A stretch of 64,000 bases of DNA from Pseudomonas sp. MM223 (GTDB taxonomy: Bacteria; Pseudomonadota; Gammaproteobacteria; Pseudomonadales; Pseudomonadaceae), in the NCBI GenBank assembly GCA_947090765.1, contig OX352322.1, positions 6,255,001 through 6,319,000 of the forward strand. Direction: 5' to 3'. A program made the position numbers and the translations under genes. Below the pieces are notes generated by a model. That model worked only from the letters and a program-made list of their open reading frames with translations. It made no database searches and was not told the DNA's origin. Shown here piece by piece: positions 1 to 64,000 of the stretch; positions within the stretch are counted from its first letter, which is position 1; the number at the start of each line of letters is the position of its first letter.

Positions 1-78
1 AGCGGCAAGCTACAAGAACAGCGGCTCGGCGCATGGATGCTCTTTTCTTGAGGCTTGTAGCTTAAGGCTTGCAGCTGC
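1..78. repeat. AGCTGCAAGC-type inverted repeat (left arm cut by window edge)
   Basis: The right arm (41-78) reads, on the minus strand, as an AGCTGCAAGC-like motif followed by related copies (TTAAGCTACAAG, CCTCAAG). The left arm (1-16) is the complementary AAGCTACAAG type and is truncated by the window start. The same family recurs at 6185-6272. It is intergenic, upstream of gshB. Function unknown; it is not one of the REP families seen elsewhere in the window. Confidence 0.5.
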
Positions 79-205
79 ACTTTTAGCATACTCCGGGTGG
101 TCATTCCATCTGCGCCGCCCCTTGACCGGCGGCGTTCGCGGCGCCACCCTGAGCCACTTTTCTTTCGATCCATCGCGGCCACCTGCCGCCAAGAGGAACC
201 ACCCC

Positions 206-1159
206 ATGAGCGTTCGCCTCGGCATTGTCATGGACCCCATCGCGTCCATCTCCTACAAGAAGGACAGCTCGCTGGCCATGCTGCTGGCCGCCCAGGCACG
301 CGGCTGGAGCCTGTTCTACATGGAACAGCAAGACCTGTACCAGGGCGAAAGCAAGGCCCGCGCCCGCATGCGCCCGCTGAAGGTATTTGCCGACCCGGCG
401 CACTGGTTCGAACTGGGCGAGGAGCAGGACAGCCCGCTGGCCGAGCTGGACGTGATCCTGATGCGCAAGGACCCGCCGTTCGACATGGAGTTCGTCTACA
501 GCACCTACCTGCTGGAGCAGGCCGAGCATGATGGCGTGCTGGTGGTCAACCGCCCGCAGAGCCTGCGCGACTGCAACGAGAAGATGTTCGCCACGCTGTT
601 CCCGCAGTGCACCACCCCCACCTTGGTCAGCCGCCGCCCGGACATCATCCGCGAATTCGCGGCCAAGCATGTCGACGTGATCCTCAAGCCGCTGGATGGC
701 ATGGGCGGTACGTCGATCTTCCGTCACCGGGCTGGCGACCCCAACCTGTCGGTGATCCTCGAAACCCTGACCGCACTGGGTACCCAGCAGATCATGGCCC
801 AGGCCTACCTGCCGGCAATCAAGGACGGCGACAAGCGCATCCTGATGATCGATGGCGAGCCGGTGGACTACTGCCTGGCGCGTATTCCGGCCAGCGGCGA
901 GACCCGCGGCAACCTGGCCGCCGGCGGGCGTGGCGAAGCACGCCCGCTGACCGAACGCGACCGCTGGATCGCCGCCCAGGTCGGCCCTACCCTGCGCGAA
1001 AAGGGCCTGCTGTTCGTGGGCCTGGACGTGATTGGCGACTACCTCACCGAAATCAACGTCACCAGCCCCACCTGCATCCGCGAGATCGATGCCGCCTACA
1101 ACACCGATATCGGTGGCAAGCTGATGGATGCCATTGATCGCAAGCTCAAGGCACGCTGA
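206..1159 (+). CDS. gshB: Glutathione synthetase
   Basis: Cytosolic ATP-grasp enzyme that joins gamma-glutamylcysteine and glycine to make glutathione, the second step of glutathione synthesis. The product is 317 residues, the family's usual length. Visible features are the substrate-domain stretch MRKDPPFDMEF near residue 86, the glycine-rich ATP-grasp loop DGMGGTS from residue 164, and the metal-binding EINVTSPT near the C-terminus. The frame is open back to 122, but the ATG at 206 is chosen because AGAGGAA sits 7 nt upstream and the MSVRLGIVMDP start matches the family. tonB follows 91 bp downstream on the same strand. Confidence 0.97.
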   Translation: MSVRLGIVMDPIASISYKKDSSLAMLLAAQARGWSLFYMEQQDLYQGESKARARMRPLKVFADPAHWFELGEEQDSPLAELDVILMRKDPPFDMEFVYSTYLLEQAEHDGVLVVNRPQSLRDCNEKMFATLFPQCTTPTLVSRRPDIIREFAAKHVDVILKPLDGMGGTSIFRHRAGDPNLSVILETLTALGTQQIMAQAYLPAIKDGDKRILMIDGEPVDYCLARIPASGETRGNLAAGGRGEARPLTERDRWIAAQVGPTLREKGLLFVGLDVIGDYLTEINVTSPTCIREIDAAYNTDIGGKLMDAIDRKLKAR

Positions 1160-1250
1160 CAGCCAACGCGAAGCAAAACCGCAGAGTGGGGTATGATGCC
1201 GGTCCTATTCGACTGTGCTGCTGCCCCGCCCTGCGGTTGCTGGATACCTG

Positions 1251-2156
1251 ATGACGCTGCCCGCTGACATCCCTGCCGACCTGCTGCCTCCCCGTGTTCG
1301 CCCGGTGGACCGGCTCGGCTTTACCCTGTTTCTGGCTGCCTTGGTGCACCTGGCGCTGATCCTTGGCGTCAGCTTCTCCGTGGTCAAGCCTGCCGAAATC
1401 CGCCACACCATGGACATCACCCTGGCCACCTTCAAAAGCGAGAAAGCGCCCGAGAAGGCTGATTTCCAGGCTCAGGACAACCAGCAGGGCAGCGGCACGC
1501 TGGACAAGAAAGCGGTGCCCACTACCACCGAGCTGGCGCCGTTCCAGGACAGCAAGATCAACAAGATCACCCCGCCGCCTGCCGCCAGGCCCGAGGTAGT
1601 GCCACCCCCGGCCCCACAAAAGTCGGCGGTGGTGACCACGGCGCCCAAAGCGCAAAAGGTCGAACCCAAGCCCAAGGAAAGCAAGGCACAGCCCAAGCCG
1701 GCCGCGCCAGCGCCAGACTTCGACAGCTCGCAGTTGTCCAGCCAGATCGCCAGCCTGGAGGCGGAGCTGTCCAACGAGCAGCAGATGTACGCCAAGCGCC
1801 CGCGTATCCACCGGCTGAACGCCGCCTCGACCATGCGCGACAAGGGCGCCTGGTACAAGGAAGAGTGGCGCAAGAAGGTCGAGCGGGTGGGCAACCTGAA
1901 CTACCCCGACGAAGCCCGTCGGCAGCAGATTTACGGCAACTTGCGGATGATGGTATCGATCAACCGCGACGGCTCGCTGTACGAGGTGCTGGTGCTGGAA
2001 TCGTCCGGGCAGCAGGTGCTGGACCAGGCGGCGCAACGCATCGTGCGGCTGGCGGCACCGTTTGCACCGTTTACCGGGGACCTGGCCGAGTTTGACCGGC
2101 TGGAAATCATCCGCACCTGGCGCTTTGCCCGTGGGGACCGTTTGTCCAGTAACTGA
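1251..2156 (+). CDS. tonB: TonB family energy transducer
   Basis: Inner-membrane protein that passes proton-motive-force energy to outer-membrane TonB-dependent receptors, normally with ExbB and ExbD (not in this window). The 301-residue product has a single N-terminal membrane segment at about residues 22-42, a proline/lysine-rich periplasmic linker (repeated PKP, PPP and APKA-like runs) at about 105-160, and a C-terminal TonB domain with the typical YPDEARRQQIYG opening. An upstream in-frame start at 1215 would add 12 residues before the charged N-terminus and is less likely. I see no Fur box in the short gap after gshB. Placement next to gshB and algH is the usual Pseudomonas arrangement. 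Confidence 0.9.
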   Translation: MTLPADIPADLLPPRVRPVDRLGFTLFLAALVHLALILGVSFSVVKPAEIRHTMDITLATFKSEKAPEKADFQAQDNQQGSGTLDKKAVPTTTELAPFQDSKINKITPPPAARPEVVPPPAPQKSAVVTTAPKAQKVEPKPKESKAQPKPAAPAPDFDSSQLSSQIASLEAELSNEQQMYAKRPRIHRLNAASTMRDKGAWYKEEWRKKVERVGNLNYPDEARRQQIYGNLRMMVSINRDGSLYEVLVLESSGQQVLDQAAQRIVRLAAPFAPFTGDLAEFDRLEIIRTWRFARGDRLSSN

Positions 2157-2160
2157 ATCA

Positions 2161-2277
2161 GGGCCGCTGCGCGCCCCATCGCCGGCAAGCCAGCCTCCCA
2201 CACCGACCGCATCGGTTTCAAGTCATGTGCAGCTCCTGTGGGGCTGGCTTGCCGGCGATGGGCTGCGCAGCAGCCCC
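2161..2277. repeat. Inverted REP pair, CTGGCTTGCCGGCGA type
   Basis: Two inverted copies of a palindromic element (core GCTGGCTTGCCGGCGATG) about 45 bp apart, each flanked outward by a GC-rich mini-hairpin (GGGCCGCTGCGCGCCC; GGGCTGCGCAGCAGCCC). The same family occurs at 63257-63353. The pair lies between tonB and algH. Paired inverted REPs of this kind are typical Pseudomonas intergenic elements mobilised by RAYT-type transposases; no such transposase lies in this window. Confidence 0.8.
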
Positions 2278-2334
2278 AAATCAGCCATGCCGAGCACCTT
2301 GTCAGCCTCGCCACCTGGCGCCACACTATCCCCC

Positions 2335-2904
2335 ATGAAAACCCTCGCCCCGAGCTACCTCAAGCACCAGTTCCTGATCGCCATGCCGCATATGGCCGAT
2401 CCGAACTTCGCCCAGACCCTCACGTACATCGTCGAGCACAATGAGCATGGCGCCATGGGCCTGGTGGTCAACCGCCCGCAGGAACTGAGCCTGGCCGACA
2501 TCCTCGAACAGCTGCGCCCGGATGAAACGCCACCGCCCAGCACCTTGCAGGTGCCGATCTACCAGGGTGGCCCGGTGCAGACCGACCGCGGCTTCGTGCT
2601 GCATAGCAGCGAATGCAGCTTCCAGGCCACCGTCGCCCTCGAAGGGCTGGCGCTGACCACATCGCAGGATGTGCTGCTCGCCATTGCCGCCGGGGTAGGC
2701 CCGAAACAGAGCCTGATCACACTGGGGTATGCCGGCTGGGAAGCGGGGCAACTGGAAGCGGAACTGGCCGACAACGCCTGGCTCAACTGCCCGTTCGACC
2801 CGGACATCATCTTTGACCGGGCCAGCGACCTGCGCCTGGATGCAGCGGCCGCCAGCCTGGGGATCAACCTGCACCTGCTGACCAGCCAGGCGGGCCACGC
2901 CTGA
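2335..2904 (+). CDS. algH: YqgE/AlgH family protein (DUF179)
   Basis: A 189-residue protein of the conserved UPF0301/YqgE family, called AlgH in Pseudomonas because of an early link to alginate regulation; the biochemical role is not settled. The diagnostic N-terminal block MPHMADPNF followed by HGAMGLVVNRP is present. The start at 2335 is chosen over a longer open frame because everything upstream is the REP pair and MKTLAPSYLKHQF is the conserved N-terminus. The stop overlaps the ruvX start by one base (TGATG), so the two genes are probably translationally coupled, a pairing seen in many gammaproteobacteria. Confidence 0.93.
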   Translation: MKTLAPSYLKHQFLIAMPHMADPNFAQTLTYIVEHNEHGAMGLVVNRPQELSLADILEQLRPDETPPPSTLQVPIYQGGPVQTDRGFVLHSSECSFQATVALEGLALTTSQDVLLAIAAGVGPKQSLITLGYAGWEAGQLEAELADNAWLNCPFDPDIIFDRASDLRLDAAAASLGINLHLLTSQAGHA

Positions 2905-3329
2905 TGGCTGAACTACGCCTCTTGCTGGGTTTCGACTACGGCAGCAAACAGATCGGCGTGGCCGTAGGCCAGGTGGTCACCGGCCAAGCCCGCGAACTGT
3001 GCACCCTGAAGGCTCAGAACGGGGTGCCGGACTGGGTTCAGGTGGAAAAGCTCATCAATGAGTGGAAACCCGATGCCATTGTCGTTGGCCTGCCATTGAA
3101 CATGGACGGCACACCCAGCGAAATGAGCGCCCGTGCCGAAAAGTTCGCCCGCCGCCTGAACGGTCGCTTCAACCTGCCCGTGCACACCCACGACGAACGC
3201 CTGACCACCTTCGAGGCCAAAGGCGAGCGCATGGCCCGTGGCGGCCAGCGCGGCAGTTACCGCGACAACCCGGTCGATGCCATCGCCGCCGCCCTGTTGC
3301 TGCAAGGCTGGCTGGAGGCCAATACCTGA
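2904..3329 (+). CDS. ruvX: Putative Holliday-junction resolvase / pre-16S rRNA nuclease YqgF
   Basis: A 141-residue RNase H-fold protein of the YqgF/RuvX family, implicated in 5' end maturation of 16S rRNA and originally proposed as an alternative Holliday junction resolvase. Seen directly: the first catalytic Asp in [14 protein letters not shown] near the N-terminus, the [16 protein letters not shown] block in the middle, and the DERLTTFEA block carrying the later acidic residue. Length is normal. The gene starts on the algH stop codon (one-base overlap) and is followed 49 bp later by pyrR. Confidence 0.94.
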
Positions 3330-3378
3330 TCATCTTTGCCGCCGGGCCCGCCCGGCGCACCCTTCCGAGGAGCCCGCA

Positions 3379-3897
3379 ATGAGCCTACCCAATCCCGCCG
3401 ACCTGATTCGGCAGATGGCTGTCGACCTTCGTGCCCACCTGACGCGCCGGGCAATCACCGAGCCCCGCTACATCGGTATCCGCACCGGCGGTGTCTGGGT
3501 TGCCCAGGCCCTGCAGGAAGCCATGGGCGACACCAGCCCCATGGGTACTCTGGACGTGTCGTTCTACCGCGACGACTTCAGCCAGAACGGCCTGCACCCA
3601 CAGGTGCGCCCGTCCGAGCTGCCGTTCGAGGTCGAAGGCCAGCACCTGGTGCTGGTGGATGACGTGCTGATGAGCGGTCGCACCATACGCGCGGCGCTCA
3701 ACGAACTGTTCGATTATGGCCGCCCTGCCAGTGTCACCTTGGTCTGCCTGCTGGACCTGGATGCCGGCGAATTGCCGATCCGTCCGAATGTGCTGGGTGC
3801 CACCCTGTCGCTGGCCGCCCATGAACGGGTAAAATTGACCGGACCCGCACCGCTCGCCCTCGAGCGCCAGGACCTCGCCTCCGCTTCCGCCCTTTAA
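3379..3897 (+). CDS. pyrR: Bifunctional pyr operon regulator / uracil phosphoribosyltransferase PyrR
   Basis: A 172-residue type I phosphoribosyltransferase-fold protein. The PRPP-binding signature [13 protein letters not shown] lies near residues 90-102. In Gram-positive bacteria PyrR attenuates pyr transcription and has uracil phosphoribosyltransferase activity; in Pseudomonas it is known as the first gene of pyrRBC' and affects pyr gene expression. The start at 3379 follows GAGGAGCCCGCA, giving a good ribosome-binding site; the open frame extends upstream only within ruvX. pyrB follows after 12 bp. I could not identify an attenuator. Confidence 0.93.
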
Positions 3898-3909
3898 GAG
3901 TCCCCCGCG

Positions 3910-4914
3910 ATGACGCCAATCGACGCCAAGCGCCCGCTGCAGCTCAATGATCAGGGCCAGCTGCGCCACTTCCTCTCGCTCGACGGTTTGCCCCGCGAAC
4001 TGCTCACCGAGATCCTCGACACCGCCGACTCCTTCCTGGAAGTCGGTGCCCGGGCCGTGAAAAAAGTCCCCTTGCTGCGCGGCAAGACCGTGTGCAACGT
4101 GTTCTTCGAGAACTCGACCCGTACCCGCACCACCTTCGAACTGGCGGCCCAGCGCCTGTCGGCCGACGTTATCAGCCTCAACGTGTCGACGTCCTCGACC
4201 AGCAAGGGCGAGACCCTGTTCGACACCCTGCGCAACCTCGAAGCCATGGCTGCCGACATGTTTGTGGTACGCCATTCCGACTCCGGTGCCGCACACTTCA
4301 TCGCCGAGCACGTGTGCCCGGATGTCGCCGTGATCAACGGCGGTGACGGCCGCCACGCGCACCCGACCCAGGGCATGCTCGACATGCTCACCATCCGCCG
4401 CCACAAGGGCAGCTTCGAGAACCTCTCGGTGGCCATTGTCGGCGATATCCTGCACTCGCGCGTGGCCCGCTCCGACATGCTGGCGCTCAAGGCGCTGGGC
4501 TGCCCGGACATCCGCGTGATCGGCCCGAAAACCCTGATCCCGATCGGCATCGAACAGTACGGTGTGAAGGTCTACACCGACCTGGCCGAAGGCCTGAAAG
4601 ACGTCGACGTGGTGATCATGCTGCGCCTGCAACGCGAGCGCATGGCCGGCGGCCTGCTGCCCAGCGAAGGCGAGTTCTACCGCCTGTTCGGCCTGACTAC
4701 CGCGCGCCTGGCCGGGGCCAAGCCTGACGCCATCGTCATGCACCCGGGCCCGATCAACCGTGGCGTGGAAATCGAGTCGGCCGTGGCCGACGGCAAGCAC
4801 TCGGTGATCCTCAATCAGGTCACCTACGGCATCGCCGTGCGCATGGCCGTGTTGTCCATGGCCATGAGCGGGCAGAACGCGCAACGTCAATTCGACCAGG
4901 AGAACGCCCTGTGA
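3910..4914 (+). CDS. pyrB: Aspartate carbamoyltransferase catalytic subunit
   Basis: Catalyses carbamoyl phosphate plus aspartate to carbamoyl aspartate, the committed step of pyrimidine synthesis. The 334-residue product has the carbamoyl-phosphate loop STRTRTTF at residues 69-76, HPTQGMLDM from residue 151 and a conserved HPGPINRG near the C-terminus. It overlaps pyrC' by 4 nt (GTGA), which fits known biology: in P. putida the active enzyme is a dodecamer of PyrB and the inactive dihydroorotase-like PyrC'. The N-terminal extension relative to enteric PyrB is usual for this class and is linked to nucleotide inhibition. Confidence 0.97.
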
Positions 4915-6182
4915 CCATCAGTATTCTTGGCGCCCGGGTCATCGATCCCAAGACCGGCCTGGACCAGGTCACCGACCTGCACCTGGACGGTGGCCGCATT
5001 GCCGCCATCGGCGCCGCGCCGGCCGGTTTCAGCGCCAGCCGCACGATCCAGGCCGATGGCCTGGTCGCCGCACCTGGCCTGGTCGACCTGGGCGTGTCCC
5101 TGCGCGAGCCGGGCTACAGCCGCAAAGGCAACATCGCCAGCGAAACCCGCGCTGCCGTGGCAGGCGGTGTCACCAGCCTGTGCTGCCCGCCGCAGACCAA
5201 GCCGGTGCTGGACACCTCGGCGGTGGCCGAGCTTATCCTGGACCGTGCCCGCGAGGCCGCCAACAGCAAGGTGTACCCGATCGGCGCCCTGACCAAAGGC
5301 CTTGAAGGCGAGCAACTGGCCGAGCTGGTGGCCCTGCGCGATACCGGTTGCGTGGCCTTCGGCAACGGCCTGAAGGAAATCCCCAACAACCGTACCCTGG
5401 CCCGTGCCCTGGAGTACGCTGCCACTTTCGACCTGACCGTGGTGTTCCACTCCCAGGACCGCGACCTGGCCCAGGGCGGCCTGGCCCACGAAGGCGCCAT
5501 GGCCAGCTTCCTCGGCCTGCCGGGCATCCCTGAAAGCGCCGAAACCGTGGCCCTGGCGCGCAACCTGCTGCTGGTGGAACAAAGCGGCGTGCGTGCGCAC
5601 TTCAGCCAGATCACCAGCGCCCGTGGCGCCCAGCTGATTGCCCAGGCGCAGGCACTCGGCCTGCCGGTGACCGCCGATGTGGCGCTGTACCAGCTGATAC
5701 TCACCGATGAATCGCTGCGCGAGTTTTCCAGCCTTTACCACGTGCAGCCACCGCTGCGCACCGCCAAAGACCGGGACGGCTTGCGCGCCGCCGTCAAATC
5801 GGGCGTGATCCAGGCGATTTCCAGCCATCACCAGCCGCATGAACGCGATGCCAAGCTGGCCCCGTTCGGCGCCACCGAGCCGGGCATCAGCAGCGTCGAG
5901 TTGCTGCTGCCACTGGCCATGACCCTGGTGCAGGACGGCCTGCTCGACCTGCCGACCTTGCTGGCCCGCCTGAGCAGCGGCCCTGCTGCTGCCCTGCGCC
6001 TGCCGGCCGGTGAGCTGAAAGTGGGTGGCGCGGCCGACCTGATACTGTTCGACCCGCAAGCTTCCACCGTTGCCGGCGAGCAGTGGTTCTCACGCGGCGA
6101 GAACTGCCCGTTCATCGGCCACTGCCTGCCAGGTGCGGTGCGTTATACCTTGGTCGATGGGCACGTCTGCCACGAGGCCTGA
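4911..6182 (+). CDS. pyrC': Inactive dihydroorotase-like subunit PyrC' (PyrX)
   Basis: A 423-residue amidohydrolase-fold homologue of dihydroorotase. In active enzymes the segment after the first strand reads DLHVHLREPG with two zinc-binding histidines; here residues 60-68 read LGVSLREPG, so both His are replaced (Gly61, Ser63). This agrees with the known role of P. putida PyrC' as a non-catalytic scaffold for the aspartate transcarbamoylase dodecamer. The start is GTG at 4911, overlapping the pyrB stop in a GTGA arrangement that implies translational coupling and fixed stoichiometry. A genuine dihydroorotase must be encoded elsewhere. It ends just before an inverted repeat at 6185-6272. Confidence 0.95.
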
Positions 6183-6184
6183 CC

Positions 6185-6272
6185 TCCAGCTGTAAGCCTC
6201 AAGCTGCAAGCTTCAAGAGAAAGCAGGCATGGCGCCGACGCGCTTTTTCTTGCAGCTTGCAGCTTGCAGCTG
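6185..6272. repeat. AGCTGCAAGC-type long inverted repeat
   Basis: The left arm begins CCAGCTGTAAGCCTCAAGC and the right arm ends CTTGCAGCTTGCAGCTGG; the arms pair imperfectly over about 30 bp around a spacer holding GGCATGGCGCCGACGCG. It is the same family as the repeat at 1-78. Sitting directly after the pyrC' stop and before the hslV promoter, it may act as a transcription terminator for the pyr operon (the right arm is preceded by CTTTTTCTTG). Confidence 0.55.
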
Positions 6273-6283
6273 GTCGCTAATGG

Positions 6284-6308
6284 TTGAAATCTTTCCCCCC
6301 ACCCCCAT
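6284..6308 (+). promoter_or_regulatory. Sigma-32 (heat-shock) promoter of hslVU
   Basis: The -35 box TTGAAA (6284-6289, preceded by GG) and the -10 box CCCCAT followed by AT (6303-6310) are separated by 13 bp, a near-perfect match to the RpoH consensus CTTGAAA-n-CCCCATNT. It directly precedes hslVU, a classic heat-shock operon in enterics. Transcription should begin near 6316, which excludes the ATG at 6309 as the hslV start. Confidence 0.85.
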
Positions 6309-6356
6309 ATGAGTCTGCATCAGGCACTTTCGCCCCGCTGCGTGGAGACTCTCCCC

Positions 6357-6887
6357 TTGACCACCATCGTTTCTGTCCGCCGTAACGGCAAAGTCGTCAT
6401 GGGCGGCGACGGCCAGGTATCCCTCGGCAACACCGTGATGAAAGGCAACGCCAAGAAAGTGCGCCGCCTGTACCACGGCCAGGTCATCGCTGGCTTCGCA
6501 GGTGCCACCGCCGATGCCTTCACCCTGTTCGAGCGCTTCGAAGGCCAGCTGGAAAAACACCAGGGCCACCTGGTCCGCGCTGCCGTCGAACTGGCCAAGG
6601 AATGGCGTACCGACCGTTCCCTGAGCCGCCTGGAGGCCATGTTGGCCGTGGCCAACAAGGATGCCTCGCTGATCATCACCGGCAACGGTGACGTGGTCGA
6701 ACCCGAAGACGGCCTGATCGCCATGGGGTCCGGTGGCGCCTATGCCCAGGCCGCAGCCCGCGCCCTGCTGAACAAAACCGACCTTTCGGCCCGCGAAATC
6801 GCTGAAACCGCCCTGAACATCGCCGGCGACATCTGCGTGTTCACCAACCACAACCTGACCATCGAGGAGCAGGACCTGGCCGACTGA
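6357..6887 (+). CDS. hslV: ATP-dependent protease subunit HslV (ClpQ)
   Basis: Proteolytic component of the HslVU (ClpYQ) complex, a two-ring proteasome-like threonine protease in the cytosol. The product is 176 residues from a TTG start at 6357. This start is decided by three facts: the second codon is Thr, and Thr2 becomes the N-terminal nucleophile ([10 protein letters not shown]); GGAGA sits 8 nt upstream; and the only ATG upstream in frame (6309) lies inside the sigma-32 promoter. The conserved GGDGQVSLG follows, where GDGQV is part of the active-site pocket. hslU follows 76 bp later on the same transcript. Confidence 0.95.
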
Positions 6888-6963
6888 TTCAGCTGCCCTG
6901 GCGCCTCTTCCCGGTGAAGGGGCTTTTCCACGCTGACTCATCTGCCCAAGGACCCTATTGATC

Positions 6964-8307
6964 ATGTCCATGACCCCCCGCGAGATCGTCCACGAACTCA
7001 ACCGCCACATCATCGGCCAGGACGACGCCAAGCGCGCTGTGGCCATCGCCCTGCGCAACCGCTGGCGCCGGATGCAGCTGCCTGCCGAGCTGCGTGCCGA
7101 AGTGACCCCGAAGAACATCCTGATGATCGGCCCTACCGGCGTCGGCAAGACCGAAATCGCCCGTCGCCTGGCCAAGCTGGCCAACGCGCCGTTCCTCAAG
7201 GTCGAAGCCACCAAGTTCACCGAAGTGGGCTACGTGGGCCGCGACGTCGAGTCGATCATCCGTGACCTGGCCGACGCCGCGCTGAAGATGCTGCGCGAGC
7301 AGGAGATCATCCGCGTGCGCCACCGCGCCGAGGACGCCGCTGAAGACCGTATCCTCGATGCCCTGCTGCCGCAGGCGCGGGTCAGCAGCTTCTCTGAAGA
7401 AGCTGCGCAGACCAGCAGCGATTCCAACACCCGTCAGCTGTTCCGCAAACGCCTGCGTGAAGGCCAGCTGGACGACAAGGAAATCGAAATCGAGGTGGCC
7501 GATGCCGTGGGCGTCGAAATTGCCGCGCCGCCCGGCATGGAAGAAATGACCAACCAGCTGCAAAGCCTGTTTGCCAACATGGGCAAGGGCAAGCGCAAGG
7601 CGCGCAAGCTGAAGGTGAAAGAAGCGCTGAAAATGGTTCGCGATGAAGAAGCGAGCCGCCTGGTCAACGAGGAAGAGCTCAAGGCCAAGGCCCTGGAAGC
7701 GGTCGAGCAGCACGGCATTGTGTTCATCGACGAAATCGACAAGGTTGCCAAGCGCGGCAACGTTGGCGGTGCCGATGTGTCCCGTGAAGGCGTGCAGCGC
7801 GACCTGCTGCCGCTGATCGAGGGCTGCACCGTCAACACCAAGCTGGGCATGGTCAAGACCGACCACATCCTGTTCATTGCCTCGGGTGCGTTCCACCTGA
7901 GCAAGCCAAGCGACTTGGTGCCCGAGCTGCAAGGCCGTCTGCCGATCCGTGTCGAGCTGAAGGCACTGACCCCGGAAGACTTCGAGCGCATCCTGCAAGA
8001 GCCGCACGCTTCGCTGACCGAGCAGTACCAGGCCCTGCTGAAGACCGAAGGCCTGAACATCGAGTTCCAGGCAGACGGCATCAAGCGCCTGGCCGAGATT
8101 GCCTACCAGGTGAACGAGAAAACCGAGAACATCGGTGCACGTCGCCTGCACACCCTGCTTGAGCGTTTGCTTGAAGAGGTGTCGTTCAGCGCTGGTGACC
8201 TGGCCAGTGCCCATGACGAAACGCCGATCCAGATCGACGCTGCGTATGTGAACAGCCACCTGGGTGAACTGGCGCAGAACGAAGACCTGTCGCGTTACAT
8301 CCTGTAA
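6964..8307 (+). CDS. hslU: ATP-dependent protease ATPase subunit HslU (ClpY)
   Basis: AAA+ unfoldase that feeds substrates to HslV. The 447-residue product has Walker A GPTGVGKT at residues 56-63, the [10 protein letters not shown] pore/sensor region nearby, an intermediate I-domain at about residues 110-245 rich in charged residues, Walker [10 protein letters not shown] near 250, and the conserved C-terminal tail ending LSRYIL that inserts into HslV. Start ATG at 6964 gives the standard [10 protein letters not shown]-terminus; an upstream ATG at 6958 adds only two residues. It is co-transcribed with hslV from the heat-shock promoter and followed by an inverted REP pair. Confidence 0.97.
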
Positions 8308-8315
8308 GACCGCAG

Positions 8316-8436
8316 AGGGCCGCTGTGCGGCCCATTCGCGGCACAAGGCCGCTCCTACAGGGACCGCGCAAATCCTGAATCCAACGCCGGCCTGTAGGAG
8401 CGGCCTTGTGCCGCGAATGGGCTGCAAAGCAGCCCC
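8316..8436. repeat. Inverted REP pair, GGCCTTGTGCCGCGAA type
   Basis: Two inverted copies of TGTAGGAGCGGCCTTGTGCC around a roughly 40 bp spacer, each capped by a short hairpin (GGGCCGCTGTGCGGCCC at 8317-8333; GGGCTGCAAAGCAGCCCC on the right). It lies between hslU and the DUF971 gene. This is the commonest of the window's REP families. Confidence 0.85.
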
Positions 8437-8498
8437 TTGCACAAACCACTGAATCTCCTGAAGCTTGCACCATCAGCTACCACAAGAGATTGCCCACC

Positions 8499-8876
8499 AT
8501 GGCCCGCATGCCCACCGCCATCAACCTGCACAAAGCTTCTAAAACCCTCACCCTCACCTACGCCCCCGGCGAGGTCTACCACCTGCCCGCCGAGCTCCTG
8601 CGCGTGCACTCCCCCTCCGCCGAGGTCCAGGGCCACGGCAACCCCATCCTGCAATTTGGCAAGATCAACGTCGGCCTCATCGGCCTGGAACCTGCCGGCC
8701 AATATGCACTGAAACTGACCTTCGACGACGGCCATGACAGCGGCCTGTTCACCTGGGAATACCTGGAACAGCTGTGCCTGCGCCAGGAACAGCTGTGGGC
8801 CGAATACCTCGACGAGCTGCACAAGGCCGGAAAATCCCGCGACCCGGCCGAATCGGTTGTGAAACTCATGCTCTAG
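8499..8876 (+). CDS. DUF971 domain protein (gamma-butyrobetaine hydroxylase-like N-terminal domain)
   Basis: A small 125-residue cytosolic protein. It carries the DUF971 fold, with typical blocks TYAPGEVYHLPAELLRVHSP and FDDGHDSGLFTWEYLEQL, the latter conserved across the family and resembling the N-terminal domain of gamma-butyrobetaine dioxygenase. Biochemical function is unknown; some relatives are linked to iron-sulfur or Mrp-type proteins. The start at 8499 (ATG GCC CGC ATG) was chosen because the upstream open frame is REP sequence. It habitually follows hslVU in Pseudomonas. A perfect 9-bp hairpin 58 bp downstream probably ends the transcript. Confidence 0.85.
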   Translation: MARMPTAINLHKASKTLTLTYAPGEVYHLPAELLRVHSPSAEVQGHGNPILQFGKINVGLIGLEPAGQYALKLTFDDGHDSGLFTWEYLEQLCLRQEQLWAEYLDELHKAGKSRDPAESVVKLML

Positions 8877-8934
8877 CGCAAGGCCTGCAGGGTTTAGAGC
8901 GCATTTTCTAAATTCATCTGTTTGAATGACTTAC

Positions 8935-8958
8935 AGACAGCCCAGTGAAGGGCTGTCT
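8935..8958 (+). terminator. Terminator-like hairpin after the DUF971 gene
   Basis: Perfect 9-bp stem AGACAGCCC (8935-8943), loop AGTGAA, GGGCTGTCT (8950-8958), followed by TTGCGC. The T tract is short, so intrinsic termination may be weak. It separates the hslVU-DUF971 unit from the pha cluster. Confidence 0.55.
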
Positions 8959-8993
8959 TGCGCATTACATGAAAGTCGGGTAACCAATGGGTG

Positions 8994-9009
8994 TGGCAAG
9001 TTCCCTGCA
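8994..9009 (+). promoter_or_regulatory. Candidate sigma-54 promoter of phaC1
   Basis: TGGCAAG-N4-CTGCA at 8994-9009 keeps the invariant GG-N10-GC spacing of -24/-12 promoters, with one mismatch in each box against TGGCACG-N4-TTGCA. It lies about 135 bp upstream of the phaC1 ATG. Sigma-54-like boxes upstream of phaC1 have been reported in other Pseudomonas. A sigma-70 promoter could also operate here. Confidence 0.5.
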
Positions 9010-9144
9010 TCACTTTGCAGGCAGTCAGAACCCCCGCAGCACCGCTGTTCCTTATCACTGGTCACCCGAGTAGCAGTACCGGGCTCAGGACTGTGCACCT
9101 GTCACAGCAACCGGTACTCGTCTCAGGACAACGGAGCGTCGTAG

Positions 9145-10825
9145 ATGAGTAACAAGAACAACGATGAGCTGCAGCGGCAGGCCTCGGAAAACACCCTGGG
9201 GCTGAACCCGGTCATCGGCATTCGCCGCAAGGACCTGTTGAGCTCGGCACGCACCGTGCTGCGCCAGGCCGTGCGCCAACCGCTGCACAGCGCCAAGCAT
9301 GTGGCCCACTTTGGCCTGGAGCTGAAAAACGTGCTGTTGGGCAAGTCCAGCCTGGCCCCGGAAAGCGACGACCGTCGCTTCAATGACCCGGCCTGGAGCA
9401 ACAACCCGCTGTACCGCCGCTACTTGCAAACCTACCTGGCCTGGCGCAAGGAGCTGCAGGACTGGATCGGCAACAGCGACCTGCCCCCCCAGGACATCAG
9501 CCGCGGCCAGTTCGTCATCAACCTGATGACCGAAGCCATGGCACCGACCAATACCTTGTCCAACCCGGCAGCGGTCAAACGCTTCTTCGAAACCGGCGGC
9601 AAGAGCCTGCTCGACGGCCTGTCCAACCTGGCCAAGGACATGGTCAACAATGGCGGCATGCCCAGCCAGGTGAACATGGAAGCCTTCGAAGTGGGCAAGA
9701 ACCTGGGCACCAGCGAAGGGGCGGTGGTGTTCCGCAACGATGTGCTGGAGCTGATCCAGTACAGCCCCATCACCGAACAGGTGCATGCCCGCCCGCTACT
9801 GGTGGTGCCACCGCAGATCAACAAGTTCTACGTGTTCGACCTGAGCCCGGAAAAGAGCCTGGCGCGCTACTGCCTGCGCTCGCAGCAGCAAACCTTCATC
9901 ATCAGCTGGCGCAACCCGACCAAGGCCCAGCGTGAATGGGGCCTGTCCACCTACATCGATGCGCTCAAGGAAGCCGTCGACGCGGTGCTGGCGATTACCG
10001 GCAGCAAAGACCTGAACATGCTCGGTGCCTGCTCCGGCGGTATCACCTGCACCGCGCTGGTGGGCCACTACGCCGCCATTGGCGAAAACAAGGTCAATGC
10101 CCTGACCCTGCTGGTCAGCGTGCTGGACACCACCATGGACAACCAGGTGGCATTGTTCGTCGACGAACAGACCCTGGAAGCCGCCAAGCGCCACTCCTAC
10201 CAGGCTGGCGTGCTGGAAGGCAGCGAAATGGCCAAGGTGTTCGCCTGGATGCGCCCCAACGACCTGATCTGGAACTACTGGGTCAACAACTACCTGCTCG
10301 GCAACGAGCCGCCGGTGTTCGACATCCTGTTCTGGAACAACGACACCACGCGCCTGCCGGCCGCCTTCCACGGCGACCTGATCGAAATGTTCAAGAGCAA
10401 CCCCTTGATCCGCCCGGACGCCCTGGAAGTGTGCGGCACCCCGATCGACCTGAAGAATGTGCACTGCGACATCTTCAGCGTTGCCGGTACCGCCGACCAC
10501 ATTACCCCGTGGCAATCGTGCTACCGCTCGGCGCACTTGTTCGGCGGCAAGATCGAGTTCGTGCTGTCCAACAGCGGCCACATCCAGAGCATCCTCAACC
10601 CGCCAGGCAACCCCAAGGCGCGCTTCATGACCGGCGCCGATCGCCCGGGCGACCCGGTGGCCTGGCAGGAAAACGCCACCAAGCATGCCGACTCCTGGTG
10701 GCTGCACTGGCAGAGCCTGGCTGAGCGAACGCGCCGGGGAGCTGAAAAAAGCACCTACCCGCCTGGGCAACCGCGCTTATGCCGCTGGCGAAGCCGCCCC
10801 GGGCACCTACGTTCACGAGCGTTGA
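9145..10825 (+). CDS. phaC1: Class II PHA synthase PhaC1, frameshifted near its 3' end
   Basis: Polymerises (R)-3-hydroxyacyl-CoA into medium-chain-length polyhydroxyalkanoate at the granule surface. The alpha/beta-hydrolase-like catalytic region has the lipase-box variant GACSGG with nucleophile Cys296, as in class II synthases. The normal frame would give 559 residues ending GTYVHER at the TGA 10823-10825, exactly the family length if one base is removed. Here one extra C at 10716/10717 (CAGAGCCTGG where homologues encode QSWL) shifts the frame after residue 524, so the last ~35 residues are replaced and the open frame continues into phaZ (864 codons to 11739). It may be a real mutation or a sequence error. 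The ATG at 9145 follows GGAG with 8-nt spacing. Confidence 0.9.
9151..9158 (+). promoter_or_regulatory. Hfq/Crc-type A-rich motif in phaC1 codons 3-5
   Basis: AACAAGAA (followed by CAAC) matches the AANAANAA pattern bound by Hfq with Crc in Pseudomonas catabolite repression, placed just after the start codon. Crc is known to repress phaC1 translation in P. putida, which supports the assignment. Confidence 0.6.
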
Positions 10826-10833
10826 GTTGCGCT

Positions 10834-10869
10834 GCCGTGGCCGCCATGAGGGCGCCACGGCACTTTTTT
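10834..10869 (+). terminator. Rho-independent terminator between phaC1 and phaZ
   Basis: Stem GCCGTGGC (10834-10841) with GCCACGGC (10854-10861), 12-nt loop, then CA and a run TTTTTT. It would attenuate phaC1 transcripts before phaZ. Because of the phaC1 frameshift, the fused open frame is translated straight through this hairpin. Confidence 0.75.
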
Positions 10870-10887
10870 CACGACAGAGTCGAACGC

Positions 10888-11739
10888 ATGCCGGAACCCT
10901 ACATCTTCAGGACCGTCGAACTGGACGACCAGTCCATTCGCACCGCCGTCCGCCCGGGCAAGCCGCACCTGACACCGTTGCTGATCTTCAACGGCATCGG
11001 CGCCAACCTGGAGCTGGTGTTCCCGTTCATCGAGGCGCTGGACCCGGACCTGGAGGTGATCGCCTTCGATGTGCCCGGTGTAGGTGGTTCATCCACCCCG
11101 CGTCACCCCTATCGCTTTCCTGGCCTGGCCAAGCTCACGGCACGCATGCTCGATTACCTGGACTACGGCCAGGTCAGCGCCATCGGCGTGTCCTGGGGCG
11201 GCGCCCTGGCCCAGCAATTTGCCCACGACTACCCGGAGCGCTGCAAGAAACTGGTGCTGGCCGCCACTGCGGCCGGCGCAGTCATGGTGCCGGGCAAACC
11301 CAAGGTCTTGTGGATGATGGCCAGCCCCAGGCGCTACGTGCAGCCTTCCCATGTGATCCGTATTGCACCGCTGATCTACGGCGGCGCCTTCCGCCGCGAC
11401 CCGGACCTGGCCATGCACCATGCGTCCAAGGTGCGCTCCGGCGGCAAGCTGGGCTACTACTGGCAGCTGTTCGCCGGCCTGGGCTGGACCAGCATCCACT
11501 GGCTGCACAAGATCCATCAGCCAACGCTGGTGCTGGCCGGTGACGACGACCCGCTGATCCCGCTGATCAACATGCGCCTGCTGGCCTGGCGGATTCCCAA
11601 TGCCCAACTACACATAATCGACGATGGCCACCTGTTCCTGATTACCCGGGCCGAGGCCGTCGCACCGATCATCATGAAGTTTCTCCAGGAAGAACGTCAG
11701 CGCGCGGTGATGCACCCGCGCCCCGCCTCTGGCGGTTGA
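10888..11739 (+). CDS. phaZ: Intracellular PHA depolymerase
   Basis: Serine hydrolase that breaks down stored medium-chain-length polyhydroxyalkanoate in the granule, giving a synthesis/degradation cycle with PhaC. The 283-residue product has the standard length, an alpha/beta-hydrolase fold, the lipase box GVSWGG with Ser102, an Asp in GDDDPL near 221 and a His in DDGHLF near 248, matching the known triad of the KT2440 enzyme. The ATG at 10888 begins MPEPYIFRTVELDD. No strong Shine-Dalgarno is visible. In this sequence the phaZ frame is continuous with the shifted phaC1 frame, so PhaZ could be made both alone and as the C-terminal part of a fusion starting at fusion residue 582. Confidence 0.95.
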   Translation: MPEPYIFRTVELDDQSIRTAVRPGKPHLTPLLIFNGIGANLELVFPFIEALDPDLEVIAFDVPGVGGSSTPRHPYRFPGLAKLTARMLDYLDYGQVSAIGVSWGGALAQQFAHDYPERCKKLVLAATAAGAVMVPGKPKVLWMMASPRRYVQPSHVIRIAPLIYGGAFRRDPDLAMHHASKVRSGGKLGYYWQLFAGLGWTSIHWLHKIHQPTLVLAGDDDPLIPLINMRLLAWRIPNAQLHIIDDGHLFLITRAEAVAPIIMKFLQEERQRAVMHPRPASGG

Positions 11740-11781
11740 TTGTCGCTGCCCAAGAATCGGGGAAGACGAGGGAGTGTTGCC

Positions 11782-13464
11782 ATGACAGACAAACCGGCCA
11801 AAGGAACGAAAACGCCTCCCGCCACCAGCATGAACGTGCAGAACGCCATACTCGGCCTGCGCGGGCGCGACCTGGTGTCGACCCTGCGCAGGGTCGGCCG
11901 CCACGGCTTGACCAACCCCCTGCACACGGCGCGGCACCTGTTGGCGTTCGGCAGCCAGCTGGGCCGCGTGATGCTGGGCGACACGCCCTACCAGCCCAAC
12001 CCCCGCGACAGCCGCTTCAGCGACCCGACCTGGAGCCAGAACCCGTTTTATCGCCGTGGCCTGCAGGCCTATCTGGCCTGGCAGAAGCAAACGCGCCAGT
12101 GGATCGACGAAAGCCATCTGGACGACGATGACCGGGCCCGCGCGCACTTTCTGTTCGGCATGATCAATGACGCCCTGGCACCGAGCAACTCGCTACTCAA
12201 CCCGCTGGCAGTCAAAGAACTGTTGAACACCGGCGGGCAAAGCCTGGTGCGTGGCGTGGCCCACTTGCTCGACGACCTGCGCCACAACGACGGCCTGCCG
12301 CGCCAGGTGGACGAACGCGCCTTCGAGGTCGGTGGCAGCTTGGCGGCAACGCCGGGCGCGGTGGTGTTTCGCAACGAGCTGCTGGAACTGATCCAGTACA
12401 AGCCGATGAGTGAAAAACAGCACGCCAGGCCCTTGCTGGTGGTGCCGCCGCAAATCAACAAGTTCTATATCTTCGACATGCAGGCGCACAACAGCTTCGT
12501 CCAGTACATGCTCAAAAACGGCCTGCAAGTGTTCATGATCAGTTGGCGCAACCCCGACCCGCGCCACCGCGAATGGGGCCTGTCTTCGTACGTGCAGGCG
12601 CTGGAAGAAGCACTGAACGCCTGCCGCAGCATCAGCGGCAACCGCGACCCCAACCTGATGGGTGCCTGCGCCGGTGGCCTGACCATGGCCGCACTGCAGG
12701 GCCACCTGCAGGCGAAACATCAGCTGCGCAAGGTCCGCAGCGCCACTTACCTGGTCAGCCTGCTCGACAGCAAGTTCGACAGCCCGGCCAGCCTGTTTGC
12801 CGACGAGCAAACCGTCGAGGCTGCCAAGCGCCGCTCCTATCAACGGGGTGTACTGGACGGCGGCGAAGTGGCAAGGATTTTCGCCTGGATGCGCCCCAAC
12901 GACCTGATCTGGAACTACTGGGTCAACAACTACCTGCTCGGCAAAGCCCCGCCCGCATTCGACATCCTGTACTGGAACGCCGACAACACGCGCCTGCCAG
13001 CAGCGCTGCACGGCGACTTGCTGGACTTTTTCAAGCACAACCCGCTCACCCACCCGGCAGGCCTTGAAGTGTGCGGCACGCCCATCGACCTCAAGCAGGT
13101 CAACCTGGACAGCTTTACCGTGGCCGGCAGCAACGATCACATCACCCCGTGGGACGCCGTGTACCGCTCGGCCTTGCTGCTCGGTGGCAACCGGCGTTTC
13201 GTGCTGGCCAATAGCGGGCATATCCAAAGCATCATCAACCCGCCAGGCAACCCCAAGGCCTACTACCTGGAAAACCCCAAGCTTTCCGGCGACCCACGCG
13301 CCTGGTTCTACGAGGCCCAACGCAGCGACGGCAGCTGGTGGCCCCTGTGGCTGGAATGGATCACGCCGCGCTCCGGCCCGCTCAAGGCTCCGCGTACCGA
13401 GTTGGGCAACAGTACCTATCCACCGCTCGGCCCGGCGCCAGGCACCTATGTCCTGACCCGATGA
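11782..13464 (+). CDS. phaC2: Class II PHA synthase PhaC2
   Basis: Second medium-chain-length polyhydroxyalkanoate synthase of the cluster. The 560-residue product is full length with the lipase-box variant GACAGG and nucleophile Cys296, at the same position as in PhaC1, and the conserved C-terminal block NSGHIQSI with the catalytic His. Start ATG 11782 follows GAGGGAG with suitable spacing; an in-frame ATG at 11740 lies at the phaZ end and is not preferred. Because phaC1 is frameshifted, PhaC2 may be the only PHA synthase here with an intact C-terminus. phaD begins 13 bp after its stop. Confidence 0.96.
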   Translation: MTDKPAKGTKTPPATSMNVQNAILGLRGRDLVSTLRRVGRHGLTNPLHTARHLLAFGSQLGRVMLGDTPYQPNPRDSRFSDPTWSQNPFYRRGLQAYLAWQKQTRQWIDESHLDDDDRARAHFLFGMINDALAPSNSLLNPLAVKELLNTGGQSLVRGVAHLLDDLRHNDGLPRQVDERAFEVGGSLAATPGAVVFRNELLELIQYKPMSEKQHARPLLVVPPQINKFYIFDMQAHNSFVQYMLKNGLQVFMISWRNPDPRHREWGLSSYVQALEEALNACRSISGNRDPNLMGACAGGLTMAALQGHLQAKHQLRKVRSATYLVSLLDSKFDSPASLFADEQTVEAAKRRSYQRGVLDGGEVARIFAWMRPNDLIWNYWVNNYLLGKAPPAFDILYWNADNTRLPAALHGDLLDFFKHNPLTHPAGLEVCGTPIDLKQVNLDSFTVAGSNDHITPWDAVYRSALLLGGNRRFVLANSGHIQSIINPPGNPKAYYLENPKLSGDPRAWFYEAQRSDGSWWPLWLEWITPRSGPLKAPRTELGNSTYPPLGPAPGTYVLTR

Positions 13465-13477
13465 GCCCGACCACTGG

Positions 13478-14092
13478 ATGAAGACCCGCGACCGTATCCT
13501 CGAATGCGCCCTGCAGCTGTTCAACCAGCAGGGCGAACCGAACGTATCCACCCTGGAAATTGCCAACGAACTGGGCATCAGCCCGGGCAACCTGTACTAC
13601 CACTTCCACGGCAAGGAGCCCTTGGTGCTGGGCCTGTTCGAGCGCTTCGAGGAAGCGCTGATGCCCTTGCTCGACCCGCCCCTGGAGGTCCGCCTGGACG
13701 CCGAGGACTACTGGCTGTTCCTGCACCTGATCGTCGAGCGCATGGCCCAGTACCGCTTTCTGTTCCAGGACCTGTCCAACCTCACCGGCCGTTTACCCAA
13801 GCTGGCGCGCGGCATGCGCAGCCTGATCAATGCAATCAAGCGTACGCTGGCGGCGCTGCTGGCCAGCCTCAAGGGCCAGGGGCTGGTAGAGAGTGAGACC
13901 CAGTCGCTGGGGCAACTGGTGGAACAGATCACAATGACGCTGCTGTTCTCGCTGGATTACCAGCGGGTGCTTGGGCGCGAGGGGGACGTGGGGATTGTGG
14001 TGTATCAGGTGATGATGCTGGTGGCGCCGCATCTGCAAGCCCAGGCGCGGGCGGCGGCAGAGCAGTTGGCGGTGCGGTATCTGGAGGGGTAA
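13478..14092 (+). CDS. phaD: TetR-family activator PhaD
   Basis: A 204-residue TetR-type regulator with an N-terminal helix-turn-helix (STLEIANELGISPGNLYYHF at about residues 24-43) and a C-terminal ligand/dimer domain. In P. putida KT2440 PhaD activates the phaC1ZC2D and phaIF promoters and is thought to sense a fatty-acid-derived effector. It is 13 bp downstream of phaC2 and is the last gene of the forward operon, converging on phaF with a REP pair between. Confidence 0.94.
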   Translation: MKTRDRILECALQLFNQQGEPNVSTLEIANELGISPGNLYYHFHGKEPLVLGLFERFEEALMPLLDPPLEVRLDAEDYWLFLHLIVERMAQYRFLFQDLSNLTGRLPKLARGMRSLINAIKRTLAALLASLKGQGLVESETQSLGQLVEQITMTLLFSLDYQRVLGREGDVGIVVYQVMMLVAPHLQAQARAAAEQLAVRYLEG

Positions 14093-14118
14093 AAACAGCA
14101 CGCTGACAACGCCGTCAT

Positions 14119-14234
14119 TGTAGGAGCGGCCTTGTGCCGCGAAAGGGCCGCAAAGCGGCCCCGCAATCTCAGCGTCCATGCAAAGATCCCGGGGCTGCTT
14201 TGCAGCCCTTTCGCGGCACAAGGCCGCTCCTACA
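14119..14234. repeat. Inverted REP pair, GGCCTTGTGCCGCGAA type
   Basis: TGTAGGAGCGGCCTTGTGCC on the left and its reverse complement on the right, with mini-hairpins GGGCCGCAAAGCGGCCCC and GGGGCTGCTTTGCAGCCC facing the spacer. It sits between the convergent phaD and phaF genes, where it may act as a bidirectional transcript end. Confidence 0.85.
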
Positions 14235-14266
14235 CTGACCGCGTTAGCCAGGAAAGCAATCTGCTT

Positions 14267-15044
14267 TTAGATCAAGGTACCGGTGCCCGTTGGTGCCGAT
14301 GGCGCGCTGCTGGCCGGGGCGGCGGCAGGTGCCGGTGCTGCGGTAGCGGCCGGGGCGGCGCTGGCCGCTGGGGCTGCTGGCTTGGCGGCGGCCGGTTTGG
14401 CCGGGGCTTTCTTGACCGCAGGTTTCTTCGCTGCCGCGGGCTTGGCCGCTGCCGGTTTCGCTGCAGGCTTGGCCGCTACAGGTTTGGCCGCAGGTTTGGC
14501 CGCTGCCGTCTTAGCTGCAGGTTTGGCCGCCGCAGTTTTCGCCGCGGGCTTGGCCGCTGCTGCCTTGGCCAGTGGCTTGGCCGCTGCCTTGCTCGCAGCC
14601 GGTTTGGCGGCGGCAGAGCGCGACGAAATTGGCGTAACCGAAGCGCCGGTCAGCTTCTCGATCTGCTTGGTCAGGCTGTCCACCTGCTGGTGCAGGGCCT
14701 TGATCTCGTTGCGGCTCGGCACGCCCAGGCGCGAGATGGCGCTGTTCAGGCGCTTGTCGAAGGCCTCTTCGAGTTCGCTCCACTTGCCCAGCGCACGGTC
14801 CTTCACGCCAGACACGCGCGAAGTGGTCGACGACTTGGCGGTTTCGGCGACTTCTTCAGCCGTTTTCTTCGCCTGCTTCTCGGCTTTCTCGCCGTCTTTC
14901 ACCAGCGAGTCGAACAGCTTAGGGCCGTCCTGGTCGACTTTCGAATAGATACCCAGCCCCGCCAGCCAGATCTTGCGGGAGTACTTCTCGATCCCGCCGA
15001 CCCAGGAGCTCGCCTTCTTTTTCGGTGTTCTTCTTGCCAGCCAT
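14267..15044 (-). pseudogene. phaF: PHA granule phasin PhaF, disrupted by a one-base insertion
   Basis: PhaF is a granule-associated phasin with a histone H1-like C-terminus that links granules to DNA and helps segregate them at division. The intended ATG is at 15044 (MAGKKNTEKEG). An extra base at about 15011 then shifts the frame and gives a stop after about 41 residues. Removing it restores a 258-residue protein: an N-terminal phasin domain sharing KIWLAG with PhaI, then KDGEKAEKQ, a leucine-zipper-like HQQVDSLTKQIEKL, and a long Ala/Lys/Pro-rich tail of AAKPA-type repeats ending GTGTLI. The remaining open frame from the ATG at 14902 would give 211 residues lacking most of the granule-binding N-terminus. 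It lies 10 bp after phaI. Confidence 0.88.
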
Positions 15045-15054
15045 CCTGCTCTCC

Positions 15055-15474
15055 TTATGGTTTGTGCGCGACGCGCTCAAGCAGCTCGTGCAGCTGTTCA
15101 AGCTTGACCGACAACGCCTCAACGTCATGTTTAGACGGAATGCCGAGGCGATTCAAGGCGCGTCCTACCCGTGCGTCGAAAGCTTTTTCGATCTTGTCGA
15201 GTTGAATTTCTACCTTGCCGCGTACGCGACTGACTTCTTCAGCGGCTTCGTCGATCTGGTTGTTGGCAGCATCGAGCTCTTTGTCGATGCGTTTCTTGCC
15301 ACGCTTCTCGACGCCTTCGCCGGCCTTGACCAGCTCCTGGAAGTAGTCGGAGCCTTCCTGGCCCACCCGCGCATAAGCGCCGATGCCAGCCAGCCAGATC
15401 TTGCGTGCGTAGCCGCGCACTTCGCCCAGCGTACCCGGGGCGTCGTCCTTTTTCTTCACAGTCACTTTGGCCAT
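15055..15474 (-). CDS. phaI: PHA granule phasin PhaI
   Basis: Small 139-residue granule-surface phasin. It shows the phasin block RGYARKIWLAGIGAYARVGQ at about residues 20-39, an amphipathic helical middle and a heptad-like C-terminus (VEALSVKLEQLHELLERV), homologous to the N-terminal part of PhaF. The start at 15474 (MAKVTVKKKDD) is preferred over an upstream in-frame ATG at 15534 because of family conservation. It is first in the phaIF operon, known to be activated by PhaD, and is divergent from the DUF6543 gene at 15650. Confidence 0.94.
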   Translation of the reverse strand: MAKVTVKKKDDAPGTLGEVRGYARKIWLAGIGAYARVGQEGSDYFQELVKAGEGVEKRGKKRIDKELDAANNQIDEAAEEVSRVRGKVEIQLDKIEKAFDARVGRALNRLGIPSKHDVEALSVKLEQLHELLERVAHKP

Positions 15475-15623
15475 GCTCTGTACCTCATGCTCATGAGTGG
15501 AGGAGAACCGCCCATGGAGGTTGGGCTTGAGCATAAGGTAGAGGCAGGAATTAGAATCTTCACCCTAAGATCGCCGCACTGATGTATCTACCGCAGCAGC
15601 TCCAGGCTGGCGTTCCAGCATTC

Positions 15624-15643
15624 GGCTCCCTTTTACCGGAGCC
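15624..15643 (+). promoter_or_regulatory. Leader hairpin that buries the ribosome-binding site of the DUF6543 gene
   Basis: Perfect 6-bp stem GGCTCC (15624-15629), loop CTTTTACC, GGAGCC (15638-15643). The only good Shine-Dalgarno (GGAG, 15638-15641) is inside the right arm, which ends 6 nt before the ATG at 15650. The second DUF6543 gene has the same arrangement at 37904-37927. Confidence 0.5.
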
Positions 15644-15649
15644 TTTGCC

Positions 15650-18600
15650 ATGCCCCTGCCACCGACCTCGCCACCCGCATCGTTCAAGCAACGGGTAACG
15701 ACGCAGTTCGCCAACCGTCCCAGCCTGCGCGAGGTCGTGGCCAGCGCAGGCTTCGACGCACTTGCGGCACGCTATCCATGGACCCGCCAGAACCACCCAC
15801 ACCTGCAATCCATCAGGGGCTTCGTCATCCTGCCTGGCCCAAATGCCGAACAACCGGCGCAGCCAGGCACCCTGGTGGACAAGTTGCTTGAACATTTCCT
15901 CAACGGCCAGCCCTTGGCGCTGAGGCCAACGGACCAGCTCAGCCTGAACCCGCCAGTGGTCTTCCGGCCCAAGGAGCAGGCACCGACAATCGACATTCGC
16001 ATGGCCGACCTGAACGCTGCCTACGACGATATGCTTGCAACCCTCTGCGAGGCATTCCAGCAGGCGCAGGTCAGTTTCTGGAACAGTTGCGAAGGTGACT
16101 CGGATGTAACCCGTTTGCGCTGGATGCAGCAGATGCTGAAAGCCGCATTGCTCGGCACACTTGAGCGCCAGGGCCTGGACAGCGACCAGAAGGCCTTGCT
16201 GTACGCGGTACTCGCCCAGGCAAAACCCTCGGCAACCGTGCAGGGTGTGCAGGTTTCGCTCGGGGCACCAGGCAACACCGTTCACGAGGCCGTGCCGGAC
16301 CTGCTCATCACCGGCAATAAAGGCGCGCGCACCCTGGTCTTGTGGTGCAAGCCTTCTGGCACCGTACGCGGGTTCAACGACCTTGCGGACTTCGCCGTTG
16401 CCTTACGTGACGAGCGCTCCGAACACCCTGCATTCGATACGATGTCCTGGGCCTGCACGACATTGACTGAAGACCCGTTCGGCTATATGGCCCGGCAATT
16501 GCTCAACTGCCTGTTGCAAAAGATTGACCAGGTGCAGCTTGGTGCGATTGGGCACGTTAGTGATCTGGAGCAGGTATTCAGCACGCTGAGTGACCCCTCA
16601 TGGGTATTTCCGGCGAGCTTCCAGCTCGAACAATCCACGCCCGCGATCACGCTGCCTGGCTGGCTCGAAAACGCCACGGCGACTGACCGCTTCCAGTACC
16701 ACATGGCCCTGCTGGAGCTGTCGGCAGGGCAAATGCTGGCACAGGGCAAGGCCTCACTGGACGGGATCGAAGACCTGCAGCAATACACTGTTCGTCGCCT
16801 GCGCGAGCAAATGCGCGATGACCACCCGGGCCAGCCGCCTTGCGACCCTGACCAGGTACACATCACGATTTCACAAGTAGTGCCGGTGTCGTCCACGGGG
16901 CCAGCAAAGCTTGATTACCTGAAAACCATAAGCCTGACCGAACTGGCCATCTCGCGCCTGCCATTGGGTAGCGACCAGGTGGCCTCGGCCATTCACGTGA
17001 CCGGGCCACAGGCTCCAAAAAGCTGGATGAACCTTGACGATGTCCATGCAGCGATCGCCGCCGTGGATGTTGGTGGCCAGTACCCGCACTATGTCCACGA
17101 ACAGTTGCAAACCGGCACTGACCAACACCGCCAGCGCTTTGCCGAGGAATGGCGTGCGGCCTTGCTGCTGAGCGCGCTGCAGGCCAAGATCGCCGGGCAG
17201 CTGAGCGAAGGTACCTGGCAGGTGGTCGCTGATTTTTGCCGCCGTGAAGCCCACGCCAGCACAGCGCTGAAACTGGCGCCGCTGTCATTCAACAGCGTGC
17301 TGGGCGGCCCGAAGGCAAACCGGGTGCATGGCATGTTCGTCATCGAGGTACCTGCCACCGGAGCCTGGCTGCTCTACCGGCCCATGAGCACTACGCAGGC
17401 TGTCAGGCAGTTCGACAGCCGCACCCAGTTGATGACCCGCATCCGGACCGAGCAGCCCCTGCAGCAGGACATCCTCCCCTGGCTGGATGACGACGCCCGC
17501 CCCATCTACGCCGATGATGGCTTCAACCACCCGCACCTGCATGCCGGCCTCAAGGAACTGGCGCACCTGCTGGGCCCCGCTGCCGGGCTGGCCGCAGATG
17601 CCATCGAACGCTTGAGGGCCCCTGTCACGCTGGCGTTCACGCCATGGTCCGACGACCTGGACAAGATGATGTTCGAGGCCAGGGCCGACATGCTCCTGCT
17701 GCTGGCTTCATGGCGTAGCGTCTCCAATGCCCAGCAACGCTGGGCGTTGGTCGTGCAGTTTGCCTGGCTGGCGTTCAACACGGTCACCCCCCTGCTGCGT
17801 GGGCCTGCGGGCGTGCTGGCCTGGTTGGTGGCCGCCCTGATCAGCATCAAGGATGACCTGGCAGCATTGACCCAAGGCAGCACCGGGGAAAAGTTGCTCG
17901 CCGGTGCCGACATCCTGCTGAACCTGGCCATGCTGCTGGCCCACGGCCCGGCTACTGCCATCCCTGAACCAGAACGGCCCGTTCAGGCCACATCACGCCG
18001 TGTGCCCCGCACAACTGCCGCGCAGCCGCCCGAACAAACCAGCTGGCAAGCCCCGGACGAACACCCCCGGCCTGCAGCGCTGAACGTCAGCCAATGGGGC
18101 CACGACCAGCGGCTCGGCAACCTGCCTCGCGAGGCCCGTGCGGCCCTCGATACCTTACGCGCCAAGGTCAGCCTGCACGGGCACAGTGCGCTGCCCAACG
18201 GCCGTATGCGCGGCCTGTTCAAGGTAGACGAGCGTTACTACGTGAAATTGCAGGATGTCGCCTATGAAGTCGAAGAGAGCTATAGCGGCATGCGCATCAT
18301 TGGCCCGCAAGTCAGCCAGAGCGAATGGTCGCAAACCTGGGGCGCAGAGCCCGATGGCTACTATATCGTCGGCCGCGAACGCAGCCGCGGCCCTTGGCTT
18401 GCGCGCTGGAACGGCGAATGGATGCTCGATTTGAACCTGTCGGGCGGGATGCCGAGAACGGCCAAGGCGCTGATCGATGAAAAAAAGCAAGCCTTCACGC
18501 ATATGCTGGAAAGCAGGGTCGCAAATGACAAGAAACTGACCAGCATGGAAGCGTTCATCGATGGCTACCTGGAACGGGTAAAGGTGTATGACCAGGCGCA

Positions 18601-20341
18601 CCTGGCATTCCAGAAGTCCCTGGTTGATTACCCCGATGTCACACTCGACAACCTGCCGGAAGAACTGCGAGCGCCGCGGCAGGCACTGCGCGCCCTGCGC
18701 AACAGGGAACGTGCAAACCTTGATGTACTGGCACTTACCTACGAAAAACAGGCTGGGCTGATCAGGGAGCAGGCGCAGTTGTACGCCGCCATGAGCGACC
18801 CGAAATACGCCCGGTTCGACCCCAAAGCCGCAGCCTCCTATGCCCGTGGACAGTGGTGGGAGCAGTTGCTGACCTGCGACCTGCATCAGTTCCGTCGCCT
18901 GCTCGACATGAATGACTATGAAACGCTGAAGGAGCAGTCGCGTCGGCTTGTGCAACTGCCTTTCGGCCCGGAGCAGGCACAACTGTACCTGGACTACAGC
19001 AAGAACGTTGCAGCAGCACTGGCTACCCATCGACGCGTGTTCAACGTCAGCCAACGCCTCGACCAAAGCCTTGGTGAGGCACTGACAGATGGGCAGATCC
19101 AGTTCTCCGGCAAGCGCAAGAAGCTCGATGCAATCATCAACAACCGGCGTTACTCGACGTTGATCACCCGCGCCCAGATTCTGAGCGACTTGAATCAGTT
19201 GACCGTAAAGAGAGACCAACTGACCGCAGACAATTTCGAAAGCACCCTGCTCTTGCATAAAACCCTGCGCAGCCGGCATCTGCATGAAGCACTGCTGAGC
19301 CACGACAGCCTGGCGGCAGCCAACCTCAAGCCAGAGCAACAGAAAGCGCCGCTGGAAAGCGCGCTGCGCGAGTACAAACTGTCACTGGGTAATGCCGAGT
19401 ACTTGCTTTCACGCAACATCCCGGCGGTGGACAGTAGCAAGCTCAACGAATACATCGCTGAACTGCATGCACTGATAAACCTCACGGAAAGTGACCTTGC
19501 CTTCGTTTCTGCCGCAGCCGACACACAGGAAGCGGTGCCCGAACAACCGCTGACCCACAAGGTACGCCCCGCCAGGCGCAAGGTGATCCACACCTCCCGG
19601 GGCAGATCCCTGGTCGTCGAGGAGGTTGAGGAAGGCAGCGAGACCGTGCAGATCGACCCGCTGACCGAACAGACCGTTGCGCGCTATCAGCAACACGGTG
19701 ACCACTGGGAGGCCGTGGCGCAGGCTGTACCCGCACCTGACTACGCTCGCCTGCGCCGTACCGGCAATGACCTGCTGGCCCAGAAAACCGCCAGGATCGC
19801 CCACGCCTCCCGCCATCTGGACGGGCCCAACAGCCTGGCGGACCAGCTTGATTTCTATGTTCAGGACATGTCGGAGGTGGCCGTGCAATTACATACCGGC
19901 CCGGCGCAAGGGCACTCACTGGCCACCCGGCTGGATCAGGCGATTACCGAGGTGCAGGCAGAAAAACAGCGCCTGTTGACCAGCGCCTACCTTGGCACCC
20001 GGCACCCGGACAGCAAGGCCTTGCGTTTTTTGGTGGAAGCAGGCGAAGTCGAGGTCAAATCAAGTAAAAGCCGCAAGAAACTCAAGGCCAATGACTTTCT
20101 GGATGTATATGACGTTTATCGCCTGCAACCCAGGCAAAAGCTCTGGGAAGCGCATTTTCATTACACCAGCGTCAATGCCGATGCCCGGCGCTTTGCCAAA
20201 GGGCATTTGAAGTTCCCGGACGCCATGAGCCGTGACGAGCGGTTGCATCGGGCACTGGCGCCCAGGGAGCGCTATCAGATCTATCGGGGTGACCTGCGCC
20301 TGGAGCAGATCGAGGACCTGGTCCCGTTCCCCGACAACTGA
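15650..20341 (+). CDS. Large DUF6543 (dermonecrotic-toxin-like) protein
   Basis: A 1563-residue protein of the large DUF6543 family that databases label dermonecrotic toxin domain-containing in Pseudomonas. Activity has not been assigned and I cannot see a catalytic motif with confidence. The motif VDVGGQYPHYVHEQL near residue 473 is shared with LDIGGQYHGLVHAHY in the second DUF6543 gene of this window. A hydrophobic stretch at about residues 696-770 (including WLVAALISI) could be membrane-inserting. The C-terminal third is charged and helical, ending in a block with RFAKGHLKFPDA and QIYRGDLRLEQIEDLVPF. There are no leucine-rich repeats and no signal peptide. It sits between phaI and a PHA-associated gene, divergent from phaI. 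The ATG lies 6 nt after a hairpin holding GGAG. Confidence 0.75.
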   Translation: MPLPPTSPPASFKQRVTTQFANRPSLREVVASAGFDALAARYPWTRQNHPHLQSIRGFVILPGPNAEQPAQPGTLVDKLLEHFLNGQPLALRPTDQLSLNPPVVFRPKEQAPTIDIRMADLNAAYDDMLATLCEAFQQAQVSFWNSCEGDSDVTRLRWMQQMLKAALLGTLERQGLDSDQKALLYAVLAQAKPSATVQGVQVSLGAPGNTVHEAVPDLLITGNKGARTLVLWCKPSGTVRGFNDLADFAVALRDERSEHPAFDTMSWACTTLTEDPFGYMARQLLNCLLQKIDQVQLGAIGHVSDLEQVFSTLSDPSWVFPASFQLEQSTPAITLPGWLENATATDRFQYHMALLELSAGQMLAQGKASLDGIEDLQQYTVRRLREQMRDDHPGQPPCDPDQVHITISQVVPVSSTGPAKLDYLKTISLTELAISRLPLGSDQVASAIHVTGPQAPKSWMNLDDVHAAIAAVDVGGQYPHYVHEQLQTGTDQHRQRFAEEWRAALLLSALQAKIAGQLSEGTWQVVADFCRREAHASTALKLAPLSFNSVLGGPKANRVHGMFVIEVPATGAWLLYRPMSTTQAVRQFDSRTQLMTRIRTEQPLQQDILPWLDDDARPIYADDGFNHPHLHAGLKELAHLLGPAAGLAADAIERLRAPVTLAFTPWSDDLDKMMFEARADMLLLLASWRSVSNAQQRWALVVQFAWLAFNTVTPLLRGPAGVLAWLVAALISIKDDLAALTQGSTGEKLLAGADILLNLAMLLAHGPATAIPEPERPVQATSRRVPRTTAAQPPEQTSWQAPDEHPRPAALNVSQWGHDQRLGNLPREARAALDTLRAKVSLHGHSALPNGRMRGLFKVDERYYVKLQDVAYEVEESYSGMRIIGPQVSQSEWSQTWGAEPDGYYIVGRERSRGPWLARWNGEWMLDLNLSGGMPRTAKALIDEKKQAFTHMLESRVANDKKLTSMEAFIDGYLERVKVYDQAHLAFQKSLVDYPDVTLDNLPEELRAPRQALRALRNRERANLDVLALTYEKQAGLIREQAQLYAAMSDPKYARFDPKAAASYARGQWWEQLLTCDLHQFRRLLDMNDYETLKEQSRRLVQLPFGPEQAQLYLDYSKNVAAALATHRRVFNVSQRLDQSLGEALTDGQIQFSGKRKKLDAIINNRRYSTLITRAQILSDLNQLTVKRDQLTADNFESTLLLHKTLRSRHLHEALLSHDSLAAANLKPEQQKAPLESALREYKLSLGNAEYLLSRNIPAVDSSKLNEYIAELHALINLTESDLAFVSAAADTQEAVPEQPLTHKVRPARRKVIHTSRGRSLVVEEVEEGSETVQIDPLTEQTVARYQQHGDHWEAVAQAVPAPDYARLRRTGNDLLAQKTARIAHASRHLDGPNSLADQLDFYVQDMSEVAVQLHTGPAQGHSLATRLDQAITEVQAEKQRLLTSAYLGTRHPDSKALRFLVEAGEVEVKSSKSRKKLKANDFLDVYDVYRLQPRQKLWEAHFHYTSVNADARRFAKGHLKFPDAMSRDERLHRALAPRERYQIYRGDLRLEQIEDLVPFPDN

Positions 20342-20353
20342 CAGCAGAGGGTG

Positions 20354-20629
20354 TCAGGCCAGCGCCTTGTCCAGCGCCCGCTCGATTTCACCCTTGATGG
20401 TGCCGCTCATCATTGACAGCATCATGCCGAGTTTCAGCTCGACGCGAATGCTGTCTTCGCCAATGTGCACGCTGCCGTTTGCGCCGCTGCGTGCCACATC
20501 GACCCGGTCACCGTTCCAGGTGGCCTTGAGGTCGTATTCGCGGCTGAGCTTGTCCACCAGCGCTTCGGCCTTGGCCCGGGCAGCATCGCGGCCGAGGGAG
20601 TGTTTGCGTTCGACGCTGATCTGGGTCAT
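20354..20629 (-). CDS. Putative polyhydroxyalkanoic acid system protein (PHA_gran_rgn family)
   Basis: A 91-residue protein of the small family found near PHA and phasin genes; the precise role is unknown. The N-terminal block MTQISVERKHSLG, the central KATWNGDRVDVARSG and the amphipathic C-terminus (ELKLGMMLSMMSGTIKGEIE) match the family pattern. The start at 20629 is chosen over 20704 because MTQISVERKH is the conserved N-terminus. It converges on the DUF6543 gene, with only 12 bp between stops, and is divergent from ubiE. Confidence 0.82.
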   Translation of the reverse strand: MTQISVERKHSLGRDAARAKAEALVDKLSREYDLKATWNGDRVDVARSGANGSVHIGEDSIRVELKLGMMLSMMSGTIKGEIERALDKALA

Positions 20630-20753
20630 GCGGGTGTTCCTGAAGATGAAGACATAATTGGCATTATGCCCGCCCCTGCCCGCTGGCACACCCCGCCAAG
20701 ACAAATCCGCCCGTTCGCCCTAGAATGGCGGTAATTTTTTCCGGTGAAGCGAT

Positions 20754-21524
20754 ATGAACGACCAGCGCAAAGGCGACCACGCCGAACCCACCACCCACTT
20801 TGGCTACCAGGACGTACCTGAAAGCCAGAAGGCGAAAAAAGTCGCCGAAGTGTTCCACTCGGTGGCAGCCAAGTACGACCTGATGAACGATGTGCTTTCC
20901 GGCGGCATGCACCGCCTGTGGAAGCGCTTTACCATCGAACTGTCGGGCGTGCGCAGCGGCAACCGGGTGCTGGACATCGCCGGCGGTACCGGTGACCTGG
21001 CTGCCAAGTTCTCGCGCCTGGTCGGCCCGACGGGTCAGGTGGTGCTGGCCGACATCAACGATTCGATGCTCAAGGTTGGCCGCGACCGCCTGCTCGACCG
21101 TGGCGTGGCCGGCAACATCGAGTTCGTCCAGGCCGACGCCGAAAAACTGCCGTTCCCAGACAACCACTTCGACTGCGTGACCATCGCTTTCGGCCTGCGC
21201 AACGTCACGCACAAGGACGAAGCCATCCGTTCGATGCTGCGCGTGCTCAAGCCCGGTGGCCGCCTGCTGATCCTGGAATTCTCCAAACCGACCAGCAAGC
21301 TGATGTCCAAGGCGTACGACGCCTATTCGTTCGCCTTCATGCCGCTGGCCGGCAAGCTGATCACCAACGACTCGGAAAGCTACCGTTACCTCGCCGAATC
21401 GATCCGCATGCACCCGGACCAGGAAACCCTGAAGAGCATGATGGTCGAGGCCGGTTTCGACCGCGTCACCTACCACAACATGACCAGCGGCATCGTTGCC
21501 GTGCACCGGGGGATCAAACCCTGA
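20754..21524 (+). CDS. ubiE: Ubiquinone/menaquinone methyltransferase UbiE
   Basis: SAM-dependent C-methyltransferase acting on 2-polyprenyl-6-methoxy-1,4-benzoquinol in ubiquinone synthesis. The 256-residue product has the SAM-binding motif [16 protein letters not shown] near residues 70-84, the UbiE signature [17 protein letters not shown] near 42, and the downstream [19 protein letters not shown] block. Its stop overlaps the ubiJ start by one base (TGATG), making ubiE-ubiJ-ubiB a tightly coupled operon. Confidence 0.97.
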
Positions 21525-22147
21525 TGCTGCTGGCCGGGCTGCTCGCCAGCGTCGAACATGGCCTGAACCGCGTCCTGCGCATGGACAGCACGGCCCTGCC
21601 GCGGCTGGCCGCGCTGGAAGGCAAGGTCATCGAGATCGACTGCCGCCAACCGGCCCTGCAGGTCTTCATCCTGCCCGATGAAGACGGCCTGATGCTCGCT
21701 GCCCACTGGGAAGGCGAGGTCGACTGCAGCCTGCGCGCCCCGGCCGGCAGCCTGGCGCAACTGGCCCTGGCCAGGGACAAGACCGCCGTACTGCACAGCC
21801 CACAGGTAGAACTGCATGGCGACAGCGCCGTGCTGCTCGACCTGTTCGGCGTGCTGCAGGACCTGGAGCTGGACTGGGAGCACGAACTGCAACGCTGGCT
21901 CGGCCCGGTCGCCACGGCGCTGCTGGCAGGCCACATCCGCCTGCGTGCACGCTGGACCCGCCAGGGCCTGGCGCGCTTCAGCCAGAACCTTTCCGAGTAC
22001 CTGGCCGAAGAGTCCCGCACCCTGGTAGGCAAGCGCGAAGCCGAAGCCGCCTTCAGCGAACTCGATGCCCTGAAGCTCGATACAGAACGCCTTGAGGCAC
22101 GCCTCAAGCGCCTCTCCCGATCCCTTGATACCAGCGATAACGCATGA
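21524..22147 (+). CDS. ubiJ: Ubiquinone biosynthesis accessory factor UbiJ (SCP2 domain)
   Basis: A 207-residue soluble accessory protein with an N-terminal SCP2-like lipid-binding domain (region around [16 protein letters not shown]) and a C-terminal coiled-coil of charged heptads ([19 protein letters not shown]). In E. coli UbiJ binds polyprenyl intermediates and organises the Ubi metabolon with UbiK. It is bracketed by one-base overlap with ubiE and a four-base ATGA overlap with ubiB, the standard ubiEJB layout. Confidence 0.92.
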
Positions 22148-23766
22148 AGCTGCTCGCCGTCCGCCGTCTTTTTCGCATCCAGCGTGTGGTGATCCGCTAC
22201 CGTCTCGATGACCTGCTGTTCGAACAGCCATTGCTGCCCTGGTGGCTGGCCAGCCTGCGCCTGCTGATGCCGTGGCGCTGGCTGCCACGCAAACCCACCG
22301 AGCTCAGCCGTGGCGCGCGCTTGCGCCTGGCATTGCAAGACCTGGGGCCGATCTTCATCAAGTTCGGCCAATTGCTGTCCACCCGCCGCGACCTGCTGCC
22401 CACCGACATCGCCGACGAGCTGATGCTGCTGCAAGACCGTGTGCCGCCGTTCGACCCGAAAAAGGCCGTGGCGTTGATCGAGGAACAACTCGGCGCGAAG
22501 GTCGGCGAGGTGTTCAGCCGCTTCGACGTCGAACCGCTGGCCTCGGCCTCGGTGGCCCAGGTACACGCCGCACGCCTGAAAACCGGCGAAGAAGTGGTGG
22601 TCAAGGTGGTACGCCCGGGCCTGAAGCCGGTCATTGCCCAGGACCTGGCCTGGCTGTTCCTGATCGCCAAGGCCTCCGAACGCGCTTCGGCGGACGCTCG
22701 CCGTCTGCACCCGGTGGAAATCGTCGGCGACTACGAAAAAACCATCTACGACGAGCTCGACCTGCTACGCGAGGCTGCCAACGCCAGCCAGCTGCGGCGC
22801 AACTTCGAAGGCTCGGAGCTGATGTACGTACCTCAGGTCTACTGGGACCTGTGCCGCCCGAAAGTGCTGGTGATGGAGCGCATCTACGGCGTGCCAGTGA
22901 CCGACATGGCCACCCTGGCCGACCAGCGTACCGACATGAAGCTGCTGGCCGAGCGAGGCGTGGAGGTGTTCTTCACCCAGGTGTTCCGCGACAGCTTCTT
23001 CCATGCCGACATGCACCCGGGCAACATCTTCGTCAGCACGGTCAAACCGTGGAGCCCGCAGTACATCGCCATCGACTGCGGCATCGTCGGTAGCCTCACC
23101 GCCGAGGACCAGGACTACCTGGCGCGCAACCTGATTGCCTTCTTCAAGCGTGACTACCGTCGCGTCGCCCAGCTGCACATCGACTCGGGCTGGGTGCCGG
23201 CACATACCAAGGTCAACGAATTCGAAGCAGCAATCCGCACCGTGTGCGAGCCAATCTTCGAAAAACCGTTAAAGGATATTTCCTTCGGCCAGGTGCTGAT
23301 GCGCCTGTTCCAGACCGCGCGGCGCTTCAACATGGAAGTGCAGCCGCAGCTGGTGCTGTTGCAGAAAACCCTGCTCAACATCGAGGGCCTGGGCCGCCAG
23401 CTGTACCCCGACCTGGACCTGTGGAGCACCGCCAAGCCGTTCCTCGAGCGCTGGATGCGCGACCGCTACAGCCCCAAGGCTGTGTTTGGCAACATTCACG
23501 GCCAGGTCGAGCAGTTGCCGCACCTGGCCAACATGGCGCGTGACCTGCTCGAACGCCTGTCGCAACCGCACCTGAACGATCCGCAACTGCCGGAACGCCG
23601 CCGCCAGGGTGACCGCTGGGCACTGCGCCTGCTGGGCGCCGGCCTGCTCGGTGGCGGCGCGGTGCTGGCCGCGGGTGCCGCCGAGGCCGCCAGCCTGGCC
23701 GCCCCAGCTGCCTGGCCGGCCTGGCTGATGCTGGCCGCAGGCCTTTACCTGATCGTGCGCCAATAG
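22144..23766 (+). CDS. ubiB: Atypical protein kinase-like UbiB
   Basis: A 540-residue membrane-associated atypical kinase/ATPase needed for ubiquinone synthesis, probably helping extract or present prenylated intermediates. The nucleotide-loop motif [15 protein letters not shown] (KxGQ) lies at about residues 72-86, the ASVAQVH loop near 137, and the catalytic-loop-like DMHPGNIF from residue 289. Two C-terminal hydrophobic segments (about 497-516 and 520-537, [16 protein letters not shown]) provide the membrane anchor. The start overlaps the ubiJ stop by 4 nt. Confidence 0.96.
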
Positions 23767-23838
23767 CCAGCCGCGCCTGTGGCTGGCACACTAGCGCAAA
23801 GGGCCCGATACAGGAGCGGGCCCGCTTTGGAGTCGACG

Positions 23839-24231
23839 ATGAAAGACTGGCTGGACGAGATCAAGTGGAACAGCGATGGCCTGGTACCGGCAATCGCTCA
23901 GGACCACAAGACCGGACGCGTGCTGATGATGGCCTGGATGAACCGCGAATCGCTGGCGCTGACCGCCACCGAACAGCGCGCCATCTACTGGTCGCGTTCG
24001 CGTGGCAAGCTGTGGCGTAAAGGCGAAGAATCCGGGCACGTGCAGAAGCTGCACGAACTGCGCCTGGACTGCGACGCCGACGTGATCATCCTGATGGTCG
24101 AGCAACTGGGCCATATCGCCTGCCATACCGGCCGTGAAAGCTGCTTCTACCGCGTCTTTGAAGACGGCCAGTGGAAAATCGTCGACCCGGTCCTGAAGGA
24201 CCCGGATGCCATCTACAGCGCAGGACACTGA
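23839..24231 (+). CDS. hisI: Phosphoribosyl-AMP cyclohydrolase
   Basis: Third step of histidine synthesis, opening the adenine ring of phosphoribosyl-AMP. The 130-residue monofunctional enzyme has [14 protein letters not shown] near the N-terminus, the metal-binding Asp/Cys block [14 protein letters not shown] and the [11 protein letters not shown] motif carrying the second and third zinc cysteines. ATG 23839 was chosen because the upstream open frame starts inside the ubiB tail. hisE follows after a 1-bp gap; the two are fused in enterics but separate in Pseudomonas. Confidence 0.96.
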
Positions 24232-24232
24232 C

Positions 24233-24568
24233 ATGAGCGACACCCTCAACCGCCTGGCCGACGTGCTTGAAGAACGCAAGCAAGCGGCGCCTGACAGCTC
24301 CTATGTGGCCAGCCTGTACCACAAGGGCCTGAACAAGATCCTTGAAAAGCTCGGTGAAGAGTCGGTCGAAACGATTATTGCCGCCAAGGATGCCGCCGTC
24401 AGCAAGGATTACAGCGATGTCATCTACGAAACCGCCGACCTGTGGTTTCATAGCCTGGTGATGCTCAGCGCGCTGGGCCAGCATCCACAAGCCGTGCTCG
24501 ATGAACTGGATCGCCGTTTTGGCTTGTCCGGGCATGATGAGAAGGCCGCACGACAGCCTTCGGCCTGA
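24233..24568 (+). CDS. hisE: Phosphoribosyl-ATP pyrophosphatase
   Basis: Second step of histidine synthesis, hydrolysing phosphoribosyl-ATP to phosphoribosyl-AMP. The all-alpha MazG-like product is 111 residues, with the metal-binding [15 protein letters not shown] helix near residue 38 and [14 protein letters not shown]. It begins one base after the hisI stop. Although it adjoins tatA, a REP pair separates them, so tatABC may have its own promoter. Confidence 0.96.
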
Positions 24569-24576
24569 TGTATATC

Positions 24577-24680
24577 GGGCGCGCTGCGCGCCCCTGTGGG
24601 AGCGGGTTCACCCGCGAAGAATGCAACGCGGTATATGGCACCGGCTGCGCCGGTGTTCGCGGGTAAACCCGCTCCCACAA
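24577..24680. repeat. Inverted REP pair, GGGTTCACCCGCGAA type
   Basis: GTGGGAGCGGGTTCACCCGC on the left and GCGGGTAAACCCGCTCCCAC on the right, with mini-hairpins GGGCGCGCTGCGCGCCC at the left edge and ACCGGCTGCGCCGGT in the spacer. It resembles the classic 35-bp P. putida REP. It lies between hisE and tatA. Confidence 0.8.
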
Positions 24681-24733
24681 GGGATCGCGCTGCCAGACAG
24701 ATTTGCTGTACCTGTAAATTTCAGGAGTACGAA

Positions 24734-25006
24734 ATGGGTATCTTTGACTGGAAACACTGGATCGTCCTGCTGGTCGTCGTGGTCCTGGTGTTCGGCACCA
24801 AGAAGCTGAAAAACTTCGGCAGTGACCTGGGCGAGTCGATCAAGGGCTTCCGCAAGGCCATGAACGAAGAAGAGAACAAGCCGGCCGAGCAGACTCCGCC
24901 GCCAGCCCAGCCTGTGCCGCCGGTGCAAAACACTGCGCAGCCGCAGCAAGGCCACACCATCGAAGGCCAGGCCCAACCGGTCCAAGAGCCGCAGCGGAAA
25001 GACTGA
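24734..25006 (+). CDS. tatA: Sec-independent translocase subunit TatA
   Basis: Pore-forming subunit of the twin-arginine translocase in the inner membrane. The 90-residue product has one N-terminal membrane helix ([13 protein letters not shown], about residues 9-21), the hinge and amphipathic helix [20 protein letters not shown] and a polar Pro/Gln-rich tail. The ATG at 24734 follows a TCAGGAG site. It is first in tatABC, with tatB 3 bp downstream. Confidence 0.95.
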
Positions 25007-25009
25007 CCC

Positions 25010-25387
25010 ATGTTCGGCATCAGTTTCAGCGAACTGCTACTCGTAGGCTTGGTCGCCCTGCTGGTGCTCGGCCCCGAGCGCCTGCCCGGTGCCGCGCGCA
25101 CGGCCGGCCTGTGGATCGGCCGACTCAAACGCAGCTTCAACAGCATCAAGATGGAAGTGGAGCGCGAAATTGGTGCCGACGACATCCGCCGTCAGCTGCA
25201 CAACGAGCACATCCTGCAGATGGAAGAGGAAGCCAAGCGCATCCTCAACCCGCTGACCCCACCGGCGCAGCCACCCGTTACCACGGCCAGCGTGCAGCCG
25301 CCTGCCGGGCTTGAGGCCAGGCCGGCCGATACACCTGCCGCCCCGGCCGCACCTTCCGAACCGCCTCAACCGCCGCGAGCCCCATGA
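25010..25387 (+). CDS. tatB: Sec-independent translocase subunit TatB
   Basis: Works with TatC to recognise twin-arginine signal peptides. The 125-residue product begins [30 protein letters not shown], with the conserved Glu in the membrane helix, a hinge PERLP near residue 24, an amphipathic helix, and a Pro/Ala-rich C-terminal tail. The 3' end overlaps the tatC ATG by 4 nt (ATGA). Confidence 0.94.
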
Positions 25388-26172
25388 GCGAGAATCCGGA
25401 ACACGACCAGCCAATGCCGCTGGTCTCGCACCTGACCGAACTGCGCACCCGCCTGCTGCGCTGCGTTGCCGTCATTTTCCTGATCTTTGCCGGGCTGTTT
25501 TCCTTCGCCCAGCAGATCTACACCCTGGTCTCGGCGCCGCTGCGCGACCATTTGCCCGCCAATGCGACGATGATCGCCACTGACGTGGCCTCGCCGTTCC
25601 TGACGCCGTTCAAGCTGACCATGATCGTGTCGCTGTTCCTGGCGATACCGTTCATCCTGCAGCAGATCTGGGGCTTTATCGCGCCTGGGTTGTACCGCCA
25701 TGAAAAGCGCATTGCCATTCCGCTGCTGGTGTCGAGCATTCTGTTGTTCTACGCCGGGATGGCCTTTGCCTATTTCCTGGTGTTCCCGCTGATGTTCAAG
25801 TTCTTTGCCGCCGCCACCCCGGCAGGCGTGGCAATGATGACCGACATCGCCAACTACCTCGACTTTGTGATGACGCTGTTCTTCGCCTTTGGCGTTGCCT
25901 TCGAAATCCCGGTGGCGGTGGTGCTGCTGGTGTGGATCGGCGTCGTCGACGTCAAGTACCTGAAAAAAATCCGCCCTTACGTGATCATCGGCTGCTTCGT
26001 GGTCGGCATGGTGCTTACCCCGCCAGACATCTTCTCCCAAACCCTGCTGGCCGTGCCCATGTGGCTGCTGTTCGAGGTCGGCGTGCTGTGCGGCAGCCTG
26101 ATCCGCAAGCGTAGCGCCCACGACGAAGCCGCCGACGACCATAACGACCAGCCACCAGCGACCCAACCGTGA
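25384..26172 (+). CDS. tatC: Sec-independent translocase subunit TatC
   Basis: Six-helix inner-membrane core of the Tat translocase and primary twin-arginine receptor. The 262-residue product has the conserved cytosolic N-terminus with [12 protein letters not shown], the FLTPFKL periplasmic block, the conserved [16 protein letters not shown] and a FEIPV motif. The N- and C-terminal tails are hydrophilic and the C-terminus is His/Asp-rich. It overlaps tatB by 4 nt at the start, and its stop overlaps the rsmE GTG, so tatABC-rsmE may be one transcript. Confidence 0.96.
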
Positions 26173-26876
26173 ACCTGTTGCTTCTTGAAGAGGCCGACTT
26201 CGTCTCGGCCGACCGCGTCGTTCTCGCTGACCGGCGCTTCACCCACATGCAGGAAATCCACCGCGTGGCGGTGGGTGACAACCTGCGCGTGGGCCGCATC
26301 AACGGCCTGATGGGCAAAGCCACGGTGCTGCGCCTGGAAAAGCACGAAGCCGAACTTGAAGTGGCCTTCGACCAGCAGCCTCCGGCCAAACTGCCGTTGA
26401 CCCTGGTGCTGGCAGTGCCGCGGCCGAAAATGCTGCGGCGGCTGTTCCAGACCGTGGCGACCCTCGGCGTGTCACGGCTGATCCTGGTGAACAGCTACAA
26501 GGTCGAGAAAAGCTTCTGGCAAACGCCTTTCCTGCAGCCCGAGAGCATTCGCGAAAACCTGATCCTCGGCCTGGAACAGGCGCGTGACACGGTGCTGCCC
26601 GAGGTCATCATCGAAAAACGGTTCAAGCCGTTCGTCGAAGACCGCCTGCCCGCAATCGCCGCAGGCACCCTGGGCCTGGTCGGCCACCCCGGCCCCTACC
26701 CCGCATGCCCGCGTGCCGTGGAACAGCCCGTAACCCTGGCCATCGGCCCCGAGGGCGGCTGGATCCCCTACGAAATCGACCTGCTTGGCAAGGCTGGCCT
26801 GGCACCGGTGCAACTGGGCGATCGGATCTTGCGGGTAGAGACCGCCGTCACCGCGCTGCTTTCGCGTATTTTCTGA
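26169..26876 (+). CDS. rsmE: 16S rRNA (uracil1498-N3)-methyltransferase
   Basis: Cytosolic SPOUT-family methyltransferase that makes m3U1498 in the small ribosomal subunit. The 235-residue product has an N-terminal PUA-like RNA-binding part (about 1-70) and a C-terminal trefoil-knot domain with the SAM-binding block LAIGPEGGW near residue 190 and [12 protein letters not shown] near the end. The start is GTG at 26169, overlapping the tatC stop by four bases. Confidence 0.95.
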
Positions 26877-26927
26877 CGCAAACGCCACTTTTTCACCCAT
26901 CAAGTTTCCCTCTCCCGGGCCGATGGC

Positions 26928-26960
26928 CTTGGCAACACAACAATTATTTGTGCTGCCAAG
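26928..26960 (+). repeat. Interrupted palindrome in the leader of the chemoreceptor gene
   Basis: CTTGGCA-A-CACAA pairs with TTGTG-C-TGCCAAG around the loop CAATTAT, giving 12 pairs with one A/C mismatch. It lies between rsmE and the receptor gene, 17 bp before its ATG and just upstream of GGGGAG. No T tract follows, so it looks more like an operator or a leader RNA hairpin than a terminator. Confidence 0.4.
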
Positions 26961-26977
26961 CCGCCGGGGAGTCGTAC

Positions 26978-28894
26978 ATGTATCAATGGTTAGCCCAATC
27001 GCTGGGCAATGTGAGCGTCAATCGCAAACTGGGGCTGGGTTTCGGCCTGGTGCTGCTGTTGACTCTGGCTATTACCCTGGCCGGCTGGCACGGCATGGAT
27101 AGCATCATCGACCGTGGCGACAAGCTGGGTAATATCTCGGTCATCCAGCAGTACACCCAGGAACTGCGTATTGCCCGCCAGCATTACGAGCGCCGCAGTG
27201 ATGACGCGTCGGTGGCCGAGCTGGAAAAAGCCCTGGCCAACCTAGACCGCCAGGTGCAGCTGATGCTCGGGCAGATCGAACACCCCGCCGACCGCCAGCG
27301 CCTGGAGCAGCAGCGCGAGGCCGTGCGCATCTACCAGCAGGCATTCAACGAACTGAAGCAGGCCGGCCAGCGCCGCGAAGCCAGCCGTAGCGTGCTCGGC
27401 GACAGCGCCGACAAGGCCGCAGAGCTGATCGGCCGCGTGCAGCGGGGCCTGTTGCAAGGTGGCGATATCAACCAGTACCAGCACGCGGTAGAAGTCAGCG
27501 CCCTGCTGCAGCAAGCGCGCTTCCAGGTGCGGGGCTACACCTACAGCGGCAATGCCGAGTTCCAGCAAACGGCGCTGAAGGCCATTGACCAGGCCCTGGC
27601 CGAGCTGCGCGCTTTGCCGGCCAAAGTGTCGGCCGAACATGCCGCTGGTCTCGACGATGCTGCCACTGCCATGGGCGGCTACCGCGATGCAGTCACCCAG
27701 TTCGGCAATGCCCAGGCCGCCAGCGAGCAAGCCCTGCAGCACATGGCCGAGCAAGGCACGTTGCTGCTACAGACCAGCCAGGCGATGACCACCTCGCAAA
27801 CCGAAGTACGTGACGCAGGCGCGGCCCAGGCCAAGACCCTGCTCGCCATAGCCACTGTGCTGGCGCTGGCCCTCGGCCTGTTGGCCGCCTGGGCCATCAC
27901 CCGCCAGATCATCATCCCGTTGCGCCAGACCTTGCATGCCGCCGAGCGTGTGGCCAATGGCGACCTGACCCAGAGCCGGCCGGTACAGCGGCGCGACGAA
28001 CTGGGCCAGTTGCAGGCCAGCATGCAGCGCATGACCCAGGGCCTGCGCGAGCTGATCGGCGGCATCGGCGACGGGGTAACGCAAATCGCCAGCGCCGCCG
28101 AACAGCTGTCGGCCGTCACCGAGCAGACCAGTGCCGGGGTCAACAACCAGAAGGTCGAGACCGACCAGGTGGCCACCGCCATGAACCAGATGACCGCCAC
28201 CGTGCACGAGGTAGCACGCAACGCCGAGCAGGCCTCGGAAGCCGCCCTGATGGCCGACCAGCAAGCCCGCGAAGGCGACCGGGTAGTGGGCGAGGCGGTG
28301 GCGCAGATCGAGCGCCTGGCTGGCGAAGTGGTCAACTCCAGCGAAGCGATGAACCAGCTAAAAGCCGAGAGCGACAAGATCGGCAGCGTGCTCGACGTGA
28401 TCAAGTCGGTGGCCCAGCAGACCAATTTGCTGGCCCTCAACGCCGCGATCGAAGCCGCCCGTGCCGGCGAGGCCGGGCGTGGTTTTGCCGTGGTCGCCGA
28501 CGAGGTGCGCAGCCTGGCCCAACGCACCCAGCAGTCGACCGAAGAGATCGAAGAACTGATTGCCGGCCTGCAAAGCGGCACCCAACGGGTGGCCAGCGTG
28601 ATGGACAACAGCCGCCAACTGACCGACAGCAGCGTCGAGCTGACCCGCCGTGCTGGCAGCTCGCTGGAAACCATCACCCGGACGGTATCGTCGATCCAGG
28701 CGATGAACCAGCAGATTGCCACGGCAGCCGAGGAACAGACGGCCGTGGCCGAAGAGATCAACCGTAGCGTGATGAATGTGCGGGATATTTCTGACCAGAC
28801 GTCGGCGGCCAGTGAAGAGACGGCCAGTTCGAGTGTGGAGCTGGCGCGTTTGGGCACCCACTTGCAGGGGCTGGTGGGGCGGTTCAGGCTTTGA
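26978..28894 (+). CDS. mcpQ: Methyl-accepting chemotaxis protein, McpQ-like (HBM sensor)
   Basis: Inner-membrane chemoreceptor of 638 residues. The first membrane helix spans about residues 18-37; a large all-helical periplasmic sensor of about 245 residues fits the helical bimodular (HBM) type; the second helix spans about 286-306 ([19 protein letters not shown]); HAMP and the cytoplasmic signalling domain follow, with the invariant tip [19 protein letters not shown] near residue 491. The locus, immediately after rsmE, matches the position I recall for PP_5020 McpQ of KT2440, a citrate/metal-citrate receptor; the ligand here is inferred from that. The ATG at 26978 follows GGGGAG. It converges on the ABC transporter operon. 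Confidence 0.88.
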
Positions 28895-28900
28895 GATTGT

Positions 28901-28970
28901 CGGGGCCGCGTCGCGGCCCTTCGCGGCACAAGGCCGCTCCTACAGGGATACACGGTCCTTTGTAGGAGCG
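28901..28970. repeat. Degenerate REP pair, GGCCTTGTGCCGCGAA type
   Basis: The left copy is intact (hairpin GGGGCCGCGTCGCGGCCC, then TTCGCGGCACAAGGCCGC). The right copy keeps the TGTAGGAGCG head but then diverges into CCCTCTCAGCGG just before the ABC ATPase stop, so its palindrome is lost. It lies between two convergent genes. Confidence 0.7.
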
Positions 28971-28982
28971 CCCTCTCAGCGG

Positions 28983-29717
28983 TTACAGCACTTGGCGCAG
29001 GAACGCCTGCGCGCGCGGGTCCTTCGGCGCATCGAAGAACGCCCCTGGGGCGGCATCTTCCAGTAACTTGCCATGATCGAAGAACAGCACCCGGTCCGCC
29101 ACTTCGCGGGCAAAGCCCATTTCATGGGTGACGCAGACCATGGTCATGCCTTCCTGGGCCAGGGTCTTCATCACGTCCAGCACCTCGCCGACCATTTCCG
29201 GGTCAAGCGCCGAGGTCGGTTCGTCGAACAGCATCACTTTCGGGTCCATGGCCAAGGCACGGGCAATCGCCACCCGCTGTTGCTGGCCACCGGACAGGCG
29301 CGACGGGTACTCGTTGGCCTTCTGCGAAATACCCACCTTTTCCAGCAACGCCCGGGCCTTGGCTTCACGCTCGGCCTTGTTGCGCTTGCGCACCACCTTC
29401 TGCGCCAGGCACAGGTTTTCCAGCACGGTCATGTGCGGGAACAGGTTGAAGTGCTGGAACACCATGCCGACTTCCCGGCGGTAGGCGTTGATGTCGGTCT
29501 TCGGGTCGGCCAGTTGCAGGCCGTCGATGGCCACGTGGCCTTCGTCGAAATGCTCCAGGCCGTTGAGGCAGCGCAAGAAGGTCGACTTGCCCGAGCCCGA
29601 CGGGCCGAGCACTACCACCACTTCGCCCTTGGCGACCTGGGTGGTGACGTTGTCCACAGCCCGAACCACATGGCCACGGGTGTCGAAGACTTTCAGCAGG
29701 TCACGGACTTCAATCAC
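28983..29717 (-). CDS. Polar amino-acid ABC transporter, ATP-binding protein
   Basis: GlnQ/HisP-type ATPase that powers the permease encoded just upstream. The 244-residue product has Walker [11 protein letters not shown]-loop region [12 protein letters not shown], signature LSGGQQQR, Walker [14 protein letters not shown] and the switch His in VTHEMGFA. Start choice: GTG at 29717 is favoured because GGAGG lies 10 nt upstream, whereas the TTG at 29726 would be one base from that site. It overlaps the permease gene by 8 nt. Specificity cannot be read from the ATPase; basic or acidic amino acids are possible. Confidence 0.92.
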
Positions 29718-30672
29718 TTTGCGCAAGCCTCCGCTCGAGCCGGCTGGCCAGGTGCGACAGCGGCAGGTTGATCAGCAGGTACAGGCCTGCCACGCAGAAC
29801 CAGATCTCGAAGGTCGAGAACGAGGTGGTAATGGCCTCGCGGCCGCTCTTGGTCAGTTCGGTGATCGCGATCACCGAGACCAGCGACGTGTCTTTGACCA
29901 GGCTGATGAACTGGCCAGCCAACGGTGGCAGCACGCGTTTGAAGGCCTGCGGCAAGATCACGTGGCGCATCGACTGGCCCGCATTCAAGCCTAGCGAGCG
30001 GGCGGCTTCGTTCTGGCCCTTGGCGATGGACTGCACGCCCGCACGGACGATTTCAGCCACATAGGCGCCCGTGAACAGTGCCAGCGCCGCCACCCCGGCG
30101 AACTCGCGGGACAGGTTGAGCACGGTGCCGATGAAGAAGTAGAAAATAAAGATCTGCACCAGCAACGGCGTGCCACGCACCAGTTCGACATAAACGGTGG
30201 AAAGGTCACGCAGGGTCGGGTTGCTGGACAACCGGCACAAGCCAGCGAACAGGCCGATGACCAGGCCCAGGGCGCCAGACACCACCGACAGCCACAAGGT
30301 GGTCCACAGGCCCCAGGCCAGCGGGCCGGCTGCCCAGTGGCGGGTAACACCAACCTGGTCGCCTTCGGCAACATCGTCGCCGCGGCTCAGTTGCAGGCTG
30401 TCCTTGGCCACGTCGAGCACCTGCTCGTCACCTTGCTCGTCCTTCAGCGTGACGCGGGCGTTATCGCCGGCAATGACGATGTCCTGCACGGTGCCATAAC
30501 CGGCAGCGCGCTGCACGTCTTCGGCCTTGTAGGCGAAGTACTGCGGTACGCGGTTCCAGCGCCACTCGTAGGACATCATCGAGGTGGCCATGTACAGGCT
30601 GATCGCCAGGCCGACCAGCACCAGGGCGGTCAGCCCGTGCCAGGGCCACTGGGCTTTCTTGTGTTTGATCAC
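29710..30672 (-). CDS. Polar amino-acid ABC transporter, permease with N-terminal periplasmic insert
   Basis: Inner-membrane permease of the His/Glu/Gln/Arg/opine family, 320 residues, about 100 more than typical single-domain permeases. After the first helix (about 14-32) there is a soluble stretch of about 80 residues ([20 protein letters not shown] onward, rich in charged residues), followed by the normal permease core with [21 protein letters not shown] and the coupling [14 protein letters not shown] loop. The operon order on this strand is binding protein, permease, ATPase. The single permease probably works as a homodimer. Confidence 0.9.
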
Positions 30673-30750
30673 GTGGGGTACTTCCGTAAATGCGAACGCG
30701 CAGGGTTTGCCTGCGCGTCGGGGTCAAAAGCCGGGCTTGTGGCCTGGGCC

Positions 30751-31551
30751 TTATTCCATGTCCTTCAGCCAGTCTTTGTTCTTGAACCACTTGTCGTGAA
30801 TACGATCGTAGGTCCCGTCGTGCTTGATCTGGTGCAGGAAGTTGTTGATGAAGTTGATGCTGTCGTAGTCGCCTTTTTTCAGGCCGAAGGCCAGCGGCTC
30901 GTAGGTGAAGGGCTCTTCGAGGAACAGCAGCTTGCCGGCACCGGCCTTCTCCACGGCTACCACGTTGTATGGCGCGTCATAGACGAAGGCGTCAGCCTTG
31001 CCGTTGACCACGTCCATTACCGCTTCCTGTTCGTTGTCGTAGCCGTGGTACTTGGCTTTGCCGATCAGCTTCTTGGACACCATTTCACCGGTAGTACCCA
31101 GCTTGGAAGTCAGGCGGTACTTCTCGTTGTTCAGGTCTTTGTACGACTTGATCTCGCCCGCCAGTTCCTTGCGAATCAGCAGGGTCTGGCCAACCACGAT
31201 GAAGGGTTCGCTGAAGTTCAGGCGCAGGTTGCGTTCCTGGGTCAGGGTCATGCCGCTGCCGATCATGTCGAACTTGTCGGTCAGCAGGGCCGGGATGATA
31301 CCGTCATAGGCGGTGGACACTGCCTCGAACTTGACGCCCATGGACTTGGCCATGGCTTTGAGAATGTCGACTTCGAAGCCGATGATCTCGCCACGCTTGT
31401 TGGTCATCTGGAACGGCATGTAGGTCGGGTCCATGCCCACCTTCAGGGTGCCACGCTTGACCGCGTCATCGATGGCGCCTGCCTGGGCCGCAGTTACAGC
31501 GACCAGGGCGGTTACACCGACCAGCAGTCGCGAAAGGTATTTCTTGATCAT
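30751..31551 (-). CDS. Polar amino-acid ABC transporter, periplasmic binding protein
   Basis: A 266-residue family 3 solute-binding protein. Residues 1-24 form a Sec signal peptide (MIKKYLSRLLVGV core, AQA cleavage site). The mature part has the family signature GTLKVGMDPTYMPFQM followed by GFEVDILKAMA, the ligand-contacting DMIGSGMTLTQER and a hinge. Start 31551 was chosen over 31569 because it gives a standard signal peptide. It is the first gene of the three-gene transporter operon. The ligand is not determinable from sequence alone. Confidence 0.92.
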   Translation of the reverse strand: MIKKYLSRLLVGVTALVAVTAAQAGAIDDAVKRGTLKVGMDPTYMPFQMTNKRGEIIGFEVDILKAMAKSMGVKFEAVSTAYDGIIPALLTDKFDMIGSGMTLTQERNLRLNFSEPFIVVGQTLLIRKELAGEIKSYKDLNNEKYRLTSKLGTTGEMVSKKLIGKAKYHGYDNEQEAVMDVVNGKADAFVYDAPYNVVAVEKAGAGKLLFLEEPFTYEPLAFGLKKGDYDSINFINNFLHQIKHDGTYDRIHDKWFKNKDWLKDME

Positions 31552-31714
31552 CACCAAGTCCCCTAGCAAGAAAAGTAGCGAATCTTATTGTGTTGGCACG
31601 GCCGTACTGGCCGAGGCGTCGTATCGGAATGGGATGCTAACGCATGGCGGCTCGGGGACCTAGCGCCGGGGGGGACTTTGTTGGCCAAAATCCGTTATGC
31701 AGGGGGAATTGCTG

Positions 31715-31806
31715 GCGAGGGCTTCGCCCTCGTTTCGCGGCACAAGGCCGCTCCTACAGAGGAATGCATATTCCTGTAGGAGCGGCCTTGTGCCGCGAAG
31801 AGGCCC
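31715..31806. repeat. Inverted REP pair, GGCCTTGTGCCGCGAA type
   Basis: TTCGCGGCACAAGGCCGCTC on the left and GAGCGGCCTTGTGCCGCGAA on the right around a short spacer that is itself self-complementary (GGAATGCATATTCC). The left cap hairpin is GCGAGGGCTTCGCCCTCG. It ends 3 bp from the opgH stop, between opgH and the downstream ABC operon. Confidence 0.85.
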
Positions 31807-31808
31807 GA

Positions 31809-34382
31809 TCAGGCGCCGACGAGTGCCGGTTGGCCTTCGTTCTCAGGGTGCAGCGGCAACAGCGGCGAGTGCGGGTCGTTCTTGATCGACGCGCGCCACA
31901 CATCGATCCACGCCGCATTGTGCTCTGCCCACACCTGCTCGTGCAGGCGGGCCAGCGCCACCGGGTCGCTGAGCAGGGCCAGGCGAGTATTGAGGTCCAG
32001 ACCTTTCGGGCCGACTTCCATCGCCTTGGCCACGCGTTCGGCACGCAACGCTTCGATTGGCGCCGCCTGGCCATGGCGGGCAGTGGCCATGGCGCACGCC
32101 AGGGCGTTCTGCCGCGGGTCGACCACGGCCCGCACGAAGCCGTCATGCAGGGCATGCCAGCGGTTTTCGTGGGTGTACTGGTCGGTGGCCAGCAGCTCTT
32201 GCGGGGTGGCGTATTCCTCGGGGATGAGGAACAGCTTCTCGTCCTTGGCCGCCAGGCCCAGGCGGGTGCGGCTGGAGATCACCGAAACCGGGATCGACAG
32301 CACCAGCGAACCAACGATTGGCGCCAGCCACCACAGGAAGCTCGGGTTCAACCATGCCACCAGCCCAGCCCAGGCAATACCCAGCAAGGTTTGCGGGCCA
32401 TGGCGGCGCACAGCCTCGCTCCACGGCGTGGAGTCGTCGTCACGCTGCGGCGAGTTCCAGGTCGCGGCCCAGCCAAGGAACGCGGCCAGCACAAAGCGGG
32501 TGTGGAAGATCATGCGCACCGGTGCCAGCAGCATGGAGAACAGCATCTCCATCAGCATCGACAAGGTGACCTTGATCCGCCCGCCGAACTCGACTGCACC
32601 CTTGGCCCAGATCAGGATGATACTGAGCAGCTTGGGCAGGAACAGCAGCACGATGGTGGTGGAGAACAGCGCTACGGCCTTTTCCGGGTGCCACTGCGGC
32701 CATAGCGGGTAGAGCTGGTACGGCTCGATGAAGTACTGCGGCTCCATCAGTGTGTTGGTCGCCAGCAACGCCGTCGACAGCACCAGGAACAGGAACCACA
32801 GCGGCGCCGACAGGTACGACATCACCCCGGTGAGGAACACCGCACGGTGCACCGGGTGCATGCCCTTGACCAGGAACAGGCGGAAGTTCATCAGGTTGCC
32901 GTGGCACCAGCGGCGGTCGCGCTTGAGCTCGTCCAGCAGGTTGGGTGGCAGTTCTTCGTAGCTACCCGGCAGGTCGTAGGCGATCCACACGCCCCAGCCG
33001 GCACGGCGCATCAACGCAGCTTCGACGAAGTCGTGGGAAAGGATTGCACCGGCGAACGCGCCCTTGCCCGGCAACGGCGCCAGAGCGCAGTGCTCGATGA
33101 ACGGCTTCATGCGGATGATCGCGTTGTGGCCCCAGTAGTGCGACTCGCCCAGCTGCCAGAAGTGCAGGCCAGCGGTGAACAGCGGGCCGTACACGCGGGT
33201 GGCAAACTGCTGCATGCGTGCGTACAGGGTGTCCATGCCCGAGGCTTTCGGCCCGGTCTGGATGATGCCGGCGTCCGGGTTTGCCTCCATCAGGCGCACC
33301 AGGCTGCTCAGGCACTCACCGCTCATGACGCTGTCTGCGTCAAGCACGACCATGTACTTGTACTCGCCACCCCAGCGACGGCAGAAGTCGTCGAGGTTGC
33401 CGCTCTTGCGCTTCACCCGGCGCCGACGGCGGCGGTAGAAGATGCGGCCAAAGCCTTTGGTTTCGCGGCACACGTCCAGCCAGGCCTGTTGCTCGGCCAC
33501 GGCAATGTCGGTGTCGTTGGTGTCGCTGAGCACGAAGAAGTCGAAACGGTCGAGGTTGCCGCTGGCGGCCACCGACTCGAACGTTGCGCGCAGGCCGGCG
33601 AACACACGCGGCACGTCTTCGTTGCAGATCGGCATCACCAGCGCGGTACGCGCCTCGGGTGCAATCGGCTCGTTGCCGGCACTACTGCCCGAAATCTTGT
33701 ATTTGTCACGCCCGGTGAGCAGCTCAAGGAAGCCCATGAGCGCGGTCCAGAAGCCCGCCGACACCCAGCAGAACAGGATACCGAAGAGGATCAGGATGGA
33801 CGTCTGCAAGGCGTACGGCCATACCTGGACAACGGTTTGCCACAGTGACTGGTTAACGATTTCGTCCATGTCGACGAACGACCAGCCCTGGTACGGCAGG
33901 ATGCCCTTCATGTACCAACCGGCGACGATGGTCTGGCCGATCATCAGGGTCAGCAGGATGTAACGGCGGATCGAACCAACCGTGCGCCAGCGTGCCGGCG
34001 GCAGCTCGCGCTTGGGTGGCTGCGGCGCGTTGGGGCGGCCGGTCATGCGCCGCCACATGCGGATCAGCACGTTGGTGCGCCAAGGCTCGGGCACGACTTT
34101 GGTGCGTTTGATCGGCGGGGCGATCTTCAGGCACAGGCGGCCGCTGCCGTCGACGCCAAGCATTTCGGCATCTTCCAGCTCGGCGGCGCTGCCTACGGTG
34201 AGGCGCGGGCCCACCGAGGCCTGCACGGCCTCGGCAGCGTCGGCGGCCGGTTTGGCCGCCAAGCGTTGGTGCAGCTCACTGAACGACGTGCAACTGGCGA
34301 GCTCCGCCCGTTGCTCGTCACTCAGTGGTAGGTGAGCCAGGTACTCGCCAAGCGATACTGGCCTTGCGCTTGAGTTACTCAT
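31809..34382 (-). CDS. opgH: Osmoregulated periplasmic glucan glucosyltransferase OpgH
   Basis: Inner-membrane glycosyltransferase that polymerises the beta-1,2-glucan backbone of osmoregulated periplasmic glucans from UDP-glucose. The 857-residue product, typical length, has a cytosolic N-terminal region, membrane helices near 145-165 and 190-215, a family 2 glycosyltransferase domain with [11 protein letters not shown] and the product-site DRRWCHGN, and a C-terminal membrane bundle. The start at 34382 overlaps the opgG stop by 8 nt, so opgGH is one operon. A REP pair follows the stop. Confidence 0.96.
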
Positions 34383-36096
34383 CGGCAGGCAACTGATAGC
34401 TCCAGGTCTCGGTCAGCACCTTCTCGGTGGTGGCCGGGGCCCCGTTGGTGGGCGCCGCATCGGCGGCAGGTTGTTCGGCCTTGACGGCTTTCTCGGCCTT
34501 GGCATGTTTGGCTGCGGCCTTGTCCTGCTTGGCGTCCTGGGCAGGCTTGGCGGGCTCGACCGGCACATCACGCACCAGCGCGGCACGCATTTCGGTCGAT
34601 TTGTTGGCTTCCTTGACCTTCAAGCGCAGGGTCAGGCGCCAGCCCTTGGTCTCAGGGTTATAGCGCAGATTGTTCTCGACCACCTCGGCGTTGTCGTCAA
34701 CGCTGATCTGGCTGCGCACGGCGGTGTCTTCCGGCAGTGCGGCCAGGGCCGGGCCGGCGAAGTCGACCAGGAAGGCCACGCTACCGTCTGGCTGGCGGAT
34801 CAGGTTGGACTGCTTGACGTCACCGGTGGAGCGCAGGGTCTGCTTGACCGAGCCCAGCTCAGGCGCCTGGAACTTCGCTTCGTCGATGGTCCAGTGCAGG
34901 CGGTAGGCATACTCGAACGGCTTGCCTGGCTCCGGCAGTTTCTCCGGGCTCCAGAAAGCAACGATATTGTCGTTGGTCTCGTCGGCGGTCGGGATTTCGA
35001 CCAGATCGACGGTGCCTTTGCCCCAGTCACCCTTCGGCTCGATCCAGGCGCTTGGGCGCTTCTGGTAGTTGTCGTCGAGGTCTTCGTAGTCGCTGAAGGC
35101 GCGCTGGCGCTGCATCAGGCCGAAACCACGCGGGTTCTCGACACTGAAGTTGCTCACGGCCAGGTGTTTCGGGTTGTTCAGCGGGCGCCAGATCCACTCG
35201 CCATTGCCGGCATGAATCGACAGGCCTTCGGAGTCGTGCAGGGCCGGGCGATAGTTGAGGACCTTGGACGGCTGGTTGGGGCCGAACAGGAACATGCTGG
35301 TCAGCGGGGCAATGCCCAGGCGGCTGACCTGGTCACGCAGGAAGACCTGGGACTGTACGTCGACCACGGTGTCGTTGCCCGGGCGCAGGGTCAGCTTGTA
35401 GGCGCCAGTGGAGCGCGGCGAATCGAGCAGGGCGTAGATCACCAGGTGCTTGTCGGCCGGCTTGGGCTTCTCGACCCAGAACTCGGTGAAGCGCGGGAAT
35501 TCCTCGCCCGACGGCAGCGCAGTGTCAATGGCCAGGCCACGGGCCGACAGGCCATACACATGGCCCTTGCCGACCACGCGGAAGTAGCTGGCACCCAGCA
35601 AGGTCATGATTTCGTCTTGCTTGTCGGCCTTGTTGATCGGGTACAGCACGCGGAAGCCGGCATAACCCAGGTTCTTGGTGGTTTCCGGGTCATGTGGCAC
35701 GTCACCGAACTCGAAGCGGCTCGGGTCGTACTTGATTTCCTCGACCTTGGTGGCGGTGACCTCGTTGATTTTCACCGGGGTGTCGAAGTGCATGCCCTGG
35801 TGGTAGAACGAAAGCTTGAACGGGGTCTTGTCCTTGGCCCACTCGGCCTTTTCCTGCAGGAAATGAATTTTCTGATAGTCCGCAAACTTCATGTCGCGGA
35901 ATACTGCAGGCAGGTTGCTTTTTGGTGCTTCGTACTTCTGGCCGGCCAGATCCTTTGCCTTGGCTGCAACATCGTCAAGATTGAATGCCCACAGCTGGCC
36001 CGCGCTCATCAGGCCGACCAGTGCCACACTGGCCATCAGGGCCTTGCGCAGCCCGGTGCCGGGGATTCTTGATGCTTTTTGGGGACTAACAATCAC
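34375..36096 (-). CDS. opgG: Periplasmic glucan biosynthesis protein OpgG
   Basis: Periplasmic protein required for synthesis of osmoregulated periplasmic glucans, likely branching or processing the chain emerging from OpgH. The product is about 573 residues from GTG at 36096, which gives [13 protein letters not shown] and a signal peptide ending SAGQLWA before [12 protein letters not shown]. An ATG at 36123 would add 9 residues, and the GAGGGT upstream of the GTG favours the shorter form. The C-terminal ~60 residues are Ala/Lys-rich ([20 protein letters not shown]), a low-complexity tail absent from enteric OpgG. It is the first gene of opgGH. Confidence 0.93.
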
Positions 36097-36320
36097 GAGC
36101 AACCCTCGCCGAAAACAGATCATGAAACCAACGGCCAGCGACAAATGCCGGGTTGGCGAGCACTGTTCGGACCCCGTGAGGGCGTAATGATTCCCCAAAC
36201 GGATCCAGACAATGCTCGAGTCAGAGTGAAACGAACCTGCGAACGCAGGTCCATGCAGCGCGCGATTATCCAGCAGGTCGCGTTACAACGCATCAGGCTG
36301 GAAGAACTATTTATCGTACA

Positions 36321-36356
36321 AAACCCCTTGTTTTCCTATAAACAAAGGGTTTTTTG
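36321..36356. terminator. Bidirectional intrinsic terminator upstream of opgG and downstream of dtd
   Basis: AAACCCCTTGTTT pairs with AAACAAAGGGTTT around TCCTAT (one mismatch), flanked by TTTTTT on the plus side and ACAAAACC on the minus side. It lies 4 bp from the dtd stop, so it most likely ends the minus-strand pip-dtd transcript. The rest of the 263-bp gap holds the opgG promoter region, in which I could not pick boxes confidently. Confidence 0.7.
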
Positions 36357-36359
36357 ACC

Positions 36360-36797
36360 TCATATTTGTAACATAAATGTTACGGGGCCATCATTGACCA
36401 GATGCACCTGCATGTCTGCTCCGAACTGCCCGCTCGCCACCTCGGCATGCTGGCTCTTCGCTTGCTGCAAAAGATAGTCGAACAATTCAGCCCCGAGGGC
36501 CGGCGGTGCGGCCGTCGAGAAGCTCGGGCGCATGCCGTTGCGGGTGTCCGCCGCCAAGGTGAACTGCGACACCAGCAACAAACCACCCCCGACATCCTTG
36601 AGCGACAGGTTCATCTTGCCTTGCTCATCGCTGAATACACGGTAGTTCAGCAGCTTGTGCAACAGTTTATCGGCCTGCTCACGGGAATCTTCAGGCTCGA
36701 CGGCCACCAGCACCAGCAAACCCTGGTCGATGGCGCCAACCACCTCCCCCGCGACTTCAACCCGCGCACCGCGCACGCGCTGCAACAAGCCCCTCAT
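36360..36797 (-). CDS. dtd: D-aminoacyl-tRNA deacylase
   Basis: A 145-residue cytosolic homodimeric enzyme that removes D-amino acids (and mischarged glycine) from tRNA. The family hallmarks are present: [17 protein letters not shown] in the middle and the cis Gly-Pro of NDGPVTFML at the C-terminus. The ATG overlaps the pip stop (ATGA, 4 nt), so dtd is the second gene of pip-dtd, terminated by the hairpin at 36321-36356. Confidence 0.96.
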
Positions 36798-37765
36798 GCT
36801 TCTTCCAGGGGCAAGTCGAGCAGGCGGCGGGCCATCTGGTCGGCGGCACGCACCAAGGCATCGGTGATGCCTGGTTCGGACGCGGCGTGGCCAGCGTCGC
36901 GGATCACCTTCAGTTCGCTGTTCGGCCAGGCCTGGTGCAGGGCCCAGGCGTTGTCCAGCGGGCAGATCACATCATAGCGGCCGTGCACGATCACCGCTGG
37001 AAGGTGAGCGATCTTCGGCAGGTCGCGGATCAGCTGGTCCGGCTCAAGGAACGCATTGTTCATGAAGTAGTGGCACTCGATGCGGGCGATCGACAGTGCC
37101 CGCTGCGGCTCGGAGAAGCGGTCGACCACCAGCGGGTTCGGGCGCAGGGTGGCGGTACGGCCCTCCCAGGTAGACCAGGCCTTGGCGGCGTGCATCTGGG
37201 CAATCTGGTCGTTACCGGTCAGGCGCTTGTGGAAGGCCTTGACCAGGTCGCCGCGCTCTTCTGGCGGAATCGGCGCGATGTAATCCTGCCAGTAGTCGGG
37301 GAACAGGCGGCTGGCACCCTCCTGGTAGAACCACTCGATCTCCTGCGGCCGGCACAGGAAGATGCCGCGCAGGATCAGCCCATGCACACGCTCGGGGTGG
37401 GTCTGGGCGTAGGCCAGGGCCAGGGTCGAGCCCCACGAGCCGCCGAACAGCACCCATTTGTCGATGCCAAGGTGCTCGCGGATGCGCTCCAGGTCCTCGA
37501 CCAGGTGCCAGGTGGTGTTGTTTTCCAGGCTCGCATGGGGCGTGGAACGGCCACAGCCGCGCTGGTCGAAGGTGATGATGCGGTACAGGTTGGGGTCAAA
37601 GTAGCAACGGCTCTGGGCGTCGCAGCCAGCACCCGGGCCGCCGTGGATGAACACCACAGGCAGACCTTCCGGCGAGCCGCTTTCGTCGACATACAGCACA
37701 TGCGGCGCTTCCACGGCCAGATCGTGCCGGGCGTAGGGTTTGATCTGCGGGTAGAGGGTCTGCAT
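36794..37765 (-). CDS. pip: Prolyl aminopeptidase
   Basis: Cytosolic serine peptidase (family S33) that releases N-terminal proline. The 323-residue alpha/beta-hydrolase has oxyanion motif HGGPG at residues 41-45, nucleophile Ser110 in GGSWGS (108-113), the Asp in GRYDVICP and the His in DAGHAASE. The start at 37765 ([11 protein letters not shown]) is preferred over 37831 on family conservation. It is divergent from the DUF6543-LRR-NEL gene, with 168 bp between starts. Confidence 0.96.
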
Positions 37766-37903
37766 TGCGCACTCCGTGTGAGGATATTGACTGCCGTTGG
37801 GCATCATAAACCTGAATTGCGCTTTGAGCACCGTCCTCTAGGGCACGGCCGCAAGCCGGGCACACATATTTACCCCCAGCACGCCCGCCAGACCCTCGAT
37901 AGT

Positions 37904-37927
37904 CCCTTGCCCCATACCTAGCAAGGG
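37904..37927 (+). promoter_or_regulatory. Leader hairpin that buries the ribosome-binding site of the DUF6543-NEL gene
   Basis: Perfect 7-bp stem CCCTTGC (37904-37910), 10-nt loop CCCATACCTA, GCAAGGG (37921-37927). The Shine-Dalgarno-like AAGGG is inside the right arm, which ends 6 nt before the ATG at 37934. It mirrors the hairpin before the other DUF6543 gene at 15624-15643, although the sequences differ. Confidence 0.5.
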
Positions 37928-37933
37928 CCCGCC

Positions 37934-39214
37934 ATGCCAACCCCAGCCACTACTTCGCCTGGCGTTCATTACGCCACCATCGCGTGCAAGACCCCCGCCT
38001 GGCTCAAGCAAGCCCCACCCGAAACTCATCGCGCCATGCGCAACTGGCAGCAGGCCCCTGCCTGGCTGGCCACAGCGGTCCAGCGGTTACCGGAAATTGC
38101 CAAAGCGTGGCAGGCGGAACATGCCCGCCACCGCGAGCACCAGGCACAGGTGCAGAAACTGTTCGAACGGCTGCCCGATCTGCAAACCTTCGCCGTACAG
38201 ACACTGACTGAAGCCATCAAACAGCGATTCGGGCTCGACCTGGATGTGCACAACACGTACCTGGTGGATGCCCGGCTGATCGACACGGCCCACGCAAGCG
38301 ACGCGCGCATGGCGGTGAACCAGGCTACCCGTTCGCTGCTACACAGCGCCCTGCACAACTTTGACAAGGACGCCGCTGCCGAACATGGCATGGACGCCCC
38401 CAAGGCACTGCTGAGCAAGTCTGTCATCGTCGATCATCGGCGCTTCATGGGCACCGTCCCGATCACCAATGCCGTGGATATACGCGCCGAAGACTTAGCC
38501 GACCTGTGCCGCACGCTGGACATCGGTGGGCAGTACCATGGCCTGGTGCATGCGCACTATTACCCTTCGGCCACCGCGCAGCTCAGCGCGGATGAAGCCA
38601 GGCTGTCCGTTTACCAGGCCCTGGGCCGGGTAGAAGTCTCGGCCTTCCGGCAATCGTTGCATTTCGCCCGCCTCAAAGGCGCTATCAGCGAAACGCTGTA
38701 CACCGCAGCCCTTGCCGTGCCCGTTGACCAGCCGCTATCGGCAACCTCGCCCGTGACGTTCAGCTATCTCGACTTGTGGGAAGCGGAGCTGACCGGGGTT
38801 GTGCTAATCACCCTGCATGCCGCAGGGCACCAGGCCGTGGCCCTGTACATCCCTGAGGACAGCGCAGAGCCCCTCAAGGAATTTGCAACCCTGGAGGCTC
38901 TGCAGGCCGGCTTGCGTGACCGGCTTCAGGCAAACATCAGTTACCTGGACAAACACATCGCCGACCGTGACAAGGCGCCTACGCTCACCCGCCTCAAGGA
39001 CCGGCTCACGCCCATCGCGTGGAGCGTCCGTGGGGTACTTGAACGCGTCCCTGACCCACATGCCACCCTGCATCCGGTCGCAGAGCCCTTCAGCCACGCG
39101 TTCCAGGGCGTCATGGCCTTCCAGAAAGCCAGGCGCCATGAACAAGATGCGCTGTTCCATGCAACCCCGACCGAGATCGTCGACCGGCGCACCGCCCAGG
39201 CTCACCGGGGCTGA
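37934..39214 (+). CDS. DUF6543-LRR-NEL effector-like protein, N-terminal fragment (frameshifted)
   Basis: First 426 codons of a gene whose remainder lies one frame away at 39226-43425. This part is the DUF6543 region: LDIGGQYHGLVHAHY near residue 195 matches VDVGGQYPHYVHEQL in the 15650 gene. The frame ends CAG GCT CAC CGG GGC TGA. Adding one G to the GGGG run at 39207-39210 would read CGG GGG CTG ATC GCC GGT CGT GTG and continue smoothly into the second fragment, so a one-base deletion at a homopolymer is the simplest explanation. The repaired gene is 5493 nt (1830 residues). No signal peptide is visible. Confidence 0.8.
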   Translation: MPTPATTSPGVHYATIACKTPAWLKQAPPETHRAMRNWQQAPAWLATAVQRLPEIAKAWQAEHARHREHQAQVQKLFERLPDLQTFAVQTLTEAIKQRFGLDLDVHNTYLVDARLIDTAHASDARMAVNQATRSLLHSALHNFDKDAAAEHGMDAPKALLSKSVIVDHRRFMGTVPITNAVDIRAEDLADLCRTLDIGGQYHGLVHAHYYPSATAQLSADEARLSVYQALGRVEVSAFRQSLHFARLKGAISETLYTAALAVPVDQPLSATSPVTFSYLDLWEAELTGVVLITLHAAGHQAVALYIPEDSAEPLKEFATLEALQAGLRDRLQANISYLDKHIADRDKAPTLTRLKDRLTPIAWSVRGVLERVPDPHATLHPVAEPFSHAFQGVMAFQKARRHEQDALFHATPTEIVDRRTAQAHRG

Positions 39215-39225
39215 TCGCCGGTCGT

Positions 39226-42200
39226 GTGCTTACGGGCCTGAACATCGCCGGTTTCTTCGTGCCCGGGCTGGGCGAGGTGATGCTTGCCGTCTGCGTGACC
39301 CAACTAGCCCACGAGGTATACGAAGGCATCGAGGCCTGGAAAAACGACGAGCGCGACCAGGCCTTCAACTACATGGTCGATGTCATTGAGAACGTGGCAA
39401 TCATGGCCGCACTGACCGCAGCAGCCAAAGCGGCAAGAACCACAGCAGGCAGCGAAGCAGCCGGTGCGCTGGAGGAGCCCGAGGTAGAACATGTTGCGGT
39501 GCCTACCCCCTCGTTCATCGAAGAGCTGGTGGAAGTCGAGCTACCGGATGGCAGCACGCGCCTGTGGAACCAGGACCTGACCCCTTTCGAACAAGACGTC
39601 ACGCTCCCGTCACAGGCCAGCCCGGATGAGCTTGGGCTGTACCGCCAGGATGGCAAGGTCTGGCTACGCCTCGAAGACAAGGCATTTTCACTTAAATGGA
39701 ATGCTGGTACCGGCACCTACAGCATCGAGCACCCCGGCAAGGCTGACGGTTATGAGCCGCCGCTGCGGCACAATGGCGCCGGGGCCTGGTTGCAGGTAAC
39801 AGATAGGCCGCTGAGCTGGTCGGGCATGGCGCTGTTACGCCGTATCGGGCACTTGAATGCCCACTTCGACGAACCGACGCTACAACGAATACTTGCCGTC
39901 AGCGACACCCACGAAGACGTACTGCGCCGGGCCTTGGCCGACAACCAGCGGCTACCGGCCTTGCTGGAAGACACGCTGCAACGCTTCAAGCTGGACGAAA
40001 CGATCCGCCAGCTGCCGGACGCAAGCACCTGGCCAGCCGAGTTTTCCAGGGCTTACATTGGCCTTGCGGGCGAGCTTGCGCCGGGGGCTGAGGCCATACG
40101 CCGGGTGTATCCGAGCCTGCCAACCGTCGTCTGCAATGAGCTGGAACGCGGTGCCAATGCCAGCGAACGGCAAATGCTTGGCAACGGCAAAGTCCCCATG
40201 CGCCTTGGCGAAGAGATCCGCGTCTACCAGCAACACATCCGCCTGGCGCGCGCCTGCGAAGGGCTGTATCTGTCAGGGGTGGCAAACCGGGACAGTGACC
40301 GGCTGATCATGCATACGCTACAACGCCTGCAAGGCTGGCCTGCCGAGACAAAATTGCAGGTGCTTCAGCGCACGTCCTGGCCTGCCCAGGCACATGGCAT
40401 TGGCCCGCAGGACACTCGGCCCTACCAGACCATCACCCGTGCCCAGGCGGGCTACATCGTCCACGATGAAAGCCGCCCGAGTGCAGCGGTCACAGCTTAC
40501 CCAAGCCTTTATGCCGCGCTGTACGAAGCGCTGCCAGAGGCCATGGCACAGCTGGGTGTGGCAAATCCGCAAGCACTGAAGCACCTGGTACAGGAAAGCC
40601 CCCTGCTGCCCCGCTCGGCCATGAGGACGATACTGGGCATGCAGCCGGTGCACCCCGGCTACCGTTCACCCATGCGTTTGGCCGATGGGCGCCTGGGCTA
40701 TCCGCTGAGCGGAGTTGGCCCGGCCACACAAGGCGCTACCCGCCAGCGCCTGATCGACGCTGTCGAAGCAACAGGGCTGGTGGCACATACCGGGCTGTCG
40801 GCGGACCAGGTATTGCTTTCGCTTGCCAGTCGCGGCCGTACGCAAGTACAGGTACTCGAGCATTTGCAGGTGCTGCTGGAGCAGCGCAATGAACTGCAAA
40901 GCAGGCTGGCTGACTGGAGCGAGGCGATTTCACCTGAGACAGAACAGGCCGCACGCGACTACAACGGCCTGCGCGAGTCGATCATGCAACACTGGTACGA
41001 CACCGCCCTGTCTGAAGGCACTCAGCACACGGCCGAGCTACGCATAACCCAGGTCCCCTTGGGCGATATACCCCAGACCTTGCCCGATTTCTTCAACAGC
41101 CGCGTGCGTAGCCTGAGCCTGCTCGATCTACCGTCAGGCAGCCTTTCCGGCTGGGCACAGCACGAACGCTTGCTGCAGCGCCTGCTCAGGCAAATGCCGC
41201 AGATCGAATCATTGGAAATCGGCCGGCCTTACAACCCCAGGTCAGCGCCTTCCTTCTTTCTCCTCAGCGTCCCTTCCATCACCCGGATCTTGCCCGAACT
41301 GCAACGGCTGGTGCTCGCCAACCAGAACATCGCATTCTCCGAAAACGACCTCAACCTGCTGGCCGAACTTCGCCACTTGAGGTACCTGGACCTCAGTGGC
41401 AACCGCCTGGCCCAGAACAGCACCCCAAGCTTCCATGAACTGTCCCTGGACTTCCTGGGCCTGGACCATATGCAACTGGCGCAGTGGCCCATCGGGATTG
41501 GCAGTGATGCCCTGGGGCGTATCGCTCACCTGTCCATGCGCAACAACAACCTCAGGTCATTGCCATCGTTCCTGCTCAATGAAGCCGACGCACTGCCCAA
41601 CCCGACGCTGATCTCACTCGAAGGCAACACCATCAACGAAACCCATTTGCAGCGTTTGTTGCTGACCGAGCGGGCCGAGACAGCCGGTATTACCGTGGAT
41701 GTACCCGCAGAGCTCACCAGCCGGCTTGCACGCATTCGCGATGAACGCCAGCAAATGCGCGACGCGATCGACGGCTGGGCTCAGGCCTCCAGTTCGAGCA
41801 ACCCACTGACCCAGGCAGCGCTGGCGGACAGGCAGCGCATTCAGGCCGCGATCAGCCAGTTCTGGGAGCAACAGGAGCGGGGCCAGCGGTACCTTCGCCT
41901 GCAACTGGAGGATGTGCATGTCGAGCAGTTCCCCAGGCGGCTTCCAGCATTCTTTGAAGACCGCGTTCAAGCACTGACACTGACCCGCACGAGCGGCACC
42001 GCATCGCAACTGGACGAATTGCTCAGGCACTTCCCCAATGTCACCCGCTTGACCATCGATGCACATCAGGCGGCCACTTCCTCACTGGCGTCTGCCTTGG
42101 CGCGCCTACCCCAACTCAACTACCTGGAGTTTCGCAACATGGGGCTGGAGGTCAATCAACCCATGCTGGAGGTGCTGGCGGGGCTGGAGCACCTGACGTC

Positions 42201-43425
42201 ACTGGACCTGTCAGGCAACCGCGTCGGTACCATCAGCCAGGTACCTGCACGGCTTTCCAGCAACCTGCAATCACTCGCGCTGACCAACATGAACCTGCAA
42301 GCCTGGCCCAGCTGGTGCGACAGCTTGCTGCCGCTGGAACTGCTGGACTTGAGTGCCAACAGCATTACCCAACTGCCCGATCACATTCTCTCGAACCTGA
42401 ACAATCCCATGCCGATTTCGTCGATCTCGCTGTTCGACAACCCGTTGCCACTTGAGACCATCCTGCGGGTGCGCGCCTTCTCGGACAGCCAGCACAGTTT
42501 TTCTTTCGCGCTGGATATCCCGGACAACCTGATGCTTGTGGAATCTTCAAGCGAAGGCTCACTCGATCACCCTCACTTCCCTCTGCTGGGCGACGATACG
42601 CCCAGGCTCGAAGACTGGATGCTTGGCAACGAAGCGCAGAACGAGGCATTGCGCGACTGCTGGGCAATGCTCGAAGGCAGCGTTCTGCTGCGCCTGGCGG
42701 GCCGTTTGCGCAATGCCGCGCCGTACGTTGACCCGAACACGCAAGCCAGCTTCTGCGAGCGCGTACGCATGGTACTGGTTGTGGCCGCTAGCAACGAAGC
42801 TGAACGCCCGCTTATGGAGAGTATCGCTGCGGCCGCATTGCCTGACCCTGAAACCGGCTCGCAGACATGCCACGATGGCGCCCTGCAGGAGTTCAACAAT
42901 ATCGAGTTGTACCTGATGGGCCAGCGCCTGATGATCGAGGCTGGCGATACCTTGCAAACGTTGCGCCGGCGCCTGGTGCAGCTGTTCAGGGTCGAACAGC
43001 TGGAGATACTGGCCAACCAGCGATCCGGCGCAGGCGACAGGGTTTCGGTGCGCCTGGCCTACCGCCGGGAGCTGGCCCGTGAGCTTGACCTGCCGCTTGC
43101 CGACAGCATGCGTTTTCGAAGTGCCGCGAACCTGGCGCCTGATGAGCTGTCGCGAGTACTGGAAAAGGTCCGTAACAGTGAACTGGGCAATGCGCTGGTC
43201 GACTACATGCTGGCGAGCACGGACTGGGTTGCACGCCTGCGAGCCGAGCATGCCGACCGCTTCGCCGAAATAGACGCCCGCTTCCGCCTGCTGGTGCTTG
43301 AACTGGCCAACAAGGATCACGCGCTTCGGGAGGAACTGCGCCTGCAGCAGCGATTACAAAACGATAAGGACCTGGAGGAGCAGGAGCTGTTGCGTGAGCT
43401 CACAATCGCGCAGCTCAACGACTGA
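39226..43425 (+). CDS. DUF6543-LRR-NEL effector-like protein, C-terminal fragment with NEL E3 ubiquitin-ligase domain
   Basis: 1399 codons from the first usable GTG after the frameshift; probably the rest of the 37934 gene rather than a separate gene. It has a hydrophobic block LTGLNIAGFFVPGLGEVML at the start, a long helical middle, two leucine-rich-repeat sets (LRYLDLSGNRLAQNS and LTSLDLSGNRVGTIS types, about residues 620-820 and 910-1090), and a C-terminal NEL domain. The catalytic CxD appears as TCHDG with Cys at fragment residue 1215 (codon 42868-42870), followed by LFRVEQLEILA, VRLAYRRELARELDLP and MRF, in the order known from IpaH/SspH ligases. NEL enzymes transfer ubiquitin to host proteins, so a eukaryotic target is implied. 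It converges on hutG. Confidence 0.82.
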   Translation: MLTGLNIAGFFVPGLGEVMLAVCVTQLAHEVYEGIEAWKNDERDQAFNYMVDVIENVAIMAALTAAAKAARTTAGSEAAGALEEPEVEHVAVPTPSFIEELVEVELPDGSTRLWNQDLTPFEQDVTLPSQASPDELGLYRQDGKVWLRLEDKAFSLKWNAGTGTYSIEHPGKADGYEPPLRHNGAGAWLQVTDRPLSWSGMALLRRIGHLNAHFDEPTLQRILAVSDTHEDVLRRALADNQRLPALLEDTLQRFKLDETIRQLPDASTWPAEFSRAYIGLAGELAPGAEAIRRVYPSLPTVVCNELERGANASERQMLGNGKVPMRLGEEIRVYQQHIRLARACEGLYLSGVANRDSDRLIMHTLQRLQGWPAETKLQVLQRTSWPAQAHGIGPQDTRPYQTITRAQAGYIVHDESRPSAAVTAYPSLYAALYEALPEAMAQLGVANPQALKHLVQESPLLPRSAMRTILGMQPVHPGYRSPMRLADGRLGYPLSGVGPATQGATRQRLIDAVEATGLVAHTGLSADQVLLSLASRGRTQVQVLEHLQVLLEQRNELQSRLADWSEAISPETEQAARDYNGLRESIMQHWYDTALSEGTQHTAELRITQVPLGDIPQTLPDFFNSRVRSLSLLDLPSGSLSGWAQHERLLQRLLRQMPQIESLEIGRPYNPRSAPSFFLLSVPSITRILPELQRLVLANQNIAFSENDLNLLAELRHLRYLDLSGNRLAQNSTPSFHELSLDFLGLDHMQLAQWPIGIGSDALGRIAHLSMRNNNLRSLPSFLLNEADALPNPTLISLEGNTINETHLQRLLLTERAETAGITVDVPAELTSRLARIRDERQQMRDAIDGWAQASSSSNPLTQAALADRQRIQAAISQFWEQQERGQRYLRLQLEDVHVEQFPRRLPAFFEDRVQALTLTRTSGTASQLDELLRHFPNVTRLTIDAHQAATSSLASALARLPQLNYLEFRNMGLEVNQPMLEVLAGLEHLTSLDLSGNRVGTISQVPARLSSNLQSLALTNMNLQAWPSWCDSLLPLELLDLSANSITQLPDHILSNLNNPMPISSISLFDNPLPLETILRVRAFSDSQHSFSFALDIPDNLMLVESSSEGSLDHPHFPLLGDDTPRLEDWMLGNEAQNEALRDCWAMLEGSVLLRLAGRLRNAAPYVDPNTQASFCERVRMVLVVAASNEAERPLMESIAAAALPDPETGSQTCHDGALQEFNNIELYLMGQRLMIEAGDTLQTLRRRLVQLFRVEQLEILANQRSGAGDRVSVRLAYRRELARELDLPLADSMRFRSAANLAPDELSRVLEKVRNSELGNALVDYMLASTDWVARLRAEHADRFAEIDARFRLLVLELANKDHALREELRLQQRLQNDKDLEEQELLRELTIAQLND

Positions 43426-43440
43426 CTACCCGCTTTAAAT

Positions 43441-43470
43441 GGCGACGCGCACGGCCCGCAGCGCGTCGCC
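43441..43470. terminator. Perfect 10-bp hairpin between the NEL gene and hutG
   Basis: GGCGACGCGC (43441-43450), 10-nt loop, GCGCGTCGCC (43461-43470). Read on the minus strand it is followed by ATTTAAAG, so it most likely terminates the hut operon 17 bp after the hutG stop; it also faces the end of the convergent NEL gene. Confidence 0.65.
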
Positions 43471-43487
43471 ACCTTCACGGGCGAACT

Positions 43488-44291
43488 TCAGCGTCCGTAC
43501 CGCTCCTTGCCCCAATCCAGCAGCGCCTGCAAAAGCTTCGTCAATACCTGCTGCGTCGGTTGCGCCAGGTCTTGCCGATAGGCAAACGGCTCGGTCTCTT
43601 CCATGTAGGTGCTTTGCGCCAGTTCCAGCTGTACGGCATGGATGTGATTGGCCGGGTCGCCGTAATGCCGGGTAATGTGCCCGCCCTTGAAGCGGCCGTT
43701 AAGCACATGACTGTAGCCTTCAGCCTCGGCACATACGCCTTTCAAGCGCTCAGCCAGTGTCGGGGCGCAACTGGCACCGTTAAAGGTGCCCAGGTTGAAG
43801 TCCGGCAGCTTGCCGTCGAACAAGTGCGGAATGTGCGAACGGATCGAGTGGGCGTCCCACAACAGCGCGTAGCCAAACTGCTCCCGCAGCCGGCCCAGCT
43901 CTTGTCGGATGGTGTCGTGATAGGGGCGCCAGATCTGCTCCAGATACTGTTTACGCGCTTCGGCAGAGGGTTCCAGCCCATCCTTGAACAGCGGCTCGCC
44001 CTCGAACAGCGTGGCCGGGTACAGGCCCGTGGTGGCGCCGGCGTACAGCGGCTTGTCGTCATCCGGGCGGTTCAGGTCGATGACAAAGCGCGAGTACTCC
44101 GCGGCGACCACGCTGGCGCCCATGTCGCGAGCGAAGTCGTACAGCTGCGGGATGTGCCAGTCGGTGTCCGGCAAGCTGCGCGCCTCGTCGACCAGGCCGT
44201 CGCGCACCGCGTCGCTCAGGCGCAGGCCGGCGTGGGGCATGCTGATCAGCAGCGGCAGGCGGCCTTGGTGAAACGTCAGTACCTTGTCCAT
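43488..44291 (-). CDS. hutG: N-formylglutamate deformylase
   Basis: Last step of the five-step histidine pathway, releasing formate and glutamate from N-formylglutamate. The 267-residue product belongs to the N-formylglutamate amidohydrolase family, with LPLLISMPHAGLRLSDAV at the N-terminus, RFVIDLNRPDD, LLWDAHSIRSHIP and GHITRHYGDP blocks that carry the metal-binding His and acidic residues. The start at 44291 is the conserved MDKVLTFHQG; the longer frame is unlikely because it overlaps hutI. It follows hutI by 10 bp and is the last gene of the operon. Confidence 0.95.
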   Translation of the reverse strand: MDKVLTFHQGRLPLLISMPHAGLRLSDAVRDGLVDEARSLPDTDWHIPQLYDFARDMGASVVAAEYSRFVIDLNRPDDDKPLYAGATTGLYPATLFEGEPLFKDGLEPSAEARKQYLEQIWRPYHDTIRQELGRLREQFGYALLWDAHSIRSHIPHLFDGKLPDFNLGTFNGASCAPTLAERLKGVCAEAEGYSHVLNGRFKGGHITRHYGDPANHIHAVQLELAQSTYMEETEPFAYRQDLAQPTQQVLTKLLQALLDWGKERYGR

Positions 44292-44301
44292 CGTGCCTCG
44301 C

Positions 44302-45507
44302 TCAATTGGAGATTTCGTGGCCCTTGCGCACCACGCGCTTGGGCAGGTCGCCACCCAGCCAGTAGGCCAGGTCGGCGGGGCGTTCGATTTGCCAGGCGAC
44401 GAAGTCGGCCACCTTGCCCACTTCCAGCGAGCCGTGGCTGTCGCCCAGGCCCAGCGCCGTAGCGGCATGCACGGTGACGCCGGCCAAGGCTTCTTCCGGC
44501 GTCATGCGGAAACAGGTGCAGCCCATGTTCAACATCAGCCGCAGCGACAGCCCTGGCGAGGTGCCGGGGTTGAGGTCGCTGGCCAGGGCAATCTTCACCC
44601 CGTGGCGGCGCAAGGCATCCATCGGCGGCAACTGGGTTTCACGCAAGAAATAGAACGCGCCCGGCAGCAGCACGGCGACCGTGCCGGCTTTTGCCATGGC
44701 AATAGCGTCTTCCTCAGTCATGAACTCCAGGTGGTCGGCCGACAGTGCCTGGTAGCGTGCCGCCAGGCTGGAGCCATGCAGCGACGACAGCTGTTCGGCA
44801 TGCAGCTTGACCGGCAGGCCAAGCTCACGCGCCTTGATGAACAGCCGCTCGACCTGGGCTGGGGAGAACGCCAGGTGTTCGCAGAAAGCATCCACTGCAT
44901 CCACCAGGCCTTCGGCGGCCAGGGCCGGCAGCATCTCGTCGCAGATGTGCGCAATGTAGTCGTCGGCCCGGCCGGCGTACTCCGGCGGCAGGGCATGCGC
45001 GGCCAGGCAGGTGACGCGCACCGCCAGTGGCGGCTCGTCGGCCAGGCGCCGGGCCACACGCAGCATCTTGCGCTCGTTAGCCAGGTCCAGGCCGTAACCG
45101 GACTTGACCTCGATGGTGGTGACGCCATCGCGCATCAACGCCTGGACCCGCTGGCGAGCACTGGCGAACAGTTCGTCTTCGCTGGCCGCGCGGGTGGCCC
45201 GCACGGTACTGGCGATACCGCCGCCCTGTGCGGCGATTTCGGCATAGCTGACACCTTGCAGGCGCTGCTCGAACTCGCCGCTGCGGTTGCCACCGAACAC
45301 CGCGTGGGTGTGGCAATCGATCAGCCCCGGGGTGACCCAGGCGCCGGCCAGGTCCACCGTGCGGTCAGCGTCGACCGGCGCCAGCTCGGCGCGCGGGCCG
45401 ATCCATTCGATCAGGCCGGCGCTGGTGACGATGGCCGCGTCTTCGATGACCGAATAACGGCCCTCGGCCATGGTTGCCACATGGCAATGCTGCCAGAGGG
45501 TTCTCAT
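44302..45507 (-). CDS. hutI: Imidazolonepropionase
   Basis: Third step of histidine degradation, hydrolysing imidazolonepropionate to N-formimino-glutamate. The 401-residue amidohydrolase has the metal-binding HxH in [10 protein letters not shown] (His66, His68), [12 protein letters not shown] and [11 protein letters not shown], where the Asp completes the site. The ATG at 45507 has GGAG 7 nt upstream; two extra residues would be added from 45513. It lies between hutT (15 bp) and hutG (10 bp). Confidence 0.97.
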
Positions 45508-45522
45508 GCACAATCTCCTTTG

Positions 45523-46926
45523 CTAGCGGTGCAGCTCGACCGGCTCTGCCACCGGCTGGCCCTGCCCTGCGCGCGGCTTGCACCACAGCAGGTAGGACGC
45601 CACCAGGAACACCACCCAGACCACACCGACGATCAACGCCGCCTGGGTATCCGGGAAGTAGCCAAGCACGCCAAAGATGAACACCATGAACGCAATGGCC
45701 ATGGCCGGGCCATATGGCCAGAACGGTACCGGGAACTTGAGCTGAGCCACTTCTTCACGGCTCATGCTGCGGCGCATGGCCACCTGGGTGAGCAGGATCA
45801 TCAGCCACACCCACACGGTGGCGAAGGTGGCGATCGAAGCGATCAGCAGGAACACGTTCTCCGGGATCAGGTAGTTGAGCAGCACGCCAATCAGCAGCGC
45901 AGCCCCCATCACCACCACGGTCATCCATGGCACCCCGTGTTTCGACAGCTTGCCGAAACTGCGTGGCGCATGGCCTTGCTGGGCCAGGCCATACATCATG
46001 CGGCCAGCACCGAAGATGTCACTGTTGATGGCAGAGATTGCAGCGGAAATCACCACCACGTTCAGCACCGCAGCGGCAGAGCCAATCCCCAGGTTGCTGA
46101 AAATCTGCACGAACGGGCTGCCTTCGCTGCCGATCTGCGGCCACGGGTACAGGCACATCAGCACGAACAGGGTGAGCACATAGAACAGCAGGATGCGCAG
46201 GGGCACGGCGTTGATTGCCTTGGGGATAACCCGCTGCGGGTCCTTGGCTTCACCGGCGGTAACACCAATGATCTCGATGCCGCCGAAGGCGAACATCACC
46301 ACGGCAAAGGAAGCGATCAGCCCGCCCACGCCATTGGGCATGAAGCCACCGTGGTCGAACAGGTTGCTTACACCTACGGCATGCCCGGTACCTACCTGGC
46401 TGAAACCAAAGGCCATGATGCCGAGACCGGCCAGGATCATCGCGACGATGGCGCCGACCTTGAGCAGCGACAGCCAGAACTCCATCTCGCCGAACACCTT
46501 GACGTTGCACAGGTTGAGGCCGCCGATCAGGAAGACGATGCCCAGCACCCAGATCCAGCGGGCCACTTCCGGGAACCAGAAGCCCATGTAGATACCGAAG
46601 GCGGTGACGTCGGCGATGGCGACAATGACCATCTCGAAGGCGTAGGTCCAGCCAAGGATAAAGCCGGCCATGGGCCCCAGGTAGGTGCTGGCGTAGTGGC
46701 CGAAGGAGCCGGCCACCGGATTGTGTACGGCCATTTCGCCGAGGGCGCGCATGACCATGAACACGGCGGCGCCGCCGATCAGGTAAGCCAGCAGCACGGC
46801 TGGGCCGGCCATCTGGATGGCCGAGGCGGAGCCGTAGAACAGCCCGGTACCGATGGCGGAACCGAGGGCCATGAAACGGATGTGGCGGGCACTTAGCCCG
46901 CGTTTGAGACCTTGAGCTTGTTGCAT
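45523..46926 (-). CDS. hutT: Histidine permease, APC family
   Basis: A 467-residue inner-membrane amino-acid/polyamine/organocation transporter with 12 predicted helices. The APC signature is at the N-terminus ([17 protein letters not shown]), and [16 protein letters not shown] marks the helix 6-7 loop. Its place inside the hut operon between hutH and hutI makes histidine the likely substrate, as for HutT of other Pseudomonas. AAAAACAA at 46941-46948 upstream of its Shine-Dalgarno (AAGGACG) could bind Hfq/Crc. Confidence 0.9.
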
Positions 46927-46940
46927 GTCACGTCCTTAAA

Positions 46941-46948
46941 TTGTTTTT
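46941..46948 (-). promoter_or_regulatory. Hfq/Crc-type A-rich motif upstream of hutT
   Basis: On the minus strand, AAAAACAA lies 14 nt before the hutT ATG and just upstream of AAGGACG. It matches AANAANAA, though with A rather than a pyrimidine at the first N, so it is weaker than the motifs at hutU and hutF. Confidence 0.4.
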
Positions 46949-46965
46949 GTGGTCGTGAGATCAGA

Positions 46966-47075
46966 GGGGCTGCCTTGCAGCCCTTTCGCAGCACAAGGCT
47001 GCTCCTACAAGGGAGCGCGTCGCCTTTGCAGGAGCAGCCTTGTGCTGCGAATGGGCCGCACAGCGGCCCCGGGGG
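46966..47075. repeat. Inverted REP pair with compensatory change (GCAGC/GCTGC stem)
   Basis: Same layout as the GGCCTTGTGCCGCGAA family, but both stem arms carry matching changes: TTCGCAGCACAAGGCTGCTC on the left and GAGCAGCCTTGTGCTGCGAA on the right, so base pairing is kept. Cap hairpins are GGGGCTGCCTTGCAGCCC and GGGCCGCACAGCGGCCC. It separates hutH from hutT inside the hut operon. Confidence 0.85.
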
Positions 47076-47078
47076 GCA

Positions 47079-48611
47079 TTACAGGCTTGGCAGCACACCT
47101 GCCGGCAGCAAACCGGTCAAACTACCCTTGGCCAACAGTTCCACAGCCTTTTCGATGTCCGGCGCGAAGAAACGGTCACGGTCGTAGTGCGGCACTTCGC
47201 TGCGCAGCGCCTGGCGCGCTTTCTCCAGCTTGGTCGAAGTCTTCAGGCCTTTGCGCAGGTCCAGGCCCTGGCATGCGCCCAGCCATTCGATGGCCAGCAC
47301 GCCACGGGTGTTTTCGGCCATTTCCCACAGGCGCTTGCCGGCAGCCGGGGCCATCGATACGTGGTCTTCCTGGTTGGCCGAGGTCGGCAGGCTGTCGACA
47401 CTGTGCGGGTGCGACAGGGCCTTGTTCTCGCTGGCCAGGGCGGCAGCGGTAACCTGGGCGATCATGAAGCCAGAGTTGACCCCACCGTTTTCCACCAGGA
47501 ACGGCGGCAGCTGGGACATGTGCTTGTCCATCATCAGCGAGATGCGGCGCTCGCTGAGCGAACCGATTTCGGCGATGGCCAGGGCCAGGTTGTCGGCGGC
47601 CATGGCCACCGGCTCGGCGTGGAAGTTGCCGCCAGAAATCACATCACCTTCGGCAGCGAACACCAACGGGTTGTCCGACACGGCGTTGGCTTCGATGCCC
47701 AGTACTTCGGCGGCCTGGCGCAGCTGGGTCAGGCACGCGCCCATGACCTGCGGCTGGCAGCGCAGCGAGTACGGGTCCTGGACCTTGTCGCAGTTCTTGT
47801 GCGACAGCGACACTTCGCTGGAATCGCCCAGCAGGTCGCGGAAGCAGGCGGCGGTGTCGATCTGGCCGCGCTGGCCACGCGCTTCGTGGATACGCGCATC
47901 GAACGGCGAACGCGAGCCCAGTACGGCTTCGACGCTTAGGCCGCCGCAGGCAATGGCCGCAGCGTACAAGTCTTCGGCATAGAACAGGCCACGCAGGGCA
48001 TAGGCGGTGGACGCCTGGGTGCCGTTGAGCAGGGCCAGGCCCTCTTTGGCAGCCAAGGTCAGCGGTTCGAGGCCGGCAACCGCCAGGGCTTCGGTGGCCG
48101 ACAACCATTGGCCCTTGTAGCGCGCTTTGCCTTCGCCCAGCAGCACCAGCGACATGTGCGCCAGCGGCGCCAGGTCACCGGAAGCACCCACCGAGCCTTT
48201 CAGCGGAATGTGCGGGTAGACTTCGGCGTTGACCAAGGCGATCAGCGCGTCGATGACTTTGCGGCGAATACCGGAGAACCCACGGCTGAGGCTGTTGATT
48301 TTCAGCACCATGATCAACCGCACCAGGTCGTCATCCAGCGGCGCGCCGATACCGGCGGCGTGGGACAGCACCAGCGAGCGCTGCAGGTTTTCCAGGTCGT
48401 GGCTGGCGATGCGGGTCGAGGCCAGCAGGCCGAAACCGGTGTTGATGCCGTAGGCAGTACGGTCCTCAGCGATGATTTTCTCGACGCAGGCGACGCTGGC
48501 GTCGATGGCCGGCGCAGCGCTGGCATCCAGTTGCAGGCGCACGGGCGCGGCGTAGATCGCACGCAGCTGGGCCAGGGTCAGGGTGCCGGGCTTGAGGGTG
48601 AGTTCGGTCAC
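47079..48611 (-). CDS. hutH: Histidine ammonia-lyase
   Basis: First step of histidine degradation: elimination of ammonia to give urocanate. The 510-residue product has the MIO-forming Ala-Ser-Gly at residues 143-145 ([13 protein letters not shown]), equivalent to Ser143 in mature P. putida numbering, plus NTGFGLL near residue 57 and [10 protein letters not shown] near the active site. The start is GTG at 48611 ([13 protein letters not shown]); the ATG farther upstream lies outside the conserved region. It is 109 bp downstream of hutU and followed by a REP pair. Confidence 0.98.
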
Positions 48612-48719
48612 GTTACTACTCCAAATCGCGTGGAGCCGCAGGCCCGTTCGTGGGTGCCTGCGCGCTCCTTCTTGTTGTTCAGTATCACCCCTTGCGGGGT
48701 GCGATCCAAAGCGTGGCAA

Positions 48720-50393
48720 TCAGCCAGTGATCATCGGCAGGTCCAGGCCCTGCTCCTTGGCGCAGTCGATGGCGATGTCATAACCGGCATCGGCGTGGCG
48801 CATCACGCCAGTCCCTGGGTCGTTGGTCAGTACACGGGCGATGCGCTCGGCGGCTTCGTCGGTGCCGTCGCAGACAATGACCATGCCCGAGTGCTGCGAG
48901 AAGCCCATGCCCACGCCACCACCATGGTGCAGCGACACCCAGGTGGCGCCACCTGCGGTGTTCAGCAGGGCATTAAGCAGCGGCCAGTCGGAAACAGCAT
49001 CCGAGCCATCGCGCATGGCTTCGGTTTCGCGGTTGGGGCTGGATACCGAGCCCGAGTCCAGGTGGTCACGGCCGATCACCACCGGTGCCGACAGCTCGCC
49101 GCTGCGGACCATTTCGTTGAAGGCCAGGCCCAGCTTGGCGCGCAGGCCCAGGCCAACCCAGCAGATACGTGCCGGCAGGCCCTGGAAGCTGATGCGCTCG
49201 CGGGCCATGTCCAGCCAGCGGTGCAGGTGGGCGTCGTCGGGGATCAGTTCCTTGACCTTGGCGTCGGTCCTGTAGATGTCCTCGGCCTCGCCAGACAGCG
49301 CCGCCCAGCGGAAAGGGCCAACGCCGCGGCAGAACAGCGGACGGATATAGGCAGGGACAAAGCCCGGGAAGTCGAAGGCATTGGCCACGCCCTCTTCCTT
49401 GGCCATCTGGCGGATGTTGTTGCCGTAGTCGAAGGTCGGGACGCCCTGCTTCTGGAAGTCCAGCATGGCCTGCACGTGCACGGCCATCGACTGCTTGGCA
49501 GACTTGACCACTGCAGCCGGTTCGGTCTGCGCGCGGTCGCGGTACTGCTCCCAGGTCCAGCCGGCTGGCAGGTAGCCGTTCAGGGGGTCGTGGGCGCTGG
49601 TCTGGTCGGTGACCATGTCCGGGCGCACGCCACGCTTGACCAGCTCTGGCAGGATTTCGGCAGCGTTGCCGTGCAGGGCGATGGAGATGGCCTTGCCTTC
49701 GGCGGTGTACTTGGCGATGCGCACCAGGGCGTCGTCGAGGTCGGTGGCCTGCTCGTCGACATAGCGGGTTTCCAGGCGGAAGTCGATGCGGCTTTGCTGG
49801 CACTCGATGTTCAGCGAGCAGGCGCCGGCCAGGGTGGCAGCCAGTGGCTGGGCGCCGCCCATGCCGCCAAGGCCTGCGGTGAGTACCCACTTGCCTTTCA
49901 GGCTGCCGCCGTAGTGCTGGCGACCGGCTTCGACGAAGGTTTCATAAGTGCCCTGGACGATGCCCTGGCTGCCGATGTAGATCCAGCTGCCGGCGGTCAT
50001 CTGGCCGTACATGGCCAGGCCTTTGGCGTCCAGTTCGTTGAAGTGTTCCCAGTTGGCCCAGTGCGGCACCAGGTTGGAGTTGGCGATCAGCACGCGCGGG
50101 GCGTTGCTGTGGGTCTTGAACACGCCGACCGGCTTGCCCGACTGCACCAGCAGGGTTTCGTCGTCTTCCAGGCGGGTCAGGGTTTCGACGATCTTGTCGT
50201 AGCATTCCCAGTTACGGGCGGCGCGGCCGATACCGCCGTACACCACCAGTTCTTTCGGGTTTTCCGCAACCTGTGGGTCGAGGTTGTTCATCAGCATGCG
50301 CAGTGGCGCTTCGGTCAGCCAGCTTTTGGCGGTCAGCTTGTTGCCACGTGGGGCACGGATTTCAACGTCACGGTATTTGTTGTTGTCGGTCAC
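48720..50393 (-). CDS. hutU: Urocanate hydratase
   Basis: Second step: NAD-dependent hydration of urocanate to imidazolonepropionate. The 557-residue product contains the GxGGMGG dinucleotide-binding loop in [15 protein letters not shown] and the Cys-containing [15 protein letters not shown] segment. The start is GTG at 50393 ([12 protein letters not shown]). A HutC operator (50459-50472) lies 66 bp upstream, and AACAACAA spans codons 4-6, so both transcription and translation look regulated. A REP pair separates it from hutD, indicating a promoter of its own. Confidence 0.98.
50377..50384 (-). promoter_or_regulatory. Hfq/Crc-type A-rich motif in hutU codons 4-6
   Basis: AACAACAA on the minus strand is a perfect AAYAAYAA motif nine bases after the start of the hutU GTG. 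Crc-dependent repression of hut genes is known in Pseudomonas. Confidence 0.6.
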
Positions 50394-50458
50394 GGGAAAG
50401 GTCCTCTGCGGTCGTCCGCGGGCGGGTATGTCGTGGTCAATATACAAACACACCTTTA

Positions 50459-50472
50459 CTTGTATGTACAAG
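50459..50472. promoter_or_regulatory. HutC operator upstream of hutU
   Basis: Perfect palindrome CTTGTATGTACAAG. It resembles the sequence in the hutC-hutF gap (CTTGTATATACA on the minus strand at 52041-52052). HutC is known to repress hut genes in Pseudomonas and to be released by urocanate. Confidence 0.75.
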
Positions 50473-50522
50473 CACGGACAACCAAAATATTCGGACCTGT
50501 GCGCTGAAAGGTCGAAAAACGC

Positions 50523-50645
50523 TGGGGCCGCTTTGCGGCCCTTTCGCGGCACAAGGCCGCTCCTACACCGGCCGCGTACGCCTAGGGATTGCGCGGTCCT
50601 TGTAGGAGCGGCCTTGTGCCGCGAAAGGGCTGCACAGCAGCCCCA
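50523..50645. repeat. Inverted REP pair, GGCCTTGTGCCGCGAA type
   Basis: TTCGCGGCACAAGGCCGCTC and GAGCGGCCTTGTGCCGCGAA flank a spacer of about 40 bp; cap hairpins are GGGGCCGCTTTGCGGCCC and GGGCTGCACAGCAGCCCC. It lies between hutD and the hutU promoter region. Confidence 0.85.
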
Positions 50646-50651
50646 GCCAAT

Positions 50652-51224
50652 TCAGCGTGAAATCAGTTCGATCAGGCAGAATCGCCCCTGAACCTCCAGC
50701 CCCAGCAACTCGTCGTTGCCCTCCAGCCGCAGGCAGTCATACAACCCCAACCGCTGCACCTCGCGCCCCGCCATGGTCACTTCCACCTGGCTGCTGGCCG
50801 CAAACAACAGCACCGTCGACGCCGAACTGTACAACCGGCTGGTGCCATCGAACCACTGCAACCGCGCCCGGTACCGCTGCGGCGCATAGATCAGGTTGAA
50901 ATCGCGGATCGGCCCACCCAGCAGCTTGCAGCTGACCTGGCTTTCGCCGCTGAAGGCAAAGGCATCGAATGGCAGCAATGGCCGGCTTTGCTGGCCGTCG
51001 ACCAACAGGCGCATGCCATCGCCCTGCAGCACAGTGATGATCCTCTGGTAGCCGGCAAAGGTGGAAAAGCCGCCAGACTCTTCGATATCGGCAATCGACA
51101 GGCGCCAGCCAAAGCCTTCCAGGCCCTCGCCACTGTCGCGGGTGATTTCTTCGGTGAACCCGCCGCCGTTTTTCCACGGCATGCGCGGGTAATCCTGTGC
51201 ATGCAACAACTGCAGCTGGCTCAT
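50652..51224 (-). CDS. hutD: HutD family protein
   Basis: A 190-residue cupin-like HutD protein. In Pseudomonas it is reported to set an upper limit on hut operon expression, possibly by binding formylglutamate. Conserved features are YPRMPWKNGGGFTEEI near residue 11 and GWRLSIADIEESGGFSTF, with a C-terminal bicupin-like half. The ATG overlaps the hutC stop (ATGA, 4 nt), so hutCD is one unit. A 258-bp gap with REP and HutC operator follows before hutU. Confidence 0.92.
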   Translation of the reverse strand: MSQLQLLHAQDYPRMPWKNGGGFTEEITRDSGEGLEGFGWRLSIADIEESGGFSTFAGYQRIITVLQGDGMRLLVDGQQSRPLLPFDAFAFSGESQVSCKLLGGPIRDFNLIYAPQRYRARLQWFDGTSRLYSSASTVLLFAASSQVEVTMAGREVQRLGLYDCLRLEGNDELLGLEVQGRFCLIELISR

Positions 51225-51967
51225 TTGCTGAAACGTCCTTCCAGGCGATGACGGGAACCGGGGTGGATCAGCCGCGCAGCGGTTACCGGCTGGCGGCCGG
51301 ACCAGGTGCGGCGACGGATCAGCAGGCAGGGTTCGCCCCGCTCGATCTGCAACAGGCGGCACTCTTCCGGCTCGGCCAGGATGGCTTCGACTACGTGCTC
51401 ACCCTCGGTCAGCGGCGCCACCTGGGACAGGTAGGCGTAAGGCGTCTGCCGGGTGAAATCCTGCTTGAGGTAGTCGGGGGCAATCGCGGCGTTGACGTAG
51501 CGGTCCTCGATCTGCACCGGCACGCCGTTCTCGAAATGCACGATCAGCGAGTGGAACACCCGCTGGCCCTCACGCATGTCCAGGGCCAGGGCCCGCTCGG
51601 AACCGGCTGCTTCCTCGGTGAGGGTGATCACCTGGCAGCTATGCTGGTGGCCGCGCGCGGCAATTTCATCGGCAATGTTGTTGACCTCGAACAATGCCGA
51701 ACGGCCCTTGGGCTCGGCCACGAAAGTACCGACCCCTTGCATGCGCACCAACAGGCCTTCGGCCGTGAGTTCGCGCAGGGCACGGTTGATGGTCATGCGG
51801 CTGAAGCCCAGCTCGTTGACCAGTTCACTCTCCGAGGGGACCCGGTGATGCGGTGGCCAGCTGCCGTTGTCGATTTGCTGGATGATCATCTGTTTGACCC
51901 GGGCGTACAGCGGCGCCGGGCCCTCGCCCATCTGGGCAACCAGCGCGGAGACAGGAGGTGTCGGCAC
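51221..51967 (-). CDS. hutC: Histidine utilization repressor HutC
   Basis: A 248-residue GntR-family (HutC/FarR subfamily) repressor. The winged helix-turn-helix spans about residues 20-85 (PSESELVNELGFSRMTINRA) and the UTRA ligand-binding domain fills the rest; urocanate is the known inducer. The start is GTG at 51967 (VPTPPVSALVAQMG); the ATG further upstream falls in the operator region. It is divergent from hutF, with an operator between them, so it probably regulates itself and hutF. Confidence 0.95.
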   Translation of the reverse strand: MPTPPVSALVAQMGEGPAPLYARVKQMIIQQIDNGSWPPHHRVPSESELVNELGFSRMTINRALRELTAEGLLVRMQGVGTFVAEPKGRSALFEVNNIADEIAARGHQHSCQVITLTEEAAGSERALALDMREGQRVFHSLIVHFENGVPVQIEDRYVNAAIAPDYLKQDFTRQTPYAYLSQVAPLTEGEHVVEAILAEPEECRLLQIERGEPCLLIRRRTWSGRQPVTAARLIHPGSRHRLEGRFSK

Positions 51968-52034
51968 GGCGTTGGATCCTTGTGCATAGGGAATGAGCGG
52001 TAGCTTGCCGCAGTTTACCCGGCAGGCAAACGCC

Positions 52035-52052
52035 TGTATATGTATATACAAG
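52035..52052. promoter_or_regulatory. HutC operator in the hutC-hutF gap
   Basis: TGTATATGTATATACAAG contains the perfect core TGTATATACA (52041-52050) and, on the minus strand, reads CTTGTATATACA, like CTTGTATGTACA at 50459-50470. It ends 23 bp before the hutF ATG, so bound HutC would block hutF transcription. Confidence 0.65.
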
Positions 52053-52054
52053 TT

Positions 52055-52062
52055 AACAATAA
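52055..52062 (+). promoter_or_regulatory. Hfq/Crc-type A-rich motif upstream of hutF
   Basis: AACAATAA is a perfect AAYAAYAA motif directly upstream of the CAGGA ribosome-binding site of hutF. Occupancy would hide the site. Confidence 0.55.
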
Positions 52063-52075
52063 CAGGATTTCACCG

Positions 52076-53440
52076 ATGTCCGCCTACTTCGCCGAACGTG
52101 CTTTGCTACCTACAGGCTGGGCCAGCCATGTCCGTATCGAGGTCGCCAGCGATGGCCATGTGGCCCGCATCGAGCCGGGCGCTTCGGCCGAAGGCGCAGA
52201 GCGCCTGGCCGGCCCGTTGCTGCCCGGCATGCCCAACCTGCACTCGCATGCCTTCCAGCGCGCCATGGCGGGTTTGGCGGAAGTCGCCGGCAACCCCAAC
52301 GACAGCTTCTGGACCTGGCGCGACCTGATGTACCGCCTGGTCGGGCAGATCACCCCGGAGCAGCTGCAGGTCATCGCCCGCCAGCTGTACATCGAAATGC
52401 TCAAGGCCGGCTACACCTCGGTGGCCGAATTTCATTACGTGCACCATGACCAGGCGGGCAAGGCCTACGCCGACCCGGCCGAACTGTCCCGCCGCATCAG
52501 CGCGGCTGCAACCGAAAGCGGCATAGGCCTGACCTTGTTGCCGGTGCTGTACAGCTACGCCGGGTTTGGCGGGCAGGCACCTAACGACGGGCAGCGGCGC
52601 TTCATCAACGCCACCGAACAGTACCTGCAACTGCAAGCGCAACTGGCCCCGCTGCTGGCCGCGCAACCTGCGCAGCAACTGGGCCTGTGCTTCCATTCGC
52701 TGCGTGCGGTGACGCCGGCACAGATCGCCGAAGTGCTGGCGGCCAGCAACAAGCAATGTCCGGTGCACATCCATATCGCCGAGCAACAGAAGGAAGTGGA
52801 CGACTGCCTGGCCTGGAGCGGCCTGCGCCCGCTGCAATGGTTGTACGAACATGTGGAGGTGGACCGCCGCTGGTGCCTGGTGCATGCCACCCATGCCAAG
52901 CCGGATGAAGTCACCGCCATGGCCCGCAGTGGCGCAGTGGCCGGGCTGTGCCTGACCACCGAGGCCAACCTGGGCGACGGAATTTTCCCGGCGGTGGATT
53001 TCCTGGCCCAGGGTGGGCGCATGGGCATTGGCTCGGACAGCCATGTATCGCTAAGCGTGGTGGAAGAACTGCGCTGGCTGGAATATGGCCAGCGCCTGCG
53101 TGACCAGCGACGCAACCGCGTGTACCGCGGCGACCAGCCGATGGTCGGGCGCACGCTGTATGACGCCGCGCTGGCAGGCGGCGCCCAGGCACTGGGGCAA
53201 GCGGTCGGGGAGCTGGCCGTGGGCAAACGCGCCGACTGGCTGGTGCTTGATGGGCAGGACCCTTACATCGCTATTGCGGACGGCGATGCCATTCTCAACC
53301 GCTGGCTGTTTGCTGGCGGGGATCGCCAGGTACGCGATGTGATGGTGAACGGGCAATGGGTGGTGCGCCAGGGGTGGCATGCCCAGGAAGAGGAAAGCGC
53401 GCAGGCGTTTGCCGGGGTGTTGCGCCAGCTCTTGGGCTGA
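52076..53440 (+). CDS. hutF: Formimidoylglutamate deiminase
   Basis: Fourth step of the five-step pathway: converts N-formimino-glutamate to N-formylglutamate and ammonia, feeding HutG. The 454-residue amidohydrolase has the metal-binding HxH in MPNLHSHAFQRAMAG (His56, His58), HIHIAEQQKEVDDC with the third His and a GSDSHVSLS block with the catalytic Asp. ATG 52076 is chosen over the upstream ATG at 52040, which lies in the HutC operator. Having both HutF and the deformylase HutG marks this as the five-step route rather than the four-step formiminoglutamase route. Confidence 0.96.
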   Translation: MSAYFAERALLPTGWASHVRIEVASDGHVARIEPGASAEGAERLAGPLLPGMPNLHSHAFQRAMAGLAEVAGNPNDSFWTWRDLMYRLVGQITPEQLQVIARQLYIEMLKAGYTSVAEFHYVHHDQAGKAYADPAELSRRISAAATESGIGLTLLPVLYSYAGFGGQAPNDGQRRFINATEQYLQLQAQLAPLLAAQPAQQLGLCFHSLRAVTPAQIAEVLAASNKQCPVHIHIAEQQKEVDDCLAWSGLRPLQWLYEHVEVDRRWCLVHATHAKPDEVTAMARSGAVAGLCLTTEANLGDGIFPAVDFLAQGGRMGIGSDSHVSLSVVEELRWLEYGQRLRDQRRNRVYRGDQPMVGRTLYDAALAGGAQALGQAVGELAVGKRADWLVLDGQDPYIAIADGDAILNRWLFAGGDRQVRDVMVNGQWVVRQGWHAQEEESAQAFAGVLRQLLG

Positions 53441-53447
53441 GCGTATT

Positions 53448-53552
53448 GGGGCTGCTTTGCAGCCCTTTCGCGGCACAAGGCCGCTCCTACAGGGGAACGC
53501 GTATTCCTGTAGGAGCGGCCTTGTGCCGCGAAAAGGCCGCAAAGCGGCCCCA
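53448..53552. repeat. Inverted REP pair, GGCCTTGTGCCGCGAA type
   Basis: Full inverted pair with cap hairpins GGGGCTGCTTTGCAGCCC and GGCCGCAAAGCGGCC. The spacer GGAACGCGTATTCC is nearly self-complementary, as in the copy at 31715. It lies between the convergent hutF and lipocalin genes. Confidence 0.85.
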
Positions 53553-53556
53553 AAAA

Positions 53557-54129
53557 TCAGTGCATTTTTACGATTTGCTGATCGGACGCCCGCCAGATCA
53601 GCCGGCTGGTGTCATACCCTTGCTGTCGCGCCTTGGACAGCAGGTTCTCGCGCTCCCAGGCCGGTAGCGTCGGCGTACGCGACAGAATCCACAGGTGCTT
53701 GCGGTCCGGGCTGCCGACCACTGCCGTACGGTAGCGATCGTCCACGTACAGAATCCAGTATTCGCCCCGAGCCACGCCAGGCACCAGCTTGGTGAACCAG
53801 TTATCGAACTCTACCCACAGCTTGTCGGTGTGCCCCGGTTCCTGAATGCTGGCGTGCCCCTCGGCACGCAGCCACTCATCACCCATGGTGCGGCAGCGGT
53901 TGAGCACACCAAACGTGCCATCCGGCTTGAGGTTGTAGTGCGCCTCGGACTGCTCGCAGCCGGTCTGATAGCGCATGGGCAGACGCGCCAACTCGAACCA
54001 TTTGCCCTGGTAGCGCTTGAGGTCGACATTGCCAGCGGTCTTCGGCGCCAGCGGGTCGTGCACGGAGCCTGCGCAACCGCCCAGCAGCATCGCCAGGCAT
54101 ACCCCCATCAGCAGGTACAGAGGCCTCAT
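53557..54129 (-). CDS. blc: Outer-membrane lipocalin lipoprotein (Blc-like)
   Basis: A 190-residue bacterial lipocalin. Residues 1-18 are a lipoprotein signal with lipobox LGGC (Cys19), followed by Ala-Gly-Ser and no Asp at +2, consistent with the outer membrane. The lipocalin motif YQGKWFELARLPMRYQ appears early in the mature part, with the TDKLWVEF and EYWILYVDDRYRTAVVG strands after it. Blc in E. coli binds lysophospholipids and is stress induced. The start overlaps the upstream lipoprotein gene's stop by 4 nt (ATGA). Confidence 0.92.
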   Translation of the reverse strand: MRPLYLLMGVCLAMLLGGCAGSVHDPLAPKTAGNVDLKRYQGKWFELARLPMRYQTGCEQSEAHYNLKPDGTFGVLNRCRTMGDEWLRAEGHASIQEPGHTDKLWVEFDNWFTKLVPGVARGEYWILYVDDRYRTAVVGSPDRKHLWILSRTPTLPAWERENLLSKARQQGYDTSRLIWRASDQQIVKMH

Positions 54130-54380
54130 TTGAGGCCCTGCCCTGAATACATCAGTACCTTGTCGGCTGCGTACTGCACGCTGATGAAGCTCTTCTCGTC
54201 CCCCCAGGTGCAACTGCTCATGCCCAGCGCGCCAGAGCATTCGGTCGGCGTGCCGAGCAACTGCTCGACCTCGGCCTTGTTCATACCGGCCTTGATCTTG
54301 GAATAGTTTTCCTGGTTGATCTTGCTGCAAGCAGTCAGGACGACGCACAGCGACAACAGGGCGAGGGAACGCAACGACAT
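54126..54380 (-). CDS. Small lipoprotein, DUF3862/SmpA-OmlA-like
   Basis: An 84-residue lipoprotein with signal peptide and lipobox LTAC (Cys18). The mature part has the SmpA/OmlA-like block YSKIKAGMNKAEVEQLLGTPTEC and CTWGDEKSFISVQY, typical of small DUF3862 lipoproteins. The start at 54380 gives a clean signal peptide, unlike the longer upstream frame. It overlaps the lipocalin gene by 4 nt. Function unknown; a cell-envelope role is inferred from the family and the neighbour. Confidence 0.85.
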   Translation of the reverse strand: MSLRSLALLSLCVVLTACSKINQENYSKIKAGMNKAEVEQLLGTPTECSGALGMSSCTWGDEKSFISVQYAADKVLMYSGQGLK

Positions 54381-54540
54381 GAAGGACACTCCTGGAGAGG
54401 GGATACAGGCGAGTGGCCTGCAGTGACCTTCGACGGGAAAATCCCTCCCGGGTTCCCTGCCCTCCCCCCTTTGCACCTACACCATTGGTCGGATGGCCAC
54501 TACTGTGCGATTAATCACAAAGTAATAACCCCAAAAACAC

Positions 54541-54656
54541 AAAAGGCCGCCCCTACACACGGTAGGAGCAGCCTTGTGCTGCGAAAGGGCCAGTACGGCC
54601 AATCGAATTGTGCTGCCAGGGGTGGCCTCTTCGCAGCACAAGGCTGCTCCTACAGA
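54541..54656. repeat. Inverted REP pair with compensatory change (GCAGC/GCTGC stem)
   Basis: GTAGGAGCAGCCTTGTGCTG and its inverted partner TTCGCAGCACAAGGCTGCTC, again with both arms changed together. The left flank also keeps a REP remnant (AAGGCCGCCCCTAC). It occupies the 293-bp gap between the DUF924 gene and the small lipoprotein. Nothing else is recognisable there. Confidence 0.8.
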
Positions 54657-54673
54657 GGCCATTCAGCCCTTGC

Positions 54674-55270
54674 TCAGAACCTGGACCCAGGCTCCAGCAA
54701 AAAGTCCATCTCTTCGCTTGTGCTCGGCCGCTCCAGCACCAGGTTGCGGTGCGGGAAGCGCCCAAACCGGGCAATCACCCGCTGGTGCTGCTCGGCATAG
54801 TCCAGGAAGCCTTCGAACAACCGCCGGCTGGCTTCGGGCTGCTCGTCCAGCAACAACTGGTAGCGCTCGACGCTCAGGTTCTGCCAGTCCAGCACCTCGG
54901 CATGCTCCAGCACCAGCAGCACGAACACGCGCTGGATCGGCAGCAACTGGTAGTCCCAGCCTTTCTGCAGACCCTGCATGGCAACCACCTGGGCCCGCCG
55001 GTCGCCTTCGAAAGCGCGCGGTGTGTCGCGATAGAGCATGCGCGGCAACTGGTCCAGCAAGATCAGCAGGCCCAGCCAGCCCTGTGGGCTTTGCTGCCAT
55101 TCGTCGAGCCCGCCCGCCAAGGCATGCTCGACCAGGTCGCCAAACAGCGCATGGGCATCGGCATCGTGGTGCTTGCCGAACCACAGCGTGCTCTTCTCGT
55201 CAGCCACGGCCTGGGCACTGGTGCCCCAACCGAACCACCATTCCAGCAACGGCTGCCAAGGTGCGAGCAT
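54674..55270 (-). CDS. DUF924 family protein
   Basis: A 198-residue protein of the DUF924 (tetratricopeptide-like all-helical) family. The family blocks are present: WFGKHHDADAHALFGDLVEHA, LGLLILLDQLPRMLYRDTPRAF and FEGFLDYAEQHQRVIARFGRFPHRN. No enzymatic function has been established. Its ATG lies 3 bp after the fbp stop and the Shine-Dalgarno AAGGAG is inside the fbp 3' end, so it is translationally tied to fbp, an arrangement conserved in Pseudomonas. Confidence 0.9.
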   Translation of the reverse strand: MLAPWQPLLEWWFGWGTSAQAVADEKSTLWFGKHHDADAHALFGDLVEHALAGGLDEWQQSPQGWLGLLILLDQLPRMLYRDTPRAFEGDRRAQVVAMQGLQKGWDYQLLPIQRVFVLLVLEHAEVLDWQNLSVERYQLLLDEQPEASRRLFEGFLDYAEQHQRVIARFGRFPHRNLVLERPSTSEEMDFLLEPGSRF

Positions 55271-55273
55271 GAC

Positions 55274-56284
55274 TTACTCCTTGTGGTAGGCGGTGACGCG
55301 CTCTACTTCTTCCTTCGAGCCGAGGATTACCGACACGCGCTGGTGCAGGCTCTCTGGCTTGATGTCGAGGATACGATCGTAACCGTTGGTAGAGGCGCCA
55401 CCTGCCTGTTCGATAATGAACGACATCGGGTTGGCTTCGTACATCAGGCGCAGCTTGCCCGGCTTGCTTGGCTCGCGGGCGTCACGTGGGTACATGAACA
55501 GGCCGCCACGGGTCAGGATGCGGTGCACGTCCGCCACCATCGAGGCAATCCAGCGCATGTTGTAGTTCTTTTTCAGCGGGCCGGTTTCGCCGGCCAGCAG
55601 TTCGCCCACGTAGCGTTGTACCGGGGCTTCCCAGTGACGCTGGTTGGACATGTTGATGGCGAACTCGGCAGTGGTTGCCGGTACCTGGATGTTTTCGTGG
55701 GTCAGGACGAAGCTGCCCAGTTCGCGGTCCAGGGTGAAGCCCTTGACGCCGTTGCCCAGGGTGAGGATCAGCATGGTCTGCGGGCCGTAGATGGCGTAAC
55801 CGGCGGCGACCTGCTCGGTGCCTGGCTGCAGGAAGGCTTCTTCGTTGAGGCTTTCGTTCTGGCTCAGGTATTGGTTAGGGCAACGCAGTACCGAGAAGAT
55901 GGTGCCGACCGAAACGTTGACGTCGATGTTCGACGAACCGTCCAGTGGGTCGAAGACCAGCAGGTAAGCACCTTTAGGGTACTTGCCCGGGATCTGGTAG
56001 GCGTTGTCCATTTCTTCGGAGGCCATGCCGGCCAGGTGGCCGCCCCACTCGTTGGCTTCCAGCAGGATGTCGTTGGAAATCACGTCCAGTTTCTTCTGGA
56101 CTTCGCCCTGCACGTTCTCAGTGCCCATGCTGCCCAGCACGCCGCCCAGGGCGCCCTTGGACACGTGATGGCTGATTTCCTTGCACGCACGCGCCACCAC
56201 TTCGATCAGGAAGCGCAGATCGGCAGGGGTATTGTTGCTGCGGGTCTGCTCAATCAGATAGCGACTCAGGGTAACGCGGGACAT
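55274..56284 (-). CDS. fbp: Class I fructose-1,6-bisphosphatase
   Basis: Gluconeogenic phosphatase, fructose 1,6-bisphosphate to fructose 6-phosphate. The 336-residue product has [25 protein letters not shown] metal-binding region, the lithium-sensitive phosphatase signature [21 protein letters not shown] and a C-terminal [20 protein letters not shown] block. The ATG at 56284 ([14 protein letters not shown]) follows a GGAG-like CGGAG site. It is upstream of DUF924 in one transcript. Confidence 0.97.
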
Positions 56285-56462
56285 GTATGGCTCCGAAAGG
56301 ATTGGGGAGTAAAAAACCCCCGCAGTTTACAGGGAGAGTGGCAGGCTAGCGAGTAATGAGACTCGCCACGGCTCTCAGACGGCACAATAGGTCGCTAGTT
56401 CAGCCTTCGCCAGGCCGATGGTCCGGTTGTGGCCATCTACACCATGTGAGCCTGTGCACGGT
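56285..56462. other. fbp upstream region, nothing further recognised
   Basis: The gap between fbp and glgP is 312 bp. The part next to fbp should hold its promoter, but I could not assign -10/-35 boxes, and I see no operator palindrome. The remainder is the REP pair at 56463-56580. Confidence 0.4.
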
Positions 56463-56580
56463 CTGTGGGAGCGGCCTTGTGTCGCGAAAGGGCCGCAGAG
56501 CGGCCCCAGGATTTCCGCTGCGCAGCTTAAATTGTGGGGCTGCTACGCAGCCCTTTCGCGACACAAGGCCGCTCCCACAA
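56463..56580. repeat. Inverted REP pair, TGTGGGAGCGGCCTTGTGTCGCG variant
   Basis: TGTGGGAGCGGCCTTGTGTC and its inverted copy at the right edge (GACACAAGGCCGCTCCCACA), with cap hairpins GGGCCGCAGAGCGGCCCC and GGGGCTGCTACGCAGCCC. The head is TGTGGGAGC rather than TGTAGGAGC. It lies between glgP and fbp. Confidence 0.85.
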
Positions 56581-56596
56581 TGACCGCGCTCGCTTG

Positions 56597-59047
<2,451 letters not shown>

Positions 59048-59231
59048 GCGGCATCCTCTGGCAAGTTGACGAAAGCGGAGGGAGATTGATGAGACTAGAC
59101 CCTTCGACAGGGAGTGACAGTTACTGTTCGCAGTTTTCATGCCCACTCTGCGATTCCGGCAAAAGGTTGTTCATAAATTGAACAATTCCGGTATGATCGC
59201 GCGCCCCAAGACCGTGATCCACCCTATAAAG

Positions 59232-59636
59232 ATGAAAACAACCCTGATCGCCGCCGCCGAAGTCGACCGCCTGGAGACTTGGCAGCGCTACACCAGCAAC
59301 ATGTGCCACGGCTGCCATTCGACCTGCTGTACCCTGCCAGTGGAGGTGAAGATCAAGGATCTGATCCGTATCGGCGTGGTAGACGAGTTCGAAAAAGACG
59401 AACCGCCAAAAAACGTGGCCAAACGCCTGCAGAAGGAAGGCATCATCGAGCGCTTCAACCAGAAGTCGGGCATCTTCACCCTGACCCGGATGAGCAACGA
59501 TGACTGCATGTATCTGGATCGTAAGAGCCGGCTGTGCACCATTTATGACAAGCGCCCGGATACCTGCCGCAACCACCCCAAGGTCGGGCCACGGCCGGGG
59601 TATTGCGCCTATAAGCCCAAGGTGGTTGGGCGCTGA
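59232..59636 (+). CDS. YkgJ family cysteine-cluster protein
   Basis: A 134-residue cytosolic protein of the UPF0153/YkgJ family. It contains the CxxCxxxCC cluster CHGCHSTCC (Cys25, 28, 32, 33) and later cysteines in NDDCMYLDRKSRLCTIY and RPDTCRNHP, a pattern proposed to bind zinc or an iron-sulfur cluster. The substrate is unknown. ATG 59232 is the second in-frame start and fits the family's N-terminus (MKTTLIAAAEVDRLETW); 59139 would add an unconserved 31 residues. It is transcribed divergently from glgP and converges on typA with a strong terminator between. Confidence 0.85.
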   Translation: MKTTLIAAAEVDRLETWQRYTSNMCHGCHSTCCTLPVEVKIKDLIRIGVVDEFEKDEPPKNVAKRLQKEGIIERFNQKSGIFTLTRMSNDDCMYLDRKSRLCTIYDKRPDTCRNHPKVGPRPGYCAYKPKVVGR

Positions 59637-59684
59637 TCTTTAGCCTGTACCCGCGAAGAGGCCAGCGCAAATACTGAAGGCATA

Positions 59685-59720
59685 AAAAAACGCCCCCGGC
59701 CTTTCGACCGGGGGCGTTTT
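59685..59720. terminator. Strong bidirectional intrinsic terminator
   Basis: AAAAAAACGCCCCCGG pairs with CCGGGGGCGTTTT around an 8-nt loop, with A- and T-runs on both sides. It lies between the convergent YkgJ-family gene and typA and should stop both transcripts. Confidence 0.92.
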
Positions 59721-59738
59721 CATTCAGCCAACGCTAAC

Positions 59739-61562
59739 TTAGCTGTTTTTGGCTTTCTTGGCAGCGCGGGTACGCTCGCTTTCGTCCAGGATCTTCTTGC
59801 GAAGACGGATGGACTTCGGCGTTACTTCGCACTGCTCGTCTTCCTGGATGTATTCCAGAGCCTGTTCCAGGGTGAAGCGAACTGGCGGAACCAGGGCGAT
59901 GACTTCGTCTTTACCCGAAGCACGCATGTTGTCGAGCTTCTTGCCCTTGGTAGGGTTGACGCCCAGGTCGTTGTCGCGGCTGTTCTGGCCGATGATCTGA
60001 CCGTTGTAGATCTCCTGGCCGTGCTCGACAAACAGCTTGCCGCGCGCCTGCAGGGTTTCCAGCGAGTAGGTCAGCGCCTTGCCGGTTTCGACCGAAACCA
60101 GTACGCCGTTCTGACGGCCGGACATGTGGCCGGACTTCACAGCGTCGTAGCGATCAAAGATCGAAGTCAGGATGCCTGCACCGTTGGTCAGGGTCAGGAA
60201 CTGGTTACGGAAACCGATCAGACCACGCGCCGGGATGTTGTATTCCAGGCGTACACGGCCCTTGCCATCCGGAACCATGTTGGTCAGGTCGCCTTTACGC
60301 AGACCCATTTCTTCCATGACCTTGCCCTGCGATTCTTCAGGGATGTCGATGGTGACGTTTTCGAACGGCTCTTGCTTGACGCCGTCTACTTCGCGAATGA
60401 TTACTTCCGGACGGCCCAGGGCCAGCTCGAAGCCTTCGCGACGCATGGTTTCGATCAGTACCGAGAGGTGCAGCTCGCCACGGCCCGAGACCTTGAACTT
60501 GTCTGGGGAGTCGGTTTCTTCAACGCGCAGGGCAACGTTGTACAGCAGCTCTTTGTCCAGACGGTCCTTGATGTTACGGCTGGTGACAAACTTGCCTTCC
60601 TTGCCGCAGAACGGCGAGTCGTTGACCTGGAAGGTCATCGAAACGGTAGGCTCGTCAACGGTCAGCGGCTTCATCGCCTCAACGGCAGTCGGGTCGCACA
60701 AGGTGTCGGAGATGAACAGCTCGTCGAAACCGCTGATGCAGACGATGTCGCCAGCCTGGGCTTCTTCGACGTCCACGCGGTGCAGACCGTGGTGGCCCAT
60801 CAGCTTGAGGATACGACCGTTACGCTTCTTGCCGTCGGCGTCGATGGCGACAACCGGGGTGTTCGGCTTGACGCGACCACGGGCAATACGGCCAACGCCG
60901 ATTACACCCAGGAAGCTGTTGTAGTCCAGTGCGGAAATCTGCATCTGGAACGGGCCGTCACGGTCAACAGCTGGCGCTGGAACGTGGTCGACGACAGCCT
61001 GGTACAGGGCAGTCATGTCTTCGCCCATTTCGGTGTGGTCCAGGCCGGCAATGCCGTTCAGGGCCGAGGCGTAGACAACTTTGAAGTCCAGCTGCTCGTC
61101 GGTAGCGCCGAGGTTGTCGAACAGGTCGAAGATCTGGTCCAGAACCCAGTCAGGACGCGCGCCCGGGCGGTCAACCTTGTTGATAACAACGATTGGCTTC
61201 AGGCCGGCTTCGAAGGCCTTCTTGGTCACGAAGCGGGTTTGCGGCATAGGGCCGTCCTGGGCGTCGACCAGCAGCAGCACGGAGTCGACCATCGACATTA
61301 CACGCTCAACCTCGCCACCGAAGTCGGCGTGGCCGGGGGTGTCGACGATGTTGATGTGGTAGCCGTTCCAGTTGATGGCGGTGTTTTTCGCCAGAATGGT
61401 AATACCGCGCTCTTTTTCCTGATCGTTGGAGTCCATGACGCGCTCGTCGTTGAGCTCGTTACGCTCCAGAGTGCCGGACTGACGCAGGAGTTTGTCGACC
61501 AGGGTGGTTTTACCATGGTCAACGTGGGCGATGATGGCGATGTTACGCAGATTTTCGATCAC
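59739..61562 (-). CDS. typA: Translational GTPase TypA/BipA
   Basis: Ribosome-associated GTPase involved in 50S assembly and stress adaptation. The 607-residue product has G1 AHVDHGKTT at residues 12-20, the switch region ERGITI, G3 DTPGHADF, G4 VINKVD, elongation-factor domain II, EF-G-like domains III and V and the BipA-specific C-terminal domain. The start is GTG at 61562 ([15 protein letters not shown]). It is downstream of thiI on the same strand with 128 bp between, and ends at the strong terminator. Confidence 0.97.
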
Positions 61563-61690
61563 AAGTGTATCTCGATCAGAGGATTCGGTTGCCGCCCAGT
61601 GTAGGCGGCCAATATGTACTGTTTAAGGCTCAGCGGGCCCGGCGGTCGGGAGGGCGATGGCGGATACTGCCGCCATACAGCCCCGGCGTC

Positions 61691-63145
61691 TTATGTCGGA
61701 CGATAAACACGCACATTGGCATGTCCCTCACTGAGCAGATGGTGTGCGTGCAAACGGCTCATCACACCCTTGTCGCAATACAGCAAGTACTGGCGCGTCG
61801 GGTCCAGGTGCTTGAACTTGCTGTTGATGGCATAGAACGGCATGGCCTGGACTTCGATACCTTCCAGCACCAGAGGTTCGTCTTCCTGGGCATCGGGGTG
61901 ACGAATGTCGATGACGATCTGGCCCGACAGCGCCTCGGTCACTTCCTCGATTTCGACATCTTTGCCCAGCTCGTCGATCACATGGTCGATAGAGATCAGC
62001 TTGGCGCGCTCCAGGGCGCGCTCCAGCACGGCCATGTCGAACTGTTTCTCTTCATGCTCCATGCGGTGGCGCTTGGCGTGAGTGGTCGGGTTTACCGAAA
62101 TCACGCCGCAGTATTCTGGCATGTGCTTGGCGAAATCGGCGGTGCCGATTTCGGTGGCCTGGTCGATGATGTCCTGCTTGTGGCTGGCCAGCAACGGGCG
62201 CAGCACCAGCTTGTCGGTGGCCGAGTCGATGATCGACAGGTTCGGCAGGGTCTGGCTGGACACCTGGGAAATGGCCTCGCCAGTCACCAGGGCATCGATC
62301 TCCAGGCGGTCAGCCATGTGGGCGGCACCGCGCAGCATCATGCGCTTGAGGGTCACGCCCATGTAGCTGTTGTCGACCTTGTTGAGGATCTCGCCGACCA
62401 CTTCTTCGAACGGCACGCTGATGAACAGCACGCGCTGGCTGCTGCCGTACTTCTTCCACAGGTAGTGAGCCACTTCCATCACGCCCAGCTCGTGGGCACG
62501 GCCGCCGAGGTTGAAGAAGCAGAAGTGGGTCATCAGGCCACGGCGCATCATCTGGTAGGCCGCCACGGTGGAATCGAAACCACCGGACATCAGTACCAGG
62601 GTCTGCTCCAGGGCGCCCAGCGGGTAGCCGCCGATGCCCTGGTGCTGGTTGTGGATCACGTACAGGCGCTGATTGCGGATTTCGATGCGCACCAGCACTT
62701 CTGGCTTCTTCAGCTCGATACCGGCGGCGCCACACTGCTGGCGCAGCTGGCTGCCGACGTAACGGTCGACGTCCATCGAAGTGAAGTCATGGTGGCCACC
62801 ACGCTTGCAGCGCACGGCGAAGTGCTTGCCGGCCAGCAAATGGCCGAAGTGGTGCTTGCACTTGGCAACGATGTCGTCGAAGTCACCCAGCGGGTATTCC
62901 TCGACCTGCAGGAAATGGGTGATACCCGGCGTACAGGTGAGGCGTTCGATCATCTCGCGCTGGACTTTTTCGTCTTCGACGCGGGTGACCACTTCGAGGT
63001 TATCCCAGACACCATCGACCGCGAGCTCTGGATCGAGGTCCTTGAGCACGTTGCGGATGTTCTTGGCGAGCTGGCGGATGAAACGCTTGCGCACCGGCCG
63101 GCTCTTGATGGTGATTTCTGGGAAGACTTTGACGATAAGTTTCAT
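61691..63145 (-). CDS. thiI: tRNA 4-thiouridine synthase / thiamine sulfurtransferase ThiI
   Basis: Makes s4U8 in tRNA and contributes sulfur for the thiamine thiazole ring. The 484-residue product has an NFLD-THUMP N-terminal half (about 1-165), PP-loop ATP-pyrophosphatase motif [11 protein letters not shown] near residue 186, and a C-terminal rhodanese domain with the persulfide Cys in [14 protein letters not shown] near residue 456. The rhodanese extension, missing in many Gram-positive ThiI, indicates the enteric-type enzyme. It is divergent from glnA. Confidence 0.97.
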
Positions 63146-63256
63146 TGGTTAACAGCGCGCGCAGGGCCTGCCGAAAATGAGGGGCGCGAATTATATCGGA
63201 AATTGCTCAGGATTTGACCAACTTTTGTACAGAAGGTCGGATTTATATTGCCTGCT

Positions 63257-63353
63257 CCGGCCTCATCGCCGGTAAGCCAGCTCCCACAGGCCATCCACAG
63301 GCCGCAAGACTTGCACCCTACCTGTGGGCGCTGGCTTGCCGGCGATGAGGCCC
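63257..63353. repeat. Inverted REP pair, CTGGCTTGCCGGCGA type
   Basis: CATCGCCGGTAAGCCAGCTC on the left and CGCTGGCTTGCCGGCGATGA on the right, same family as 2161-2277, with GGCCT ends. It occupies part of the thiI-glnA gap, just upstream of the NtrC sites. Confidence 0.8.
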
Positions 63354-63379
63354 TCAAAGAATGCACAATAGCGCGCCAG

Positions 63380-63396
63380 TGCACACTATTGGTGCA
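63380..63396. promoter_or_regulatory. NtrC-binding site, distal
   Basis: TGCACACTATTGGTGCA fits the 17-bp NtrC consensus (TGCACY-N5-GGTGCA) almost exactly. Its centre is at about -139 relative to the expected glnA start near 63527. Confidence 0.75.
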
Positions 63397-63410
63397 TCTC
63401 TAACAAAAAC

Positions 63411-63427
63411 CGCATCTTAAGGGTGCA
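63411..63427. promoter_or_regulatory. NtrC-binding site, proximal
   Basis: CGCATCTTAAGGGTGCA keeps the GGTGCA half and most of the other. It is centred 31 bp (three helical turns) from the distal site, at about -108, so two NtrC dimers would lie on the same face of the DNA. Confidence 0.65.
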
Positions 63428-63500
63428 TTTTTCCCCGCCAACCCGCCGCCAAATGCCCGCAAACGCCTTCTTTTATCCTGCCCTCGCCATTTTCGGGCAC

Positions 63501-63516
63501 TGGCATGCAATTTGCT
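63501..63516 (+). promoter_or_regulatory. Sigma-54 promoter of glnA
   Basis: TGGCATG-CAAT-TTGCT matches TGGCACG-N4-TTGCT with one difference and keeps GG-N10-GC. Transcription should start near 63527, leaving about 90 bp of leader before the glnA ATG. Together with the two NtrC sites it predicts nitrogen-limited activation. Confidence 0.85.
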
Positions 63517-63615
63517 CCCTTGTGAGGCAGGTAAGCTTGGCCGACTATCCGCGCCCGGCAACACCCTTTTTCCAGGGCAGCGGCCCACCGCGCTCTAGAC
63601 CATCCGGAGGACAAC

Positions 63616-64000
63616 ATGTCGAAGTCGGTTCAACTCATCAAAGATCATGACGTCAAGTGGATTGATCTGCGTTTCACGGACACCAAAGGCATTCAGCACC
63701 ACGTGACCATGCCGTCGCGTGATGCGCTGGACGAAGACTTCTTCGAAGTCGGCAAGATGTTCGACGGTTCCTCCATCGCTGGCTGGAAAGGCATCGAAGC
63801 TTCCGACATGATCCTGATGCCGGTTGACGACACTGCCGTACTGGACCCGTTCACCGAAGAACCTACCCTGATCATCACCTGCGACATCGTCGACCCGTCG
63901 AGCATGCAGGGCTACGATCGCGACCCACGTGCGATCGCCAAGCGCGCCGAAGAGTACCTGAAGAGCACCGGTATCGGTGACACCGTATTCGCAGGCCCGG
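63616..64000 (+). CDS. glnA: Glutamine synthetase type I, partial (runs off window)
   Basis: Ammonia-assimilating enzyme, glutamate plus NH3 plus ATP to glutamine. Only the first 128 codons are inside the window. The N-terminus ([20 protein letters not shown]) and the glutamine synthetase signature [17 protein letters not shown] at residues 48-64 are present, so the assignment is secure; catalytic and adenylylation residues lie beyond the edge. GGAGGACAAC upstream of the ATG at 63616 is a strong ribosome-binding site. Confidence 0.97.

Follow-up and report, generated by a model that had tools for sequence, protein, structure and literature searches.

The window analysed here, a stretch of 64,000 nucleotides from Pseudomonas sp. 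MM223, raises the question of whether the PHA synthase PhaC1 and the PHA depolymerase PhaZ are made in this strain as one fused protein, or whether the frame that joins them was created by the sequencing. The ORF listing and the translation give a single ATG frame of 864 codons at positions 9145 to 11739 of the forward strand. Its residues 1–528 match the class II PHA synthase family TIGR01839 of NCBIfam with a score of 1048.5 (cut-off 855.4), and residues 585–860 match the PHA depolymerase family TIGR02240 over the whole profile (1–276 of 276). The PhaC1-PhaZ frame reported in the initial annotation was thus recovered, with both families. The synthase match stops short of full length (profile 1–530 of 560), and we attribute the missing profile end to a sequencing error, for the reasons developed below.

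The first 524 codons of phaC1 (positions 9145 to 10716, forward strand) are in the normal frame, as indicated by the translation, the NCBIfam match and the homologue of P. putida NBRC 14671, which is intact and 559 residues long. Codon 524 is AGC (10714–10716); the assembly reads AGCC at this place and the phaC1 frame is left thereafter. Alignment to relatives shows that the frame-shifting base, at 10716/10717, is one extra C in a GAGCTG/CAGCTC site that has become GAGCCTG (positions 10713 to 10719, forward strand), one of 31 such sites in the approximately 616 kb that we aligned. This extra C and its effect on the phaC1 frame had been noticed at the outset, and are confirmed by both the sequence and the relatives. 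The translation then runs through 57 foreign codons (10717 to 10887, forward strand), made of the wrong-frame phaC1 tail and the intergenic region and not conserved among relatives, up to the ATG of phaZ at 10888. The stretch is indeed open, as first described, but the earlier count of 58 codons was one too high. By translation and NCBIfam, phaZ itself is intact, with its own ATG and 283 codons (10888 to 11739, forward strand). By arithmetic, 35 of the 559 PhaC1 residues would be lost in the assembled frame; the normal length of 559 and the loss of about 35 residues given before agree with this figure and with the NBRC 14671 protein. Within the read-through, a predicted hairpin followed by a T run (10833 to 10862, forward strand) resembles a terminator. 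It folds well (−23.4 kcal/mol, z −3.2, with 2 of 200 shuffles equally good), which speaks for the terminator proposed at this place, but it was missing from the output of a simple terminator scan.

We looked at the same site in related genomes, taking the best matches from a search of 199 genomes, 181 of which had one, together with the best 80 of 590 relatives. Among the loci compared (L003 to L111, with some genomes present twice), 107 cover the site and represent 98 distinct sequences; L087 and L089 leave it uncovered, as does L002, which is the phaC2 match of the strain's own genome. The extra base is absent from all 107 covering loci, so that the comparison with other phaC1 genes suggested in the initial annotation gave a uniform answer. 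In 106 of them the sequence is exactly one base shorter at the site, and the remaining one (L095) has the same one-base gap together with further gaps. Among the loci compared, those of P. putida NBRC 14671 and W15Oct28 come closest, with about 96% identity over 401 bases.

The assembly (6.73 Mb, 2 contigs) was then compared with these two relatives over longer distances. A first stretch of 400 kb was set against NBRC 14671, with 368 kb aligned and 7.3% substitutions. Sixteen of the 508 CAGCTC/GAGCTG sites of NBRC 14671, the phaC1 site included, carry a one-base indel in the MM223 assembly and 311 are intact, when 0.85 indels were expected at the motif (Poisson p 1.5e-15). In the reverse direction, none of the 486 sites of the assembly has an indel in the relative. 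The 18 words that differ from the motif by one letter, at any of its six positions, gave 12 indels together at 6064 sites in this stretch (0 to 3 each). Other regions, including rpoB and the sequence after it, were used as second stretches (248 kb aligned, against NBRC 14671 and W15Oct28). Before these data were seen 14 to 16 hits had been predicted, and 15 were found, with fewer bases aligned than the prediction had assumed; they fall on 302 motif sites, 204 of which are intact (expected 0.44, p 2e-18), compared with 0 of 285 in reverse. Here the word CAGTTC had indels at 4 of 257 sites. Taken together, 31 of 810 motif sites are hit in this assembly versus 0 of 771 in the reverse comparison (Fisher p 9e-10); indels at the motif are seen in this assembly only. 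The error at the motif is partial: 515 sites are intact versus the 31 hit, the other 264 of the 810 differing by substitutions or other changes, and among the sites open to judgement about 94% are normal in the assembly, over the approximately 616 kb of 6.73 Mb compared.

The altered sites are either one base too long (for instance GAGCCTG, GAGCTCG, GAGGCTG) or one base too short (GAGCG, GGCTG). When all hexamers were ranked by Poisson p, CAGCTC/GAGCTG came first in both stretches; ranked by fraction in the first stretch, it came seventh, behind rare A/T-rich words with 2 or 3 hits each. With the MM223 assembly as reference, the top hexamer was AGGCTC/GAGCCT, which is the insertion product. 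A count of split frames by tblastn of six-frame ORFs was dropped, since opposite-strand shadow ORFs gave 30 splits in both directions. A stricter phase test retained only one-base indels with a clear codon periodicity on both flanks, and yielded 27 shifts in the MM223 assembly, 14 of them on the exact motif, compared with 6 in the relatives, none on the motif. The assembly therefore also carries shifts off the exact motif; by eye, 5 of these 13 show the product CAGGCTC opposite CAGTTC or CAACTC in the relative. The phaC1 site was left unclassified by the phase tests, its right flank being mostly intergenic.

Could the extra C nevertheless be present in the DNA? A real one-base insertion would fuse PhaC1 to PhaZ, giving a synthase that lacks its last 35 residues and bears the depolymerase at its C-terminus, with phaC2 supplying the synthase activity. 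The frame is indeed open and contains an intact phaZ, phaC2 looks intact, and spontaneous frameshifts are known in single strains. However, the insertion would have to lie exactly on the motif that is hit by indels at 31 of its 810 sites here and at 0 of 771 in reverse, and none of the 107 covering loci shares it. We consider a real insertion very improbable, and the tethering of the synthase to the depolymerase that had been proposed is not borne out.

A programmed ribosomal frameshift, or a phaC1-phaZ fusion conserved as an arrangement, would find some encouragement in the three nearest relatives, in which phaZ has the same phase and the frame is open. Of the 36 distinct relatives in which a phaZ start could be recognised, 7 share the phase, and the frame is open back to the site in only 4 of these 7, 3 of which are these nearest relatives; an open read-through frame is not unusual. 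A search of residues 505–650 against 5.8 billion proteins returned 6 hits, two of which are PhaC1-PhaZ frames. One is the window's own (cluster P0001, 5 member sequences, one contig), and the only other (P0002, 849 residues), which has a different junction, comes from a 12-kb contig of P. aeruginosa. Neither the 107 covering loci of relatives nor, in the 5.8 billion proteins, other isolates provided a fusion with the same junction. Nothing points to a conserved fusion, and a conserved or programmed one was rejected on the ground that only 4 of 36 relatives combine the same phase with an open frame; we give it practically no weight.

The genes split by indels at the motif include fusA (elongation factor G), parE (topoisomerase IV subunit B) and ftsY (SRP receptor), named by NCBIfam on the intact proteins of the relative. 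The breaks lie at 6405164 in ftsY and at 6159285 in parE, which has another hit close to its end, at 6158542. At this second parE site (6158544) the phase rule first placed the shift in the relative; the gene ends about 40 bases away, so that one flank consists mostly of other sequence. Bacteria need topoisomerase IV and the SRP receptor for growth. A profile search of the whole MM223 genome found no other intact parE: it returned the two pieces and one below-cut-off match near the chromosome start, which we take for gyrB. It likewise found no other intact ftsY, returning the two pieces and two lower-scoring matches taken for paralogues. By the same search, both relatives have one copy each of parE and ftsY above the cut-off. 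Since parE and ftsY are essential, split and without another intact copy found, these frameshifts cannot exist in a living cell. The splitting of fusA alone is weaker evidence, because Pseudomonas may carry a second EF-G gene. That CAGCTC is a real mutational hotspot of the strain, for instance through a modification, with indels present in the DNA, would fit the extreme motif specificity, but it is contradicted by the breakage of parE and ftsY, whose products are needed for growth, and by the relatives, which lack such indels at 771 sites, so that we regard it as next to impossible.

Altogether, these data leave us nearly certain that a systematic sequencing error produced the extra C and that PhaC1 and PhaZ are separate in the organism. 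Of the two readings offered in the initial annotation, that of a sequence error is strongly supported, in the shape of a motif-specific error, by the one-sided distribution of the indels as well as by parE and ftsY; a mutation that strongly affects PHA turnover is unsupported, the same type of indel having split these two genes, for which the genome gave no intact copy. A few per cent of the GAGCTG/CAGCTC words are read in this assembly with one base too many or too few. The likely cause would be a modified base in the motif, introduced by one of the strain's own DNA methyltransferases, that disturbs base calling when native DNA is read on a long-read platform of the nanopore type; we infer both platform and modification from the error pattern and from the near-complete assembly in two contigs. 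Polishing would then have left such errors in the assembly. PhaC1 (559 residues) and PhaZ (283 residues) would be produced as separate proteins from an ordinary phaC1-phaZ-phaC2-phaD / phaF-phaI locus, and the intergenic hairpin would not be translated through.

Whether CAGCTC/GAGCTG is indeed a motif modified by a methyltransferase of the strain, with a specificity that we did not find in print, is a tentative proposal, which we hold as possible rather than probable. The literature, searched with the GAGCTG form of the motif, gave no published methyltransferase specificity for it. A search with three Pfam families, whose list of candidates is incomplete, together with profile matches, pointed to several genes. 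These are a candidate C5 methyltransferase (L222:5404-6573), one gene each at L223 and L224 that also matches C5 methylases (at L224 in the Pfam search only), and a protein of 1304 residues with several N6/N4 methylase matches (L225:7892-11806), which matches the PADLOC model MTase_II PDLC03312 nearly over its full length (2864 bits). A type IIG-like candidate of 1299 residues neighbours an SNF2 helicase and an ATPase that weakly matches RecF (L221:5220-14111), in what is likely a defence cluster, matched to no named system. The best PADLOC match of this SNF2 helicase is C3a139 (HKD+Snf2). No link was established between the motif and any of the candidates at L221 to L225.

The fusion seen in this assembly should thus not be taken as biology, and the same probably holds for other genes that are broken in it. 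The idea of a fused protein is to be dropped, along with a shortened synthase and any effect on PHA turnover. The 864-residue protein already present in the protein collection most likely owes its entry to the error. If the rate seen in the approximately 616 kb holds, extrapolation gives a few hundred false frameshifts genome-wide. Other genes of this genome that look broken should be checked against CAGCTC/GAGCTG first, and the motif itself can serve as a pointer to the DNA modification of the strain.

A second class II PHA synthase, phaC2 (positions 11740 to 13464, forward strand), is intact and matches TIGR01839 over the full profile (1–560 of 560); the ORF as listed opens at an upstream TTG and, by eye, the likely start is the ATG at 11782. 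The gene at 13478 to 14092 (forward strand), which gave weak matches to TetR-family regulators, none above a curated cut-off, is presumably phaD by its position. On the reverse strand, the phasin genes that we take to be phaF and phaI occupy 14267 to 15044 (start counted manually) and 15055 to 15534 (ORF as listed, start uncertain), the latter matching TIGR01837 above the cut-off. As indicated by the profile match and by alignment to NBRC 14671, phaF is also split, a CAGCTC near 15006 being read with one base too many. Its N- and C-terminal parts are in two frames, of which the ORF listing holds only the 211-residue C-terminal part, and the break lies 4.3 kb from the phaC1 site, at the same motif.

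This arrangement can be compared with that of known pha loci. The order phaC1-phaZ-phaC2-phaD / phaF-phaI is, we assume, the usual one in Pseudomonas putida and its relatives, and the window has the synthase, the depolymerase, the second synthase, the regulator and the two phasins in the same order. It differs from the P. putida locus in that phaC1 and phaF each carry an extra base; in the corresponding stretch of NBRC 14671, PhaC1, PhaF and PhaI are intact. As for the error, methylation-induced nanopore base errors have been described in bacterial assemblies (PMC11610573, Lohde et al. 2024). The match to the error type described there is not exact. That report deals with ambiguous A/G and C/T calls, that is with purine/pyrimidine ambiguity, at the motif RACG/CGTY, and its main text does not contain the words insertion, deletion or indel; the errors seen here are one-base indels at CAGCTC/GAGCTG, on what is probably a nanopore-type platform. 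Indels together with SNVs in such assemblies, leading to frameshifts, are described in PMC11649196. With the system of PMC11610573, as presented in that report, the present case has in common strain-specific, motif-bound errors in native long-read data that persist into assemblies.
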